A stretch of 64,000 bases of DNA from Chryseobacterium taeanense. Lineage in GTDB: Bacteria; Bacteroidota; Bacteroidia; Flavobacteriales; Weeksellaceae. A model generated the notes under the pieces. It saw only the letters and a program-made list of their open reading frames with translations. It was not told the DNA's origin and ran no database searches. The stretch spans positions 248,001 through 312,000 of the forward strand of contig NZ_FNDW01000003.1 of assembly GCF_900099685.1 (NCBI RefSeq), given 5' to 3'. The translations under genes were made by a program, and so were the position numbers. The stretch's first letter is position 1. Every line of letters starts with the position of its first letter. Shown in pieces: positions 1 to 64,000 of the stretch.

Positions 1-1177
1 CCACAAAAGTTGTAGACTTATTGTCATATCTCACATTTTCTATTTGCCAATATGGATTGGGATTATGACCATACACCGTCCAGGCACCCATTGCCCCGGA
101 ATGAGCAAATTTAGTAACATCTACGTTTGTAGGTGTATTCAATAATTCATTATAAAGGTTAGGATCAGTTTCAGAAGTATGCTGATCTATCAAGTTGAAA
201 ACACCATCGATTCTAAAATTGCCTAACTTTTTACCTGCTTTAAAGAGGATATTATTTCTTTTCAGTTGATCCTGATCTACTACGAAATCATTCTGTACTC
301 TATTCAATGATAAAAACGCGTAAGAATCTCTACCTCCAACATTCATCGATATACCATTTTGATACAGAACACCTGTCTTAAAAAACTTTTTATAATTATC
401 TTTTATAGGAGCAAAAGCGCCAGTTATAAAACTACCATCAGCCTGAGGCAAACCAATCGGCAAAATCTGACCTGCTAAAGCAGGTGTAGAATAATCCGGC
501 CCCCAACTACCATTCTCGTAAGGAACCCAATTGGTTCCACCATATTCATTCGGATCAAAATCAGTTGGTTCGCCTACCCATCCCTGTCCATATCTTTGTT
601 GAACTTTAGGCAGCTTATAAATTGATGTAAAATCAATATTAGAACTTAATGTAAAAGTAATCTTTTCTGAATTACTTCCTTTTTTAGTCGTTACTATTAT
701 CGCACCATTACTCCCTTGAGAACCATATAATGCAGCGCCTTGTTGTCCTTTGATAACATTCACGCTTTCTATAACTTCAGGTGGCAATTGCTGGAAAATT
801 GTAGCAGTTGAAATTGCCCCATCAATAACAACAAGCGCACTATTGTCACCTGTAATTGATCTCTGACCACGAAGATTAATAGTTACCTGGGAGTTCACGC
901 TAGTGTTAGGAACATTAATTTGTAATCCAGAAACCTTCCCCGTTAATGCTTGTACGGCATTTGGATTTCCCGCTTTTTTAAGTTCATCTGTTTTAATAAC
1001 TGCATTACTACCAATTACTGCATCTTGCTTCTTTTTAATACCCAATGCGCCAGTAACAATTACTTCTTCAATAGTCTTTTCTTTAGTTATAGTGTCTTTT
1101 TTTGTTTCTTGTGCAAAAGCCGTTTGTCCCAAAAAGAACAACGCTCCCGCACTTAATACACGTAATTTAACATTCAT
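1..1177 (-). CDS. SusC/RagA-family TonB-dependent outer-membrane receptor, N-terminal part (cut by window edge)
   Basis: About 392 residues are in the window; the rest lies beyond base 1. I translated it from the ATG at 1177. A signal peptide (starts MNVKLRVLSAG, ends near AFAQ) is followed by a TonB-box-like stretch (EEVIVTGAL) and a plug domain with VVIDGA, ESVNVIKG and GSNGAIIVTTKKG, the usual SusC-family plug motifs. The start was chosen because the next receptor gene (2967-5786) begins with the same residues at the equivalent ATG. The carboxypeptidase-regulatory-like domain often found before the plug is absent in both. By family it would import a ligand, often a glycan or peptide, with a SusD lipoprotein; such a gene would be outside the window. 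The ligand cannot be told from sequence. Confidence 0.93.
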   Translation of the reverse strand, partial: MNVKLRVLSAGALFFLGQTAFAQETKKDTITKEKTIEEVIVTGALGIKKKQDAVIGSNAVIKTDELKKAGNPNAVQALTGKVSGLQINVPNTSVNSQVTINLRGQRSITGDNSALVVIDGAISTATIFQQLPPEVIESVNVIKGQQGAALYGSQGSNGAIIVTTKKGSNSEKITFTLSSNIDFTSIYKLPKVQQRYGQGWVGEPTDFDPNEYGGTNWVPYENGSWGPDYSTPALAGQILPIGLPQADGSFITGAFAPIKDNYKKFFKTGVLYQNGISMNVGGRDSYAFLSLNRVQNDFVVDQDQLKRNNILFKAGKKLGNFRIDGVFNLIDQHTSETDPNLYNELLNTPTNVDVTKFAHSGAMGAWTVYGHNPNPYWQIENVRYDNKSTTFV

Positions 1178-1204
1178 ATTAACAAATTTTAATATTTACA
1201 ATGG

Positions 1205-1236
1205 CAAATATGTTAATAAATATTAAAATTACCAAA
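1205..1236 (-). promoter_or_regulatory. Probable Bacteroidota-type promoter of the edge SusC gene
   Basis: On the minus strand, CATATTTG (1205-1212; one mismatch to TAnnTTTG) lies 20 bases from a TTTG at 1233-1236. The -7 box is 27 bases before the ATG. The same -7 octamer, spacer length and flanking bases occur before the second SusC gene. Confidence 0.45.
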
Positions 1237-1460
1237 CAACAAAATCACACAACTCCTTAATAATCAAATATATAATTTAACTAAACTTCGATTTTTAATT
1301 AATTTTTTTATCTCATAATTTATTTTTATAAAAAAAAATCTGTTATTAAATTTTATTCACTAGATTTATTTTATGTGAAAAAAATTATTTAGAATAGTTC
1401 TAAATTTTAATTAATCTATTAAAAACTAATTCTGCCAGTTTATTTTAGAATAGACATAAA

Positions 1461-1488
1461 AAAGCCGTCTCAAGTTTGAGACGGCTTT
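1461..1488 (-). terminator. Rho-independent terminator after susD-like gene
   Basis: A perfect 13-base inverted repeat (1461-1473 with 1476-1488) with almost no loop. Read on the minus strand it is followed by a run of six T. It sits 30 bases past the susD-like stop, so it ends the SusC/SusD transcript. Together with the promoter at 1205-1236 it accounts for most of the gene-free stretch 1178-1518; the AT-rich rest shows nothing else. Confidence 0.85.
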
Positions 1489-1518
1489 ATAGTTTATATT
1501 ATTACTTAAATCTTGGTA

Positions 1519-2961
1519 CTAATTGGAGTAGCCCGGATTTTGAACTACTGGTGTTCCAGGAACATTAATTTCAGCTCTTGGAATTGGGAATGCTAATAAA
1601 TTATTTCCAATATTCCTTACCTGAACCGCTGCTCCGGCAGTACTTCTCTGCGTAATCGGCTGTCCTCTTCTTAAAAGATCAAACATACCAAATCCTTCTC
1701 CTACGAATTCTTTTTTCTTTTCTAGATAGATGTCATCAAGAGTCACTGATGTGACAGGAGTATAATTTGATATTCTATTTTGTAAAATAAGATTATAATA
1801 TGTTACCGCTTTACTTGGGGTTCCTCCTGCATTTAATTCAGCTTCGGCTCCATTTAACAAAGCTTCTTCGTAGCGAACTAATTTTATATTATCAAAAGTA
1901 TTTGCATATTTACCATTAAGAACTAATCCTGTAGTGATACCATTAAGAATAGCACCTGAAGTGACACCTCCGTTAAGCCTTATATCATTAGTACTATAAG
2001 TATTTCTTAAAGCTGCTAGAACTTTCATGTTTCCATAACCAGAAGGCGCTGTTAATAATTTATATGATACTGATGTCGTACCTAAATCGCCTAAAGTTCC
2101 AATAGCCAATTCAAACATAGAGTTTTGAGCAGAAGTACTTCTAAAGCTATTAGCATAATCACCTCTTCCAATAACAGAATATTTACCAGCTGATACAACA
2201 TCATTAACTAAGCTTCTTACTTTTGCATAATCTCCTTTGTAAAGATAATACCTTGACATCAAAGTCTTTACTGAGATCGTATTTAAAACTGTTTTATCTG
2301 TATAATTATCTAACGCTGGACTCATTAAGGCGATAGCCTGATCAAAATCGCTTTCAATTTGAGTACGAACCTGAGTAACAGAAGCTCTTGGTTGAAGTGC
2401 AGTTGGATCGTATTTTGTAGGAATAACAATTCCATCAGTACCTCCTGAATATTCCTGCCCATATAGCCTTAAAGCATCAAAGAATGCCAATGCTCTTGCA
2501 GCATAAGACTGACCTTTAAGATAATTTGCTTTGGCAGTAATAGCAGCAGGATCGGCACTGGCTTTCCACGTAAGCGGAGAAGCCGGCTGATTGTTAATTA
2601 CAGTATTCGCCAATGCAACGACTCTGTACATTTGTGTATAAGGACCAGAGGCATAGGCATCACTCGACAACATTGAATAATTACTTACCGTATTGTAATA
2701 GCCACTTGCATTATTGGAAAACATATTATCACTTCTGATTTCCGCGATCATAAGGAAATCACAACCATAATAATTTGTACTTCTCATTGCATTATATTGA
2801 CCTCTTACAGTAGACTCCATCTCTTCAATAGAAACAAGAGGGCGCTGTTCAATAGACTGAAAAAATTCAGTTTCAATAAAATCATTACTACAAGACGTTA
2901 ATAATGTTCCTGCAGACATGCATATAAATACATATTTTAATATACTATTTTTCATTTTCAT
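1519..2961 (-). CDS. SusD/RagB-family outer-membrane lipoprotein
   Basis: 480 residues, a usual length for SusD proteins. A lipoprotein signal peptide ends in a lipobox (LLTSC, Cys near residue 24), so the mature protein should be lipid-anchored on the outer membrane. The helical, TPR-like body and a C-terminal region with LLRRGQP and NPGY are typical of the family. SusD proteins cap the SusC barrel and bind the substrate at the cell surface. The gene starts 5 bases after the stop of the SusC-type gene, so they are cotranscribed and should form one SusCD pair. There are two possible ATGs (2961, 2955); the first is used. The ligand is unknown. Confidence 0.93.
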   Translation of the reverse strand: MKMKNSILKYVFICMSAGTLLTSCSNDFIETEFFQSIEQRPLVSIEEMESTVRGQYNAMRSTNYYGCDFLMIAEIRSDNMFSNNASGYYNTVSNYSMLSSDAYASGPYTQMYRVVALANTVINNQPASPLTWKASADPAAITAKANYLKGQSYAARALAFFDALRLYGQEYSGGTDGIVIPTKYDPTALQPRASVTQVRTQIESDFDQAIALMSPALDNYTDKTVLNTISVKTLMSRYYLYKGDYAKVRSLVNDVVSAGKYSVIGRGDYANSFRSTSAQNSMFELAIGTLGDLGTTSVSYKLLTAPSGYGNMKVLAALRNTYSTNDIRLNGGVTSGAILNGITTGLVLNGKYANTFDNIKLVRYEEALLNGAEAELNAGGTPSKAVTYYNLILQNRISNYTPVTSVTLDDIYLEKKKEFVGEGFGMFDLLRRGQPITQRSTAGAAVQVRNIGNNLLAFPIPRAEINVPGTPVVQNPGYSN

Positions 2962-2966
2962 CTTTT

Positions 2967-5786
2967 TTAAAATTGCAGGTTAAAACCTAATGAATACGTT
3001 TTTTGTATTGGTAAATTAAGGTTATTAGTTGTAGTCAGGTTATTTTCAGGATCAAATCTTAAAGTATCATCATAAAGATGTGTCCAGATATTATTTCCTT
3101 GAACATACACTTCAAATCCTGTCATTCCTGTTCCCTTAAGCATATCAGCATTAAATTTATATCCGATTTTAATATTGCTTAATCTTAAATAATCTGTTTT
3201 TGATAAATATCTTGTAGATATTCTATTAGATAAACTAGAATTATTATAGACAGGTTTTGGATTTGCCGCATTAGGATTCTCAGGTGTCCAGAAATCCAGC
3301 TGATCCGTACTACCAACATAGTTGTAGCTATACTGTCCATCAGACTGTGTATAATTCGCCCAATCGTTAATAACCTTACCGCCAAAGCCGAATGTTGCTA
3401 ACGCTTCTAAACTGAAGCCTTTGTACGCTACCCTTGTATTAACTCCACCATAATATTTAGCAAAATTACTGCCTTGTACAGCTAACTGAGCATCATTATA
3501 ATTGGAAGTAGTTTCGCCGTCAACTCCATTTTTGTACCATAAAGCGTTACCATTTGAAGCATCTACCCCAGCCCATTTTCTCATATAATATGTTCCTACA
3601 GATTCACCTTCTCTAAGAATAGTGGAGCCGGAAATTATATCTTGTCCTCCATATAATGAAGTAATCTCATTCTTTAATGTGCTGAAGTTACCACCTAATG
3701 ACCAATAGAAATTATCATTATTAAAGATTTCTCCATTCACAGCAAATTCAAATCCTTTGTTAACTAAAGAACCAATATTTCTGTCATAAGAAGCTAAACC
3801 TTGTGCTAAAGAAAGTGGTTGAGCAAATACAAGATCTTTGGTTTCTTTATTGTAATATTCAACAGTGAATGTTAATCTGTTTTTGAATAATCCCGCATCG
3901 ATTCCAACACTTAAAGGGTTAATAGTCTCCCATTTTAAATCAGGATTATAAACACCACCATAAGTAGCTGCTGCCAAGTCATTATAGTTTGTAGTAAATG
4001 CATACAATGAATAAGGGCTACTCGAGATCTGATTTCCTACTTTACCATAAGAAGCTCTTAATTTGAATAGCGAAATTTCATTAAGATCTTTCACAAAATT
4101 TATTCTTGCTAAATCTACAGCAAGTCCAACTGAGTAAAAATTGCCCCATTTCTGATCTGTTGTAAAATTAGAAAGAGCATCCCTTCTGTACGCTGCATCA
4201 ACAGTTATCAATCTGTCAAAATTATAGTTTACAGTAGCAGCATAACCAGTTCTTGAACTTCTCCCTCTTTCTCCTAAGAATGAAGCTGGTTTTACGAAGT
4301 TACTTAATGATTCTAGCGTTGGAGAACCTACAGAAGTAGCACCCGCTCCCACAGCATGATTCTGTCTTTGATACGCTTCCTGAATTAAACGCAAATCAAA
4401 GTTATTTTTATCACCGACTTTGAAGTTGTAACTTAAGATATTCTGTAAATTCCAGTTGAAGAATCTTTCAATAGATTCTGTTTTTCTACCATTTACCTGA
4501 TATCCATCTCCGTGGATAGGATTCAGATATGTATTATTTTCAACATTCAGGAATTCTCCACCTAAAACAAATCTGTAATTTAAGTTCTTTAAAATTTTGT
4601 AATCTGCATTTACATTTGCAAATACTCTTGCCGTTTCTGCTCTGTAATAATTGTTTTCTGCAAGGTAAGCATTGTTGAACAAGTTATTGCTTAATCTCCC
4701 GTTAACTCCAAGATAGTAAGTTCCGTCTGTATTATAAGCAGGATCCGTAGGTCTTGCAAATAATTCAGTTAAAATAGGATTTGAGAATGCCCCACCATTG
4801 TTAAGTGTATTAATTTTACTATATGCCAATTGAATATCTGATCCTATTTTCAATCTGTCAGAAGCATCATAATTCACTTTACTTGTGAATGCCATTCTCT
4901 TAAAATCAGAACCTTTGATTTCACTTTCTTGTAAAAAATAACTAGCTGAATTATAGTAAGTAACCTTATCATTCCCTCCACTGATGGAAGCATTGATAGA
5001 TTGCTGGTATGCAGATCTGCTTAAAACTTTTCTCCAATCTGTATTGTTAGAAGTTGTGTATATATTTTGCAAATCAGCATTAATATTTCCGGCAATAGCT
5101 TCTTGCACAAATTCTTCAGGACTAATATTGAAGTAGTTTCCAAATGTATGTGATAATAAATATCTGTATTGCTCAGTATTTAATCCTCTCTGCCCTTCAA
5201 TTGCTCTGGAATTGGTACCATGTTCAAAATTAATATTAATTTTTGGTTTTCCTTTTTTACCGGATTTTGTAGTAATAATAACTACACCGGCTCCGGCATC
5301 AGCTCCATAAACAGCTGTTGAAGCAGCATCCTTAAGTACGGTCATACTTTCAATATCATCCGTATTTAAATTAGCTAAAGCATTAGCAGTGATTGCTCCT
5401 CTCGTTAAGTCTCCAGAAGTGACTCTTACACCATCAATAATATAAATAGGATTTACTCCTCCATTAACTGATGAAATACCTCTTACTCTCACACTTGCAA
5501 ATCCACCAGGTTGCCCTGAAGCATTTCCTGTCTGCACTCCAGATACTCTTCCTTGTAACATCTTATCCACTGATGCAACAGGTACATTTTCAATAGCATC
5601 AGATTTAATGGTACCTACAGCTCCTGTTAGTTCCGTAACCGTCTTTTTCTGTCCAAAACCAACCATTACAACCTCTTCAATCTGCTGCTCTTTTACAGTA
5701 TCATTCTTTGCTTTTTGTGCTAAAACCGTTTGTCCTCCTATAAAAAACATAACGCCAGCACTTAATACACGTAATTTCACATTCAT
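2967..5786 (-). CDS. SusC/RagA-family TonB-dependent outer-membrane receptor
   Basis: 939 residues: a signal peptide ending near VLAQ, a TonB-box-like stretch (EEVVMVGFGQKK, about residues 36-47), a plug domain (YIIDGVRV; VLKDAASTAVYG; GVVIITTKSG) and a long beta-barrel ending in aromatic-rich LGFNLQF, as expected for outer-membrane insertion. The VLKDAAS/YGADAGAGVVIITTK pattern is diagnostic of the SusC family. It is at the short end for SusC because the N-terminal regulatory-like domain is missing. First gene of a two-gene operon with the SusD-like gene. It should use TonB energy to import an unknown ligand. It differs clearly in sequence from the receptor at 1-1177 apart from the near-identical signal peptide. 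Confidence 0.95.
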   Translation of the reverse strand: MNVKLRVLSAGVMFFIGGQTVLAQKAKNDTVKEQQIEEVVMVGFGQKKTVTELTGAVGTIKSDAIENVPVASVDKMLQGRVSGVQTGNASGQPGGFASVRVRGISSVNGGVNPIYIIDGVRVTSGDLTRGAITANALANLNTDDIESMTVLKDAASTAVYGADAGAGVVIITTKSGKKGKPKININFEHGTNSRAIEGQRGLNTEQYRYLLSHTFGNYFNISPEEFVQEAIAGNINADLQNIYTTSNNTDWRKVLSRSAYQQSINASISGGNDKVTYYNSASYFLQESEIKGSDFKRMAFTSKVNYDASDRLKIGSDIQLAYSKINTLNNGGAFSNPILTELFARPTDPAYNTDGTYYLGVNGRLSNNLFNNAYLAENNYYRAETARVFANVNADYKILKNLNYRFVLGGEFLNVENNTYLNPIHGDGYQVNGRKTESIERFFNWNLQNILSYNFKVGDKNNFDLRLIQEAYQRQNHAVGAGATSVGSPTLESLSNFVKPASFLGERGRSSRTGYAATVNYNFDRLITVDAAYRRDALSNFTTDQKWGNFYSVGLAVDLARINFVKDLNEISLFKLRASYGKVGNQISSSPYSLYAFTTNYNDLAAATYGGVYNPDLKWETINPLSVGIDAGLFKNRLTFTVEYYNKETKDLVFAQPLSLAQGLASYDRNIGSLVNKGFEFAVNGEIFNNDNFYWSLGGNFSTLKNEITSLYGGQDIISGSTILREGESVGTYYMRKWAGVDASNGNALWYKNGVDGETTSNYNDAQLAVQGSNFAKYYGGVNTRVAYKGFSLEALATFGFGGKVINDWANYTQSDGQYSYNYVGSTDQLDFWTPENPNAANPKPVYNNSSLSNRISTRYLSKTDYLRLSNIKIGYKFNADMLKGTGMTGFEVYVQGNNIWTHLYDDTLRFDPENNLTTTNNLNLPIQKTYSLGFNLQF

Positions 5787-5820
5787 ATTAACAAATTTTA
5801 ATATTTTTAAAAAAAGTAAA

Positions 5821-5851
5821 CAAATATGTTAATAAATTTTAACACAGACAA
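5821..5851 (-). promoter_or_regulatory. Probable Bacteroidota-type promoter of the SusC/SusD operon
   Basis: On the minus strand, CATATTTG (5821-5828) lies 20 bases from TTG (5849-5851), 35 bases before the ATG. Arrangement and octamer match the promoter proposed at 1205-1236. With the terminator at 6050-6073 this accounts for the recognisable content of the gene-free stretch 5787-6097. Confidence 0.45.
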
Positions 5852-6049
5852 TTTTTATGTTTCACATTTTATCAAAATAATATTGTTATCATGACATAGA
5901 TACAATTGATTTAACGAATTTTTTATACTAAAATAATAATGATTAATATTTTTAAGTGACAAATACTGCTGAATGAAAAATTTTAACACACATTAGTTAA
6001 ATGTTAAAATTTTATTTAGAATTATTATAAATTTAATTACTAATAAAAA

Positions 6050-6073
6050 AACCCGCTTTATAAAAAGCGGGTT
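6050..6073 (-). terminator. Rho-independent terminator of the rimP-nusA-infB operon
   Basis: A perfect 10-base stem (6050-6059 with 6064-6073) and a four-base loop. On the minus strand it is followed by a T-rich run. It sits 25 bases after the infB stop. Confidence 0.85.
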
Positions 6074-6097
6074 AATCATAGTTATACACTATATATA

Positions 6098-9073
6098 TTA
6101 CTTCAATTTCTTCTTCACTGCAACTTCCTCATACACCTCAAGGATATCACCAATTTCAATATCATTGTAACCTTTAAGGTTCAAACCACATTCGTAGCCT
6201 TTGGTAACTTCTTTTACGTCGTCTTTGAAACGTTTTAAGCTTTCAAGTTCTCCTTCGAATTTAACGATACCATCTCTCAATAGACGTATTTTTGATTGTC
6301 TTGTAACCTTACCGGTAAGAACCATACAACCTGCGATTGTTCCTACTTTTGAAATTTTGAATACTTCACGGATCTCAACATTACCAATCACCTGCTCCTG
6401 AATTTCCGGAGAAAGCATTCCCTCCATCGCTTCTTTCACCTCGTCGATCGCTTTGTAGATTACAGAATACGTTCTGATCTCGATTTCTTCACGGTCAGCC
6501 AAGTCTTTTGCATTAGCTCCAGCTCTAACGTTGAATCCAATGATAATTGCATCAGATGCTGCGGCGAGGTTGATATCAGATTCTGTGATTTGCCCAACAC
6601 CTGAGTGGAGAATTTTCACACTAATTTCCTCTGTTGATAATCTCTGTAATTGATCAGAAAGTGCTTCCACAGAACCATCTACGTCACCTTTAAGAATAAT
6701 ATTTAATTCCTTAAATTCACCTAAAGCAATACGTCTTCCCAATTCCTCAAGCGTCGTATGCTTTTTAGTTCTGATTGATAATTCTCTCTGAAGCTGTTCT
6801 CTCTTATTAGCAATGGCCTTACCTTCGCTTTCGTCAGCATATACTCTGAATTTATCACCAGCGGTAGGCGCTCCGTCAAGACCTAAAATTGTAGCCGGGA
6901 TTGACGGTCCTGCTTCTGCAAGATTTTTACCTCTTTCATCAAGTAATGCTTTTACTTTACCATGATTTTTACCAGCAACAACATAGTCTCCAACTTTTAA
7001 AGTTCCAGATTGCACCAACATCGTTGCCACATACCCTCTACCTTTATCTAAGGAAGCCTCAATAACAACGCCATTTGCAGAACGTGCAGGATTAGCTTTT
7101 AATTCAAGAATTTCTGCCTGTAATAATACTTTTTCCAACAAAAGATCAATATTATTACCCATTTTAGCTGAAATCTCCTGTGCCTGAACATTTCCTCCCC
7201 ATTCTTCCACTAAAACAGGTGGATTTAAGCCTGATAGTTGCTGACGAATATTATCCGGATTTGCATTTGGTTTATCAACCTTGTTGATCGCAATAATCAT
7301 CGGCACTTGTGCAGCCTGAGCGTGAGCAATCGCTTCTTTTGTCTGAGGCATTACATCATCATCCGCAGCAATTACAATAATTGCAATATCGGTGATTTGT
7401 GCACCTCTAGCTCTCATCGCGGTAAAGGCTTCGTGACCAGGCGTATCTAAGAATGTAATTCTCTGACCATTTTCCAGTTTCACGTTATAAGCACCAATGT
7501 GCTGGGTAATTCCTCCGGATTCACCTGCAATAACGTTCGTTTTTCTGATGTAATCCAGTAATGATGTTTTACCGTGGTCAACGTGACCCATTACGGTAAC
7601 TACTGGTGCTCTTGAAACTAAATTTTCTTCATTATCAATTTCATCTTCAGTTTCAGTTTCTTCAAGATCTGCATCAGAGAATTCAATTTTATACCCAAAT
7701 TCATCAGCTACTAATAACAAGGTGTCTGCTTCCAGTCTTTGGTTCATAGTAACCATTACACCTAATGAGAAGCAAGCTGAAATTACTTCTGTAGGAGATA
7801 CATTCATTAAACTCGCCAATTCACCTACTGTGATGAATTCCGTTACTTTTAATGTTCTGTCTGCCGCATCAATTTCCTGCTGACGTTCATCCTGCTCTCT
7901 ACGGAAGTTTCTCTTATCTTTTCTATGTTTCGCAGATTTTGATTTCCCCCCTTTATTGGTTAATTTTTCAAGAGTTTCCTTGATTTGATTTTTCACCTGC
8001 TCATCCGTAAGCTCAACAGGCATTGTTCTTTGCCCAGGTCTGTTGTTTCCAAATCGGTTTCCACCTTGTCCTGGAGGACGATTACCCTGTCCAGGAGGAC
8101 GATTACCCTGATTATTGTTTCCAAAACGGTTTCCACCTTGGCCACCCTGACCCTGAGGACGGTTTTGACCTCCCTGATTATTGTTTCCAAATCGGTTTCC
8201 GCCTTGGCCTTGAGGACGGTTTCCGCCTTGTCCACCCTGACCTTGAGGACGATTTTGACCGCCTTGTTGATTGTTATTTCCTCCCTGTTGGTTCTGGCCT
8301 CCAGGCTTTTCAATTCTTTTTCTTTTCTTTTTAGCACCAGCTCCCTGTTTAGGGGCAAACTGTGTTAAATCGATTTTTTCACCAACAATTTTAGGACCGT
8401 CAAGTTTTTGGTAAACGGTTTCAATTTTCTGAGGTTCCTGCGATTCTTCTTCCTGTTTTGGAGTTTCTTTTTTCTCTTCTACAGGTTTTGATGGAACTTC
8501 TACAGCTGGTTTTGGCGTTTCTTTTACCGCCTGAGCTGTTTTTTCCACAGGTTTCGTTTCTTCTTTTTTATCTTCTGTTTTCGGTTTGTCTTTTTTCACC
8601 GGTCTGTTTCTAGACTCGATCTGAGACAAATCTATTTTATCCAGAACTTTGAATTCCTGTTTTTCAGGAGTTGCTTTCACTTCAGGTGCAGCCTCTTCTT
8701 TTTTCTCTTCCACCACAGGTTCCGGTTTCGGAGCAGGAGTTTCTTCCACTTCAGGTTTTTTAGGCTCTAAGTCTATTTTACCTAAAATCTTAGTTTCCGG
8801 TTTATTAGCTTTAGCTCTTATTACTTCAGGGGTTTTCTTTTCTTCAATTTCCAGTTTTTCTTCCGGAACTTTTGTGATCACCACCTCATGGGAAGCCTTT
8901 CGCTGTTCGCCGTCCTTGGCAAACTCAGCCTCCAATGCAGAATATGCCGCTTCTTCCAATTGAGCGTTAGGATTGCTTTCAACCTCAATGCCCTTTGACT
9001 GTAAAAATTCTACTAATCTGGACATGGAAATATTGAATTCCTTAACCGCTTTATTTAATCTAATTTTTGGCAT
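6098..9073 (-). CDS. infB: Translation initiation factor IF-2
   Basis: 991 residues. IF-2 is the GTPase that places initiator tRNA on the small ribosomal subunit and promotes subunit joining. An IF2-N domain (about 1-55) is followed by a long charged Pro/Glu/Lys-rich linker and a Gly/Asn/Gln/Arg-rich repeat tract (about 250-345). A second IF2-N region follows, then the G domain: G1 GHVDHGKT (496-503), G3 DTPGH (543-547), G4 NKVD (597-600). Domains II-IV end the protein. The core is fully conserved; the linker is low-complexity and accounts for the large size. It is the last gene of rimP-nusA-infB, 77 bases after nusA, and the terminator at 6050-6073 follows. Confidence 0.98.
8040..8335 (-). 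repeat. Low-complexity repeat tract inside infB
   Basis: DNA encoding repeated units of the type [11 protein letters not shown] and [12 protein letters not shown] (about residues 250-345 of IF-2). The near-identical nucleotide units produce long open frames on the other strand that are not genes. Such tracts change length easily by slippage and recombination. Confidence 0.85.
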
Positions 9074-9150
9074 CTATATTATTTACTGTTTTTTAATTCT
9101 TAAAATTAAAGTATTTCTTTTTTACTGTTTATTAAAATTTAATTAAAATC

Positions 9151-10386
9151 TTAATCTTCAAATTCTTCTCTCAGAATACGTTTCACTTCTTCAATGGTTT
9201 CTTCTTCAAGATCTACCATATTCAATAAACTCTCAGTTTCTTTATCCAGAACCGATTTCGCAGTCGTAAGACCTACTTTCTTGAATTCATCAATAATCCA
9301 CTGGTCGATGTCATCATTGAATTCTTTCAATTCAACGTCATCATCTTCGCTGGATTCTCTGTGTACATCAATCTCATAACCTGTCAACCAAGAAGCAAGT
9401 CTGATATTCTGTCCCTGTTTTCCGATCACTTTCGAGATTTCTTCAACAGGTGTATATACCAAAGCGTATGTACTGTTTTCGTTAATGTCGATTTTATTGA
9501 TGGTAACATTTCCTAATGCTCTCTTCACTAAAATCTCAGGGTTTTTCGACCACTGAATAACATCAATATTTTCATTTCTCAACTCTCTTACAACGCCATG
9601 AATTCTGGATCCTTTCACACCCACACAAGCTCCTACCGGATCAATTCTGTCATCGTAAGCATCTACTGCAATCTTCGCCTTTTCACCAGGAATTCTTACT
9701 ACCTTTTTCAGCATAATTGTTCCGTCCTGAATTTCGGGAATTTCCAGTTCTAATAATTTCTCAAGGAATTTAGGTGCAGTTCTGGAAATAATGATCTGTG
9801 GTTTTGAACCTTTGAAATCTACCGTTTCAACAATAGCTCTGATGTTTTCACCTTTTTTAAAGAAATCGGATGGGATCTGATTTTCTTTAGGCAAGATAAA
9901 TTCATTTCCTTCATCATCCAATAAAATTACGTGCTTATGGCGAATATGGTGAATTTCTCCGACTACAATTTCCCCGATTCTGTCTTTAAACTGCTCATAC
10001 AACATCGCGTTGTTGTGTTCCTGCAATTTCGTAGCCAAAATCTGCTTCAGCGTAAGGATATTTCTTCTTCCGAGCTGTGCAACAGGAATTTCCATAGTAA
10101 AATCCTCACCTACCTCGAAAGTAGGATCTATTTTTTTAGCTTCAGAGATTTCGATTTCCAGATCATCATCTTCCGACATTTCATCTTCTACAATGGTTTT
10201 ATTTAAAAATATCTGAAAATCTCCTTTATCAGGGTTTACTATCACATCAAAATGATCGTCTGAATCATATCTTTTTCTCAAAAGAGTTTTCAGTGAATCT
10301 TCAATAATCGCCATTAGATCAATCTTACTGATCCCCTTTTCGTCTTTAAAATCACCAAAGGATTCAATCAACGCTATATTGTCCAT
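9151..10386 (-). CDS. nusA: Transcription termination/antitermination factor NusA
   Basis: 411 residues: NusA N-terminal RNA-polymerase-binding domain (about 1-130, including the SEAKKIDPTFEVGE stretch), an S1 domain (about 135-200), then two KH domains with DPVGACVGVKGSRI and VIGKQGQNIRLAS. It has an acidic C-terminal tail and lacks the two C-terminal acidic repeats of E. coli NusA, which is normal outside the gamma-proteobacteria. NusA binds RNA polymerase and nascent RNA and tunes pausing and termination. The gene is 15 bases after rimP and precedes infB, the classic order. Confidence 0.98.
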   Translation of the reverse strand: MDNIALIESFGDFKDEKGISKIDLMAIIEDSLKTLLRKRYDSDDHFDVIVNPDKGDFQIFLNKTIVEDEMSEDDDLEIEISEAKKIDPTFEVGEDFTMEIPVAQLGRRNILTLKQILATKLQEHNNAMLYEQFKDRIGEIVVGEIHHIRHKHVILLDDEGNEFILPKENQIPSDFFKKGENIRAIVETVDFKGSKPQIIISRTAPKFLEKLLELEIPEIQDGTIMLKKVVRIPGEKAKIAVDAYDDRIDPVGACVGVKGSRIHGVVRELRNENIDVIQWSKNPEILVKRALGNVTINKIDINENSTYALVYTPVEEISKVIGKQGQNIRLASWLTGYEIDVHRESSEDDDVELKEFNDDIDQWIIDEFKKVGLTTAKSVLDKETESLLNMVDLEEETIEEVKRILREEFED

Positions 10387-10401
10387 TTATTCTTTTTCTT
10401 T

Positions 10402-10869
10402 TTAAAATTTAATTGTTACTAATGCTTTTTTAATCTCAGAGTATGGAATTTCCTTCTCCTCCTCCACATCTACTTTTCCTTTACCGATGTCTTTAGGTTT
10501 TCGGTAACGAAGTATAAGTGTAATTTTTTCTTCATCTACTTTTGACAACTCGCCTTCAATTTTTGTAGTGTCATTCAACAATACTTCAATTTCTCTTCCG
10601 ATGTTCTTGGTAAATTGTCTCGGAGTTACCAACGGCTCGCTTAATCCGGCAGACATTACCTGAAGGCTGAAATCATGCTCTTCACGATCCATATTAAATT
10701 CTATAGCGCGACTTGCATCCAGACAGTCTTGCAGAGAAACTCCGTTATCACCATCCAAAATCACCGTAATATCATCCCCTGCAGAGATTTTTAGATCTAT
10801 AAGAAACAGATCTTTTCTTGTCTCCAGGAACTCATTTAATAATTCTTCAATTCTTTTTCTAAACTCCAT
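10402..10869 (-). CDS. rimP: Ribosome maturation factor RimP
   Basis: 155 residues, the usual length. It shows the RimP pattern of an N-terminal alpha/beta domain (VILDGDNGVSLQDC, then ASRAIEF, LQVMSAGLSEPL, about residues 35-85) and a C-terminal SH3-like barrel. RimP acts late in 30S ribosomal subunit assembly. First gene of the rimP-nusA-infB operon, with a good promoter 80-115 bases upstream; the leader between them contains a small GGC/GCC hairpin near 10905-10925. Confidence 0.96.
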   Translation of the reverse strand: MEFRKRIEELLNEFLETRKDLFLIDLKISAGDDITVILDGDNGVSLQDCLDASRAIEFNMDREEHDFSLQVMSAGLSEPLVTPRQFTKNIGREIEVLLNDTTKIEGELSKVDEEKITLILRYRKPKDIGKGKVDVEEEKEIPYSEIKKALVTIKF

Positions 10870-10951
10870 ACGTTATTTAAAATGCTGATTTACCCGTACG
10901 AAAAAAGGCTTTCTTCCGAAGGCCTTCCCATGTTTTTCCGTAAATCCACTG

Positions 10952-10982
10952 CAAATATACAACTTTTTATTAAAAAAGCAAA
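10952..10982 (-). promoter_or_regulatory. Bacteroidota-type promoter of rimP-nusA-infB
   Basis: On the minus strand, TATATTTG (10952-10959) matches TAnnTTTG exactly. A TTTTG (-33 element, 10979 onward) lies 19 bases away. This is among the cleanest promoters in the window. Confidence 0.65.
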
Positions 10983-11046
10983 ATAACTTATTATCAACAG
11001 GATAAGTTATTTATTATTTAAAAGTTTAGCATGATTGTATTTTTAT

Positions 11047-11054
11047 TACTTTTG
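11047..11054 (+). promoter_or_regulatory. Possible -7 element before ugd
   Basis: TACTTTTG matches TAnnTTTG and lies 23 bases before the TTG start of ugd. No good -33 TTG is seen at the expected distance, so support is partial. If correct, it starts the polysaccharide locus. Confidence 0.4.
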
Positions 11055-11077
11055 TATTAATTTAAAAAACATACATT

Positions 11078-12391
11078 TTGAATATTACTATTGTAGGAAC
11101 AGGTTATGTAGGATTAGTCACAGGAACGACTTTAGCAGAACTTGGAAATTCAGTATACTGTGTAGATATTGATGAAAAAAAAGTAGAAGGTATGAAAAAC
11201 GGCGTAGTTCCCATTTATGAGCCGAACCTTGAAGAAATGTTCCTAAGGAACATACAATCCGAAAGATTATTTTTCACTACCAATTTAAAGGAAGCATTAG
11301 ACAAAAGTGAGGTGATCTATCTGGCTTTGCCCACACCTCCCGGAGAAGACGGTTCTGCCGATCTTTCTTATGTGCTGAAAGTTGCCAATGATATCGGTGA
11401 AATGATGACAGATTATAAGGTTATCGTTAATAAAAGTACGGTTCCGGTAGGTACAGCCGATAAAGTGAGGGAAGTGATCGAGTCCAAGACACAAATTCCA
11501 TTTGATGTAGTTTCTAATCCGGAATTTTTGAGAGAAGGTTTTGCCGTTGAAGATTCCATGAATCCTTCGAGAGTAGTTGTAGGATCGAGCTCGGAGAAAG
11601 CAAAGGAGATTATGGAAAAAATCTACCAGCCTTTTACCAATACCGGAATCCCTATTATTTTCATGGACGAAAAATCTTCCGAGCTTACAAAATATGCGGC
11701 AAATTCCTTTCTTGCCGTAAAAATTACCTTTATGAACGAGATTGCCAACTATTGCGAAAAAGTAGGCGCAGATGTAGATAAAGTAAGACTTGGAATGGGT
11801 AGCGATGACAGAATTGGACACAGATTTTTATTCCCGGGAATCGGATATGGCGGAAGCTGTTTTCCGAAAGATGTAAAAGCTTTAATAAAATCAGGAAAAA
11901 ATGATGATTTTGATTTCCGTATTCTGGAAGCTACAGAAAAGATAAATGCTGCGCAAAAAGTAATTTTAGTTCCCGAAATTGAAAAATATTTTGACGGAAA
12001 CATCGAAGGGAAAACAATTGCAATGTGGGGACTTGCATTTAAAGCAAACACCGATGATATCCGTGAAGCCTCTTCACTTGACAATATCTCTATTTTACTG
12101 GAGAAAGGCGCAAAAATTGTAGCGTATGATTCCGTTGCAGAAAATAACGTTAAAAAACTTCTGGGAGATAAAATACAATTTGCCAAAAGCATGTATGAAG
12201 CACTGGAAGGCGCAGATGCTTTGTTCATAGCAACAGAATGGCCTGAATTCAAAAATCCTAATTTTGAATTAATGGCTAAAAAAATGAAAAATAAAGCTGT
12301 TTTTGACGGAAGAAATATGTACCCTCTGGAAATACCTGAACAAAACGGATTTTACTATAAAAGCATTGGCCGCAGAACTATTGTAAATTAA
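11078..12391 (+). CDS. ugd: UDP-glucose 6-dehydrogenase
   Basis: 437 residues, normal for the UDP-glucose/GDP-mannose dehydrogenase family. An N-terminal Rossmann fold (GTGYVG, 7-12), the motif SNPEFLREG, and the catalytic cysteine C261 in GGSCFPKD are all present. The reaction is the two-step NAD-dependent oxidation of UDP-glucose to UDP-glucuronate, here presumably for the polysaccharide. A UDP-N-acetylhexosamine dehydrogenase is less likely, because the sequence resembles the Ugd branch. The start codon is TTG: no in-frame ATG precedes the first beta strand, and residue 2 onward (NITIVGTG) is exactly where the family begins. Five bases separate it from rmlB. Confidence 0.93.
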   Translation: MNITIVGTGYVGLVTGTTLAELGNSVYCVDIDEKKVEGMKNGVVPIYEPNLEEMFLRNIQSERLFFTTNLKEALDKSEVIYLALPTPPGEDGSADLSYVLKVANDIGEMMTDYKVIVNKSTVPVGTADKVREVIESKTQIPFDVVSNPEFLREGFAVEDSMNPSRVVVGSSSEKAKEIMEKIYQPFTNTGIPIIFMDEKSSELTKYAANSFLAVKITFMNEIANYCEKVGADVDKVRLGMGSDDRIGHRFLFPGIGYGGSCFPKDVKALIKSGKNDDFDFRILEATEKINAAQKVILVPEIEKYFDGNIEGKTIAMWGLAFKANTDDIREASSLDNISILLEKGAKIVAYDSVAENNVKKLLGDKIQFAKSMYEALEGADALFIATEWPEFKNPNFELMAKKMKNKAVFDGRNMYPLEIPEQNGFYYKSIGRRTIVN

Positions 12392-12396
12392 AGAAA

Positions 12397-13488
12397 ATGA
12401 AAAATATAATCATTACAGGTGGTGCAGGATTTATCGGCTCACACGTTGTAAGAGAATTTGTAAAAAATAATCCTGAAAGTACAATCATTAACCTTGATGC
12501 ACTTACTTATGCAGGAAATCTTGAAAACCTGAAGGACATTGAAAATGAGCCCAACTACGTTTTCGAGAAAGCAGACATTACAAATCCTGAAGAATTAAGA
12601 ATAATTTTCGAAAAATATAATCCTGATGCGGTCGTACATCTCGCCGCCGAAAGCCATGTCGACAGAAGCATCACGGATCCGATGGCATTTATCAATACGA
12701 ACGTAAACGGAACTGCCAATCTTTTGAATTTATGTAAAGAATTCTGGACACTCAACCCAGATCATACGCACGGAAGATTTCCTGACGAAAAAAGAAAAAA
12801 CCTTTTCTATCATATTTCTACCGATGAAGTGTATGGAAGTTTGGGAGAAACAGGATTCTTCCTGGAAACTACAGCCTACGACCCGCAATCTCCGTATTCT
12901 GCTTCAAAGGCTGCTTCAGATCACTTGGTAAGGGCTTATGGCAATACTTACGGAATGCCTTTTATCGTATCAAATTGTTCAAATAATTACGGTCCGAATC
13001 ATTTTCCTGAAAAGTTAATCCCGCTTTGCATTTCAAATATCATTAATGAAAAACCTTTGCCTATTTATGGTGATGGTAAATATACAAGAGACTGGCTTTT
13101 TGTAATCGATCACGCAAAAGCAATTCATCAGATTTTTAACGAAGCTAAAACAGGAGAAACCTACAATATCGGAGGATTCAATGAGTGGCAGAATATTGAT
13201 TTGGTGAAAGAACTTATCAAACAGATGGATGTAAAACTTGGCAGACCTGAAGGATATTCTGAAAAGCTGATTACTTTCGTAAAAGACCGACCTGGCCATG
13301 ATAAGCGTTATGCCATAGATGCTACCAAACTCAACAAAGATCTCGGATGGAAACCTTCCGTAACTTTTGAACAGGGCCTCGCAAAAACGATTGACTGGTA
13401 TCTTGAAAACAAAGACTGGTTGGAGAATGTGACAAGCGGAGACTACCAGAAATATTATGCTTCGCAGTATTCAAATGAGACGAATTAA
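12397..13488 (+). CDS. rmlB: dTDP-glucose 4,6-dehydratase
   Basis: 363 residues, an extended short-chain dehydrogenase. It has the NAD-binding motif GGAGFIGSH near the start, HLAAESHVDRSI, and the catalytic pair Y167/K171 in YSASKAASDH, with NYGPNHFPEKLIP beyond. It converts dTDP-glucose to dTDP-4-keto-6-deoxyglucose. With RmlA (13938) it supplies the intermediate used by the FdtA-like isomerase at 17105. The rmlC and rmlD genes for dTDP-rhamnose are not in the window, so rhamnose need not be the product. Confidence 0.96.
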   Translation: MKNIIITGGAGFIGSHVVREFVKNNPESTIINLDALTYAGNLENLKDIENEPNYVFEKADITNPEELRIIFEKYNPDAVVHLAAESHVDRSITDPMAFINTNVNGTANLLNLCKEFWTLNPDHTHGRFPDEKRKNLFYHISTDEVYGSLGETGFFLETTAYDPQSPYSASKAASDHLVRAYGNTYGMPFIVSNCSNNYGPNHFPEKLIPLCISNIINEKPLPIYGDGKYTRDWLFVIDHAKAIHQIFNEAKTGETYNIGGFNEWQNIDLVKELIKQMDVKLGRPEGYSEKLITFVKDRPGHDKRYAIDATKLNKDLGWKPSVTFEQGLAKTIDWYLENKDWLENVTSGDYQKYYASQYSNETN

Positions 13489-13506
13489 AACGAATTTCAC
13501 GAATTG

Positions 13507-13887
13507 ATGCCTGAAAAAATTCTTTACAAAGACGAAAGCTATAAAATAATCGGAATTTGTATGGATATTCATAGTACATTAGGAAATGGCTTTGCAGAAG
13601 CTGTCTATAGTGAAATTCTTGAAAAGGAATTTATAAAAAATAATATTCCTTATGAGAAAGAAAAGATGCTTAAAATATTTTTTAAAGGAGAAGAATTAAA
13701 TAAAAGATATAAAGCTGATTATGTGTGTTACAACGAAATTGTAATAGAACTAAAATCAACAACATTTTTACATGAAAATTTTTCCGGACAGCTTCTCAAT
13801 TATTTGAAAGCAACAAATAAAAAGCTAGGCATTCTTATTAATTTTGGAGAAAAATCTTTAAAATACAAACGTATTATTAATTTATAA
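13507..13887 (+). CDS. GxxExxY family protein
   Basis: 126 residues from the ATG at 13507; a TTG three bases earlier is also possible. The family signature GFAEAVY fits G-x-x-E-x-x-Y, followed by the usual KADYVCYNEIVIELKS and NYLKATNKKLGILINFG. The family resembles small PD-(D/E)xK nuclease-like proteins, but no function is established. Genes of this kind are often found inside polysaccharide loci of Bacteroidota, as here between rmlB and rmlA. A role in the sugar pathway is not implied. Confidence 0.85.
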   Translation: MPEKILYKDESYKIIGICMDIHSTLGNGFAEAVYSEILEKEFIKNNIPYEKEKMLKIFFKGEELNKRYKADYVCYNEIVIELKSTTFLHENFSGQLLNYLKATNKKLGILINFGEKSLKYKRIINL

Positions 13888-13937
13888 ACAATACGAAATT
13901 TGATAAATTCGAAATATTCGTAAAAATTTGAATAATA

Positions 13938-14798
13938 ATGAAAGGTATCATTTTAGCCGGAGGATCAGGAACCCGACTTTATCCTCTTACAATTGCCGTT
14001 AGCAAACAGCTGATGCCAATTTATGACAAGCCAATGATTTATTATCCGCTGTCAACATTATTGTTGGCAGGAATCAAGGATATTTTAATCATTACAACCC
14101 CGCACGACCAGGAAGGGTTCATCAAACTTTTGGGTGACGGCTCACAGATAGGCTGTAATATTCAGTATGTTGTTCAGCCAAGTCCGGACGGATTGGCACA
14201 GGCATTTATCCTGGGGGATGAATTCATTGGAGACGATGCAGCTGCATTGGTACTGGGTGATAATATTTTCTATGGTTCCGAAATGGGAACATTACTTAAA
14301 AATAAAACAAACCCTGAAGGCGGAGTAGTTTTTGCTTACCATGTTTCAGATCCTGAAAGATATGGTGTAGTAGAATTTGATAATGATTTCAAAGCGGTAT
14401 CCATTGAAGAGAAACCATTGAAACCAAAATCAAATTATGCCGTCCCAGGTTTATATTTTTACGACAATGAAGTTGTAGAAATTGCAAAAAACATTCAGCC
14501 TTCTGCAAGAGGAGAACTTGAAATAACCGATGTAAATAACGTTTATCTTCATAAAGGCAAACTGGAAGTGGGCGTTCTCGATAGAGGTACAGCATGGCTG
14601 GATACAGGAACTTTTGAATCACTGAATGATGCCTCAGAATTTGTAAGGGTAATTGAAAAAAGACAGGGGTTCAAAATAGGGTGTATTGAAGAAATTGCGT
14701 TCAGAAATAAATTCATTAGTGAAGAACAGCTCCTTAAAACTGCTGTAAAATACGGAAAAAGCGGTTACGGCGAGTATCTTAAAAATCTTGTTAAATAA
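13938..14798 (+). CDS. rmlA: Glucose-1-phosphate thymidylyltransferase
   Basis: 286 residues, the normal length. The nucleotidyltransferase motif [11 protein letters not shown] is at the start, [16 protein letters not shown] and LGDNIFYG follow, and the C-terminal part has the [13 protein letters not shown] stretch of RmlA. It makes dTDP-glucose from dTTP and glucose-1-phosphate, the first step towards dTDP-6-deoxysugars. Last gene of the ugd-rmlB-GxxExxY-rmlA unit; a strong terminator follows at 14818. Confidence 0.97.
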
Positions 14799-14817
14799 AT
14801 ATATTAACTTAAAAAAT

Positions 14818-14847
14818 AAAACTGACATTCGGCTTGTCAGTTTTTTT
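14818..14847 (+). terminator. Rho-independent terminator after rmlA
   Basis: A 10-base stem (14818-14827 with 14835-14844) with a 7-base loop containing TTCGG, running into seven T. It separates the sugar-nucleotide genes from the ABC transporter unit. Confidence 0.85.
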
Positions 14848-14946
14848 ATTTGTGTACTGAATATTAATATTGGTTACTAAACTTTTAATTTTTAACTAAA
14901 TGATAATTTTTTAAGAAAAAAAATATGAAATATTACTAAAATAATA

Positions 14947-14954
14947 TAAATTTG
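14947..14954 (+). promoter_or_regulatory. Possible -7 element of the ABC transporter unit
   Basis: TAAATTTG is an exact TAnnTTTG match 17 bases before the wzm ATG and just after a terminator, where a new promoter is expected. No clear TTG at -33, so support is partial. Confidence 0.45.
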
Positions 14955-14971
14955 CATAAAACTATACACAG

Positions 14972-15820
14972 ATGAATGAACCACAACAACAGTGGACCGA
15001 AATAATTGAAGCCCGGCATTCTTTGTTTGACTTAAAATTAAAAGAGGTATGGAAGTACAAAGATCTCGTTTACATGTTTGTAAAAAGGGATTTCATATCA
15101 AGCTTTAAGCAGACAATTTTAGGTCCTGTCTGGTTTTTTATTAACCCGATTTTCACCACCATTACTTATCTTATTGTTTTCGGAAAAATTGCCAATCTTC
15201 CTACAGATGGCGCACCACCTTTATTATTTTATCTTTCCGGTGTTACGCTTTGGAATTATTTTTCATCGTGTCTTTTAGGAACCTCTTCTACATTTGTGGG
15301 AAATGCCGGTATTTTTGGTAAGGTTTATTTCCCAAGGCTCGTAACTCCTTTATCTATTGTAATTTCTAATCTGATGCGATTCGGGATACAATTTCTTTTA
15401 TTTTTGATCGCCTGGATGTATTATTTATCTAAAGAAGAAATACAGCCCAACCTATGGATTTTGGCAACCCCATTCTTGATAATTCTTATGGCACTATTCG
15501 CCTTGGGAACAGGGATGATTTTTTCTGCCCTTACAACAAAATATAAAGACATGAGCATGCTTTTGGGGTTCGGAGTCAGCTTATATATGTATGCAACGCC
15601 AGTCATTTATCCTACTTCAGCATTACCCGGTTTTTTCAAAAACCTTGCTGTTTATAATCCCTTAACAGGAATTTTTGAGTGTTTCAAATACGCATGGCTT
15701 GGGATTGGAAAATTCTCGCCTGTCATGCTTATTTTTAGTACAATCATTATCCTTTTACTCCTCATGATTGGTACTCTTACATTCAATAAGGTGGAAAAGA
15801 CTTTTATGGACACCGTTTAA
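14972..15820 (+). CDS. wzm: Polysaccharide ABC transporter permease (Wzm-like)
   Basis: 282 residues, an ABC-2 type permease with about six membrane segments (for example near 55-75, 85-105, 130-150, 165-185 and 250-272). The N-terminal cytoplasmic stretch with LKEVWKYKDLVYMFVKRDF and the QTILGPVWFFINP motif are typical of O-antigen and capsule exporters. With the ATPase encoded next it would move the finished lipid-linked glycan across the inner membrane. Its presence, with no Wzx flippase or Wzy polymerase in the window, points to the ABC-transporter-dependent pathway. Confidence 0.95.
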   Translation: MNEPQQQWTEIIEARHSLFDLKLKEVWKYKDLVYMFVKRDFISSFKQTILGPVWFFINPIFTTITYLIVFGKIANLPTDGAPPLLFYLSGVTLWNYFSSCLLGTSSTFVGNAGIFGKVYFPRLVTPLSIVISNLMRFGIQFLLFLIAWMYYLSKEEIQPNLWILATPFLIILMALFALGTGMIFSALTTKYKDMSMLLGFGVSLYMYATPVIYPTSALPGFFKNLAVYNPLTGIFECFKYAWLGIGKFSPVMLIFSTIIILLLLMIGTLTFNKVEKTFMDTV

Positions 15821-15848
15821 AGTTTTATTATTTATAAATTCTAAAAGT

Positions 15849-17105
15849 ATGTTGGCTTTAAGAGCAGAAAATATATCAAAACAATACAGATTAGGACAGG
15901 TAGGCACCGGAACCCTATCTCATGATCTCAACAGATTCTGGCACAAAATGCGCGGAAAAGAAGATCCGTATCTGAAAATTGGCGAAGCTAATGACCGGAC
16001 TGTAAAGGGAGAATCTGATTACGTCTGGTCACTCCGTGACATTAATTTTGAAATTAAACAGGGAGATGCTGTAGGAATCATCGGGAGAAACGGAGCAGGA
16101 AAGTCTACCCTCCTAAAACTTTTGAGTAAAGTAACAAAACCTTCCACAGGGAAAATTTACACACGAGGAAGAATTGCGTCCTTACTGGAAGTGGGAACGG
16201 GTTTCCATCCGGAAATGACAGGAAGAGAAAACGTATTTCTTAACGGAGCCATTCTTGGTATGACCAGAAAAGAAATCAGCAGAAAATTTGATGAAATTGT
16301 TGATTTCTCTGGTGTAGAAAGATATATTGACACGCCTGTGAAAAGATATTCGTCAGGAATGTATGTTCGTCTTGCTTTTGCAGTTGCAGCCCACTTGGAA
16401 TCGGAAATTCTAATCGTAGATGAAGTTTTAGCCGTAGGAGATGCAGATTTCCAGAAAAAATGTCTGGGCAAAATGAATGATGTCACAAAAGGAGACGGAC
16501 GGACGATTCTTTTCGTAAGCCATAATATGACAGCCATAAAAGAGCTTTGTAATAAGGGAATTCTTTTGAATCAGGGACAATTGGTTTATGAAGGAGATAT
16601 TATCGATACGGTCGTTGAATATCAGAAAAATTCTGAAATCCAGAACAAATACATTCATGAAGGATCCATTGAAACAGCATTGGGAAATGAGAATATAAAG
16701 ATTCTTGAATTTTCTGCCAAGGCTACACAGGGAGAATTATTAGATATAAATTCCGGAGTGTCTGTAAAATTAAGATTCTTTAATTATAGGCCTGGAATAA
16801 ATTTAGACGCAACCTTTGAGCTGAGAACTTATGAAGAAGTGGCTGTTTTTCATACGGGTGTTCTTATCACAACGGATAATGATTCGGAAACTAAAGAATA
16901 TTGTATTGAATTTGACATTCCGAAGAATTTGCTTAATGCCGGAAATTTTTACTTCAAACTCATTTTTGGTGAAAATCAAAGAATTCCATTGTACACCATA
17001 TCCAATATAATAGGTTTTGAAGTGGAAAATATTAAGCTTGGAAAAAACATGGAGCTTCTCCCGGGAGTTATAAGACCTGAGTTGGATTTTAAAATCATCA
17101 GCTAA
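15849..17105 (+). CDS. wzt: Polysaccharide ABC transporter ATP-binding protein (Wzt-like) with C-terminal domain
   Basis: 418 residues from the ATG at 15849; the frame is open further upstream inside wzm, but MLALRAENISKQY is the natural start. Walker A GRNGAGKS is at 79-86, the signature YSSGM at 167-171, and Walker B (ILIVDEVLAVGD) near 185-197. After the nucleotide-binding domain, residues about 250-418 form a beta-rich extra domain like the Wzt C-terminal carbohydrate-binding domain, which in known O-antigen systems recognises the chain end. The gene overlaps the next start by one base. Confidence 0.94.
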   Translation: MLALRAENISKQYRLGQVGTGTLSHDLNRFWHKMRGKEDPYLKIGEANDRTVKGESDYVWSLRDINFEIKQGDAVGIIGRNGAGKSTLLKLLSKVTKPSTGKIYTRGRIASLLEVGTGFHPEMTGRENVFLNGAILGMTRKEISRKFDEIVDFSGVERYIDTPVKRYSSGMYVRLAFAVAAHLESEILIVDEVLAVGDADFQKKCLGKMNDVTKGDGRTILFVSHNMTAIKELCNKGILLNQGQLVYEGDIIDTVVEYQKNSEIQNKYIHEGSIETALGNENIKILEFSAKATQGELLDINSGVSVKLRFFNYRPGINLDATFELRTYEEVAVFHTGVLITTDNDSETKEYCIEFDIPKNLLNAGNFYFKLIFGENQRIPLYTISNIIGFEVENIKLGKNMELLPGVIRPELDFKIIS

Positions 17106-17512
17106 TGAATAATCCGCAATATTTCTGTTTAGATAAAATTGGTAATTCTTCTCTTGGCTTCATTACCGTGGCCGAAAATATGAAAAATATACCTTTCGAA
17201 ATCAAGCGTGTGTACTGGACGTATTATACTCCTCAGGATGTGGTAAGAGGAGGCCATGCCCACAAAAGATTAGAGCAGCTCATATTTGCAGTTTCCGGAA
17301 GAATTGAATTCAATACCATCAACTTACATGGAATGGAAGAAACATTTGTACTCGATTCTCCTTCAAAAGGATTATATCTGCCAAGACTTATCTGGAGAGA
17401 TATTAAATTTAGTCATAGCGCTGTTTTATTATGTTTAGCTTCCGAGCTATATGATGAAAGCGACTATTTTAGAAATTATCAGGATTTTAAAAATTATGAA
17501 TATGAAATTTAA
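17105..17512 (+). CDS. fdtA: dTDP-4-keto-6-deoxyglucose 3,4-ketoisomerase (FdtA/QdtA/WxcM-like cupin)
   Basis: 135 residues, one cupin domain. The motif VVRGGHAHK carries the paired histidines H51 and H53, matching the catalytic pair of FdtA-type isomerases, and the end has the family pattern LWLASELYDESDYFR-like (here LCLASELYDESDYFR). These enzymes move the keto group of dTDP-4-keto-6-deoxyglucose from C4 to C3, giving the galacto (FdtA) or gluco (QdtA) isomer. Which isomer is made cannot be told by eye. Its substrate is the product of RmlB. Neighbouring genes provide the next two steps, an acyltransferase and an aminotransferase. Confidence 0.85.
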   Translation: MNNPQYFCLDKIGNSSLGFITVAENMKNIPFEIKRVYWTYYTPQDVVRGGHAHKRLEQLIFAVSGRIEFNTINLHGMEETFVLDSPSKGLYLPRLIWRDIKFSHSAVLLCLASELYDESDYFRNYQDFKNYEYEI

Positions 17513-18281
17513 TAACAGAAATGTATTTATAAGTGATAAAGCAGTAATAGGCAAAAATGTAAAAATTGGTGACAATACTGTAATCTATGACTATGTAACA
17601 ATTGGTGATAATTCTATTATTGCTAATGACTGTATTATCGGAGAACCTCTGAATGACTATTATTTCAAAGATGATTATATAAATCCTGAAACCGTCATCG
17701 GTGAAAATGCTTTGATAAGAAGCCACACCATACTATATGCAGGTTCGAGATTCGGAAATAATTTCTCCACAGGACATCGTGTTACGGTAAGGGAAAATTC
17801 TGTTTTTGGAAATAATTGCAGATTGGGTACGGTTACCGATATACAAGGCTACGTTACTTTTGGTAATAACTGCTGGCTTCACAGCAACGTGCATATCGGC
17901 CAAAACTCTACGATTGGAAATTTTGTTTTTATTTACCCATATGTAGTATTTACCAATGATCCCATGCCTCCTTCCGATATGTGTATAGGTCCTGTAATAG
18001 GCGACTTTTCCCAGATAGCAGTGGGGTCTGTTTTATTACCTGGAACAACAGTCGGTAAACATTGTTTAGTAGGCGCTCAGTCATTAATAGGAGGAAGCTT
18101 TGAAGATTATTCTTTGATAATAGGTAATCCTGGAAAAAAAATCAAAGATGTTCGCGAAATGAAATCAAAAGAAACAGGCAGATCACATTATCCATGGCCT
18201 TACAACTTTTCTCGAGGCATGCCTTGGGAAGAAGATGGATTTGATAACTGGAAAAACAAAAACGGATACGAACACGATTAA
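17502..18281 (+). CDS. Left-handed beta-helix acyltransferase (FdtC-like N-acetyltransferase candidate)
   Basis: 259 residues from the ATG at 17502; an ATG at 17496 is equally possible, and either overlaps the end of fdtA. It consists of hexapeptide repeats with the [LIV]-G-x4 rhythm (AVIGKNVKIGDNTVI, VIGENALI, HIGQNSTIGN), ending in IIGNPGKKIKD as many sugar acyltransferases do. Its position between the FdtA-like isomerase and, two genes on, the aminotransferase makes it the likely N-acylating enzyme of a 3-amino-3,6-dideoxyhexose. Acceptor and acyl group (acetyl or other) are inferred from context only. Confidence 0.8.
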   Translation: MKFNNRNVFISDKAVIGKNVKIGDNTVIYDYVTIGDNSIIANDCIIGEPLNDYYFKDDYINPETVIGENALIRSHTILYAGSRFGNNFSTGHRVTVRENSVFGNNCRLGTVTDIQGYVTFGNNCWLHSNVHIGQNSTIGNFVFIYPYVVFTNDPMPPSDMCIGPVIGDFSQIAVGSVLLPGTTVGKHCLVGAQSLIGGSFEDYSLIIGNPGKKIKDVREMKSKETGRSHYPWPYNFSRGMPWEEDGFDNWKNKNGYEHD

Positions 18282-18290
18282 ATTAAGAAC

Positions 18291-20159
18291 TTGGAAGCCA
18301 ATAAATTCAGATACGATATTTCTTTCTTGCGGGCATTTTCTGTACTCGCGGTTCTTTTTTATCATTATAAATTTCCGTGGTTTAAGTCCGGATTTATTGG
18401 TGTTGATATATTCTTTGTCATATCGGGTTATTTAATGACAAAAATTATTTTGTCTTCTTTCGATAAAGGCAACTTTAATCTATGGAACTTTTATAGTAGA
18501 AGAGTAATACGCATCATTCCTGCTCTTTTGGCATTAATTATTATCTTTACAATATTAATATTCATTTTTCTACAACCGCAGATTGTATTTTTTTTAAGAA
18601 GTGCATTTTCCAGTATTTTATTCTTTTCTAATATTTATTATTACCTCAACAATGGATATTTCGATGCTTCCTCGCAATACAATTTTCTATTACATTCCTG
18701 GTCTCTTTCTGTAGAATGGCAGTTTTATTTAATTTATCCTATCATTTTACTTTTATTAAAAAAAATATATAACAACCAGAGAACAAAGTTCACCATAATC
18801 TTTTTACTACTGGTGTCGATTTCATTTCTTTCGATGCTTCTACACAATATAAATGATACAGATTTTTCCTTTTATATTTTTTATCCCAGAGCATGGGAAA
18901 TGATGTTGGGTGGACTTGCTTTTTTATTTGAAGAAAAGTCACAAAAAATTCCGTCAAAAATAAAATTAGTTGTAGCTCTGTTGTGTCTCTCGGTTTTGGG
19001 ATGCTTCATTTTTCTTTTCTATATTTCTAAGTGGCCATCTTCATATGCTATAATTCCGGTATTTTTTACGGCATTGCTTATCTGTATGAATTATGAGTTC
19101 AGGATATATAAAAATAAAGCATCGATCTATCTGGGAAATATTTCTTATTCTCTGTATCTATATCATTGGCCGTTTTATGTATTTCTACTGTTTTTTGAAG
19201 TAAATATTAATTTAAAGTATCGTATTTTAACCATATTGCTTTCATTTGTTTTCGCCATACTTTCTTATGAATTTGTAGAAAAAAGAGACTACTCTAAGAA
19301 GACTTCGTCTATTTTGGCAATGAGTATGATAGCATTTATCATCTCATTTTCTATTACAAAAATTGATGCAAAAAATTACACCGAAGAATACCAGTTCATA
19401 AATGTCGCTTCAAACTATAAGTTCAGTAAAGCCGCTGAAAAACAATACAAGTTTAATGCAAAGCATCTTTTATATAACAAAGATTATCAATCATTTATAA
19501 AACATTTAGACATTCCTGTTCCGGATAAAAAAAATATCATTCTTTTAGGAGACAGCCATGCAGGAATGTTTTCCAAAACACTTCACAACATCTTTTCTGG
19601 TATAAAAAATTCCAATCTTATCCAAATAACTGCAGATGCTACATATCCCATGGAAAATTCTAAAAGTGCTTACGAAAATCCTGTAAAGTATTTTAATTAC
19701 GTATTTACACAATACATCCCAAAATATTATAAAAGCATAGATCTTATCATTATTAATGCTAATTATTCGGGGTATTCTGAAGAAGAAATAAAAAAGAATA
19801 TCCAACTGACCGAAAAATATTATTCAAAATATAATCTTCCAACAATTTATATTGGCATGACAGACATTTATGTAATAGATTATCCTACGTACAATTATAT
19901 AAAGAAAAAATATAACGCAAATATGTATGTACAGGAAAAAGATATAAAAGAAAATCAAAATTTCAATGTTTTTTTAAAGCGCTATTTAGGCAAAAAATAT
20001 ATAGACTTACTCGATCAAAATATTGAAAAAGTATCTTCAGATAGCTTCCCTTATATGTATGATACCAATCACTTAACACTGTTTGGAACAGAACAATATA
20101 AAAATATTTTAACACAAAAAATACATCAGTCCTTAGAGCAGTACTGTAACTACAAATAA
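18291..20159 (+). CDS. Membrane acyltransferase 3 with C-terminal SGNH domain (OafA-like)
   Basis: 622 residues. The N-terminal half (about 1-340) has around ten membrane segments and the acyltransferase-3 pattern ([39 protein letters not shown]). The C-terminal half carries an SGNH hydrolase-like domain with LLGDSHAG (nucleophile block) and DTNHLTLFG (Asp-x-x-His). Proteins of this fusion type O-acetylate bacterial surface glycans in the periplasm. Start codon is TTG at 18291, ten bases after the previous gene; the next in-frame Met would delete the first helix. It sits between two genes of the aminosugar pathway. Confidence 0.9.
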
Positions 20160-20166
20160 TAAAAAG

Positions 20167-21267
20167 ATGATTAAATTTTTAGACCTGCAAAAAATTAATT
20201 TAACACATCAGGACGAAATAGAAAAAAAACTTTCTCATGTTTTTCGTTCCGGGTGGTATCTTATGGGACAGGAACTTTCGGCTTTTGAAAGCAGTCTTTC
20301 TCAATATATAGGAACAAAGCATACTATCGGTGTGGCTAATGGATTAGATGCTTTACGGCTCATACTTCGTGGATATATAGAAATGGGAATTATGCAAAAA
20401 GGAGATGAAATTCTCGTACCATCCAATACGTACATAGCTTCTATTCTTGCCATTTCAGACAATGGATTAGTGCCTGTTTTTGTAGAACCAGACATTAATA
20501 ATTATAATATTGATATTGCGAAAATTGAAGAAAATATTACTTCAAAAACAAAAGGAATTCTTATTGTTCATCTATATGGCCGAACTGTTTTTTCCGATAA
20601 GCTTAAAGACTTTGCAGAAAAATATCAGTTAAAAATCATTGAAGACAACGCTCAGGCTATTGGCGCAGAATGGAAAGGTAAAAAAACAGGTAATCTGGGA
20701 GATGCCGCTGGTTTTAGCTTTTATCCCGGAAAAAATCTTGGCGCATTGGGAGATGCCGGAGCTGTTACCACCAATGATGAAAATTTAGCAAAAATAATTA
20801 GGGCATTAGCCAATTATGGATCCGATCAGAAGTACATTAACATCTATCAGGGACTTAACTCAAGATTAGATGAAATTCAGGCAGCTGTGTTGGGGGTTAA
20901 ATTAAAATATATTGATGAAGAAAATTCAACCAGAAAAAAAATTGCAAGAAAATATATTTCGAAAATATCAAATCCAAAAATAATTCTTCCACTATTCCCG
21001 ACTGATGAAAATGAGCATGTCTGGCATTTATTTGTAATCCGAGTACAAAACCGTGAAAAGCTTCAAGAATATCTGACTGAAAATGGCATTCAAACTCTGA
21101 TACACTATCCCATTCCTCCTCATAAGCAAAAAGCCTATAAAGAGTGGAACAGCTTATCTTTTCCAATAAGTGAAAAGATTCACGAAGAAGTATTAAGCCT
21201 GCCTATTTCTCCTGTAATGACCGAAGAAGAAACGGATAAAGTCATAGAAATTGTGAATCGATTTTAA
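20167..21267 (+). CDS. fdtB: DegT/DnrJ/EryC1-type sugar aminotransferase (FdtB/QdtB-like)
   Basis: 366 residues, a PLP-dependent sugar aminotransferase. [11 protein letters not shown] (cofactor-phosphate region), [17 protein letters not shown], and the PLP lysine K189 in [12 protein letters not shown] are all in place. With an FdtA-type isomerase nearby it should aminate C3 of dTDP-3-keto-6-deoxyhexose, giving dTDP-3-amino-3,6-dideoxyhexose. The alternative, a 4-aminotransferase acting directly on the RmlB product, is less likely given the isomerase, but cannot be excluded from sequence alone. Confidence 0.88.
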
Positions 21268-21302
21268 AACTTAATTCTCATAAAAGATAAATTCAAGAAA
21301 TC

Positions 21303-22223
21303 ATGACCCAGTTGCCACTTGTTTCGATTTTATGTCTTAGTTACAATCAGGAGCGGTTTGTTGTAGAATCTCTGGAAAGTATAAAATTACAGACTTACAG
21401 TAATATTGAAATTTTAATCTGCGATGATTTTTCCAAAGATAATTCGGTGAAAGTTATCAACAATTGGATTGAAAATAATCCACAACTAAATATTCAGTTC
21501 ATTAATCATCTTCAAAATCAAGGTATTTGTAAATCTTTAAACGAGTTGCTTAATCTCTCGAAAGGAAAATATATTATCACCATAGCATTAGATGATTTGA
21601 TGGAATATGATAAAGTGGAACGACATGTTAACATTCTTGAAAACTCTTCCCAAAATGAAGCTTTGGTATTTTCAAATGCTTACCTAATAGACGATCATTC
21701 GGTACGGTTTCAAAATACATTCATTCCCTATTTTCATAAATACTTAAGCATTGAATCCGGAAACTTTTACGAGACTTTGCTTAATGATAATTTCATTCCT
21801 GCCATGTCTTGTGTCACGAAATCTTCTATAATAAGGGAAATTGGGGGTTGGGACGAAACATTAACCTTTGAAGATTATGATATGTGGTTGAGGTTAAGTC
21901 AAAAATATAATTTCATCTATGATGATTACAAATCATGCAGCTATAGAATACATGCTACAAACTCCCATAAAAAGAAAAATTTTTTAAATGCTTCTTTTTT
22001 CGACATTTATTTAAAACACAAAGAACAGCCTGTCATGAAGAAGAAAATATTAAAACTTATACATCAGGCGTATAAAGAAAAAAAACTGACAGAAAGCCAC
22101 AGAAACTACCTTAAAGAACTTGATAATAAAACGCTTACAGAAAAGTTAATATTAAATAACGCAGGAAATGTCACCTATAATACTTTGCTTTTCTTTCAAA
22201 AAATTTATTATAAAAGCTGGTAA
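21303..22223 (+). CDS. GT2-family glycosyltransferase
   Basis: 306 residues. The GT-A fold is indicated by VSILCLSYNQERFVVESLESI at the N-terminus, ILICDDFSKDNS, and the metal-binding region ALDDLMEYDKVERH. WDETLTFEDYDMWLRLSQ has the acidic/aromatic ED motif of the acceptor side. It should add one sugar to the lipid-linked repeat unit at the cytoplasmic face of the membrane. Donor and linkage cannot be predicted. It is less similar to the three paralogous GT2 genes at 23330, 26828 and 27769. Confidence 0.9.
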   Translation: MTQLPLVSILCLSYNQERFVVESLESIKLQTYSNIEILICDDFSKDNSVKVINNWIENNPQLNIQFINHLQNQGICKSLNELLNLSKGKYIITIALDDLMEYDKVERHVNILENSSQNEALVFSNAYLIDDHSVRFQNTFIPYFHKYLSIESGNFYETLLNDNFIPAMSCVTKSSIIREIGGWDETLTFEDYDMWLRLSQKYNFIYDDYKSCSYRIHATNSHKKKNFLNASFFDIYLKHKEQPVMKKKILKLIHQAYKEKKLTESHRNYLKELDNKTLTEKLILNNAGNVTYNTLLFFQKIYYKSW

Positions 22224-22242
22224 GAATATTTAAAAACATAAA

Positions 22243-23328
22243 ATGAAAACAAAAGCCCGAGCCATAGCATATTATCTCCCTCAATATTACCCTATTCCTG
22301 AAAATGATGAATGGTGGGAAAAAGGCTTTACAGAATGGACGAATGTAACGAAAGCAAAACCGCTTTTTCCGGGACACCATCAGCCAAATTTGCCCTCAGA
22401 ACTTGGATTTTATGACCTCAGAGTTCCTGAAGTAAGAGAGCAGCAGGCGCAACTTGCCAAAGAACACGGCATTGAAGGATTTTGCTATTGGCATTATTGG
22501 TTTGGAAACGGAAAAAGAATTTTGGAACGTACCTTCAAAGAAGTATTAGAAACAGGAAAACCTGATTTTCCGTTTTGCCTTGCATGGGCTAATGAAACCT
22601 GGAAAGGGGTATGGCACGGACTCAATAATCAAATTCTTGCGGAGCAGAAATATCCGGGAACCGAAGATTATGTCACTCATTTTTATGAATTGTTGCCTGC
22701 TTTTCAAGATAAAAGGTATATCCGCGTCAATAATAAACCCCTGTTTGTCATTTACAAACCATTTGATATCCCGGACGTTAATTTTTTTATGGATTTATGG
22801 AATTCTTTAGCCAAAGAAAACGAACTGGAAGGGATTTATTTTATAGGCCACCTTTTCGATTACAGAAGATATCAGGACCTTTTAGATCTTGGATTAGATG
22901 CCGTAAATGTTGTCCGAATGAATGAAGTTGAGCGACAACTTCCAAAACCTAAGCTTAGTTTAAAAGAGAAATTTAAATATAAGCTTAAAAATATTTCTGC
23001 AAATCTGCCTGTCTATAAATATGAGGATGCTATAAAAGTTTTGCTGGGAGACGAATCAAAAAAAGACAATATTATTCCTACTGTTTTCCCAAACTGGGAT
23101 CATTCGCCGAGAAGTAAAGGAAAAACATTGATTCTTCATGATTCTACACCTGAGCATTTCAGAAAACATATACGTGAAGCAATAAATTTCGTAGAAAATA
23201 AACCGGATGATGAAAATATCATATTCATCAAATCCTGGAATGAATGGGCTGAAGGAAATTACCTGGAACCTGATCGCAGATATGGCAGAAGATACCTGGA
23301 AGTACTGAAAGAAGAAAACACAAAATAA
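22243..23328 (+). CDS. WbsX-like (GH99-like) polysaccharide locus protein
   Basis: 361 residues, matching the WbsX family: AIAYYLPQYYPIPENDEWWEKGFTEW at the start, then EHGIEGFCYWHYWFGNGKR, FCLAWANETWKG and SWNEWAEGNYLEPD near the end. The fold resembles glycoside hydrolase family 99, and members are common in O-antigen and capsule loci, where they have been listed as glycosyltransferases. Whether they transfer or hydrolyse is not settled. It lies 1 base from the next gene, so the two are probably co-translated. Confidence 0.88.
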   Translation: MKTKARAIAYYLPQYYPIPENDEWWEKGFTEWTNVTKAKPLFPGHHQPNLPSELGFYDLRVPEVREQQAQLAKEHGIEGFCYWHYWFGNGKRILERTFKEVLETGKPDFPFCLAWANETWKGVWHGLNNQILAEQKYPGTEDYVTHFYELLPAFQDKRYIRVNNKPLFVIYKPFDIPDVNFFMDLWNSLAKENELEGIYFIGHLFDYRRYQDLLDLGLDAVNVVRMNEVERQLPKPKLSLKEKFKYKLKNISANLPVYKYEDAIKVLLGDESKKDNIIPTVFPNWDHSPRSKGKTLILHDSTPEHFRKHIREAINFVENKPDDENIIFIKSWNEWAEGNYLEPDRRYGRRYLEVLKEENTK

Positions 23329-23329
23329 A

Positions 23330-24271
23330 ATGACCATTACAGTAATAATACCGGTTTATAACGCAGAAGCTTTTGTTGAAAAAGCCGTGAATTCTGCGAT
23401 ACAGTTCCCCGAAGTCAAAGAAATACTGCTCATTGATGACGGATCGAAAGATAATTCTTTCCAAATATGCTTAAAAGCGGCACAACAGCATGATATCGTA
23501 AAAGTTCTTCAGCACGCAGACCAAAAAAACCACGGCGTATCCGCTTCCAGAAATCTGGGTATGGACCTGGCTACTTCAGAATTCGTCACCTTCTTAGATG
23601 CTGATGACTATTATCTTCCTAACAGATTCGATGCTGAAAGAAAATACTTTCAAAATCCTAACATAGAAGGCGTTTATGGAGCCATCTCCACAGAATTTGT
23701 AACGGAAAAAGGAAAAGAAATATACCTGGAAAAATTTCTTAACGATAATCTTACCACGGTTTATCAGGAAGCAGAAGGTCTTGAGGTTTTCGAAGGCCTG
23801 TCTGAGATCAATAAAGAACATGGAACATTTTTTTCGATGATTGCCCTCACCATCAGAAAGGCGGCTCTGCAAAGAACGGGACTGAGGTTGAATGAAAAAC
23901 TGAAAATCGGGGAAGACAAAGATTTTATCGTTAAGCTTTCTTATCTGGCGTACCTGAAATCGGGCTTTATCAGTGAGCCGGTTGCTGTACGAACAGGGCA
24001 TGAGAATAACACGATCACTAAAATCAGAAACTATTCTTCGGAATATTTTTATCATCAGTCACTCGTTTTTAAATCATTGTACCGGTGGGGTAAAAAACAA
24101 CGGAAAATGCCTGCTACAGCTCTTGAAGTTTTCAGATATAAATATTTATCATCCAGAATCGCCTGTATGAAAGGAATTGAAAAATATTTTAATTACATCA
24201 TATATACCATTTTCAACCCTAAACTTTTAAAAACAAGATATCGGTATTATGCCCTCAAAAACAATCAGTGA
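23330..24271 (+). CDS. GT2-family glycosyltransferase (paralogue 1 of 3)
   Basis: 313 residues. VIIPVYNAEAFVEKAV, LLIDDGSKDNS and the FLDADDYYLPNRFDAE metal-binding region identify a GT-A glycosyltransferase. It is clearly related, over its full length, to the proteins encoded at 26828 and 27769 (same NHG-SRNLG and DADDYYLPNRF blocks, same spacing, similar C-terminal RTRYRY-like tails). The acceptor-side motif reads GEDKDFIVKLS. Predicted to act in the cytoplasm on the lipid-linked glycan; specificity unknown. Confidence 0.92.
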   Translation: MTITVIIPVYNAEAFVEKAVNSAIQFPEVKEILLIDDGSKDNSFQICLKAAQQHDIVKVLQHADQKNHGVSASRNLGMDLATSEFVTFLDADDYYLPNRFDAERKYFQNPNIEGVYGAISTEFVTEKGKEIYLEKFLNDNLTTVYQEAEGLEVFEGLSEINKEHGTFFSMIALTIRKAALQRTGLRLNEKLKIGEDKDFIVKLSYLAYLKSGFISEPVAVRTGHENNTITKIRNYSSEYFYHQSLVFKSLYRWGKKQRKMPATALEVFRYKYLSSRIACMKGIEKYFNYIIYTIFNPKLLKTRYRYYALKNNQ

Positions 24272-24309
24272 TATTCTTGTCTGATATAAAAATTAAAAAC
24301 ACAAATATT

Positions 24310-24978
24310 ATGATTATCGGAAACGGCATGCTGGCTAATGCATTACGAAAACATGACAGCGATGATGTTCTTTTTTTCGCTTCGGGAGTATCAAACTCAC
24401 AGGAAACGGTCAGAGCTGAATTTGAAAGAGAAATTTCCCTTTTACGTTCTGCTCTAGATCATCACAAAGACAAGAAGCTGGTTTACTTTTCAACCTGCAG
24501 CATTTATGATAGTTCTAAATCTGCAAGTCCATATGTGCAGCATAAAATTAATATTGAACATCTCATTTCTGAAATTTCAGATGATTTTACAATTTTCAGA
24601 ATAGGAAACGCCGTTGGAAAAGGTGGAAATCCAAATACTTTAATCAATTTTCTGAAAAACGCTATTGAAACCGGTAAAAAAATTTCGCTTCATAAAAATG
24701 CAGGTCGAATATTAGTTGATGCCGATGACATTGCAGAATTTGTGTATTCCTTTTTAAATCATTTTAATAACCAACGTATCGATTTTGCTTATCCGTATCA
24801 GTTTACACCATTGGAAATTATACAAAGAATGGAAATATTTATGGCTAAAAAAGCAAATTATGAAACCGTGGAAAAAGGGGCATTATATGATATGGAATTC
24901 GATATAATCGTAAAAGATTATTTCAAAGATATTTCTCCATCAGATTATTTGGATAAAATTTTTAGAAACTATTTATAA
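24310..24978 (+). CDS. NAD(P)-binding sugar epimerase/reductase-like protein
   Basis: 222 residues from the ATG at 24310; a GTG at 24268 gives a longer form overlapping the previous gene, but MIIGNGMLANAL is the natural Rossmann start. The fold is indicated by GNGMLA (short version of GxxGxxG), VYFSTCSIYD, then SPYVQHKINIEHL where the usual YxxxK appears as Y-V-Q-H-K. It is shorter than typical epimerases (about 300). Probable role is modifying a nucleotide sugar in the locus; substrate unknown. It could equally be a 4-ketoreductase. Confidence 0.75.
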   Translation: MIIGNGMLANALRKHDSDDVLFFASGVSNSQETVRAEFEREISLLRSALDHHKDKKLVYFSTCSIYDSSKSASPYVQHKINIEHLISEISDDFTIFRIGNAVGKGGNPNTLINFLKNAIETGKKISLHKNAGRILVDADDIAEFVYSFLNHFNNQRIDFAYPYQFTPLEIIQRMEIFMAKKANYETVEKGALYDMEFDIIVKDYFKDISPSDYLDKIFRNYL

Positions 24979-25031
24979 AAAATAGAACTTAAACATCAAG
25001 TATAAATGAACTTCATTAATAAATACATCCT

Positions 25032-26828
25032 ATGTGCGGAATAGCAGGAATCATAGCCAACAATGCAAAGAATTATAAGGAAGAACTTCAAAAAATGACC
25101 GATGCCATTGCTCATAGAGGTCCCGATTCTTCACATTCCGAATTTTACGACAATGCAGCTCTTGGCCATCGCAGGCTTTCCATCATTGACCTTTCCGAGA
25201 CAGGAAAGCAGCCTATGTTTTCAGTTACAAAAAAAGAATGCATCGTACTTAATGGAGAGATTTACGGATATATGGATATTAAAAACAAATACCATGATTA
25301 TCCTTACCGCGGCAGTTCAGATACAGAAGTAATATTGGCCATGTATCAGAGGAAACAGGAAAATCTTATCCACGAACTTCCTGGAATGTTTGCTTTTGCC
25401 ATTTGGGATAATGAAAGACAACAGCTTTTTTGTGCCAGAGACCGTTTTGGGGAAAAACCTTTCTATTATACAATCGGAAGAAACAATGAATTTATTTTCG
25501 CTTCGGAAATCAAGGCGATTCTTGCATCCGGACTTATTCAGGCAAAGGTAAATCAGGAAGCTCTATCATATTATCTGCAACACGGTTATGTGAGTAGTCA
25601 TCAAAGCATTTATGAAAACATCCACACGTTGCCGCCGGCTCACCAGCTCATCTGGAAAAATGGTGAAATTTGCGTAACAAGATATTACTGCCTTCCGGTG
25701 AAAGACAGAGTTTTGAATCTTTCTGAAGCAAAAGAAGAATTTAATTATCTACTTAAAAAAGCCGTTCAAAAGCAACTGGTTGCGGATGTTGAAGTAGGAA
25801 GTTTTCTGAGCGGCGGGCTGGATTCTTCTTCCATTGTTGCTTTGGTTGCGGATTTTTTGCCTCAACAGACTACCATCAGTTTTGGTTACGATCATGCAGA
25901 AAGCGAATTGAAATATGCAAAAGAAATTGCTTTAAAATACCATACCAATCATATTGAAGTTCATGAAAAGAAAAAAGATCTGGCTACATCATTGCTGAAA
26001 ATATCTCCGTTTTTTGATGAGCCTTTTTCAGATATATCTTTTATTCCTCATTTTGAAATTTGCAGAAATGCAAGAGAAAAGCTCACGGTTGTTCTTTCCG
26101 GAGATGCAGGCGATGAACTTTTCGGAGGGTATGATTTTTACAGAGTTGAAAATTTATTGAGAAATCATTTCAGTTATAAAAACATCATTGCAAAATTTGG
26201 TTTAAGGTTATATCAAAAGTTCAGACCTGTTTCCTTTTTAACGCAGAAAAACCTTGAATATGAAAATATACTCGATTTTCATCAGAATTTTGTACGAAAT
26301 GCATTCAATAAAGAAGAAAGAACGGCCTTGGGAATTTCAGCAAACTACCAACAGTCATTTAGCTTTTCCCCCAACACCAGTTCTCTCAATGATATTATGC
26401 GAATAGATCTTGAAGGATATGTTCCGGGAAATATGATGGTAAAATCTGACAGGATGGCAATGGCGAATTCACTGGAAGTTCGAACTCCTTTTCTTGATAT
26501 AGATTTTGCCGAGTTCTGCATTCAGCTTCCTGAAAATCTTAAAATCAATCACAAAAATGATAAAATTATTCTCCGCGAAGCAATGGGATCTTACTGGACG
26601 GAAAACATCAGAAAACGAAAAAAACAAGGTTTTGGAATGAGTGTAAAAAGCTGGTTTGAGGAAGAAAACCTCATCAAACTGTCCGATGACTTGTTAAAAG
26701 ATCCGGCTCAGAAAGTATTCGATTATATTGATTTTAAAATGACCCAAAAGTTCCTTAACGAGAATCATAAGCACTGGAATTTACTGCAACTGGCGCTTTG
26801 GGCGTACAATAACCAAAAATATTTATAA
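25032..26828 (+). CDS. asnB: Asparagine synthase-like glutamine amidotransferase
   Basis: 598 residues. It begins MCGIAG, so Cys2 is the glutaminase nucleophile; RHRG-like AHRGPDSS and GHRRLSIIDLS follow. The synthase half has the ATP-pyrophosphatase loop SGGLDSSS near 259-266 and SGDAGDELFGGY. The known reaction of the family is ATP-dependent transfer of glutamine nitrogen to a carboxylate. Inside polysaccharide loci such genes are thought to amidate uronic acids. Because ugd is in the same locus, glucuronamide formation is a reasonable inference; a housekeeping AsnB role is the alternative. It overlaps the next gene by one base. Confidence 0.9.
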   Translation: MCGIAGIIANNAKNYKEELQKMTDAIAHRGPDSSHSEFYDNAALGHRRLSIIDLSETGKQPMFSVTKKECIVLNGEIYGYMDIKNKYHDYPYRGSSDTEVILAMYQRKQENLIHELPGMFAFAIWDNERQQLFCARDRFGEKPFYYTIGRNNEFIFASEIKAILASGLIQAKVNQEALSYYLQHGYVSSHQSIYENIHTLPPAHQLIWKNGEICVTRYYCLPVKDRVLNLSEAKEEFNYLLKKAVQKQLVADVEVGSFLSGGLDSSSIVALVADFLPQQTTISFGYDHAESELKYAKEIALKYHTNHIEVHEKKKDLATSLLKISPFFDEPFSDISFIPHFEICRNAREKLTVVLSGDAGDELFGGYDFYRVENLLRNHFSYKNIIAKFGLRLYQKFRPVSFLTQKNLEYENILDFHQNFVRNAFNKEERTALGISANYQQSFSFSPNTSSLNDIMRIDLEGYVPGNMMVKSDRMAMANSLEVRTPFLDIDFAEFCIQLPENLKINHKNDKIILREAMGSYWTENIRKRKKQGFGMSVKSWFEEENLIKLSDDLLKDPAQKVFDYIDFKMTQKFLNENHKHWNLLQLALWAYNNQKYL

Positions 26829-27766
26829 TGCTCAATATTTCTGTCATCATACCGGTTTACAATGCAGCACAGTTTTTAGAAAAATCTGTACAATCTGCCC
26901 TGCATTTTGATGAAGTGAAAGAAATTTTACTGATTGAAGACAAATCAACAGATAACTCACTGGAAATCTGTGAAAAATTAGCTTCAGGAAATTCCAGGAT
27001 AAAACTATTTCAACATCATGATAAAGGAAATCATGGTGCCGGAGCTTCTAGAAATCTGGGAATTGAAAAAGCTACCGGTAATTTTATAGCTTTTCTGGAT
27101 GCTGATGATTATTATCTTCCCAACAGGTTTGAAGCGGATAAAGAAATTTTCAGAGATCCTGCAATTGATGGTGTGTTCGGCGCTATCGGCGTTGAATATC
27201 TTACAGAAAAAGGCAGACAGGAGTTTCAGGCAAAATTTAAAGATATACCTCTTACCACCGTAAACTATCCAGCCGAAGGTGAGGAGGTTTTCAGGGGTTT
27301 GCTCAGTCTTACCCCAAAGATTTTCGGCACGTTTTTTCATTTGAATGCGCTCACCATAAAAAAGTCTGCAATTGAAAAATATAACCTTCGCTTCAATGAA
27401 AACCTAAGAGTACATCAGGATTCAGATTTTAATATAAAGCTTTCTTATTTCTGTCATTTAAAATCGGGTATTATTGATAAAGCGGTCGCAATAAGAGGGG
27501 TTCATGATAACAACAGAATTACCAAGATTATTCAATATTCTCCGGAATATAATGAAAGACAGTTTATTTTGTGGCAGTCTCTCTACCATTGGGCTGTTAC
27601 CAACAATTTACCTTCAGAATACCGAAAAAGGATTTATTTAAGCTTTAAGTCTTTTGATCTTTCCCAACAAAAGGGTTTGAGAAAATATTTCAATATCGTT
27701 TGGGAAGTCATTAAGAACTACGAAATATTAAGAACCAGATACCGATACAATTATTATAAATCATAA
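26828..27766 (+). CDS. GT2-family glycosyltransferase (paralogue 2 of 3)
   Basis: 312 residues, GT-A fold: SVIIPVYNAAQFLEKSV, LLIEDKSTDNS, and FLDADDYYLPNRFEAD with the DxD-type motif. Full-length similarity to the next gene (27769) is highest, including the NHGAG-SRNLGIEKATG block. The acceptor-side motif reads HQDSDFNIKLSYF. Start overlaps the asnB stop by one base. Sugar specificity unknown. Confidence 0.92.
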   Translation: MLNISVIIPVYNAAQFLEKSVQSALHFDEVKEILLIEDKSTDNSLEICEKLASGNSRIKLFQHHDKGNHGAGASRNLGIEKATGNFIAFLDADDYYLPNRFEADKEIFRDPAIDGVFGAIGVEYLTEKGRQEFQAKFKDIPLTTVNYPAEGEEVFRGLLSLTPKIFGTFFHLNALTIKKSAIEKYNLRFNENLRVHQDSDFNIKLSYFCHLKSGIIDKAVAIRGVHDNNRITKIIQYSPEYNERQFILWQSLYHWAVTNNLPSEYRKRIYLSFKSFDLSQQKGLRKYFNIVWEVIKNYEILRTRYRYNYYKS

Positions 27767-27768
27767 TC

Positions 27769-28707
27769 ATGAAAATTTCCGTTATCATTCCTGTCTATAA
27801 TGCTGAAAAATTTTTGACACAGGCTGTAGAATCTGCCCTTCAATTCTCTGAGGTTTATGAAGTTATTTTGATTGAAGATAAATCTCCGGATAATGCTCTT
27901 GAAATCTGCAGGAAACTGGCAGTGATTCATGATAGAGTAAAACTTTTTCAACATCCGGATAAAGAGAATCATGGTGCCGGACCTTCAAGAAATCTCGGAA
28001 TTGAAAAGGCTACAGGTGATTTCATCGCATTTCTTGATGCCGATGATTATTATTTGCCCAACAGATTTGACGCTGAGAAGGAATTATTTAAAAAGCTTAA
28101 TGTAGATGGGGTATATGGGGCGCTGGGAGTTCATTATTATTCCGAAAAAGCGAAGGCCGATTACTATAAAGTATTTGGAAACCGATTAACTACAATATAT
28201 AAAAAACACAAGCCCGAAGATGTTTTTCCAGGACAGTTGGGTATGAAAGGTAGTTTTGGGCTGATCCATCTGGATACATTAACGATTCGTAAAAATGCAT
28301 TATACAAGCTGGATACTTTTTTCAAAAAAACATTAAGACTGCATCAGGATACTGAATTTCTGTTCCGGTTGTCATTTTTCACGAATCTCTATCCCGGGAT
28401 ATTAAATGAGCCCATTGCCATGAGAGGTGTTCATGAAAATAACCGGATTACAAAAGTGGATACTCGAAAAATAAATCCTGCCACCACGAGAGTCATGCTT
28501 TGGAGAGAAGTTAATGATTGGGCAGAAGGAGAAGCAGCTATTCCTGATGACGTTAAAATCCATATCAAAAGAATGACCCGCAGTTTTGAAATTGCTATAG
28601 CTCCTTTTTTTAAGAAGTGGTTTATGATTTTAAAATATTTGGTCACTGATTACCCGAGCATCCGTTCCGGATTATATAATATTAATTTCAGACGGGATTT
28701 GATGTAA
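27769..28707 (+). CDS. GT2-family glycosyltransferase (paralogue 3 of 3)
   Basis: 312 residues, the same length as its neighbour. SVIIPVYNAEKFLTQAV, LIEDKSPDNA and FLDADDYYLPNRFDAE mark the GT-A fold, and HQDTEFLFRLSFF the acceptor side. It follows the previous gene by two bases. The pair looks like a tandem duplication that has diverged mainly in the C-terminal half, where the acceptor is bound, so the two probably make different linkages. Confidence 0.92.
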   Translation: MKISVIIPVYNAEKFLTQAVESALQFSEVYEVILIEDKSPDNALEICRKLAVIHDRVKLFQHPDKENHGAGPSRNLGIEKATGDFIAFLDADDYYLPNRFDAEKELFKKLNVDGVYGALGVHYYSEKAKADYYKVFGNRLTTIYKKHKPEDVFPGQLGMKGSFGLIHLDTLTIRKNALYKLDTFFKKTLRLHQDTEFLFRLSFFTNLYPGILNEPIAMRGVHENNRITKVDTRKINPATTRVMLWREVNDWAEGEAAIPDDVKIHIKRMTRSFEIAIAPFFKKWFMILKYLVTDYPSIRSGLYNINFRRDLM

Positions 28708-28718
28708 TAATTCTTTTT

Positions 28719-30035
28719 ATGAAAAGTAAAAATACTTTGTTAGACTTTTTGGTCATTTCCTGTTCTCTTATGTTCATATACATACGGTTGGTTTACTCTT
28801 CAGGGATGCTTACCCCGGACAGTATTCAATATTTTAATCAGGCAAATGATTTCTGGAAGTATAAAGTTAATTTTCCGTTAGGTTATCCCTTAACGATTAA
28901 AACATTAAGTTTTATTACTGGAAGTCTTTTTTCCGCATCCAAACTGATTAATTTGTTTTCATATCTCGGAATTATTATTTTTTCGTACCGAAAGAAATTT
29001 TACTTTTCTCAAACTTTAATTGTTTTTTCATTTTATCCTTTAATAAACTTTTATTCTTACAGCATTTCTGAGCCTTTATATTTTTTCATCAATTATATTA
29101 TTATTTATATCATATCTAAAATTATAGATAGCGGGTTTAGTGCAAAAAGTTCAATTACTTTATTCTTTTTATTCTTCTTGCTGGTTTCAGTACGGTTCTC
29201 CGGAATATTCATATTTGCAGTGTCAATACTTTTTATGTTTTATATCACTTTAAAGAAAAAATATTCTTTGCGATCTTTTTTAAATACTGCTACATTATCT
29301 GCACTCGGAATTATTATATATCTAATAATTAATTATTTATACTGCGGATATATCTTTGGAAAGAGAAGTCATCTTGAAGTAAAACATATTGAATTTTTCA
29401 GTGCTTTTGTTCCGAAAATGATTTTCTCTATTGGTAAGAATTTCAGCATCTTTAATGCAATACTCCATAAAGGAATATTAGCTAAAATATCCTTCTTCCA
29501 TATGTATGTAGGTTTAGGAATGATTTTTTTTCCTGTATTATATGCATTAATTAAAAAAAAGGAAATAAGTGATTTTAGTATATATTTACTTTTCGGATTC
29601 GGCGGTATTCTCGTAAGTCTTTTTTACAGTTATTATATAACTTATATTGATGATTCTATCCGTATTCAGAGTAATGCTTATTTATATCTCATCCTTTTTA
29701 TTGTTATTAACTTGCCAAAGAATACGATCAACTATATTAAAATATTGATTATCGGTATTCTTATATTTAATTCTGTTACGGTGCTTATTTATTCTGAAAA
29801 CATCAAAACTTACATTTCTCGATATGAAAAATTAATTGACAGCTCATCCAGAGATAAAAAAATGTTTATCATTTACAAAAATATAAATGATAATAATGAG
29901 AGAAATGATGCCAGATTGTTGCTTTTCAAAGCAATTCTTATTGATAAAAACTACCAGATAATAGAATCTAACGCTACAGATCATCATGAATTTGAATATT
30001 ATATTCGTACATCTGATATTACAGGTAAACCATAA
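28719..30035 (+). CDS. Multi-membrane-span protein, GT-C glycosyltransferase-like
   Basis: 438 residues with about ten hydrophobic segments and a soluble C-terminal tail of about 80 residues. Near the start, SGMLTPDSIQYFNQA followed by NFPLGYPLTIKTL resembles the first periplasmic loop of GT-C enzymes, where an Asp is catalytic and a PxGYP-type motif follows. It could therefore add a side-branch sugar from a lipid-linked donor on the periplasmic side. A Wzy-like polymerase is the alternative, but less expected with an ABC exporter. Very AT-rich DNA. It converges with the minus-strand gene at 30047, 11 bases apart. Confidence 0.7.
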   Translation: MKSKNTLLDFLVISCSLMFIYIRLVYSSGMLTPDSIQYFNQANDFWKYKVNFPLGYPLTIKTLSFITGSLFSASKLINLFSYLGIIIFSYRKKFYFSQTLIVFSFYPLINFYSYSISEPLYFFINYIIIYIISKIIDSGFSAKSSITLFFLFFLLVSVRFSGIFIFAVSILFMFYITLKKKYSLRSFLNTATLSALGIIIYLIINYLYCGYIFGKRSHLEVKHIEFFSAFVPKMIFSIGKNFSIFNAILHKGILAKISFFHMYVGLGMIFFPVLYALIKKKEISDFSIYLLFGFGGILVSLFYSYYITYIDDSIRIQSNAYLYLILFIVINLPKNTINYIKILIIGILIFNSVTVLIYSENIKTYISRYEKLIDSSSRDKKMFIIYKNINDNNERNDARLLLFKAILIDKNYQIIESNATDHHEFEYYIRTSDITGKP

Positions 30036-30046
30036 ACTTAATGAAT

Positions 30047-31069
30047 TTAAGCTTTTCTTTTCAAATAATCTCTTGTCGGCTTTTCGATAAAACGGTAAAA
30101 AAATGCTGATACAACCATCAGAACTATCAGGTAAATCCAGAATACGGTATTGCTCTGATATATCTGAAAATAATCCCACAAAACAGACCTCAAAATATAC
30201 AGCACGGGAATATGGATAATATAGATAGCATAACTAATTTCCCCAAGAAATTCCAAAGGTTTTAAGGAAAATACTTTTGTCAGCAGCCCATTATTACAGG
30301 AAATCAAATAAATCAACGGAACAAAAAGTAATGCCATTAAACCATTATGAAAATTAAGCGGAATAAAAATCAAGGATAGTAAAATTCCTATAAAAATTAA
30401 AGCAATGGCAATATCGTAATTCTTTTTCTTACGGTTGTTCACAAAAAATAAGCCGGCCAGATTTCCAATCAAAAACTCATTGACATGCCACATAGGGAAA
30501 TAATGGCTGAATTCATGACTCATCGTATGCGGTCCTTTATATGCATGGGAATCGACATAAAGATTTGTAAAAAACTGAGTTCCTATCCAGATTAAAACAG
30601 CAATAACCCATATGCTTTTATTCCCTTTTGAATAAAAATAATTGTACAGCCAAGGGAATAGAAGATAAAATAAAAATTCTACGGAGATCGACCATCCCGG
30701 AAAATTAAGAACAAGGGCTTTTCCCGGTATCCAGCTCTGAATGCCCAAAAGGTATAAAAAAGCTTTATAAAAACTAAAATCAGAATATCTGGTCACAAGA
30801 TACAGCAGTAATCCTACCACATACAAAGGGGAAATTCTGGCAAATCTGTTTCTGTAAAAATCTTTATAATCAATTCTGGCCTTTCTGTGATAAGCAACAA
30901 TCATGATAAAACCCGAAAGAATAAAAAAATAGCTTACTCCGACGTTTGCCTTTAAGAAAACATCAGAGATATAAGGGATTTTATATAAAAATAAATCTTT
31001 ATTAAAATGAGAAATAACGATCGCCATGGCAGCGACAAATCGGGTAAATGTAATCTGACCTATTTTCAC
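30047..31069 (-). CDS. Membrane acyltransferase 3 family protein
   Basis: 340 residues, about ten membrane segments. The family pattern is present: TRFVAAMAIVISHFN at the start, then VGVSYFFILSGFIM, NRFARISPLYV and NFPGWSISVEFLFYLLFPW. Unlike the gene at 18291 it has no SGNH domain. Such proteins O-acylate extracellular polysaccharides or other surface molecules. Start codon is GTG (31069). It is the second gene of a two-gene minus-strand unit with the methyltransferase (23 bases between), inside an otherwise plus-strand locus. Confidence 0.9.
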   Translation of the reverse strand: MKIGQITFTRFVAAMAIVISHFNKDLFLYKIPYISDVFLKANVGVSYFFILSGFIMIVAYHRKARIDYKDFYRNRFARISPLYVVGLLLYLVTRYSDFSFYKAFLYLLGIQSWIPGKALVLNFPGWSISVEFLFYLLFPWLYNYFYSKGNKSIWVIAVLIWIGTQFFTNLYVDSHAYKGPHTMSHEFSHYFPMWHVNEFLIGNLAGLFFVNNRKKKNYDIAIALIFIGILLSLIFIPLNFHNGLMALLFVPLIYLISCNNGLLTKVFSLKPLEFLGEISYAIYIIHIPVLYILRSVLWDYFQIYQSNTVFWIYLIVLMVVSAFFYRFIEKPTRDYLKRKA

Positions 31070-31092
31070 GGATCAAAAATACATCTAAAAGT

Positions 31093-31863
31093 CTATTTCA
31101 CAAAGACTCCGATATATTTTCCTTCATATTCTACCACAGTCGTTTCAATATTATTTTTTTCACAGAAATCCTGATATGCGGAATTGTCACCTATATCATC
31201 ACTTATGAACACCGCACCCGATTTAAGTTTGCCATACACTTCGTTGTATGCCCACATTCTGCCATTATAGCTTTTATCGGAATCATAGTGTAGAACATCA
31301 AAAGAAGAACATTCAGCAAAGATTTTCGGTAAAGATTCCTTATCCGCAAAACGGAATAATTTCCAGTGTTTTTTAAGATTCTCGGGAACAATGCATCCTA
31401 CATACTGATCGCCATCCTGTGCAAGATAAGGCATATCCGAGCTGTACAAAGTCCCGTTTCTTTTCTCTAAAGAGAGCAATGCAGCCAGAGAAGACCAACC
31501 GTAAGCAACACCTGTTTCAATCATATTTTCTGCTTTAGTAAATTCACAAGCATAGTAGATAAGTTCCAATGCTCCAGGGCCGCCCATTTTAATAGGGCAT
31601 TCTCTCTCTCTGCGGTTTGCAGATTGCAAAACTTCAGCATACTGATCTCTGAAGTCTTCAATATTTATGGCGAAAAGCTTAAAAACTGCTTCTTTCTGGG
31701 AAATTGCAACCGAAGCAGCCCAGGAATTTGTTTTTTCTTTTCCTTTGAAAGCACTCTTTCGGTTTACTGTATTTTTAATGATTTTTCTTCCCAGCTCGGG
31801 ATAGAGATCAGGCCTTTTGAGATAGGCAACAAATGTTTTGAGAACTCTTGATATTTCACTCAT
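31093..31863 (-). CDS. Class I SAM-dependent methyltransferase (Methyltransf_24-like)
   Basis: 256 residues. MIETGVAYGWSSLAALLSL is the SAM-binding loop (an E/DxGxxxGxS variant), LYSSDMPY the second strand, and FDVLHYDSDKSYNGR plus GAVFISDDIGDN the later acidic motifs of the Methyltransf_24 group, whose members often modify sugars. It may add a methyl group to the polysaccharide, possibly as a chain terminator; this is inference from location. A Bacteroidota-type promoter sits directly upstream. Confidence 0.85.
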   Translation of the reverse strand: MSEISRVLKTFVAYLKRPDLYPELGRKIIKNTVNRKSAFKGKEKTNSWAASVAISQKEAVFKLFAINIEDFRDQYAEVLQSANRRERECPIKMGGPGALELIYYACEFTKAENMIETGVAYGWSSLAALLSLEKRNGTLYSSDMPYLAQDGDQYVGCIVPENLKKHWKLFRFADKESLPKIFAECSSFDVLHYDSDKSYNGRMWAYNEVYGKLKSGAVFISDDIGDNSAYQDFCEKNNIETTVVEYEGKYIGVFVK

Positions 31864-31880
31864 TGTGTTAAATTTGAAAA

Positions 31881-31911
31881 CAAAAATATATATTTTTTTT
31901 AATTACACAAA
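31881..31911 (-). promoter_or_regulatory. Bacteroidota-type promoter of the methyltransferase/acyltransferase unit
   Basis: On the minus strand, TATTTTTG (31881-31888) matches TAnnTTTG, with TTG at 31908-31910 within GTTTTG and a 19-base spacer. It lies 18 bases before the methyltransferase ATG. Confidence 0.6.
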
Positions 31912-31916
31912 ACGAT

Positions 31917-31924
31917 TATATTTG
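31917..31924 (+). promoter_or_regulatory. Possible -7 element for the 31955-37148 unit
   Basis: TATATTTG matches TAnnTTTG exactly, 30 bases before the hexapeptide transferase ATG. No convincing -33 TTG upstream, so support is partial. It is back to back with the minus-strand promoter. Confidence 0.45.
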
Positions 31925-31954
31925 TAATACAAATATGACGAAAAATTTACACCA

Positions 31955-32509
31955 ATGGCTTTCAAAATTTTCGAGAAAATTCAGAGAAAAAACCAGATCT
32001 ATCTCCTCAAAAAACATAAAAAAGTTTCCTTTAAAGACCTTAAACTAGGAAATTACAATCATTTTGTACTTCATCACGATATTAAAAAGCTTACCATAGG
32101 AAATTCTGCTTCATTGAGAAATTTCATTCATATTTTTGTTCAACAGAACGCATCCCTTGAGATTGGACAAGATTTTTTCATGAATAATTTCTGTTCTATT
32201 AATTGCCTTGAAAGTATATCCATAGGAAACAATACATTATTTGGGGAAAACGTAAAACTGTACGATCACAACCATCGTTATGAAACAGACCCCACATTTA
32301 AAGTTTATCCTGATAAATTCAAAACTGCTCCGATAAAAATTGGAAGCAATTGTTGGCTTGGAAGTAATGTTACGGTTCTAAAAGGAGTTACTATAGGAGA
32401 TAACTGCATCATAGGTGCGGGATGTGTAATCTATAAAGATGTATCACCTAATACCATTATTATAAACCATCAGGATCTTATCAGCAAGCCCGTCACTAAA
32501 GGTTTGTAA
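31955..32509 (+). CDS. Hexapeptide-repeat acyltransferase (maltose/galactoside O-acetyltransferase type)
   Basis: 184 residues. The N-terminal 40 residues are basic; then hexapeptide repeats follow (LTIGNSASL, LEIGQDFFM, ISIGNNTLFGENV), the loop YDHNHRYE with the probable catalytic His, and IKIGSNCWLGSNVTVLKGVTIGDNCIIGAG. This is the CapG/WbbJ/maltose-acetyltransferase arrangement. It probably O-acetylates a sugar of the polysaccharide; the acceptor is unknown. First gene of the last plus-strand unit of the locus. Confidence 0.9.
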   Translation: MAFKIFEKIQRKNQIYLLKKHKKVSFKDLKLGNYNHFVLHHDIKKLTIGNSASLRNFIHIFVQQNASLEIGQDFFMNNFCSINCLESISIGNNTLFGENVKLYDHNHRYETDPTFKVYPDKFKTAPIKIGSNCWLGSNVTVLKGVTIGDNCIIGAGCVIYKDVSPNTIIINHQDLISKPVTKGL

Positions 32510-32570
32510 TCTACAATACCTGAATGCAAAGAAACCAAATCCTGTTTTTATAACAATTAAGCATAAATAA

Positions 32571-33389
32571 ATGAAATTTTCAATACTTATTGCCCATTAT
32601 AATAATGCTACTTTTTTTAAAGATTGCTTTCATAGCATCATAAAACAAACCTATCACAATTTTGAAGTAATTATTGTTGATGACTGCTCTAAGGAATCTG
32701 AAAAACAGGCCATCAAAAGGTTGATTGCGAACGACGAAAGATTTTTCTTTTATAAAAATGAAAATAATAAAGGCGTAGGATATACTAAAAAAAAATGTGC
32801 AGAACTTGCTACAGGCGATATATTAGGATTTTTGGATCCTGATGATGCTTTAGTTCCCGATGCTTTAGAAGAAAGTATTGAAGTATTCAAGAATAAAAAT
32901 ATCATTGCTGCTTATTCTCAATTTTATATTTGTTCTTCAGATCTCATTCCGCAAAAACTATTTGCTAACTCAAGGAAAGTAAAAAACAAGCAAAAAAAAT
33001 TCCTGAATCTTGATTTTGAAGTAAACCATTTTTTTACTTTCCGGAAAACTGAGTACGAAAAAACTGATAAAATAAATGAACATTTAACATCTTCTGTCGA
33101 TCAGGATTTATATCTAAAATTGTATGAAGAAGGGGACTTTCATTTTATAAAAAAAGGGCTGTATCTGTATCGAATTCATGAAAACGGGATTTCGCAAAAT
33201 AAAAACAATAAAGAAAATTTATATAAAAACTGGCACCTCGTACTTTATGATGCACTCAAAAGAAGAGAGCTCAGGAAGATTTTTAATAAAAATATTGACG
33301 AAATCAAAAATCTTCCATCTTACTTATATAAAAAACGCAACACTCTATTTTTCAAAATTATCCGCAAATCGTATAACATTATCCCGTAA
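32571..33389 (+). CDS. GT2-family glycosyltransferase (paralogue of next gene)
   Basis: 272 residues. KFSILIAHYNNATFFKDCF, VIIVDDCSKES and FLDPDDALVPDAL define a GT-A enzyme with a DPDD metal-binding block. SVDQDLYLKLYEEGDFHFI is the acceptor side. It is closely related to the next gene and shares the unusual SILIAHYNN start and the YRIHENGISQN-type end. Cytoplasmic; specificity unknown. Confidence 0.92.
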   Translation: MKFSILIAHYNNATFFKDCFHSIIKQTYHNFEVIIVDDCSKESEKQAIKRLIANDERFFFYKNENNKGVGYTKKKCAELATGDILGFLDPDDALVPDALEESIEVFKNKNIIAAYSQFYICSSDLIPQKLFANSRKVKNKQKKFLNLDFEVNHFFTFRKTEYEKTDKINEHLTSSVDQDLYLKLYEEGDFHFIKKGLYLYRIHENGISQNKNNKENLYKNWHLVLYDALKRRELRKIFNKNIDEIKNLPSYLYKKRNTLFFKIIRKSYNIIP

Positions 33390-33401
33390 ATAACACAAAT
33401 A

Positions 33402-34241
33402 ATGAAATTTTCGATATTAATCGCCCATTACAATAACGGCAAACACTTTAAAGACTGTTATCAATCTATTCTGAACCAAAAGCATCAGAACTGGGAAGCC
33501 GTGATTCTTGATGACGCTTCCACAGACGATTCTGTAGAAGTCATTAAAAAAATTGTAGGAAATGACGAACGGTTCAAAATTTATTATAGTGAAGAAAACA
33601 GTGGTGTCGGAATTACCAAAAGTAGATTGATAGAGCTCGCCGAGGGAGAAATCTGTGGCTTTGTAGATCCGGATGATGCCATACTACCTACAGCTATTTC
33701 TTCCTGCATAAATCTATATAAAAAGAAACCGGAAGTCGTGCTTACTTATTCGCTTTTTACAAAGTGTGATGAGAATCTTAATCCTCAGGAAGTTTTCAAT
33801 GGCGGAAAACAGGTTATTAATAAGTCTCGATATTTTTTTAACAGTCCTATCGAAATTGCTCATTTTGTTACGTTTAAAAAAGAAATCTACAACCAGACAG
33901 AAAAGATAGACTCTTCTATGAAAATTGCGGAAGATCAGGATCTTTACCTTAAAATGTATGAAAAAGGAAAAGTGCATTTTATCAATGAGCCGAATTATCT
34001 GTACCGAATGCACTCAGGCGGAATTTCACAAAATGAAAATAAACCGAAATCAAGAGAATATTTTGCAAAAGTAATTTTCAATGCAATGAAACGGAGAAAT
34101 TTAGAAAAAATCAATGGAAGACCTGTACCGCATGAATTCAGAAATGCAGATGAAATCTATAGCCTTCTTGAATATCAGAACAACTTTCTTTCAAAAATAA
34201 AGAAAAAGGCAACCCTTTATATTCAGCAAATTTTTAGCTAA
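33402..34241 (+). CDS. GT2-family glycosyltransferase (paralogue of previous gene)
   Basis: 279 residues, GT-A fold with KFSILIAHYNNGKHFKDCY, AVILDDASTDDS and FVDPDDAILPTAI. The acceptor-side block AEDQDLYLKMYEKGKVHFI aligns with that of the previous gene. The 12-base gap between the two and full-length similarity suggest tandem duplication. The stop overlaps the next start by one base. Confidence 0.92.
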   Translation: MKFSILIAHYNNGKHFKDCYQSILNQKHQNWEAVILDDASTDDSVEVIKKIVGNDERFKIYYSEENSGVGITKSRLIELAEGEICGFVDPDDAILPTAISSCINLYKKKPEVVLTYSLFTKCDENLNPQEVFNGGKQVINKSRYFFNSPIEIAHFVTFKKEIYNQTEKIDSSMKIAEDQDLYLKMYEKGKVHFINEPNYLYRMHSGGISQNENKPKSREYFAKVIFNAMKRRNLEKINGRPVPHEFRNADEIYSLLEYQNNFLSKIKKKATLYIQQIFS

Positions 34242-35434
34242 TGATGAAAAAAGATAAAATAAAAGTTCTGTTCAGGCATCGCTCCATGGAAATGGGAGGG
34301 GTGGAAAAGGTTGTTTTAAGCATGCTCAATAACCTCAACAGAGATAAGTTTGAGCTTACCATATGCCTTAATATCAATCAGGGAGAACTAAGAAATGAAT
34401 TTCCTTCCCACATCAGGAAAGTATATATCGCAGAAGGTAGGGAAGATCTTTCAAAAAATTCAATGATCCGAAAAATACAGTTGATAATAAGAAGATTCAG
34501 GCTTAACAAAGCCAGTAAAGATTCGTCAATTGCAGATCGCATCCTGAAAGACAAATTCGATGTGGAAATTGCAACAACCTATGCGGTTTACAAAACGGTC
34601 CTGAATTCAAGCAATAAAAATTCAAAAAAAATTGCCTGGCTTCATTCAGATCTTACACTTCCTTCTTTTGACGCGTACCGTGACGATATCTTCAACAGCA
34701 TGAAGCAGTTTGATTATATCATTTATGGTTCTCAACAGTGCAAAGATGTTTTGAATGAAAAATATCCCGATGTACAATTCCCTCCCGGAAAAGTGATACT
34801 CAATGCCATTCCGATCGAGGAGCTAAAGAAGAAAGCACAGGCTTTTATCCCAGAATTTGAGGACTTTCCCACCTTTGTCTCAGTAGGAAGACTGCATATC
34901 AGGAAGGGATACAGAACGCTTCTCGAAGCACACCAAAAACTTTTAGCCGATGGTTATACCCACCATATTTATGTGATTGGAAATGGCGAAGACTATGAAT
35001 TGCTTTCTAAGAGAATTGATGAACTGGGAGTCGGAAATTCTTTCAAGCTTCTCGGCACTCAAATGAATCCATATCCGTATGTGAAAAATGCAGACTTCTA
35101 CATTATGCCCTCTGAAAGCGAGGGCTGGCCGCTCATTATTGCAGAAACATTGATTCTTCAGAAACCTATTGTAGCAACAGCAGTAGGCGGTGTACCTGAA
35201 ATGGTTGAACATTCAACGAACGGATACCTCACAGAATCCTCTCAGGAAGGCTTATACAACGGAATTAAGGAGTTTCTCACCAACAGAGATCTTTTAGAAA
35301 ATATTCAAAAAAATCTTATCAATATTGAAAGTAAATTCGACAATCAGAAGATTTTTGATGCAGTAGAAGAAATCATTGAAAACCTTGTCGGAAAAGAAAG
35401 TCCTAATCGTTTAAATCAGATCAATACAATATAA
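34241..35434 (+). CDS. GT4-family glycosyltransferase
   Basis: 397 residues, GT-B fold. The N-terminal domain has RHRSMEMGGVEKVVLSML (typical GGVE/AE-K start). The C-terminal domain has FVSVGRLHIRKGYRTLLEA, IGNGEDYELL and the donor-binding E-x7-E block SESEGWPLIIAETLIL followed by PIVATAVGGVPEMVEH. It should transfer a sugar from an NDP-sugar with retention of configuration. It is related to the next gene. Two ATGs in tandem (34241, 34244); either may be used. Confidence 0.93.
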   Translation: MMKKDKIKVLFRHRSMEMGGVEKVVLSMLNNLNRDKFELTICLNINQGELRNEFPSHIRKVYIAEGREDLSKNSMIRKIQLIIRRFRLNKASKDSSIADRILKDKFDVEIATTYAVYKTVLNSSNKNSKKIAWLHSDLTLPSFDAYRDDIFNSMKQFDYIIYGSQQCKDVLNEKYPDVQFPPGKVILNAIPIEELKKKAQAFIPEFEDFPTFVSVGRLHIRKGYRTLLEAHQKLLADGYTHHIYVIGNGEDYELLSKRIDELGVGNSFKLLGTQMNPYPYVKNADFYIMPSESEGWPLIIAETLILQKPIVATAVGGVPEMVEHSTNGYLTESSQEGLYNGIKEFLTNRDLLENIQKNLINIESKFDNQKIFDAVEEIIENLVGKESPNRLNQINTI

Positions 35435-36586
35435 ATGATAAAAAAGAAAAAAATTCTTATCCGTATCGGTTCATTGCGCCACGGCGGGGCAGAAAAGGTA
35501 TTAATTAATTTTCTGAAAAATATCCCTCCGGATAAATATGAAATTGATCTTCTCCTGAATCTATACTCCGGAATATACATAAAGGAAGTTCCTTCCTGGA
35601 TAAATCTTTACTACCTGATAAAAGGTGAGATGATAACGACCAACAGACCTAAAGATATTCCTATAAAAGCGTTGAGGGTTCTTTATGAAAAAATGTTTCT
35701 TTGGTTTCCTTTTCTGCTTTACAGATTCATTTTAAAAAATAAAAAATACGACGTAGAGATCGCAGGCATTCATGGTCTTTATAAAGAAATACTTTCAAGC
35801 CCGCAGAAAAATTCAAAAAAAATCATCTGGGTGCATAACGACATTTTCAGTATACGAGGTTATACTCCTAAGATAATTCGTAAATTTTTCAGATATGACA
35901 GGATTCTTGTTATCTCCAATAAAATCCGCGACGGGATGTACGATCTGGCACAAAACGAAGATGAGAAAACGGCTGTCATCAAAATATTTAACCCGATTGA
36001 CCGGAATGAGACACTAAGAAAAGCAGATGTTAAAATTCATAATTTTCCTTTTACAGAAAGTCTTCCAACATTTATAAGCATTGGTACAATATTTCCACAA
36101 AAAGGGTACGACCGACTGCTGAATGTACATAAAAGACTCATCGATGAAGGATTAAAACATCAGCTGCTTATTATCGGCGACGGCTACGATTTTGATACTA
36201 TTCAGGATCAGCTTAACAGATTAGGAATTCAAGAAACAGCTAAAATGTTTGGATTCACCAGCAATCCTTATCCTTACCTGAAAAAAGCGGATTTCTATGT
36301 ATTATCTTCCAGGCATGAAGGTTTTCCTACGGTTATTGCGGAAGCTCTCATCTTCCACAAGCCTGTTTCTGCAACTGATGTTTCCGGAATACGGGATCTT
36401 CTTCAGGACGGCAGGCTGGGAAACATCACCACAAATTCTGAAGAGGGAATTTATGAGGGTATGAAAAAGTTTCTTACCGATAAAAGTGTCGCTGAAGAAT
36501 ACAAAAAGAGAATTGAACAGTCCGAACTTCCTTTTACTCTGGAAAAATCCGTACAGCATCTTCAGGAAATCATTGATTATATATAA
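35435..36586 (+). CDS. GT4-family glycosyltransferase
   Basis: 383 residues, GT-B fold. IRIGSLRHGGAEKVLINFL opens the N-terminal domain; SIGTIFPQKGYDRLLNVH, IGDGYDFDTI and SSRHEGFPTVIAEALIFHKPVSATDVSGIRDLL form the donor domain with its E-x7-E motif. It starts immediately after the previous stop. Similar architecture and motifs suggest the two came from one ancestor, though they are well diverged. Donor unknown. Confidence 0.93.
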   Translation: MIKKKKILIRIGSLRHGGAEKVLINFLKNIPPDKYEIDLLLNLYSGIYIKEVPSWINLYYLIKGEMITTNRPKDIPIKALRVLYEKMFLWFPFLLYRFILKNKKYDVEIAGIHGLYKEILSSPQKNSKKIIWVHNDIFSIRGYTPKIIRKFFRYDRILVISNKIRDGMYDLAQNEDEKTAVIKIFNPIDRNETLRKADVKIHNFPFTESLPTFISIGTIFPQKGYDRLLNVHKRLIDEGLKHQLLIIGDGYDFDTIQDQLNRLGIQETAKMFGFTSNPYPYLKKADFYVLSSRHEGFPTVIAEALIFHKPVSATDVSGIRDLLQDGRLGNITTNSEEGIYEGMKKFLTDKSVAEEYKKRIEQSELPFTLEKSVQHLQEIIDYI

Positions 36587-36596
36587 ATAAATTGCC

Positions 36597-37148
36597 ATGG
36601 CTCATTCTACCATTCAAAAAGATTTTTACAGGGAAAGCGGAAAATGGCTTTCCGGATTACAGATTATTGTCCGATGCATAAATCCGAACCTGCATTTTAT
36701 TTATATTTTCAGAAAAGCACAGAAATACAGGAAAACACCAATTTTAAATTTATTCTGGAAAATGCTGCTCAGGCATTATCAGATCAAATACGGTTATCAG
36801 ATCTATCCGGAAACGGAAATCGGTGAAGGTCTTTATCTGGGACATTGGGGTGCATTGGTCATCAATCCCAAAGTGAAAATCGGGAAAAACTGCAATATCG
36901 CACAAGGCGTTACCATCGGACAGCAAAACCGGGGTAAAAATGCAGGCTTCCCTGTAATAGGTGATGAGGTATGGATCGGCACAAATGCTGTAATTGTAGG
37001 AGGAATCACGATTGGTAACAACGTGCTTATTGCCCCGAATGCGTATGTCAATTTTAATGTTCCTTCGCATTCTGTTGTCATGGGAAACCCGGGCATCATA
37101 TATCCTTCAGAAACTGCGACGAAAGGATATATCAATCATAAAATCTAA
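36597..37148 (+). CDS. Serine acetyltransferase-like hexapeptide protein
   Basis: 183 residues. An N-terminal helical part (to about 75) precedes a beta-helix with IYPETEIGEGLYLGHWGALVINPKVKIGKNC, NIAQGVTIGQ, PVIGDEVWIGTNAVIVGGITIGNNVLIAPNAYV and NPGIIYP. This is the CysE-like acyltransferase pattern found at the ends of polysaccharide loci, shorter than true CysE. It probably acetylates a sugar rather than serine, by context; the alternative of a real serine acetyltransferase is less likely because CysE has a longer N-terminal domain. Last gene of the locus. Confidence 0.88.
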   Translation: MAHSTIQKDFYRESGKWLSGLQIIVRCINPNLHFIYIFRKAQKYRKTPILNLFWKMLLRHYQIKYGYQIYPETEIGEGLYLGHWGALVINPKVKIGKNCNIAQGVTIGQQNRGKNAGFPVIGDEVWIGTNAVIVGGITIGNNVLIAPNAYVNFNVPSHSVVMGNPGIIYPSETATKGYINHKI

Positions 37149-37297
37149 TCTTAATTTAATATTGATTTTCTATGAATTGTTTGTAATTTTATCCAAAATA
37201 TACATCACGTGTATCTTTTATGAATTGCAATTTGCCTAGGAATAGGATAGAAAGCATGATTTTAAGCATATTTTAATATTAAACTTTGTTAAAAGTA

Positions 37298-37327
37298 TTT
37301 GCTTTTTCATCAAATATTCTATTTTTG
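37298..37327 (+). promoter_or_regulatory. Bacteroidota-type promoter of the carbonic anhydrase unit
   Basis: TTTG at 37298-37301 and TATTTTTG (TAnnTTTG) at 37320-37327, with an 18-base spacer. It lies 71 bases before the first carbonic anhydrase ATG. The rest of the 250-base gap after the polysaccharide locus shows nothing I recognise. Confidence 0.55.
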
Positions 37328-37398
37328 TAGTGTTATTGATTTAGTCTATTGATTTTGAAAATAATTTACACGAAATAAATAATTATAGATATTAAATT

Positions 37399-38067
37399 AT
37401 GTCACAATCGTACAAAGTTATTTTTGAAAACAACAGAAAATGGGTAGAATCCAAATTGGCAGACAACCCCAATTTCTTTCAGGATCTTGCAAAGACCCAA
37501 ACTCCCGAATATCTGTATATCGGATGTTCAGACAGCAGGGCAACAGCAGAAGAACTGATGGGAGCCAAGCCCGGCGAAGTTTTCGTCCACAGAAACATTG
37601 CCAATATTGTCAATACTTTGGATATGAGTTCCACGGCGGTTATTCAGTATGCTGTAGAACATCTCAAAGTAAAGCATATTATTGTCTGTGGCCATTACAA
37701 CTGCGGCGGAGTAAAGGCAGCCATGACACCTGAGGATCTCGGATTGCTGAATCCATGGCTTAGAAACATTCGCGATGTTTACAGACTTCATCAGAGCGAA
37801 CTGGATTCTATCACGGATGAAGGCAAGCGTTATGACAGACTTGTTGAGCTTAATGTTCAGGAGCAGTGCATCAACGTTGTCAAAATGGCCTGTGTACAGG
37901 AACGGTACATCTTAGAAGAGTATCCTGTTGTTCACGGGTGGGTATTTGACCTCAGAACAGGTAAGATCATTGATCTGGAGATCGATTTTGAGAAAATTCT
38001 CAAAGACATCCAAAAGATCTACAACCTTACGAGTTCTGACTGGGTAATGAGCAGAAAGACCAAATAG
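37399..38067 (+). CDS. can: Beta-class carbonic anhydrase
   Basis: 222 residues, similar in plan to E. coli Can. The zinc ligands C43, H99 and C102 and the Asp-Arg pair D45/R47 (CSDSR) are all in place, in YIGCSDSRATAEELMG and VCGHYNCGGVKAAM. It interconverts CO2 and bicarbonate. No signal peptide, so it should be cytoplasmic. It opens a cluster with a SulP transporter and a second beta-carbonic anhydrase. Confidence 0.96.
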   Translation: MSQSYKVIFENNRKWVESKLADNPNFFQDLAKTQTPEYLYIGCSDSRATAEELMGAKPGEVFVHRNIANIVNTLDMSSTAVIQYAVEHLKVKHIIVCGHYNCGGVKAAMTPEDLGLLNPWLRNIRDVYRLHQSELDSITDEGKRYDRLVELNVQEQCINVVKMACVQERYILEEYPVVHGWVFDLRTGKIIDLEIDFEKILKDIQKIYNLTSSDWVMSRKTK

Positions 38068-38087
38068 GTTTTCTAAAAAAATGTGAA

Positions 38088-38387
38088 ATGAAACTCTGGA
38101 GTATTATTACATTATTGTTTTTTCTGAACTTCACGGCTTTACCGGGTATTGCCTCGGTTTTCGGCTGGGATCTCACAGGAACGAATGTTGTAATCACTGA
38201 AGAAGAACCACATTCTCACCCATCATCTTTTATTGTTTACGAAAAGGCACTTCCAAAAACCCTGGATGTTTTCGATTACCTTAAATTCTCCGAAATCTCC
38301 CTGGAAGAAAGATCTTTTGTGCTGGTAGATGATTCCTTTCATCTGTCACCTTTACTCACCATATTTTCTCCGCCTCCGGAAGCTTAA
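38088..38387 (+). CDS. Small secreted or membrane-anchored protein of unknown function
   Basis: 99 residues. An N-terminal hydrophobic segment (about 3-23) could be a signal peptide or anchor. The rest is short and acidic, with EEEPHSHPSS (two His in a Ser/Pro context) and a Pro-rich end SPPPEA. No family recognised. It starts 20 bases after the carbonic anhydrase stop, so it is probably cotranscribed. The His/Glu cluster might bind metal, which would be speculative. Confidence 0.65.
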   Translation: MKLWSIITLLFFLNFTALPGIASVFGWDLTGTNVVITEEEPHSHPSSFIVYEKALPKTLDVFDYLKFSEISLEERSFVLVDDSFHLSPLLTIFSPPPEA

Positions 38388-38524
38388 TTCTTATAATCGG
38401 CTTTTTACATGTATGCATATCAAATTCTGATATCGGATACTCATGTACTATTATAAAATTAAATTTCCAATCTTATGCAATTGATTTATAGATAAATCAG
38501 TTCAATTCACAGCAGTTTGATATC

Positions 38525-40117
38525 ATGAAAAAAACATCATTAATAGGAGGAATAAAGGAGAATTTCCCTTCAGGACTCGTCGTATTTTTAGTAGCGCTAC
38601 CCCTTTGTTTAGGGATTGCGCTGGCATCAGGAGCACCACCCTTATCCGGGATTATTGCGGGTATCGTGGGAGGTCTTGTAATAGGCTCAATAAGTAACTC
38701 CAACATCTCGGTATCGGGTCCGGCGGCCGGATTAACGGCGATTATTCTTACAGCCATTACCGATCTCGGTGCATTTAATATTTTTCTTTGCGCAGGAATT
38801 ATTGCAGGCGTTATCCAGTTAATTCTGGGATTTGTAAGAGCAGGAAGTATTTCCAATTACTTTCCCAATAACGTTATTGAGGGAATGCTTGCGGCCATCG
38901 GGATCATCATTATTTTAAAGCAGATTCCCCACGCATTGGGATTTGATAAAGATTACGAAGGCCATCAATCGATTTTCGACAACGGACTGAACTTCGGTTA
39001 TTTCTCAGAATTATTAGGAGCTATTCATCCGGGTGCAATCGTTGTAACCCTGGTTTCTATATCCATTCTAATTATCTGGGATAAAGTTCATGCTTTAAAA
39101 AGAATAAAAATGCTTCCGGGAGCTCTTGTAGCAGTGGTTGCAGGAATCGTCCTTAATGAAATCTTCAAAGCGACAGGAAGTTCACTGGCTATAGAGACCC
39201 AACATCTGGTGTCTCTTCCGGTTCCGCAATCTCTGGATGATTTTAAAAATCTTATCACCCTTCCCGACTTCGCAGGATTTGCCAATCCGAAAGTCTGGAT
39301 CGCCGGGGCTACCATTGCGATTGTAGCGTCTATTGAAACCCTTCTTTGTATTGAAGCATCCGACAGGCTGGATCAGCAGAGAAGAATTACAGATACCAAC
39401 CTTGAGCTTAAAGCGCAGGGAATCGGAAACCTGGTGAGCTCATTTATCGGTGGACTTCCGATGACTTCAGTAGTGGTAAGAAGTTCTGCCAATGCCAACG
39501 CGGGAGCAACGTCAAAATTATCTGCTATCATCCACGGTGTCCTCCTTTTAATATGTGTATTATCTATCCCGTTTATACTGAATCTTATTCCTCTTGCGAC
39601 CTTAGCAGCCGTATTGATCTTGGTGGGATACAAACTGGCGAAGCCGGCGACTTTCAAACATTTCTGGCATCTGGGCAAATTCCAGTTTATTCCGTTTGTG
39701 GCTACTGTTGTGGCTGTTGTGGCAACAGATTTGTTGAAAGGAGTAGGAATCGGGCTGGCTATATCCGTTTTCTACATTTTGCAGGGAAATATGAAAAGAG
39801 CGTATTATCTTAGCAGGGAAAAGCTTGATGATGCAGACGGGATCAGTATCAAACTGGCTGAGGAAGTTTCATTCCTTAATAAAGCAGCCATTAAGAAAAC
39901 ATTGAAGAATATAAAGTCCAATTCTACGGTAATCATCGATGCTAGGGGAACGTCTTATATTGCTACCGATGTTTTAGAGATGATTCAGGATTTTGCCAAT
40001 ATCAGGGCTAAAGAAGAAGACATCAATGTAGAACTCTTAGGGTTCAAAACGTCATACAGAGACTATGAAAGAGACGAAAATTCTCATATCGTAGTCACCC
40101 ACAAAAGAGCCATGTAA
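38525..40117 (+). CDS. SulP-family anion transporter (probable bicarbonate uptake)
   Basis: 530 residues. The SulP family pattern is clear: SGLVVFLVALPLCLGIALASGAPP at TM1, ISVSGPAAGLTAIILTA at TM3, and about 12-14 membrane segments to about residue 430. The C-terminal cytoplasmic part (about 445-530), with TVIIDARGTSYIATDVLEMI, resembles a STAS domain. SulP proteins carry sulfate, bicarbonate or other anions. Placement between two carbonic anhydrases argues for bicarbonate; sulfate remains possible, since no assimilation genes are seen to support or oppose it. Confidence 0.9.
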   Translation: MKKTSLIGGIKENFPSGLVVFLVALPLCLGIALASGAPPLSGIIAGIVGGLVIGSISNSNISVSGPAAGLTAIILTAITDLGAFNIFLCAGIIAGVIQLILGFVRAGSISNYFPNNVIEGMLAAIGIIIILKQIPHALGFDKDYEGHQSIFDNGLNFGYFSELLGAIHPGAIVVTLVSISILIIWDKVHALKRIKMLPGALVAVVAGIVLNEIFKATGSSLAIETQHLVSLPVPQSLDDFKNLITLPDFAGFANPKVWIAGATIAIVASIETLLCIEASDRLDQQRRITDTNLELKAQGIGNLVSSFIGGLPMTSVVVRSSANANAGATSKLSAIIHGVLLLICVLSIPFILNLIPLATLAAVLILVGYKLAKPATFKHFWHLGKFQFIPFVATVVAVVATDLLKGVGIGLAISVFYILQGNMKRAYYLSREKLDDADGISIKLAEEVSFLNKAAIKKTLKNIKSNSTVIIDARGTSYIATDVLEMIQDFANIRAKEEDINVELLGFKTSYRDYERDENSHIVVTHKRAM

Positions 40118-40167
40118 GGCTCATTGTTTAATACAATTTTTTAACTTTAAAAATATAAATAAATTAT

Positions 40168-40803
40168 ATGAAAGCACATACTCACGAAACTCAATCCACC
40201 ATTACACCTGAAAGAGCATTAGAGTTTTTAAAAGAAGGAAACCAGAGATTTGTCAATAACCTGAAAGCCAACAGAGATCTTCTGGAGCAGGTAAATGCAA
40301 CCCGTGAAGGGCAATGGCCTTTTGCAGTGGTTTTAAGCTGTATCGACAGCCGTACTTCCGCAGAGCTTATTTTCGATCAGGGACTGGGAGATATTTTCAG
40401 TATCAGAATTGCCGGGAATTTCGTGAATCAGGATATCCTGGGATCTATGGAATTCGGATGTAATGTAGCCGGCTCCAAACTGGTTGTCGTATTGGGACAT
40501 ACCAAATGTGGTGCATTAAAAGGCGGACTGGATGCCGCACAAATCGAAGGTCTTGGAATGGATAACCTAAACCACCTTATCAACCATTTTGATCCGATCA
40601 TCAAAGAGGTGATAGAAGATGGTGAAGAACGTTCTTCAGCAAACAGTTCACTGTTGGAGAGACTGAATCATCAGAATGTAAAAAGTGCGATTGACGATAT
40701 CCGTAAGCAGAGTTCTACGCTCAGAAAGCTTGAGCAGGACGGTAAGATCAAGATTGTAGGCGCTAATTATGATGTTGAAACCGGTGTTGTAACCTGGTTG
40801 TAA
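40168..40803 (+). CDS. Beta-class carbonic anhydrase
   Basis: 211 residues. Zinc ligands C58, H111 and C114 and the pair D60/R62 (SCIDSR) are conserved in LSCIDSRTSAELIFDQG and GHTKCGALKGG. It belongs to a different beta subgroup from the 37399 gene (the DQGLGDIFSIRIAGNF pattern and longer N-terminus). No signal peptide is visible. It follows the SulP gene by 50 bases and ends at a terminator. Confidence 0.95.
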   Translation: MKAHTHETQSTITPERALEFLKEGNQRFVNNLKANRDLLEQVNATREGQWPFAVVLSCIDSRTSAELIFDQGLGDIFSIRIAGNFVNQDILGSMEFGCNVAGSKLVVVLGHTKCGALKGGLDAAQIEGLGMDNLNHLINHFDPIIKEVIEDGEERSSANSSLLERLNHQNVKSAIDDIRKQSSTLRKLEQDGKIKIVGANYDVETGVVTWL

Positions 40804-40896
40804 ACATCAATCTTCTGTCTCCTGACAGAACGCAGAACTACCAAATATGTTATAGTTAGATAAATTGGAAACTACTTTTTAAAAGTACATCTGAAG

Positions 40897-40921
40897 GCCA
40901 TCGTGATTGATGGCTTTTTTT
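40897..40921 (+). terminator. Rho-independent terminator after the second carbonic anhydrase
   Basis: A 6-base GCCATC/GATGGC stem (40897-40902 with 40909-40914), a 6-base loop, and seven T. It ends the carbonic anhydrase-SulP unit. Confidence 0.8.
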
Positions 40922-40935
40922 CATTTGCGGTGCCA

Positions 40936-41606
40936 GGCTGAGTCCGTCGAAGGCTTCGTAGTATTTCGATGAATACTCAATAGATTTCTATACTCGTACA
41001 CTCTAAAACGCCACCCCCACACTAAAACACTCAGACTCTCAAACCCTAAAACTCTCCCACTAAAAGGCGGCTGAGCGGAGCCGAAGCCAAACTCCTTTAC
41101 ACCGAGAGTATTCGAGTGGTCTCAGGCTTCTCTATACCACTACTTTAACGCTAGGGTTCGCAAGAAAGTTATAATGCTGGTTATTCTGTGACGGTCTTCT
41201 TAAACCTCCCCGTCCAACGAGGGAAATTTTTGCACCTGCTTCAATTTTCCAACACTCTCACTCTAAGACTCTCAAACACTAAAACACGCACTTTGTCATT
41301 CCGGTAGGAATCTCGGCAAAGCTCTTAAAGTCAGCATGGAAAGATTCGTGCTTAGATCCCTACGGGATGACAATCGGAATGGTTATAATTGCGGTTTTTA
41401 TGAAAATCTTATTAGAACCACCCCGTCAAAAATTCATTCTGAATTTTCGCCACCCCTCCAGAGGAGGAGAATTTCTGTGACACCTAAAACTCTTCACCGC
41501 TCACATTCTCAAACCTTCAAACTCTCCAAGTAAGGTGGCTGAGGCTCTCGAAGCCACTCTCCCCCAAAATCCTCCCACACAAAGTTGGCTGAGCGGAGCC
41601 GAAGCC
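40936..41606 (+). repeat. Dispersed palindromic repeat family, four copies
   Basis: Cores of the form GGCTGAGCGGAGCCGAAGCC lie at 40936-40956 (diverged), 41069-41088, 41537-41555 (diverged) and 41587-41606. Copies 2 and 4 are identical over 20 bases. Each core can fold as a short GGCT/AGCC hairpin. Polypyrimidine-like ACTCTCAAAC stretches come before copies 2 and 3 and also lie at 41250-41290. Confidence 0.75.
41293..41373. repeat. Possible MITE-like element with imperfect terminal inverted repeats
   Basis: 81 bases whose ends TTTGTCATTCCGGTAGG (left) and the complement of CCCTACGGGATGACAA (right) pair imperfectly over about 20 bases. GTCATTCC/GGGATGAC ends of this type occur as scattered repeats in many bacterial genomes. 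No open frame inside. Confidence 0.5.
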
Positions 41607-41701
41607 AAAACTCCGGCCGGGAAACCTTCCCAAGCCGGAGCTGTTGAATAAATCTTAAATTTTATTTTGGAATGGTTCACATCCGTGACACCACCCCACA
41701 C

Positions 41702-41793
41702 GTACCTGTGGCACTGAGCGGTTCGCCCGAGTGTCAGTGAACGGACAGTACGGATGGCATTGACCGGACAGTACGAGTGGCACCGTCCGGTCT
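41702..41793. repeat. Tandem array of four 23-bp units
   Basis: Units at 41702-41724, 41725-41747, 41748-41770 and 41771-41793 fit GTACGnGTGGCAnTGAnCGGACA, each with a few differences. Units 1 and 4 are the most diverged. The array ends 4 bases past the stop of the minus-strand gene at 41798. 23 is not a multiple of three, so it does not encode a protein repeat. The last unit can form an ACCGGAC/GTCCGGT hairpin. Confidence 0.75.
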
Positions 41794-41797
41794 GAAA

Positions 41798-42532
41798 TTA
41801 CTCTACCGTAAGAGGCTTATCAAGTAATGCTGTTCTGGGTTGCTTCAGCATACTGCTGTCGGTGAACTGAGTCACAATTTCCAGGTTATAAGTTCCCGCT
41901 GCTAATTCAGGAATTACCAGGATAATCTCCGAAGGATTGTTGGTAACGATATCGGAAGAATCTACTTTGGTTCTAGCCTGTGTTGTGGCATCTACAAAAT
42001 AGATTCCTACCGAAGAATCATCACCGGTTACTTTAATCTTGCTTCCTACAATCTTCAGGTTTCTGCCCGGCGTAAGAAGGTCATTTACCGAACCACTCTT
42101 TACATCCGTTACCTGTAGGATCACCGCAGAAGATTCTGCTACGCCAAGAATATTGACTTCAATATTAGGAATCTCTGCTCTCAGCTTTTCTCCCTGGTTG
42201 AACTGGAAGATAATGCTGTGTTTGTCTTTGTTAAACGTCTCCGACGGACTATCAAACACCCCGCGGATGGTGGTGCTTGCGGTGAAATACCCTGTATTCA
42301 CCGAAAAGCCGTCGCATAGCTGGTAGGCCATTTCTTTCAGGAAAAGTTCGGTGGCGTGTTCCATTGAAGAGGCAGAGATATCTGCACCGCCACGGGATAC
42401 CGCTGCCTGACAGATTTGTTGTACATTGAGGCTTCGCTCGCTCACCGTGCGCGCCGTAAAATCGTTGGGATTGTCTTTGGTTAAAGTGTTATCGTAGAGA
42501 TACGCTTTGATTCTGTGAAGTATGTTTGCCAT
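41798..42532 (-). CDS. HU-like DNA-binding domain plus DUF4469-type Ig-like domain protein
   Basis: 244 residues. The N-terminal part (about 1-130: VQQICQAAVSRGGADISASSM, ELFLKEMAYQLCDGFSVNTG, STTIRGVF) matches the HU/IHF-like domain found in Bacteroidota proteins of the Bvu_2165 type. The C-terminal part (about 130-244: LLTPGRNLKIVGSKIKVTGDD and IILVIPELAAGTYNLEIVTQF) matches the DUF4469 Ig-like fold attached to it. No signal peptide. Such proteins are common in Bacteroidota, often in several copies, and have no settled role. DNA binding is inferred from fold only. Confidence 0.82.
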   Translation of the reverse strand: MANILHRIKAYLYDNTLTKDNPNDFTARTVSERSLNVQQICQAAVSRGGADISASSMEHATELFLKEMAYQLCDGFSVNTGYFTASTTIRGVFDSPSETFNKDKHSIIFQFNQGEKLRAEIPNIEVNILGVAESSAVILQVTDVKSGSVNDLLTPGRNLKIVGSKIKVTGDDSSVGIYFVDATTQARTKVDSSDIVTNNPSEIILVIPELAAGTYNLEIVTQFTDSSMLKQPRTALLDKPLTVE

Positions 42533-42641
42533 TGTTTTATTTTTTAATTATTATTCGTTGTATCTGCTTTAAAGTGTCATCATTCATAAATTATTTTCAG
42601 AGCTTGACTTATTTACAGATTTTCATTTTAACTGATATTTT

Positions 42642-42673
42642 AAAAACCGGCCGGGGATTATCATCCCCGGCCG
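42642..42673 (-). terminator. Rho-independent terminator after the 42698 gene
   Basis: A 10-base GC-rich stem (42648-42657 with 42664-42673) and 6-base loop, followed on the minus strand by five T. It lies 25 bases past the stop of the gene at 42698 and isolates the HU-like gene from it. Confidence 0.85.
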
Positions 42674-42697
42674 ATCATTGAAAAACCCTGCTGAAGA

Positions 42698-43243
42698 TTA
42701 CTTCGGTCCCCAGAAGCTCCATCCCTGGCCATTGAAAACGGCGATCTGATGGGCCGTGGTATCGTAGACCACCAATCCCGGAGCGGGATCTATAATGTTC
42801 AGATGCGGACTTGCCACTTTGGGAAGCACCATCGCTTTATCGGTATCTGAGAGTACCAGGATCCCTTTAAGATCAGGATTCTCAGTATCTCCTATCCTTA
42901 CCATGGCGGATGAAACTTCCGGCTTGGTCTCCTGAAGCGAAGTATCTACCGCAGCCAGTGTCCCGGCATTGGGATCGGCAGCGCTCAAGGTCTGCCAGGT
43001 TCCCGCCACGACGGCTTTCACCTGGGCATCGGCAGGATCAAAAATAATCATGCCGTCTACCATATCGGGAATAGTTTTCGTATCAGGATCTACTTTTACC
43101 CAAGGAAGTATCAGGCCCCGGTTCTCAGTGTTTCCGAACTCAAGGGATACCCAGTTGTTGGTAACCGAAGTTTTGCCGATCGCCACCTGGGAAAAGCAGA
43201 CCGATGAGACCAGCAGCCCTCCTGCAATTAGTATTGATTTCAT
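42698..43243 (-). CDS. Secreted protein of unknown function with a terminal GLVVYD...W motif
   Basis: 181 residues. A signal peptide ends near CFSQ. The mature part is a beta-rich chain, with RGLILPWVKV and DGMIIFDPADAQVKAVVAGTWQTL early and GLVVYDTTAHQIAVFNGQGW at the end. The block G-[LM]-[IV]-[VI]-x-D-x4-x2-V-x-n-G-x-W occurs twice here and again in the two large secreted proteins next door. No enzyme motif. Similar proteins are common in Chryseobacterium-like genomes, without a known role. It lies 90 bases after the giant gene, which has its own terminator between them. Confidence 0.8.
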   Translation of the reverse strand: MKSILIAGGLLVSSVCFSQVAIGKTSVTNNWVSLEFGNTENRGLILPWVKVDPDTKTIPDMVDGMIIFDPADAQVKAVVAGTWQTLSAADPNAGTLAAVDTSLQETKPEVSSAMVRIGDTENPDLKGILVLSDTDKAMVLPKVASPHLNIIDPAPGLVVYDTTAHQIAVFNGQGWSFWGPK

Positions 43244-43265
43244 TGTCTTTTATTATTTAAGTTGT

Positions 43266-43321
43266 TAAAAAGATCAGCCTTTCCGCACGGCACAGCGTGC
43301 GCCGTGCGGGAAAGAGCTGAT
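43266..43321 (-). terminator. Rho-independent terminator after the giant gene
   Basis: A long hairpin: outer ATCAGC/GCTGAT (43273-43278 with 43316-43321) and inner GC-rich CTTTCC-GCACGGC against GCCGTGC-GGGAAAG (43279-43291 with 43301-43314, one bulge). On the minus strand it runs into five T. It sits 12 bases past the stop of the 3541-residue gene. Confidence 0.8.
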
Positions 43322-43333
43322 GCATCTCATTAT

Positions 43334-46300
43334 TTAATCAGGACAGGTCTGCTGACCGATCTCATACCATCCGGCAACTCCGTTCTTCACGGTATAGACT
43401 TTCAGCATTCTGTTGGTAAGGTCCATCACGATCATCCCTTCCACCGGAGAAGTCAGAATAGGAGTCGTGTCATCATCTGCCACAGGTTGGTTGGAATCAT
43501 TGAATCTCACCCTGTTGATGATCATACCTTTGGTTTTTGCTTCAAGAGCCATCCAGCCTCCTTTTCTTACCATCGGCCAGTTGTCGGCATTTACACCGGC
43601 TCTTCCAAGAGCTGTGATTCCCGCTTTGGTCGCTAAAGCTGTTCCGGAAGTTACCGCAGGCTTATAGCATACCGAAGTAGCCGTGGTGAAGGACATGTAA
43701 TTGAGTGAAGGTACGACACCTCCGGATACATAGAAAGCATAATATTCCGTACCATTAATCGTTTCTTTTCCACTGTTGGCGATCACGAAAGCGGTACCGT
43801 CGCTTAGTTTGGCAGCGGTAGAAGCAAAGATCAGTCCTATGGAACTGGACGATGCATTTCCGAATGCTGAAACAGGATAGTAAACGCCAATCTTATCGGC
43901 AAAGTTCCCTTTGTTCTGCACTTTCCATACACGGCTGAAACGCTTGGTGTAGGTGAGCCCATTGGATGCTACGTTTCCTGTGGCCACTCTGGTGGTTAAG
44001 GATCCGTTGTCGTCTCCCCATACCAAGTACTGCATATCTGAGCTGAAGGTATTGGTATTGGCCTTATTGCTTGCCTCTACAGCATTAAGTGCTACGAGCA
44101 CCTGGCTGTCAGTCTCAATATTGGCCGTTGCACCTCGGTTCACACTCTGACTCTGCTTCTGGTTGAGTGCCGTAAGGTCGTCCCTTCCGATTCCTGCGAT
44201 GTTGTACTTATACGTCGCATCGGCTGTCCAGCTCTTGCTTCCATCTGATGCCAGATAATCCTGACCTGTTGTTGGCTGATAGATGGTAATACCATATTTC
44301 AGGGCAAGATAGCTGTTTACCTTCAGTCGCTTCGTATCATCCAGTGACGAAGAATATTCGACCATTTCCGGAATTTTACCGTTGGTAGCGTTACCCATGA
44401 CAAGGTTTCCGCCTGTCCAGTTGGTACTGTTAGCTAGAGTGTTAAGCTGTTTGGCATTGATCCCGCTGTACAATACATCTCCTGCTGCTGTTCTCCATCC
44501 TGAATATAGTTCTGAAGAACCTCCTGAAGGTGCGGCCGTAGTATTGGTGGCTGAAGATCCGCCTAATGTCAGGTTAACATATCCTGCACCGGCAGAGCTG
44601 AACTGCAGAAGATTACCCCCTGCCACTTTTGGCTGAAGGAAATAATGCGCACCCAATATATCGGATACTGCGAAAACAGCTACATTCTTCTGACCGTCGA
44701 TACCCAGCGTTCCTGTGATATCGAAGTTCTGACCACCATTAAAGGCCAGTACCGGGTTGAAGTTCATATTATCCGTCACATTGTTCCTGTACGTAGGCTG
44801 CTGACCGGAAACGACCTGTGTACCGTGGCTGTTGTTACCACTCTGATCCTTCCATGTTGCTACTGATGCATTATCTGCGTTGGAAACTATTTCCTCATCA
44901 TCAGCACGCAGCCACAGGTTCTCACCTGCTACTCCTCCCGGTGACTTTTGATAGTACGCCATGGTGAAGAAGAACTCCGACTGATTCACCTGCGCCGCAG
45001 GAATGGTGAATGCTTTATAGTCTACTGAGTTGATCGTTACCACACCGGCAGTATTGCTCTCAAACACCTGGCTTCCTGCAGGGAATGTAGCATCCGTACT
45101 GTAGAGCAGTGAAGACACTTTCAGGTTTTTGATGTATGTTGCCGGTACCAATACCTGGATATCTTTTGAAAGATTCTTGGTATTCTGTACCCTCCATACC
45201 CTATTAAGTCTCTCCTGATAAGGATATAAGGCTGTGAATGTTGAAGTATCACCCGACATATCGGTATTGTTGTCTCCCCATACCAGGAACTGAAGATTGG
45301 TATCAAAGGTTCCTGTATTGGCTTCATTGGTGGCCGCTATGTTATCAAGACCAATGATCACCTGCTTGCCACTGTTTACACTCTGGCTCTGTTTCTGATA
45401 GAGATCACTGATGTCATCTCTACCGATCCCTGCAATATTATTCTGGTAGGTATTGCTGCCTGTCCAGAAAGAAGTATTGTTAACTGCATCGGATGACAAA
45501 TAGGTGAACGGAGAACTGTTAGTACCCAGTGTTACCCCATATTTCAATCCTAAATAAGAATCGATACGCTGCTTATCGGTAGAAGACGGGATCGTATTAT
45601 AATAGATCACTTCCCCGATAACACCGTTCCAGTTTTCACTTCCTGACTGTCTTGTCCCTATTCTTCCTATGTTTAGTACAGTATTTATTGGAGCTGTTGC
45701 TGTGGTACTTGCAATCGGAAGGGCATTATACGTTCCATAAATATTACTATTGTTAGCTGCCCCATACGAAATTACCGGTGTATTAGACGCATAAGGAGAA
45801 GCTGAACTATAAGGGCTAAAATCATGACCATACGTTGTCACCAAAACATTATTACCCGATCTCATCAGTCCGAAGTTTTGAGCGTCAGCACTCGTACCAT
45901 AGCTGGTAAGCCACTCGAAAGTTCCTCCTGTGACCGAAGTTCTACCCACACCGAATACCGATCTTATCTTGCTTCCATTTGCCATTCCCGCATCACTGAA
46001 GGACATGAAATCTGATAGTGAAGAATTGACTGTATCCGCATTAAAGGTGAACGACGGGTTAAAGTTCAACAGGGAAGTTCCTGATGTATTGTACACCGGC
46101 TGGTTGACTGCCACCGACTGGGTCGCGTCTGCATTAACCGTCTGATCTTTCCATGTAAGGGTAGAGCCTGTCACCACATCCCTGTCGGCACGGTACCATC
46201 TCACCAGGTTAGTAGTTACCCCACCCGGACCGTTAAGCGGGGCCGCAAAGGTGAAGTAATTTCCTGTTGGAATCTGGATACCGGCAGTTACACCTGAAGC

Positions 46301-49300
46301 AAGTACTTTATAGGTAACATTTGATGAGAATGTAGGATCTGTACTGTAGATCAGGTAGGTTGCTCTCACGTTGTCTACTTTTACAAAGACATTCTGAGGT
46401 GTTCCGGTCTGCTGTACTTTCCATACACGATTCATGATAGCATTCAGACTGTGGCTTAACCCTGACTTTAAGGCAAAGGTTGTCGGCTGCCCGTTGTGTC
46501 CTGTGATAAAGTAATATTTATCATTAGCAATATCGGTATGCCCACTTGCCCCGCTCTGGTTGTTGTTGGTAAAGTTATTATCTGTACTCAATGTGATAAT
46601 ATCCGATACCGGCATCTGGCTCTTCGTAATGCGCTGATGAAGCGCTGTGATATCGTCTCTGCCGATACCGATCACATTGTTCTGGTAAACAGCATCGCTC
46701 TCCCAGATACGAACGGTACCATCGTAACTGGCCAGGTAATCTCCCTCCTGAATCGGAGCTGATATGTTCTCGCCTGATGTTCCGTTACCATTATTATCAC
46801 GGCCTAACGTAATACCGTACTTCAAAGCAAGGTAGCTGTTAAGCTGAATACGTTGAGATGCTGTGATATTTTTCTTAAACACCACAAACTCACCGAAGAC
46901 CCCTGTAAAAGGATTATAATCTTCCCTGTTTCCAGGTACATCTCCCAAACGGATTACACTGCATCCGTTGTAAGTAGTGCTGCCTGTAAAATTCAATACA
47001 TTGTTTCCATTGATGAGTACGTTTGATCCATCGGAAACTGTATTCTTAAACGAAGCCATATTGATGGTAGCATAACCACTATTACCACCGTTGTATCCAA
47101 TTGAATGGTTATCGTTGGCAATCTTGGTGGTAAGCAGAGAGCGCTCATCAAGGATACCACCTAAGTCTGTACCCCATACATCCTGCTCTTTTACCGCATC
47201 TGCTTTGTACATGATAGCCACGTCTGCATCAGGAGATGATACACGGGAAATATCTGCCTGGATCATACCCCAGGTCCAGCCTGTACCGGGACCAAATCCT
47301 GCTACGCTATTGTAGTTAAAGGTTTTCCCCAAGGTCATCTGGCCTGCTGAACCTCCTAAACAGTCATTGATGTCAAAACGGAGATTATTATTGTTTCCAC
47401 TTTGATCTAACCAAGTCTGCGTTCCTGTAAGACCAATATCGCCACGAAGCCATACCACTTCATCTTCTACACCACCAGGCCACTTCATAAAGGTAGCAAA
47501 CGTAAAATAGGATCCTGAAGGGATCTGTACGCCCTGCTGTGTTACTCCTGCCATAAGCTGTTGATATTGAACATTGGAAGAGAACGTAGGATCATTACTA
47601 TACACAAGATAGGTGGCGAGATTGTCTGTCGTTTTGATATAGACATCCTGCGCTGTACCTGTTCTCTGTACTTTCCATATACGTTTCATCAAGGCATTAA
47701 GCCCATTGCTTAAACCTAACTTTTTAGCATAAGATGTTGCCGCGTTATTATTTCCGGTGACAAAGAAAAACTTGTCATTCACAATATCGGTATGCCCGTT
47801 AGTACCACTCTGGTTCTTATTCGCAAAATTACTGTCGGTACTCAGGGTAATGATATCCGGTGTCGCCGACTGACTCGTGGTAATACGCTGATGGAAAGCC
47901 GAGATATCATCTCTTCCAAGCCCTACCACGTTGTTCTGATACACCGCATCGGATGACCAGGTTTTGGTCGTACCGTTACTCGCCAGGTAGTCACCTTCAA
48001 ATATTTGTACCGGTGAAGCCGATACCATATCGCCAACAGGCAGTTTTCCGTCGTTGTTTCTTCCAAGTGTAATTCCGTACTTCAATGCCAGGTAGCTGTT
48101 GAGCTGGATACGATCGATCGCACTCATGTTCTTTTGGTACACGACCATATCACCTACTACTCCTTTGAAGACATTGCCCGCACCTTTTACGTCGCCTAAA
48201 CGGATGTTGTTACAACCCGAATAGGTGGTGGACCCTGTAAAGTTAAGCACATTGTTTCCATTAATCAATACATTGGATCCGCCAGAAACCGTACCCTGGA
48301 AGGAAGCCACATTGATCGTAGCAGCCCCTGAATTACCTCCGCTATAGCCAATTCCTGTATTATCGTTGGCGATTTGGGTAGTAGTTAATGAACGTTCATC
48401 AAATGCACCTCCCCAATCTGTACCCCATACGTCCTGTGCATAGGCACCGTCAGTCTTATACACAATGGCTACATCGGCATTAGCGTGTTGAAGACGTGAA
48501 ATGTTGGCAGGTGTGTATCCCCACACCCAGTTGTCATTGTCTCCAAAGCTTGCTACGGGGTTGAAATTCAGAGTTTCTCCTAACACCATCTGCCCTCTTG
48601 GGTTTTCATTACAGGCATAGGTGCTAAATTGGAGGTCATTATTGTTAACCGCAGGACTTTGATCTTCCCAAAGCGTATTGGTAAGGCCTGTGTCACCGCG
48701 AAGCCATAAGACCTCATCTCTTACCCCACCCGGTGACTGCTCGTAGAAAGCCAGGGTCATATAGAACGAAGCCTGGTTCACCATTACAGCAGGAACCGTA
48801 AATACACGGTAAACCACCGAGTTTATGGTTACAGTATTCGGATTCGGATTATACACCTGGTAGGTGTTGGCCGAAAAGGCAGCATCGGTACCGCATAATA
48901 AGCTGCTGCTGGAAGAGACAAGCGTAAATGGCACCAATACCTGAACACTTTGGTTCACCGCATTGGTATTCTGTACTCTCCATACCCTGCTTAACCTTGT
49001 GTTGTAGCCGGAAATTCCTGTAAAAGGAGTTGTATTGGCTGCATTATTATCCCCCCACATCAGGAACTGCAGGTTGTTAAGCGTTCCGGTATTGGCTGCA
49101 TTGGTAGCCACCACCGTGGAAAGACCCATAATAAGCTGAGATCCTGTATTTACTGATTGAGACTGCTTTTGCAACAACGCGGAAGCATCGTCTCTTCCGA
49201 TTCCGGCGATGTTATTTTGATAAGTACCATCTTCGGATTTCCAGAATCTTGTTGTTGCGTTGGAAGCTAAATAATCTCCTTCATAAATGCCGCTTCCAGT

Positions 49301-52300
49301 TCCTATTTCTTCTCCAGAATTAGTATCACCATCGGAATCTTTGGATAACGTCACACCATATTTAACGGCTAAATAAGAATTAATTCTTAACCGTTCTATA
49401 TCGGAAAGAACAGTATTATGGGTAATAACTTCAGGAATTGCTCCACTAAAGTAAAGCGCACGACCAGCAATTGTTCTTGAGCCTATGCTTACTAAGCTTG
49501 CTGGTGAAGGAATTTGATTGATCGTTCCTGTTTTTATTATTGAATTATTCTTATAAATCTTAGCTCCATTGGTAGTATTGCTCATAGAAGACCCAAATAA
49601 TTGTGGGATTCCTGCATCAACAGTCGTTGCACTGATTATTGACACCCAGCTACCATTATTTTGCCCGAATTCTACAGTTCCGTTATTTAATCTGAACTCT
49701 CCTCCATTACTTGTGCCTACAGCACCAAAACTTAATATATTTCTAACATTGCTATCAGTTACTGCAGGTGGTCTTACAGCAGAAAACAATGTATTTGTGG
49801 AACCATTGATAAAGCTATTTGCATCAATATAGTCATCAACTCCATCGAAAGACACAATTGGATTAAAATTCATTAGCTGAGAAGGTACAGTACGATATAA
49901 TGGCTGATTTCCAACTGTAGCCTGTAATGCATTGGTTCCATTACCGCTTTGGTCTGCCCAAGATGATAATGGAGTACTATCAACAACTGTAGAAGTTCCT
50001 GCATCAGCTTTTAACCATAATGATACCCCGGCAACTCCTCCCGGCGCAGTTACGTATCCTGCAAAGCTGAAGAAGTGTCCTGAAGTAAATCCATCTAAAT
50101 TGGTATCTACCTCTGCTACATAATACTGCACTCCTCCCAATGATACTTGTGTCATAGCCTTTCTGGCATCACTGCCATCAAAAGTAGCATCATCACTGAT
50201 TAATAATGACGGCATGGTTACACTCACCGGCAACTGACTTACCGGTATGGCTACTTTTACCGTTCCTATTGTTCCTGTCTTCTGTATTTTCCAGATTCGG
50301 GTCATCCTGAAATTGGAGCTTCCATAGGCAAAAGGTGTTGCAAAAGAGGTACTTCCTGTATCAGAACCCCAAACCAGGAAGCTTTTGTCTGAAGTAAAGT
50401 CATTGCCATTATTTGCATTGTTATCGGCAATGTTTACATTCCCGATAACAGGCTGGATTCCTCCGTTTACCGATTGTGACTGCTTTTGATTCAAGGCAGA
50501 AGCATCGTCTCTACCGATCCCGGTGATGTTGTTCTGGTAAGTTGCATCAGTACTCCAAAATTTTGTATTACCATCTGAAGCTATATAATCTCCTTCAAAA
50601 ATGCTTCCCGCTACTATAGGCTCTCCAGAAGTTGCATTTCCATTATTGTTACGGGATAAAGTTAGTCCATATTTAATTCCCAAATATGAGTTAATCCTTA
50701 AGCGCTCTACATCGGTATGAGATGAAGGATACATAATCAATTCTCCAAGTAATCCATTAAACCTATCTTGGTTTGTATTATCATTTGAACGCCCAACATA
50801 TGGTATAGAATTATGATTAGCCATATTGCCTGAACCCACCCATAATTGTGTTACAAGCTTACCTGCATTAACGTAAGCTAAAGTAGATGAGGCGGAAGCA
50901 CCAGCAATAATATCCATATTTGCCAAAAGCTTATTATAGCCAATATCTGTAGTAGTATTTACATATGTTACACCCCCTGTTCCATCTGCATCATTATCTC
51001 CAGCAGCCATTCTCTGACCCTTAAAGAAATATGCGGCGTTACCGTAGGTCGAGCTTGTACCTGAAATAACTGTGTTTGCAAAAGCATCGGATCCGGCTGA
51101 AAATTGATACATTCCATAGCCATTTTTAAATAATATAGCCCTATCTCCAGTCAGGTAGCCTGATCCATTAAAATAGACTGCATTATTAAAATTAATTGTC
51201 TGCGTACCTGTTTGTATTGTATTAGTAACAGAAAAATTATTATTCCCTGTCTGATCTATCCATTGCGTTAAGGTTGTGGAACTAGATGATACATCCTTAT
51301 TTCCTTTTAACCACAAGGATGCTCCCAACACCCCTCCAGGCGCTGTCATAAAAGCCGCAAAGCTGAAGTATTGCCCTGAAGACAAGTCAATATTAGCGTT
51401 GATATCTGTTACATAGTAATCTACTCCACCGATGGTTTCTTTAGTCATTAAGAACCTGTCATCAAGACCGTCAAACGTTGTATCACCACTTACCAATAAG
51501 GTTGGTTTGGTTACACTTCCCGGAAGATCACTTACTTTTAACGCAACCCTTACCTTGCCTACCGTTTGGGTTTCCTGTACTTTCCAGATACGTGTCATTC
51601 TGTTATTCAGCCCGCCAAAAGCAAATGCCGTGGCAAAATTGGTGCTGCCTGTATCTGAACCCCACATCATGAAGGTCTTATCGGCACCAAAATTATTGTT
51701 GTTGTTGGCGTTAGTATCTGATATATTCGCATTTCCGATCACAGGCTGGATGCCACTGTTTACCGATTGCGACTGCTTCTGGTTCAGACCTGACGCATCA
51801 TCTCTACCGATACCGGCGATGTTATTCTGGTAACCAGAATTCGAAGTAGAATTATAATAGGCAACAGCATCTGAAGATATATAATCACCTGACTTTGTTA
51901 CACCATATTTTAGAGCAAGGTAACTTTCTACTTTGCTTAATGTTGCTCCTGTGAGCTCACCTTCATAAGCAATCACTTCACCGGCTGTAAACAATGCAGA
52001 AATATTATTACCTCCACCACCAAATACATCATTTCCTAAAACATATCCCTGAGTTCCACTTTGAAGTGATTTTCCGGTCAGATTACCCGCTTGTGCTCCA
52101 TTCTGTCTTAAGGTAACAGCACCTGCTGATGGGCTTACCGATAAACTAGTTAGTACAGTTGTTCCCAAAATTGCCGGATTATAAGAAATAGTTGATCCGG
52201 TACCTCCTGTACTTCCCGCCTCAGCATGATAGCTTCCTGATATTCTTACAGATGGTAGCTCATTCCAGTTATTGCTCCCTGAAGAGCCTAAATTAGTGAA

Positions 52301-53959
52301 TGCACCAAGCATTTTATCCGTAGATGCACCACTTCTGGGATTTGAAATCAGAAATAAATGGATACTTGCTGTACTTGTACTTACCATGCCTCCTGTTACA
52401 TTATATATGCGGGAGTTTGTAGTTGTGAAATCAACAGTAGGATTGAAATTGGCTGAATAGGCATTATTATTACCAGCTCTAAAGAAAACGCTATTGGCAT
52501 TACCTGCATTTCTGTTCAAACCACTTTGGTCATTCCACACCGTCAGACTCGCCCCATCAGCAGTAGTATCAGTACCTACATCCGCTTTTAACCACAGCTT
52601 TTCTCCTAATACTCCTCCTGGCGCGGTTACAAATCCTGCAAAGCTGAAGTATTGCCCTGAAGTGATGTTAAGATTAATAGGATCCGTCACGTAGTAGTCG
52701 ATCCCACCAATTGTTTCTTTCTTCATTAAGAAATTACTATCCGAGCCATCAAAGGTGGCATCACCACTGATTAGTAAGGTAGGCTGGGTAACCGCACCCA
52801 GCCACATACTTACCGGGATGGCTACTTTTACAATGCCTACGCTTCCTGTCTTTTGCATTTTCCAGATACGAGGCATTCGGTAGTTTAACCCATTAAATGC
52901 AAAAGGCGTTGAGAAAGTAGTACTCCCTGTATCGGATCCCCATACCAGGAAGTCACCGTCCACGGCAAAGCCGTTGCTATTACTGCTGTTCGTAGCCGCA
53001 AGATTACCCTTTGCAATAATCGGCTGGAAACCGCTATTTACGGATTGCGATTGCTTTTGAAGCAGCCCGGAATTAAAATCCCGACCGATACCGGCGATGT
53101 TGTTATTGTACCCGCTGTTATCTGTTTTATTCCAGACTGTGGTACCGTCTGAGAGATTGTAATCGGAAGGCAGTGTGGTTCCGTATTTAATCGCAAGGTA
53201 AGACTCTACCTGAATACGTTGTGCTTCTGAGAGTGCCGTCTTATATATAATAACCTCACCTATAGAGCCATTGTAATAACTTGACCCGCCAAGAGAACCA
53301 ATATACATCGGTTTATTTTGTCCACTGTAGTTGTTCATGGCGGTACCAGAAACGATCTCTGTCCCGTTTCGTCTCAATGAGGTCTTAGTCGGGCTTGAAG
53401 TGTTCCAACCCGTCCATATGTAGGGGGTGTTCACGGCTCCTCCCCATGCTGTCTCAATTCTATTCGTACCGGTTCCATCCCAGTACATAATACTATTCCC
53501 CCAAGGGGCGTGTAAAGTAAATTGAGCATCTGCATTAGATTGGTTTTTAACTATTTCATAAAATATAGAACTGTTTTGAACCGTCTTCACCGAGCTTACG
53601 ACAAAAGCTGTTGCATTGCTATTGGTAGAAGTTCCAAAAACCCCGTTACTATCGGAAAGTTCATTATTGCTTCCGTTAAATGATACTACAGGGTTAAAAT
53701 TTATGTTTCCTGAGCTATTATTGATATATGCGGGACGCTTAGTGTCCGTTGACTGTGTCATGTCATTCGCATTACCACTGAAATCACTCCACTTCGACAC
53801 ATTGCCATTAGCATCTGTCGTGAGCGTAGTGGAATCATCCACCCTCAGCCAGAGTGACGCACCGGCGACCCCTCCGGGGCCGGTCTGCGCCTTGAGCATG
53901 TTACTACAATATCCTGTCAATAAGCAGAATATTGTCATTAAATAAATTTTGTTTTTCAT
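43334..53959 (-). CDS. Giant secreted modular protein with eight LamG-like/DUF8202-type modules
   Basis: 3541 residues, uninterrupted. A signal peptide ends near MLKAQ. Eight modules of about 420-435 residues follow, each opening PGGV-x4-LWL-[KR]-[AG]-D and W-x-DQSGN, then NFNP-[VS]-x-x-F-[ND]. Next come a stretch like GEVI-x-Y-x5-S-x2-[ER]-R-x3-[NE]-SYLALKYG, then YQNNIAGIGRDD, QKQSQSVN, FLVWG-[SD] and RIWKVQ. The first part of each module looks like a concanavalin A/LamG-type lectin fold; the second matches the DUF8202-type region of flavobacterial proteins. The last 110 residues carry EGMIVMDLTNRMLKVYTVKNG...W, as in two neighbours. No membrane anchor and no typical type IX secretion tail were seen. 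It is probably a surface or extracellular adhesin; function unknown. Confidence 0.9.
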   Translation of the reverse strand: MKNKIYLMTIFCLLTGYCSNMLKAQTGPGGVAGASLWLRVDDSTTLTTDANGNVSKWSDFSGNANDMTQSTDTKRPAYINNSSGNINFNPVVSFNGSNNELSDSNGVFGTSTNSNATAFVVSSVKTVQNSSIFYEIVKNQSNADAQFTLHAPWGNSIMYWDGTGTNRIETAWGGAVNTPYIWTGWNTSSPTKTSLRRNGTEIVSGTAMNNYSGQNKPMYIGSLGGSSYYNGSIGEVIIYKTALSEAQRIQVESYLAIKYGTTLPSDYNLSDGTTVWNKTDNSGYNNNIAGIGRDFNSGLLQKQSQSVNSGFQPIIAKGNLAATNSSNSNGFAVDGDFLVWGSDTGSTTFSTPFAFNGLNYRMPRIWKMQKTGSVGIVKVAIPVSMWLGAVTQPTLLISGDATFDGSDSNFLMKKETIGGIDYYVTDPINLNITSGQYFSFAGFVTAPGGVLGEKLWLKADVGTDTTADGASLTVWNDQSGLNRNAGNANSVFFRAGNNNAYSANFNPTVDFTTTNSRIYNVTGGMVSTSTASIHLFLISNPRSGASTDKMLGAFTNLGSSGSNNWNELPSVRISGSYHAEAGSTGGTGSTISYNPAILGTTVLTSLSVSPSAGAVTLRQNGAQAGNLTGKSLQSGTQGYVLGNDVFGGGGNNISALFTAGEVIAYEGELTGATLSKVESYLALKYGVTKSGDYISSDAVAYYNSTSNSGYQNNIAGIGRDDASGLNQKQSQSVNSGIQPVIGNANISDTNANNNNNFGADKTFMMWGSDTGSTNFATAFAFGGLNNRMTRIWKVQETQTVGKVRVALKVSDLPGSVTKPTLLVSGDTTFDGLDDRFLMTKETIGGVDYYVTDINANIDLSSGQYFSFAAFMTAPGGVLGASLWLKGNKDVSSSSTTLTQWIDQTGNNNFSVTNTIQTGTQTINFNNAVYFNGSGYLTGDRAILFKNGYGMYQFSAGSDAFANTVISGTSSTYGNAAYFFKGQRMAAGDNDADGTGGVTYVNTTTDIGYNKLLANMDIIAGASASSTLAYVNAGKLVTQLWVGSGNMANHNSIPYVGRSNDNTNQDRFNGLLGELIMYPSSHTDVERLRINSYLGIKYGLTLSRNNNGNATSGEPIVAGSIFEGDYIASDGNTKFWSTDATYQNNITGIGRDDASALNQKQSQSVNGGIQPVIGNVNIADNNANNGNDFTSDKSFLVWGSDTGSTSFATPFAYGSSNFRMTRIWKIQKTGTIGTVKVAIPVSQLPVSVTMPSLLISDDATFDGSDARKAMTQVSLGGVQYYVAEVDTNLDGFTSGHFFSFAGYVTAPGGVAGVSLWLKADAGTSTVVDSTPLSSWADQSGNGTNALQATVGNQPLYRTVPSQLMNFNPIVSFDGVDDYIDANSFINGSTNTLFSAVRPPAVTDSNVRNILSFGAVGTSNGGEFRLNNGTVEFGQNNGSWVSIISATTVDAGIPQLFGSSMSNTTNGAKIYKNNSIIKTGTINQIPSPASLVSIGSRTIAGRALYFSGAIPEVITHNTVLSDIERLRINSYLAVKYGVTLSKDSDGDTNSGEEIGTGSGIYEGDYLASNATTRFWKSEDGTYQNNIAGIGRDDASALLQKQSQSVNTGSQLIMGLSTVVATNAANTGTLNNLQFLMWGDNNAANTTPFTGISGYNTRLSRVWRVQNTNAVNQSVQVLVPFTLVSSSSSLLCGTDAAFSANTYQVYNPNPNTVTINSVVYRVFTVPAVMVNQASFYMTLAFYEQSPGGVRDEVLWLRGDTGLTNTLWEDQSPAVNNNDLQFSTYACNENPRGQMVLGETLNFNPVASFGDNDNWVWGYTPANISRLQHANADVAIVYKTDGAYAQDVWGTDWGGAFDERSLTTTQIANDNTGIGYSGGNSGAATINVASFQGTVSGGSNVLINGNNVLNFTGSTTYSGCNNIRLGDVKGAGNVFKGVVGDMVVYQKNMSAIDRIQLNSYLALKYGITLGRNNDGKLPVGDMVSASPVQIFEGDYLASNGTTKTWSSDAVYQNNVVGLGRDDISAFHQRITTSQSATPDIITLSTDSNFANKNQSGTNGHTDIVNDKFFFVTGNNNAATSYAKKLGLSNGLNALMKRIWKVQRTGTAQDVYIKTTDNLATYLVYSNDPTFSSNVQYQQLMAGVTQQGVQIPSGSYFTFATFMKWPGGVEDEVVWLRGDIGLTGTQTWLDQSGNNNNLRFDINDCLGGSAGQMTLGKTFNYNSVAGFGPGTGWTWGMIQADISRVSSPDADVAIMYKADAVKEQDVWGTDLGGILDERSLLTTKIANDNHSIGYNGGNSGYATINMASFKNTVSDGSNVLINGNNVLNFTGSTTYNGCSVIRLGDVPGNREDYNPFTGVFGEFVVFKKNITASQRIQLNSYLALKYGITLGRDNNGNGTSGENISAPIQEGDYLASYDGTVRIWESDAVYQNNVIGIGRDDITALHQRITKSQMPVSDIITLSTDNNFTNNNQSGASGHTDIANDKYYFITGHNGQPTTFALKSGLSHSLNAIMNRVWKVQQTGTPQNVFVKVDNVRATYLIYSTDPTFSSNVTYKVLASGVTAGIQIPTGNYFTFAAPLNGPGGVTTNLVRWYRADRDVVTGSTLTWKDQTVNADATQSVAVNQPVYNTSGTSLLNFNPSFTFNADTVNSSLSDFMSFSDAGMANGSKIRSVFGVGRTSVTGGTFEWLTSYGTSADAQNFGLMRSGNNVLVTTYGHDFSPYSSASPYASNTPVISYGAANNSNIYGTYNALPIASTTATAPINTVLNIGRIGTRQSGSENWNGVIGEVIYYNTIPSSTDKQRIDSYLGLKYGVTLGTNSSPFTYLSSDAVNNTSFWTGSNTYQNNIAGIGRDDISDLYQKQSQSVNSGKQVIIGLDNIAATNEANTGTFDTNLQFLVWGDNNTDMSGDTSTFTALYPYQERLNRVWRVQNTKNLSKDIQVLVPATYIKNLKVSSLLYSTDATFPAGSQVFESNTAGVVTINSVDYKAFTIPAAQVNQSEFFFTMAYYQKSPGGVAGENLWLRADDEEIVSNADNASVATWKDQSGNNSHGTQVVSGQQPTYRNNVTDNMNFNPVLAFNGGQNFDITGTLGIDGQKNVAVFAVSDILGAHYFLQPKVAGGNLLQFSSAGAGYVNLTLGGSSATNTTAAPSGGSSELYSGWRTAAGDVLYSGINAKQLNTLANSTNWTGGNLVMGNATNGKIPEMVEYSSSLDDTKRLKVNSYLALKYGITIYQPTTGQDYLASDGSKSWTADATYKYNIAGIGRDDLTALNQKQSQSVNRGATANIETDSQVLVALNAVEASNKANTNTFSSDMQYLVWGDDNGSLTTRVATGNVASNGLTYTKRFSRVWKVQNKGNFADKIGVYYPVSAFGNASSSSIGLIFASTAAKLSDGTAFVIANSGKETINGTEYYAFYVSGGVVPSLNYMSFTTATSVCYKPAVTSGTALATKAGITALGRAGVNADNWPMVRKGGWMALEAKTKGMIINRVRFNDSNQPVADDDTTPILTSPVEGMIVMDLTNRMLKVYTVKNGVAGWYEIGQQTCPD
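43670..53880 (-). repeat. Eight tandem coding modules, about 1.25-1.3 kb each
   Basis: PGGV module starts (minus strand, approximate): 53880, 52620, 51340, 50042, 48735, 47480, 46225, 44940; the last module ends near 43670. Modules 5 and 6 (48735-46226) are the most alike: both lack the QKQSQSVN block and instead have HQRIT-[TK]-SQ, an NNQSG/KNQSG-G-HTDI block and TLGKT/LGETLN-FNP-type text. Modules 1-4 and 8 share the QKQSQSVN block. Module 7 has the divergent start VRWYRADRD. Confidence 0.85.
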
Positions 53960-54008
53960 TATAAGATTTTAATAGTATTGTGTTATATTCTTTTGAATAC
54001 ACTACTGT

Positions 54009-54608
54009 TTATACAATACTATTAAAAGGGGGAGGCCGAGAGAAGTGAATCGTTAATATTCCTGAGACAGGGCTAAGAATGGTAGCATACGATACACGTT
54101 CCTCTTCCCTGAATATGATGTATTTTTCAAAGCTGAATCTTTCGTAAACCGCAATATGTTTTACAGAAGGATTGCCCGTAACGACCGCCATACTGCCATT
54201 ACCACCCGCAAGTCCCAATCTATACCTGTTCTCTGAAAAGGGTAAAGAAATGGTTTTGGAAGTGGCTGGATCTTGTGGCTTTCGAACATCCTGAGCTTTT
54301 GCAGGCTTTTTTAGTTCAGCAAACTTTCGATTGTTTTTCTTTTTACCTAAGAGGAGATTTTTATTGTCAGCAACTATTTTGACTGAATTTTCAGTGATGT
54401 ATCCGTCATCTTCCAGTCCGGATACTGTAACTCCGTCTTTTACGTAAACGGACGTTCCTTTTTCTATGTAGATTCCGGCATCTGCCCCGGAGTATGATTG
54501 AGCGTGTACATTGAAACCGGCAATAATGAAAAAAAAGAAGAGCTTCCCTATTGTGTGGGAGGCTTTCTGTTTCCAAACTTTTCTCATTAATTGCGCTGCT
54601 TTTTTCAT
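54009..54608 (-). CDS. Secreted protein of unknown function
   Basis: 199 residues from the ATG at 54608. A TTG nine bases earlier and an ATG at 54587 are other possible starts. A hydrophobic segment (LFFFFIIAGFNVHAQ) fits a signal peptide cleaved after the AQ. The mature part begins with beta-rich text (DAGIYIEKGTSVYVKDGVTVSGLEDDG), then a basic Lys-rich linker (KKKNNRKFAELKKPAKAQ). A second beta-rich part (RYRLGLAGGNGSMAVVTGN) follows, ending in RPPPFNSIV. No family recognised. It lies 49 bases before the giant gene on the same strand, so the two are probably cotranscribed. Confidence 0.75.
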   Translation of the reverse strand: MKKAAQLMRKVWKQKASHTIGKLFFFFIIAGFNVHAQSYSGADAGIYIEKGTSVYVKDGVTVSGLEDDGYITENSVKIVADNKNLLLGKKKNNRKFAELKKPAKAQDVRKPQDPATSKTISLPFSENRYRLGLAGGNGSMAVVTGNPSVKHIAVYERFSFEKYIIFREEERVSYATILSPVSGILTIHFSRPPPFNSIV

Positions 54609-54908
54609 CGTGTGCAAAAGGCGAGTCGTGTAAGACTGCTTTTATGTCTACAAATTTACATAAAATATAATAACATCCAAAAAAAACAACACTTTGTATA
54701 TTAAATTATTCATAATTATTAAATTATCGTTAATATAATTTATGTTTTCTCAAACAAAAGTGAATAAAATACACATCGCTCTAATTTCAACTCTGGCAGT
54801 GTTTAAGCACAAGATGATTGCTATACCGATGGTAATATTTATTCTCTTAAACTATAAAAGCGCGACTTTCTATTCAAATAAATATCATTCAGAGAGATAA
54901 TTTACGAG

Positions 54909-54995
54909 AGAGGGTCTCATCGGTCGATGAGACCCTCTTATGACACCCGAGATAAGATCCTTATCTCGCCCGATGAGAGGGTGCTTCGTCGGGCG
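54909..54995. repeat. Cluster of three adjoining hairpins
   Basis: Hairpin 1: perfect 14-base stem 54909-54922 with 54925-54938, loop GT. Hairpin 2: perfect 9-base stem 54948-54956 with 54960-54968, loop ATC. Hairpin 3: 10-base stem 54967-54976 with 54986-54995, one G-T wobble. Hairpins 2 and 3 share two bases. All three use related CGATGAGA or CGAGATAAG sequence. Confidence 0.75.
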
Positions 54996-55106
54996 ATGAA
55001 GGATTTGGGTTAGTGTCAAACTGAAATTAGTATTTCTTTTAGTGCTAAAAACCCATGAACAGCCAACAAAACCATTCTTCAAACAAGAGACAAGGTAACT
55101 AATAAA

Positions 55107-55132
55107 CCCCAAAGGTTTTGAAACCTTTGGGG
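55107..55132 (-). terminator. Palindrome, probable terminator after the 55265 gene
   Basis: A perfect 12-base stem CCCCAAAGGTTT (55107-55118) with 55121-55132, two-base centre. The T-run after it on the minus strand is short (TTT), so termination is likely but not certain. CCAAAGG-type palindromes are also a known intergenic repeat form in flavobacteria. Confidence 0.5.
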
Positions 55133-55264
55133 GTAGGATTTATTACATGATAAATGTAAAAGTTAAAATATGTGTATATAAAGATGTATATTAAAACTTA
55201 AATTGCCAATATACTGACATATTGAACTTTTAGATATAAGAGACTATTTTTCATTAAAAGCATA

Positions 55265-57163
55265 TTACCAAGATTTTGTAGTTGTTGCTATACCCTGCTG
55301 AAGTATAACCCCATAATTACCTCCATAGCTATTCTGTCTGAAAGGAACTGAGCTCTCATCCCCGCCAGAATGATAGTTAAAATAATAAGTATTAGACCCC
55401 ACCAGAGTACTCTTTACTCCAACGGACAGATAGGAACCCAAATAACCATTTCCCGAAGTGTTAGGTGTTGTTGTAGTCGGTCGTTTACAAACGAAATACA
55501 TTCTGCCACCGCCTTTTATTCTGAATTTATTCCCCATTTGGGTAAAACCTGTTGTTCTTGAAGCTGATACTTTTACGTTATTATTATAGCCATCTTGGTT
55601 CTGATATATAACCACAGAAAAACCGATCATATAACTATTTGCTGGTACCGGAGCATCATTGTCATTGCTCGCAAAAGTGTAATTACTTCCCTGATTAATT
55701 AATGATGATGTATTCATTTGCGCATTCGCCTGACCAACTAAAGTAGCTCCGGGAATATTGGCAGTATTGTAAACCGCAGCATATTCGGCTGCAGTAACCT
55801 TTACCCAATCGTTTACCGATGCTGTATCATAAGCAGCACAGCTTGTACATGCTGTTCCTTCTGCTGCTGCTGCTGCTTCAAGCGCACCTCGTATAGCATC
55901 ACCATATACAACAGTACACGTGGAGCCTGCAACCAATGACGGATTAAAAGTAACAATCTGGTTACTCGCACCTGTATAGGTACCACTAAGCGTATAGGTG
56001 ATCGTACCACTTGTAGAGGTGAATGTACCAGCACTCCTTTCTAATGTCAAACCATTTACGGTAAATGTTTGTGCAGGATAGCTTACGCCCACCGTAGCAC
56101 CGGTATAAGACATTGTGTAAGAACCGGTATAAGCAGTATTATTTATCAAGGTGCCTGCAGGAGATTGTGTCGTGTTGCCACAGGTAACAACAGGAGTGTT
56201 ATTTACCGTGAAGTTAAGAGTACAGCTCTTTCCTCCTATACTAATAGGGAAAGCTGCTGTTCCTCCTCCGGATGGAGTTCCTGTAATATTATAGGTTAAA
56301 GAACCGCCTGGAGTAAAGTTACCGCCCACTAAGGTAGCAGTTAATCCGGTAACTCCCGTGGATGAAATTGTCTGATCATTATACCCGGAGCCATCACCTC
56401 CTCCATAGCTGATTACTGCAGATACACCGTTTGCCGGGATACCCCCTATTAAAATCCCATTTTTAGTTGCCCCTGCGCAATCCAGTGAGGTAATAGGCGG
56501 CTCAATTACTGCAACTGTTTTTGCACAGTTTAACGATAATTTTGCCCAGGTTCCCATTAAAGTCCCTGAAGAGGTTGGTGTACCGCTAAGCGTATATTCA
56601 ACCAGCTGCGACTGCCCTGAAATCAAAGAGACGGTTGGTGGACTTACAGAAGCCACAGTAATGCCTGAAACGCCACTCAATGCCAAATCAGAGGTCTGAA
56701 ATGCAATCGTTGCCGTAGTGAATGAGTTGTTTGTAACAGTTACAGAAAACTTATTTGACGATGCCATAGCTGTTCCATTAGCATAGCTTCCTGTAAACCC
56801 ATTTGTATTACAATCCGACACTACTGAAGCTGTAACACTTCCCATACTTAGGCTCTTCCATACAGCGCCGTCAAAATAATAGTAACCGGGTGCTGTAATA
56901 CCCGCTGTTTTGATTGTCCTCGGAATCGTAGCTGCCGATGTAGCATATGCAATAGTTCCCGTCTGTGCAATTTCGTATTGCGCATCTGCTGCCTTGATTT
57001 GATCTCCAGTAAGACGAGGCGCAATAAACCCTTCAGGCCTGCTACCGTCGGTGGTCTTAGCGGTTACGTCAAGAGTAGCCTTGGGCGTGGTTGTATTAAT
57101 CCCAACTTGGCTAAAAAGAGATAAATTGCATAATGAAACAGCAATTGTAATAAATTTTTTCAT
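55265..57163 (-). CDS. Large secreted protein with Ig-like repeats (VGINTTTPKATLDV type)
   Basis: 632 residues. A signal peptide ends near LFSQ. The N-terminal part has VGINTTTPKATLDVTAK, RPEGFIAPRLTGDQI, and GTIAYATSA...PGYYYFDGAVWKSLS, a block found in many flavobacterial exoproteins and in phage tail fibres. Residues about 115-430 hold about three beta-sandwich repeats with TL-x-Y-x-[LI]-SGT-type text (YTLSGTPTSSGT, YNITGTPSGGGT, YTLSGTYTGA). The C-terminal 200 residues contain no motif I know. Probably exported and surface-exposed; function unknown. Upstream region shows no clear promoter. Confidence 0.82.
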   Translation of the reverse strand: MKKFITIAVSLCNLSLFSQVGINTTTPKATLDVTAKTTDGSRPEGFIAPRLTGDQIKAADAQYEIAQTGTIAYATSAATIPRTIKTAGITAPGYYYFDGAVWKSLSMGSVTASVVSDCNTNGFTGSYANGTAMASSNKFSVTVTNNSFTTATIAFQTSDLALSGVSGITVASVSPPTVSLISGQSQLVEYTLSGTPTSSGTLMGTWAKLSLNCAKTVAVIEPPITSLDCAGATKNGILIGGIPANGVSAVISYGGGDGSGYNDQTISSTGVTGLTATLVGGNFTPGGSLTYNITGTPSGGGTAAFPISIGGKSCTLNFTVNNTPVVTCGNTTQSPAGTLINNTAYTGSYTMSYTGATVGVSYPAQTFTVNGLTLERSAGTFTSTSGTITYTLSGTYTGASNQIVTFNPSLVAGSTCTVVYGDAIRGALEAAAAAEGTACTSCAAYDTASVNDWVKVTAAEYAAVYNTANIPGATLVGQANAQMNTSSLINQGSNYTFASNDNDAPVPANSYMIGFSVVIYQNQDGYNNNVKVSASRTTGFTQMGNKFRIKGGGRMYFVCKRPTTTTPNTSGNGYLGSYLSVGVKSTLVGSNTYYFNYHSGGDESSVPFRQNSYGGNYGVILQQGIATTTKSW

Positions 57164-57815
57164 TGTTTGTATTTAAATAACGTTTATGATTAAATCCTGA
57201 AGAGTAACCTTAAACCTAAAAAACTAGTTTAAGCTTGTTATCTTCATTAAATTAGTGTATTCGATTTCTTACTATTCTTATTACGTTAGGTTTTAAAAAG
57301 GTAACGTCATAGCATAATGAAAATTAAGAATAGTTTTAAAGTCTATAGGACTGGCGGAGGACGACCGCAATGATCTATAGTAAACTTTAATCTAAACGAA
57401 GGATATATTATGTAAAGAAGATTTTTAAACAAAAAGACTTTCCAGAAAAAAGCATCCGCTGTTTTCATATTTTTCAACATCTGACTTTATAACTAAATTA
57501 AAAGCTTGCTGATGAATCTTCTGATACAAAAGAATCATTGGGAAAGAAAAAAATATAGCCGGAAGGAAAGAAATTCTGAAAATATATTGATATTGCTATG
57601 AAAAATAACTGCAACAATAGCAGTCTTGCGGAGGGACACACGAAAGCGGAAAGCCATAATGTTTTCATCATAAATGTTTATTGTGTTGTAAAGAAAAAGC
57701 CTGTTTTAAAGCCCTTTTCCGAAACAAATATAAACAAATTATCATTATTTCCAAAAATACTCTTTAATAATAAAATGTCTAAATGATTGCTTTTACTGAT
57801 AATTTAATACTGAAA
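57164..57815. other. Gene-free region between the secreted-protein gene and the thiamin operon
   Basis: 652 bases, AT-rich. It shows an ACGTTA/TAACGT inverted repeat (57283-57288 with 57302-57307) and a small GCGG/CCGC hairpin (57354-57368). A 62-codon open frame at 57598-57786 has no recognisable features. I see no convincing promoter or RNA gene. Confidence 0.6.
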
Positions 57816-58526
57816 TTAGAAATCAATGGTATGAAACTGCCATTTCAACGTATCAATTAATATCATTTTATTGAGGGGAAGGGGCAATCCCGTGATTATT
57901 TTCAACACCAGGTCAGCCATCATGCTTCCTACCATTCCGGGTAACGGTCCTAATACGCCGAGACTGTCACAATCAGGAATATAGTCTTCTGAAGGTGGTT
58001 CGGGAAAGATATCTCTTAAATTTTTACTGCCATTAACATTGAAAACAGCAATTTGCCCCTCAAAACCCAAAATGCTTCCGTACACAAGTGGCTTTTGCAA
58101 GTTGACACAGCTATCATTCACCAGGTACCGCGTAGCAAAGTTATCAGAAGCATCAACGATGATATCATATTCTGAAATAATTTTCACAGCGTTGGAATGA
58201 TCTAGTTTCTTGTCTATCCCGATAATCTTTACCTGATGGTTTAGTCTTTTAACAAACTTTTCTGCACTCTTTACTTTTGATTCTCCTACCGAATTTTCAT
58301 TATGTATGATCTGGCGGTTAAGATTATGAAGCTCTACCTCATCAAAATCCACAATACCTAAAGTACCCACTCCGGCGGCGGCCAAATACTGGATAACAGG
58401 GCTTCCCAAACCTCCGGCTCCCACCACCAGAACTTTGGAATTCATTATTTTCTTTTGGCCTTCCAAGCCTATTTCTTCAATAAATATCTGCCGGCTGTAG
58501 CGTGCGAAGATGTCTTCTTTTTTCAT
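57816..58526 (-). CDS. thiF: ThiF/MoeB/HesA-family adenylyltransferase
   Basis: 236 residues from the ATG at 58526; a longer frame from 58571 (MPLALNPTQTNQ) starts inside an intergenic repeat and is less likely. RYSRQIFIEEIGLEGQKKI, VLVVGAGGLGSPVIQYLAAAGVGTLGIVDFD (nucleotide-binding) and DNFATRYLVND are the E1-like core. In thiamin synthesis ThiF adenylates the C-terminus of ThiS so that sulfur can be loaded. The cysteine pairs of the zinc site seen in many ThiF/MoeB proteins are not visible: NLRDIFPEP and IPDCDSLGV are the equivalent stretches. It is last in the thiamin operon, 344 bases after thiH. Confidence 0.87.
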   Translation of the reverse strand: MKKEDIFARYSRQIFIEEIGLEGQKKIMNSKVLVVGAGGLGSPVIQYLAAAGVGTLGIVDFDEVELHNLNRQIIHNENSVGESKVKSAEKFVKRLNHQVKIIGIDKKLDHSNAVKIISEYDIIVDASDNFATRYLVNDSCVNLQKPLVYGSILGFEGQIAVFNVNGSKNLRDIFPEPPSEDYIPDCDSLGVLGPLPGMVGSMMADLVLKIITGLPLPLNKMILIDTLKWQFHTIDF

Positions 58527-58554
58527 TTGATTACATTGATTAGTTTGGGTTGGG

Positions 58555-58642
58555 TTTAACGCAAGGGGCACAAGGTTTTAACTTAAATGATTGTGTATAT
58601 TTATCGGTCGCGAAGGCGTTAACACTCAGCAAATGATAACAA
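58555..58642. repeat. Intergenic repeat, copy A (pair with 61616-61703)
   Basis: About 88 bases with matching ends (TTTAACGC near the left, CAGCAAATGATA near the right) and middle TTCG/TCGCGAAGGC-type text. Copy B lies between thiE and thiD. The two share most bases, with short insertions. With the rest of 58643-58870 it forms the gap between thiF and thiH; nothing else is seen there. Confidence 0.7.
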
Positions 58643-58870
58643 TGGATATTCTTTTATCATGTGTATTAATTTAACCTGTTTCGTTTAATTACAAACTAAA
58701 GAAACGCAAAGTTTAATTCAACTTTACATATTACTCTTAGAAAGTAAAGGCAAATAAAAATTTGCTCCGCAAAGCTTGAAAACACAGCTTAATCAAATTA
58801 ACTTTTAGATTTTTGCTCACTTAAATGATTAAGTCTTCAAATAAAATCTTAATGGTTGAAATTATTTAAT

Positions 58871-59983
58871 TTAACTATAAATAGCATCCCAATCTTTCAT
58901 GACGGGATCATATCCGGCTTTTCTGATGATGCTTTTAATTTCATCCATGCTTCTTTCATCGCTGGTTTCAAACTGTTCCAGAGATTCTTTATCTACCGCA
59001 TATCCGCCGGGATTGGTTTTGGAAGCTGCGCTCATTGTTGTTGCGCCTAATGAAATAATATGATTCCTGAACTTTTCGTTTTCTCTTGTCGAAATAGAAA
59101 TTTCAAGATCTTCGTTCCAGATTCTGTAAGCGCAGATTAACTGAAGTAAATCTCTGTCTTCCATAATGAAATTGGGTTCTATAATTCCTTCAGCGGGCCG
59201 CAGCCTGGGAAATGAAACTGAAAACCTGCTTTTCCAGTACTGCTTTTGAAGGTAATCGATATGAAGAGCATTGAAAAAGCTATCCACCCGCCAGTCTTCC
59301 AATCCAAGTAAAACCCCGAGCCCTATCTTATGAATTCCGGCTTTCCCAATTCTGTCGGGTGTTTCCAGACGAAAACTGAAATTAGACTTCTTGCCTTTTG
59401 TGTGATATTCTCTGTACACTTCCTGATGATAGGTTTCCTGATAAACCAAAACAGCATTCACACCTACTTCATGCAGCTGCCGGTATTCTTCCTCAGACAA
59501 AGGCTGGACTTCAATAGAAATATGGGCAAAGTGTGGTTTTAACAAACGAATGGCATTCAGAAAATATTCTATTCCAACCTTTTTATTGGCTTCTCCGCTG
59601 ACCAGCAGAACATGATTTACGTCCATTGATTTTAACACCGAAGCTTCAATCATGAGTTCTGTATCGGAAAGTGTTTTCCTTTTAATAGCGTTGTCTAAAC
59701 TGAAACCGCAATAGGTACAGATATTCTGGCATTCGTTGCTGAGATACAACGGAGCATACAGCTGGATTGTTTTTCCAAATCGCTTCCAGGTGAGCTGCTG
59801 CGCCATTTTCGCCATGACTTCCAATTTCTGAGCGCCAACAGGTGAAATAAAATTCAGGAAGTCTTCTATTGTTTTATTGTCTTTCTGAAGGCTTCTTTCA
59901 ACATCGGACAAGGTTATGGTTTCTAGTCTCGTTTTTATTTCATCCCATTGATATTGTTCAAAAAGGTCGTTAAAACTCTTCAT
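58871..59983 (-). CDS. thiH: 2-iminoacetate synthase (tyrosine lyase) ThiH
   Basis: 370 residues, a radical SAM enzyme. The cluster motif CxxxCxxC is C85, C89, C92 in CQNICTYCGFS. ECQNIC after YLSN, VLLVSGEANKKVG and GIHKIGLGVLLGLEDWR are typical of ThiH. It cleaves tyrosine to give the dehydroglycine that ThiG uses for the thiazole ring, and its use instead of the oxidase ThiO is common in anaerobic or facultative lineages and in flavobacteria. It follows thiG by a 237-base gap holding repeats. Confidence 0.96.
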   Translation of the reverse strand: MKSFNDLFEQYQWDEIKTRLETITLSDVERSLQKDNKTIEDFLNFISPVGAQKLEVMAKMAQQLTWKRFGKTIQLYAPLYLSNECQNICTYCGFSLDNAIKRKTLSDTELMIEASVLKSMDVNHVLLVSGEANKKVGIEYFLNAIRLLKPHFAHISIEVQPLSEEEYRQLHEVGVNAVLVYQETYHQEVYREYHTKGKKSNFSFRLETPDRIGKAGIHKIGLGVLLGLEDWRVDSFFNALHIDYLQKQYWKSRFSVSFPRLRPAEGIIEPNFIMEDRDLLQLICAYRIWNEDLEISISTRENEKFRNHIISLGATTMSAASKTNPGGYAVDKESLEQFETSDERSMDEIKSIIRKAGYDPVMKDWDAIYS

Positions 59984-60032
59984 CTGATTTAATTTAATTC
60001 AAATTATGTGTAATGCTTTTCTTTAGATAATA

Positions 60033-60215
60033 TTGCATCCCATCTTCTTTTAGATCGTCCCTTCGGGACTCGCGAATTTTGAAGTCAACAGACTTTAGGA
60101 TTCTGCGTGTTGTTCTATGGAATCTTTATATTCTATATTCTATCATTATATTGATAGGATTGCATCCTATCCTTTTTTAGGTCGCCCCTTCAGGGCTCGC
60201 CAATCTTGTTGAAGT
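60033..60215. repeat. Direct repeat pair between thiH and thiG
   Basis: Copies at 60033-60085 and 60160-60215, of the form TTGCATCC-[CT]AT-C...TTTTAG-[AG]-TCG-CCC-TTC-GGG-CTCGC...TTGAAGT. Each contains a CCCTTCAGGG- or CCCTTCGGG-type small palindrome. They make up most of the thiG-thiH gap. Confidence 0.75.
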
Positions 60216-60220
60216 TCAGA

Positions 60221-60997
60221 TTAATCAAACAAAAAAGAAGTCAGCGGGCTTGATGCTTCTGCGTGCTGAGAAATCGCTCCCAATCCGGCTTCAAATGCTC
60301 TTCGGCCGGCAATAACTCCTTCTTTAAACGCTAATGCCATATTCACCGGATTTCTGGCTACGGCAATGGCGGTATTTACCAAAACCGCGTCTGCTCCCAT
60401 TTCCATTGCTTTTGCTGCATCGGAAGGCGCTCCTATTCCGGCATCTACCACCACAGGAACATTCGTCTGGCTGATGATGATTTCCAAAAAATCCAAGGTC
60501 TTCAGTCCTTTATTAGTTCCGATTGGTGCTCCCAATGGCATTACCACTGCTGTTCCTGCATCTTCCAGACGTTTGCACAGCACAGGATCGGCATGAATGT
60601 AAGGCATCACCACAAATCCTAATCTGGCTAATTCTTCTGTAGCATATAAAGTTTCAATTGGATCGGGCAGCAAATATTTCGGATCGGGATGAATTTCCAG
60701 CTTAACCCAGTTGGTTTCCAATGCTTCCCTTGCCAGCTGCGCTGCCAGTACCGCTTCTTTTGCAGTTCTCGCACCGGATGTATTGGGCAAAAGGTGAGCT
60801 TTTGTTGGTTTTAAAGCATTTAAAATATCATCTTCTGAAGAATGCGCATCGATACGTTTCAATGCCATCGTTACCAACTCGCTTCCTGAAGCAATGATGG
60901 AATCCGTCATTTCTGAAAGGTTTCCAAATTTTCCTGTTCCTAAGAATAATCTTGATTCGAAGGTTCTGTCTGCTATTGTTAATAGTTGATTTTTCAT
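60221..60997 (-). CDS. thiG: Thiazole synthase ThiG
   Basis: 258 residues. It begins with [19 protein letters not shown]. The catalytic lysine is K99 in [17 protein letters not shown] and [30 protein letters not shown] are the phosphate-binding end of the TIM barrel. It makes the thiazole carboxylate from 1-deoxyxylulose phosphate, iminoacetate (from ThiH) and sulfur on ThiS. The start overlaps the thiE stop by 4 bases. Confidence 0.97.
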
Positions 60998-61608
60998 TGT
61001 AATGCTGTTTTAAATTGACTGATAATGGTAGGCTTACCCGTAATTTGTCCTGAAACCGCCACCCCATAAATTCCGATCTGCTGTAATAGTTCTATATCGT
61101 TCAGAACAACGCCTCCAATGGCGAATATTTTAGGGATTTCAAATGATTTTTCTTTTAATTCCTCTATGATATTCTGATAGCCTCCTAAACCTAAAACAGG
61201 GCTCAACTTTTCTTTAGTCTGTGTAAACCGTAAGGGTCCCAGTCCAATATAATCGCAGGATTCTGCCATTCTCTGAAGTACATCCTGAAATGTATTAGCC
61301 GTTCCACCAATGAGCTTATCCTCACCTAAAATAAATCTTGCAGCTTCTACCGGCATATCCTGTAACCCGATATGCACTCCGTGTGCATCAATTTCTTTTG
61401 CGATATGAACGTGATCGTTGATGATACAAACGGCCTGATATTTTGAGCAAAGTTTTTTTGAAGTTTCACAAAGCTTAATGAATTCGTTTTCCGGAGCATT
61501 TTTCCAGCGAACCTGTATCCATTGTATGCCGTTATCAAGGGCTTTCCGGATATTGAGCTCCTGATCTTCTATCGTGAAGCCCTGAGAGATGTATTGTAAT
61601 TTTTCCAT
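60994..61608 (-). CDS. thiE: Thiamin phosphate synthase ThiE
   Basis: 204 residues. [52 protein letters not shown] and [18 protein letters not shown] are the standard ThiE blocks, and [14 protein letters not shown] the phosphate loop. It couples HMP-diphosphate with the thiazole phosphate. It overlaps thiG by four bases. Confidence 0.95.
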
Positions 61609-61615
61609 TTTCTAT

Positions 61616-61703
61616 TTTAACGCTAAGGGCGCGCAAGGTTAATTGTAAAAAGTGTTTATATATTCTTCGTTCGCAAAGGCACTTCATTCAGCAAATGATA
61701 GAA
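61616..61703. repeat. Intergenic repeat, copy B
   Basis: About 88 bases, the second copy of the element at 58555-58642, in the gap between thiE and thiD. Both copies have the same orientation and both end CAGCAAATGATA. Confidence 0.7.
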
Positions 61704-61713
61704 ATTGATTCAT

Positions 61714-62432
61714 TTAAGAATGAAATCCCAATAAAGTCGGGTTGCTTGTTAAAAATTTCTCTATATATGATTTCCCTTTTCGGCAGGCAGTATCCAGATT
61801 TTCGCCTTTTGCTAAATGACTTGTGATGGCGGATGAAAGCACGCAACCGGAACCGTGTTTTGGGTAGAAAACTTGATTTTTATCGTTAGGTTCAATTAAA
61901 ATTTCTATTCCATTTTTCCATAAAGTATCTGTTCCGGGTTTATCTTCGCGATGCCCTCCTTTTATTAACACAGAGCATGAATTTTCTGCATTATCCAAAA
62001 GACGATTTTCTTGTAAAATCCTGTATTCATTGTAATTTGGTGTGAGTAAATCAATTTGTGACAATACATTTTTCAGCTGTGGAATGGTATTCAGATCAAA
62101 AAAAGAGAACTCGGACGTGCTTTTTAACACCGGATCCCAGACTATGATGGCTTCAGAATTATTTAACTTTATGGTTTTAATAATTTCAATTAAAAATTCC
62201 GCATCTTTTACTACGCCTATTTTTATTGCTTTTATCGGATAGTTCTTCATCAAAATATCAATTGATGAAAGAATTGTTTCCAAAGGCTGCCATTCTATAC
62301 TGAAAAATTGTGATTCTGTCTGAACCGTCATTGCCGTACAAATTCCCAATCCCTGAACTTTCAGCTGTTCCAATGTTTTAATATCTGCCAGTAAGCCTGC
62401 TCCGCTACTGGGGTCGTAGCCTGCGATACTCA

Positions 62433-62457
<25 letters not shown>
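61714..62457 (-). CDS. thiD: Hydroxymethylpyrimidine (phosphate) kinase ThiD
   Basis: 247 residues, a ribokinase-fold kinase. It has IAGYDPSSGAGLLADIKT near the N-terminus, the lysine-glycine-glycine block KGGHRED, and HGSGCVLSSAITSHLA with the catalytic-type GSGC motif. It phosphorylates HMP and HMP-phosphate to HMP-diphosphate, the partner of the thiazole in the ThiE step. It overlaps the preceding TenI/ThiE-like gene by 25 bases. Confidence 0.95.

Positions 62458-64000
<1,543 letters not shown>

Follow-up and report, generated by a model that had tools for sequence, protein, structure and literature searches.

The giant gene and its modules

The window, that is, the whole stretch of 64,000 nucleotides of Chryseobacterium taeanense DNA that was analysed, carries on its minus strand the gene of a giant secreted protein, a partner gene beginning 90 nt past its end and, on the upstream side, a leader ORF with an RPPP motif near its C-terminus. 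The gap between the leader and the giant's start is 49 nt, and a predicted RNA hairpin lies between the two genes. The features outside the modules are the following, with the evidence for each in brackets:

57343..57480, minus strand: second RPPP ORF, 45 aa, with the end CGRPPPVL-stop; the next surface gene begins 179 nt downstream (sequence)
55265..57163, minus strand: predicted secreted protein beginning ...QVGINTTTPKATLDVTAKT..., following the 45-aa RPPP ORF (sequence)
54009..54617, minus strand: leader ORF, 199-202 aa, starting at TTG 54617 or ATG 54608, C-terminus ...HFSRPPPFNSIV-stop (ORF reading, leader collection)
54027..54038, minus strand: RPPP codons CGG CCT CCC CCT, proposed arrest site, 5 codons before the stop (sequence)
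53967..54027, minus strand: RNA hairpin, 15-bp stem pairing 54013-54027 with 53967-53981 (folding and shuffles)
43334..53959, minus strand: giant secreted modular protein, 3541 aa (ORF reading and translation)
43337..43669, minus strand: tail domain CYKP...DNWPMVRKGGWMALEAKTKG...PVEGMIVMD...KVYT...WYEIGQQTCPD (alignment and profile searches)
42698..43243, minus strand: partner gene, 181 aa, signal peptide by eye, two tail-related repeats (tail profile matches homologues twice)

The first-pass annotation had described the ORF at 43334-53959 as a secreted protein of 3541 residues with eight modules of about 425 residues, and this description was confirmed. The ORF starts with ATG and has 0 internal stops, and its N-terminus, MKNKIYLMTIFCLLTGYCSNMLKAQ, was judged by eye to be a signal peptide, as had been claimed. 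Module starts, recognised by PGGV, were found at residues 28, 447, 874, 1306, 1743, 2161, 2578 and 3007, and all eight modules contained the PGGV/LWL-like, NFNP-like, SYLxxKYG, G(I/L)GRD and R(I/V)W(K/R)xQ blocks; minor deviations occur, such as RW in module 7 and GIGRDF in module 1. Modules 1-7 measure 417-437 aa each, and module 8 is followed by a separate C-terminal domain of ~111 aa. When all eight were aligned, their pairwise identity was 25-65% and 35 columns were invariant in 8/8 modules. Their limits are:

52622..53878, minus strand: module 1, aa 28-446 (block positions and alignment)
51341..52621, minus strand: module 2, aa 447-873 (block positions and alignment)
50045..51340, minus strand: module 3, aa 874-1305 (block positions and alignment)
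48734..50044, minus strand: module 4, aa 1306-1742 (block positions and alignment)
47480..48733, minus strand: module 5, aa 1743-2160, 65% identity with module 6, the closest pair (alignment)
46229..47479, minus strand: module 6, aa 2161-2577 (block positions, alignment and orthologue comparison)
44942..46228, minus strand: module 7, aa 2578-3006, residues 1-230 a ConA/LamG jelly roll and 231-429 a second beta domain (predicted model)
43679..44941, minus strand: module 8, about aa 3007-3427 (block positions, predicted model)

DNA-level tandem repeats were not reported in the giant gene by a search whose longest period was 500, the module period of ~1280 nt being beyond its reach. In Pfam, neither the whole protein (E≤1) nor any single module (E≤10) found a match, and the curated LamG sequence family was thus unmatched. 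Comparison of the whole protein with NCBIfam gave nothing usable, the one match (E 0.017) being far under its cut-off. In addition, the module profiles found no PDB sequence at E≤0.1, and the term DUF8202, used in the first-pass annotation, was absent from the literature searched.

The structure of modules 7 and 8 together with the tail was predicted with AlphaFold2 (964 aa, 85 sequences in the alignment), giving a mean pLDDT of 84.1 and a pTM of 0.80; residues 855-903 of the model, the linker preceding the tail, had pLDDT below 50. In this model residues 1-230 of module 7 form a two-sheet ConA/LamG jelly roll, whose nearest structures were the GH54 arabinofuranosidase 1wd3 (VIA Z 20.1, rmsd 2.6, 217 residues aligned), AbnA 5ho2 (VIA Z 20.1), a trans-sialidase (19.4) and a phage tailspike (19.3). 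The second half of module 7, when predicted alone, reached a pLDDT of 89.6 and a pTM of 0.88 with 119 sequences, and showed no clear match in the PDB. Its best values (VIA Z 6.1 to GAIN/ZU5 domains, Foldseek E 0.048) were too weak to name it after those domains, and the lack of a better PDB match is not proof of a new fold. The module is thus predicted to consist of a lectin-like domain and a second, almost all-beta domain, an arrangement extended to modules 1-6 by homology. The claim of lectin-like LamG/ConA modules is accordingly upheld for residues 1 to ~230 of modules 7 and 8 as modelled, where the jelly roll was found with Z about 20, and not for the second half.

From a shared jelly-roll fold of this kind no ligand follows. 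Tetanus and botulinum binding domains also appeared among the structural matches; a toxin reading was rejected, the jelly roll being all that they have in common with the module at ~10% identity. A virion structural family of PHROGs matched module 7 over its lectin-like part (E 6.5e-10), and despite this match a phage origin was discarded, as no phage gene cluster was seen around the giant gene. A neighbouring gene of 244 aa has distant matches in two phage records.

With module 2 as query, the giant gene was the only match in the host genome (99.99% complete; 3.94 Mb in 30 contigs), in 11 places. Modules were found in 80 of the 118 genomes sampled from the host genus (labelled g1). The best 73 loci of a scan of named genomes were mostly from Bacteroidota, a few being from Paenibacillus, Cohnella, Thiothrix and other phyla, and had 1 to 11 modules per ORF, many of them being clipped at the stretch ends. 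Among the matches listed, the nearest named relative was Epilithonimonas caeni (62% in the best segment).

The closest orthologues examined, those of genome G050 and E. caeni, both match the giant in the number (eight) and order of modules, and by this comparison module number is stable at short range. Length change by recombination between modules, as proposed earlier, was not seen at this range, although module counts vary in wider relatives. Replacement of single modules among orthologues is suggested, since module 6 is 89% identical to that of E. caeni and 48% to its G050 counterpart. In both orthologues module 1 includes an F5/8C (discoidin) domain (E 1e-23 to 2e-23), an insertion that fits surface binding. 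The earlier view of a secreted repetitive protein with a LamG/ConA-like fold is supported.

The C-terminal tail, the partner gene and type IX secretion

The last ~111 aa of the giant form a conserved domain ending in TCPD. A profile of this tail matched 108 of the 148 genomes sampled from the family, in 25 of 33 genera, and a search of the host genome with the single tail sequence matched only itself. Twenty family-wide tail loci were chosen from the listed matches to span 14 genera. The main ORF ended 0-4 aa past the tail in 20/20 of these loci, and the tail-bearing proteins were very different among them in N-terminal content and length. Weaker partial copies of the tail were seen further inside a few of these proteins. 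Among the distinct Chryseobacterium-group module proteins with a complete end, the tail lay ≤11 aa from the C-terminus in 26 of 27, the exception (L132/L095) having 255 aa after it.

The giant's tail had no match in Pfam, PHROG or the sorting families of the type IX secretion system (T9SS), with none to TIGR04183, TIGR04131 or NF033708 at E≤1. Sorting domains of these three types were found in 0/7 Chryseobacterium-group tails, comparison of the 20 tails with Pfam gave stray matches alone (E 0.01-0.1), and the tail profile matched no PDB sequence at E≤1. The first-pass annotation had seen no ordinary type IX tail and had left export and attachment unexplained. The first point agrees with these searches; the second overlooked the conserved tail, the partner gene and the RPPP leader.

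A partner-like gene, for a secreted protein of ~175 aa, was located 6-120 nt from the tail gene, usually downstream, in 17 of the 20 family-wide loci; it was not found in L200 and L203, and L215 is cut by a contig end. The partner had no NCBIfam match at E≤1, and its profile gave a single PDB match (E 0.089). According to the same profile, tail-related repeats occur also in two other proteins of the host genome.

SprA, the T9SS component searched for, is present in the host genome (2062 bits), as are 57 TIGR04183 matches, none of them within the giant. Among family genomes at least 90% complete, the tail was found in 102 of 133 with SprA and in 0 of 7 without it (Fisher p 7e-5). This co-occurrence is suggestive of a T9SS link and not proof of it, because the seven SprA-less genomes belong to two genera only (g22 and g23). 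One genome, G192 (76% complete), has the tail and no SprA match. Homologues from other taxa with complete C-termini carried, at E≤0.001, TIGR04183 (type A) in 23 of 38 cases, NF033708 (type C) in 6 and TIGR04131 (type B) in 2, with overlaps possible between these counts. The 38 are a systematic set, whereas ten C-termini inspected separately had been picked by eye. Judged by these matches, the giant's tail occupies the place that T9SS sorting domains mostly take in homologues elsewhere.

Alternatively, the giant could be an ordinary secreted or matrix protein independent of the T9SS, its tail being a general-purpose domain for adhesion or oligomerisation, in most cases the last one. We consider this rather unlikely. 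The failure of the tail to match any known sorting domain, the tail-related repeats of the partner and of the two other proteins, and the protein with its tail 255 aa before the end are all in agreement with such a domain, but it would not account for a tail that sits where homologues carry TIGR04183 or TIGR04131, that is C-terminal across many architectures and that was not found in the seven near-complete SprA-less genomes.

The RPPP leader

The most unusual feature of the locus is the leader, which lies outside the interval 43334-53959. It has a signal-like N-terminal segment, a hypervariable middle and the end ...HFSRPPPFNSIV. Its occurrence was studied at 31 distinct Chryseobacterium-group giant loci, gathered by their modules. 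These came from 42 rows after removal of duplicates (L001, L002, L017, L019, L021, L024, L036, L043, L048 and L095) and of L035, with only 531 nt of upstream DNA; the truncated L046 and L122 and loci short of the start, e.g., L028, L037, L040 and L041, are also outside the 31. One locus, L113, is from a Flavobacteriales MAG and was grouped with the Chryseobacterium loci by its tail.

An upstream ORF ending in RPPP was present at 27 of the 31 loci: 20 at no more than 230 nt, 3 at 0.97-1.43 kb and 4 at 3.4-3.7 kb. The last four emerged only with further upstream DNA (within 2.6 kb the count is 23/31) and have same-strand surface genes in between; inspection of the intervening DNA covered the leaders other than those of L113 and L128. 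The leader was not found at L121, L124, L023 and L033. As a chance control, 62 module ORFs from other taxa were examined, and one of them had an ORF ending in R(P/A/G)PP at a distance of 3 kb or less. That case is a RAPP-ending ORF 998 nt upstream of the non-Chryseobacterium homologue L088. Two small RPPP ORFs in other taxa were rejected, that of L087 being on the opposite strand and that of L102 having no signal.

In the host genome, 48 places fit a degenerate codon pattern for RPPP that also allows Ser in place of Arg. Twelve of these places lie in ORFs of 180-203 aa whose N-terminus is hydrophobic and whose RPPP stands 5-17 aa short of the stop, and the 45-aa ORF is a 13th case. One of the twelve precedes the giant, ten precede secreted proteins of the 'QVGINNTSPK(A/S)TLDI' type, so that 11/12 stand before a surface gene, and one is at a contig end. 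The ten lie 195-1328 nt from the following gene. Of the 20 family-wide tail loci, 6 had RPPP leaders (genera g1, g9, g12 and g13) and 2 had RAPP-ending ORFs (g7), and no R(P/A/G)PP leader was found in the other 12. For the g7 ORFs the next gene was resolved in L215 only, and the RAPP ORF of L205 lies downstream of the tail gene.

A collection of 38 distinct leaders, selected on the motif and including nine near copies from the host genome, was then compared. The motif stands 2-20 residues from the stop, and leader length is 175-217 aa in 37 of 38, the remaining one having 105 aa. The 15-residue mean hydropathy reached at least 1.27 in 38/38, and 71-179 residues (median 150) separate the hydrophobic segment from RPPP. 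Since each of the six Arg codons and each of the four Pro codons is used at the motif, its conservation is, on codon evidence, at the peptide level and not at the DNA level.

The 5' end of the hairpin stem coincides with the last base of the RPPP codons, and 7 nt separate its far end from the giant's ATG. The hairpin had a z of -4.26, and 0 of 200 shuffles were equally stable. With the first 18 nt blocked, as they would be by a stalled ribosome, the start region was predicted to be more open (0.72 against 0.36). Of 23 leader-gene pairs, 7 had a significant start-masking duplex (p<0.05), close relatives being among them, and start-site masking was discarded as a general mechanism with the other 16 not significant. 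In these sequences the hairpin mechanism is not general, because only those 7 of 23 pairs are significant and the ten own-genome leaders stand 195 nt or more from their genes. Long gaps between leader and gene elsewhere suggest attenuation or other routes.

One such route would be a leader that lowers expression by Rho-dependent transcription attenuation, for which available passages of PMC9973294 give a precedent in CruR. This is a variant of the arrest model, compatible with it, to which we assign a fairly low probability. The ten own-genome leaders, too far from their genes for simple start masking, are in its favour; in the window, the 49-nt gap and a hairpin reaching almost to the start codon speak against it.

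It is improbable that the RPPP ORF encodes instead a small exported protein working with the giant (a chaperone, an anchor or a cleaved factor), with RPPP as a binding or processing motif. Such a protein would explain the signal-like N-terminus, the length of 175-217 aa in 37 of the 38 leaders and their being co-directional with the surface genes that they precede, but not that the leader is hypervariable apart from RPPP, that 2-20 variable residues follow the motif, that genus g7 has RAPP, or that one RPPP ORF has only 45 aa and no obvious cleavable signal. Variability, motif placement, the RAPP variant and the 45-aa ORF match arrest peptides better than a folded partner. Finally, a DNA or RNA element (e.g., a C-rich regulatory site) that falls in frame by chance is very improbable: the motif is C-rich and lies close to the genes on their upstream side, but Arg codons AGA and AGG are used besides CGN, Pro third positions vary, the frame stays open for ~100-215 codons and Rfam gave no match at gathering level in the window.

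A model of the locus and its comparison with known systems

We think it probable that leader, giant and partner form a surface-fibre cassette in which a RAPP-type arrest leader gates synthesis of the giant. The most likely product is a surface lectin-like fibre made under the control of an export-sensing leader, the stalling, the sign and signal of the control, the surface route with its T9SS dependence and the ligand all being putative. The giant would be exported through Sec by its signal peptide, and the tail would probably serve for crossing the outer membrane, for holding the giant at the surface, or both. The partner would help this tail-mediated display, the type IX system being most likely involved, and the eight LamG-like modules would act at the surface as a multivalent binder of glycans or proteins.

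In the arrest model, the signal sequence of the leader would engage Sec, and its C-terminal RPPP would halt translation until pulling on the chain, or relief of another kind, ends the arrest. A ribosome arrested there would, in this window, sit over the hairpin's 5' arm and open the start region of the giant, so that production of a 10.6-kb cargo would be tied to export or to the state of the envelope. The variable exported part of the leader may sense something else, as in CutF, because raising the synthesis of an exported cargo when export fails would be odd.

More tentatively, with chances that we put somewhat short of even, Weeksellaceae may possess a display system of their own. The TCPD tail would be a further T9SS-linked sorting or anchoring class, acting with a secreted partner, and RPPP/RAPP arrest leaders across the genome would make the production of giant fibres of lectin-like type, and of related surface proteins, depend on co-translational export or on an envelope signal. 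If true, the arrest-leader principle would extend to exported cargo, with a dozen RPPP leaders in one genome and one of them before a 3541-residue protein, and many natural hypervariable chains sensing force or a signal would be at hand for comparison. Tail and partner, in turn, would offer a testable answer to how many of the large secreted proteins that Weeksellaceae make with no recognised sorting domain could reach the surface.

The jelly roll of module 7 is common to the N-domain of GH54, domain 4 of AbnA and the lectin domain of trans-sialidase (Z 19-20, rmsd 2.5-2.8, ~193-218 residues). The module differs from known ConA/LamG domains in its identity of ~10-13%, in having no Pfam match and in its fused second all-beta domain.

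Adhesins of the SprB type are, in the excerpts available of PMC12618676, T9SS substrates with a type B C-terminal domain and a PorP/SprF-like partner gene. As in the giant, a huge repetitive secreted protein, a C-terminal domain and a dedicated adjoining gene come together. In contrast to SprB, the tail is not of the TIGR04131, TIGR04183 or NF033708 type, and the partner is a predicted secreted protein of 181 aa with no NCBIfam match, which does not give it a PorP/SprF-like outer-membrane identity.

Arrest peptides first became known for monitoring the secretion machinery, and recent work has added metal and redox genes to those under RAPP/RGPP leaders. The RAPP-type ones (RQH family, ApdA/ApdP/ApcA) are described, in the passages available of PMC10987492 and PMC12992588, as upstream small ORFs with an N-terminal localisation signal and a C-terminal R-x-P-P, otherwise dissimilar. 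The RPPP leaders have this anatomy in common with them, as read from the ORFs: small ORFs stand before most of the targets, hydropathy places a localisation signal in the 38 leaders at over 40 aa ahead of the motif, and in this motif-selected set R-(A/G/P)-P-P near the C-terminus is found in otherwise dissimilar sequences. The hypervariable RPPP leader is thus probably a ribosome-arrest switch. The differences are the motif, here RPPP (RAPP in two loci of one genus), and the stalling, which is putative here.

Regarding the motif, the available text of PMC12992588 gives RAPP and RGPP, not RPPP, as the most robust, EF-P-resistant forms, and Arg as irreplaceable in RAPP arrest. It reports the change of Ala to Pro as partly permissive in ApdA and ApdP, ApdP being near wild type in B. 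subtilis, and cites arrest screens that yield RxPP where x is G, A, S or P. According to excerpts of PMC10987492, whose search list included RPPP, the majority of the proteins from E. coli and B. subtilis bearing RAPP-like motifs did not stall in vitro. No description of RPPP leaders before Bacteroidota surface genes was found in the titles, abstract starts and passages searched, in which subscription journals are sparsely covered.

With respect to the genes controlled, RAPP/RGPP leaders precede genes of diverse function (PMC12992588, available text); the described RAPP and SecM systems act, in the sources as excerpted, on sec/yidC, TonB, copper or redox genes, whereas the targets here are surface-protein genes. 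The stem-loop ahead of the downstream gene in SecM-secA (PMC7897499, in excerpt) has a counterpart in the predicted hairpin of the window. In CutF of the Rhodobacter capsulatus cutFOG operon, passages of PMC9973294 describe an exported leader with a proline-rich C-terminus that alone does not stall, and a stem-loop shielding the next start. The giant's leader resembles it in the predicted export, the proline-rich end and the predicted stem-loop at the next start; it differs in having no known ligand and in preceding a giant surface protein, not a multicopper oxidase. Unlike the described RAPP and SecM systems, at least 12 leader copies are found here in one genome.

Putative leader ORFs and the genes that follow them

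In C. taeanense itself, the putative leader, an upstream ORF ending near RPPP and proposed to encode a ribosome arrest peptide, has relatives at other places of the genome (loci L135-L174). Nine near-alike leader ORFs precede dispersed target genes encoding 'QVGINNTSPK(A/S)TLDI' proteins, and two further, divergent leader ORFs also precede genes of this type. Where it could be resolved, the spacing from leader to target was 195-1328 nt.

In the sister genus g7, RAPP was found in place of RPPP at the ORF ends of two loci (L205 and L215). The next gene was read in L215, where it starts 25 nt after the RAPP-ending ORF and encodes a predicted secreted 'QVGINTANPQ' protein; that of L205 lies outside the stretch examined.

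In loci L178-L181 the leader occupies the first place of a longer gene run upstream of the giant gene, being followed by a 'QVGINTPNPHPSASLELAS'-like protein of ~550-610 aa, a 'VGIGTPTPHPSSDLDLG'-like protein of ~190-250 aa, the partner and the giant gene.

DNA near the partner gene

Two features were located on the side of the partner gene (181 aa, predicted secreted) away from the giant gene:

41798-42532, (-) strand: 244-aa gene adjoining the partner gene
41738-41790, intergenic, after the 244-aa gene: 23-bp short tandem repeat, from a tandem-repeat search

The 244-aa product matches two phage records, both unannotated and of human faecal origin, at ~32% identity.

Domain variation and distribution of the module proteins

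Module 1 of the closest orthologues examined (L042 and L116) bears an inserted F5/8C domain; the equivalent site of the window protein had no Pfam match. The giant module protein of Chryseobacterium arachidis (L132/L095) extends 255 residues beyond the conserved tail domain, the sole exception seen to its C-terminal position.

Single modules are also present in Gram-positive proteins of Paenibacillus (L063) and Cohnella (L074). Because the C-termini of both resemble, by eye, S-layer homology repeats, their sequences suggest that module proteins may have a surface role beyond Bacteroidota also.
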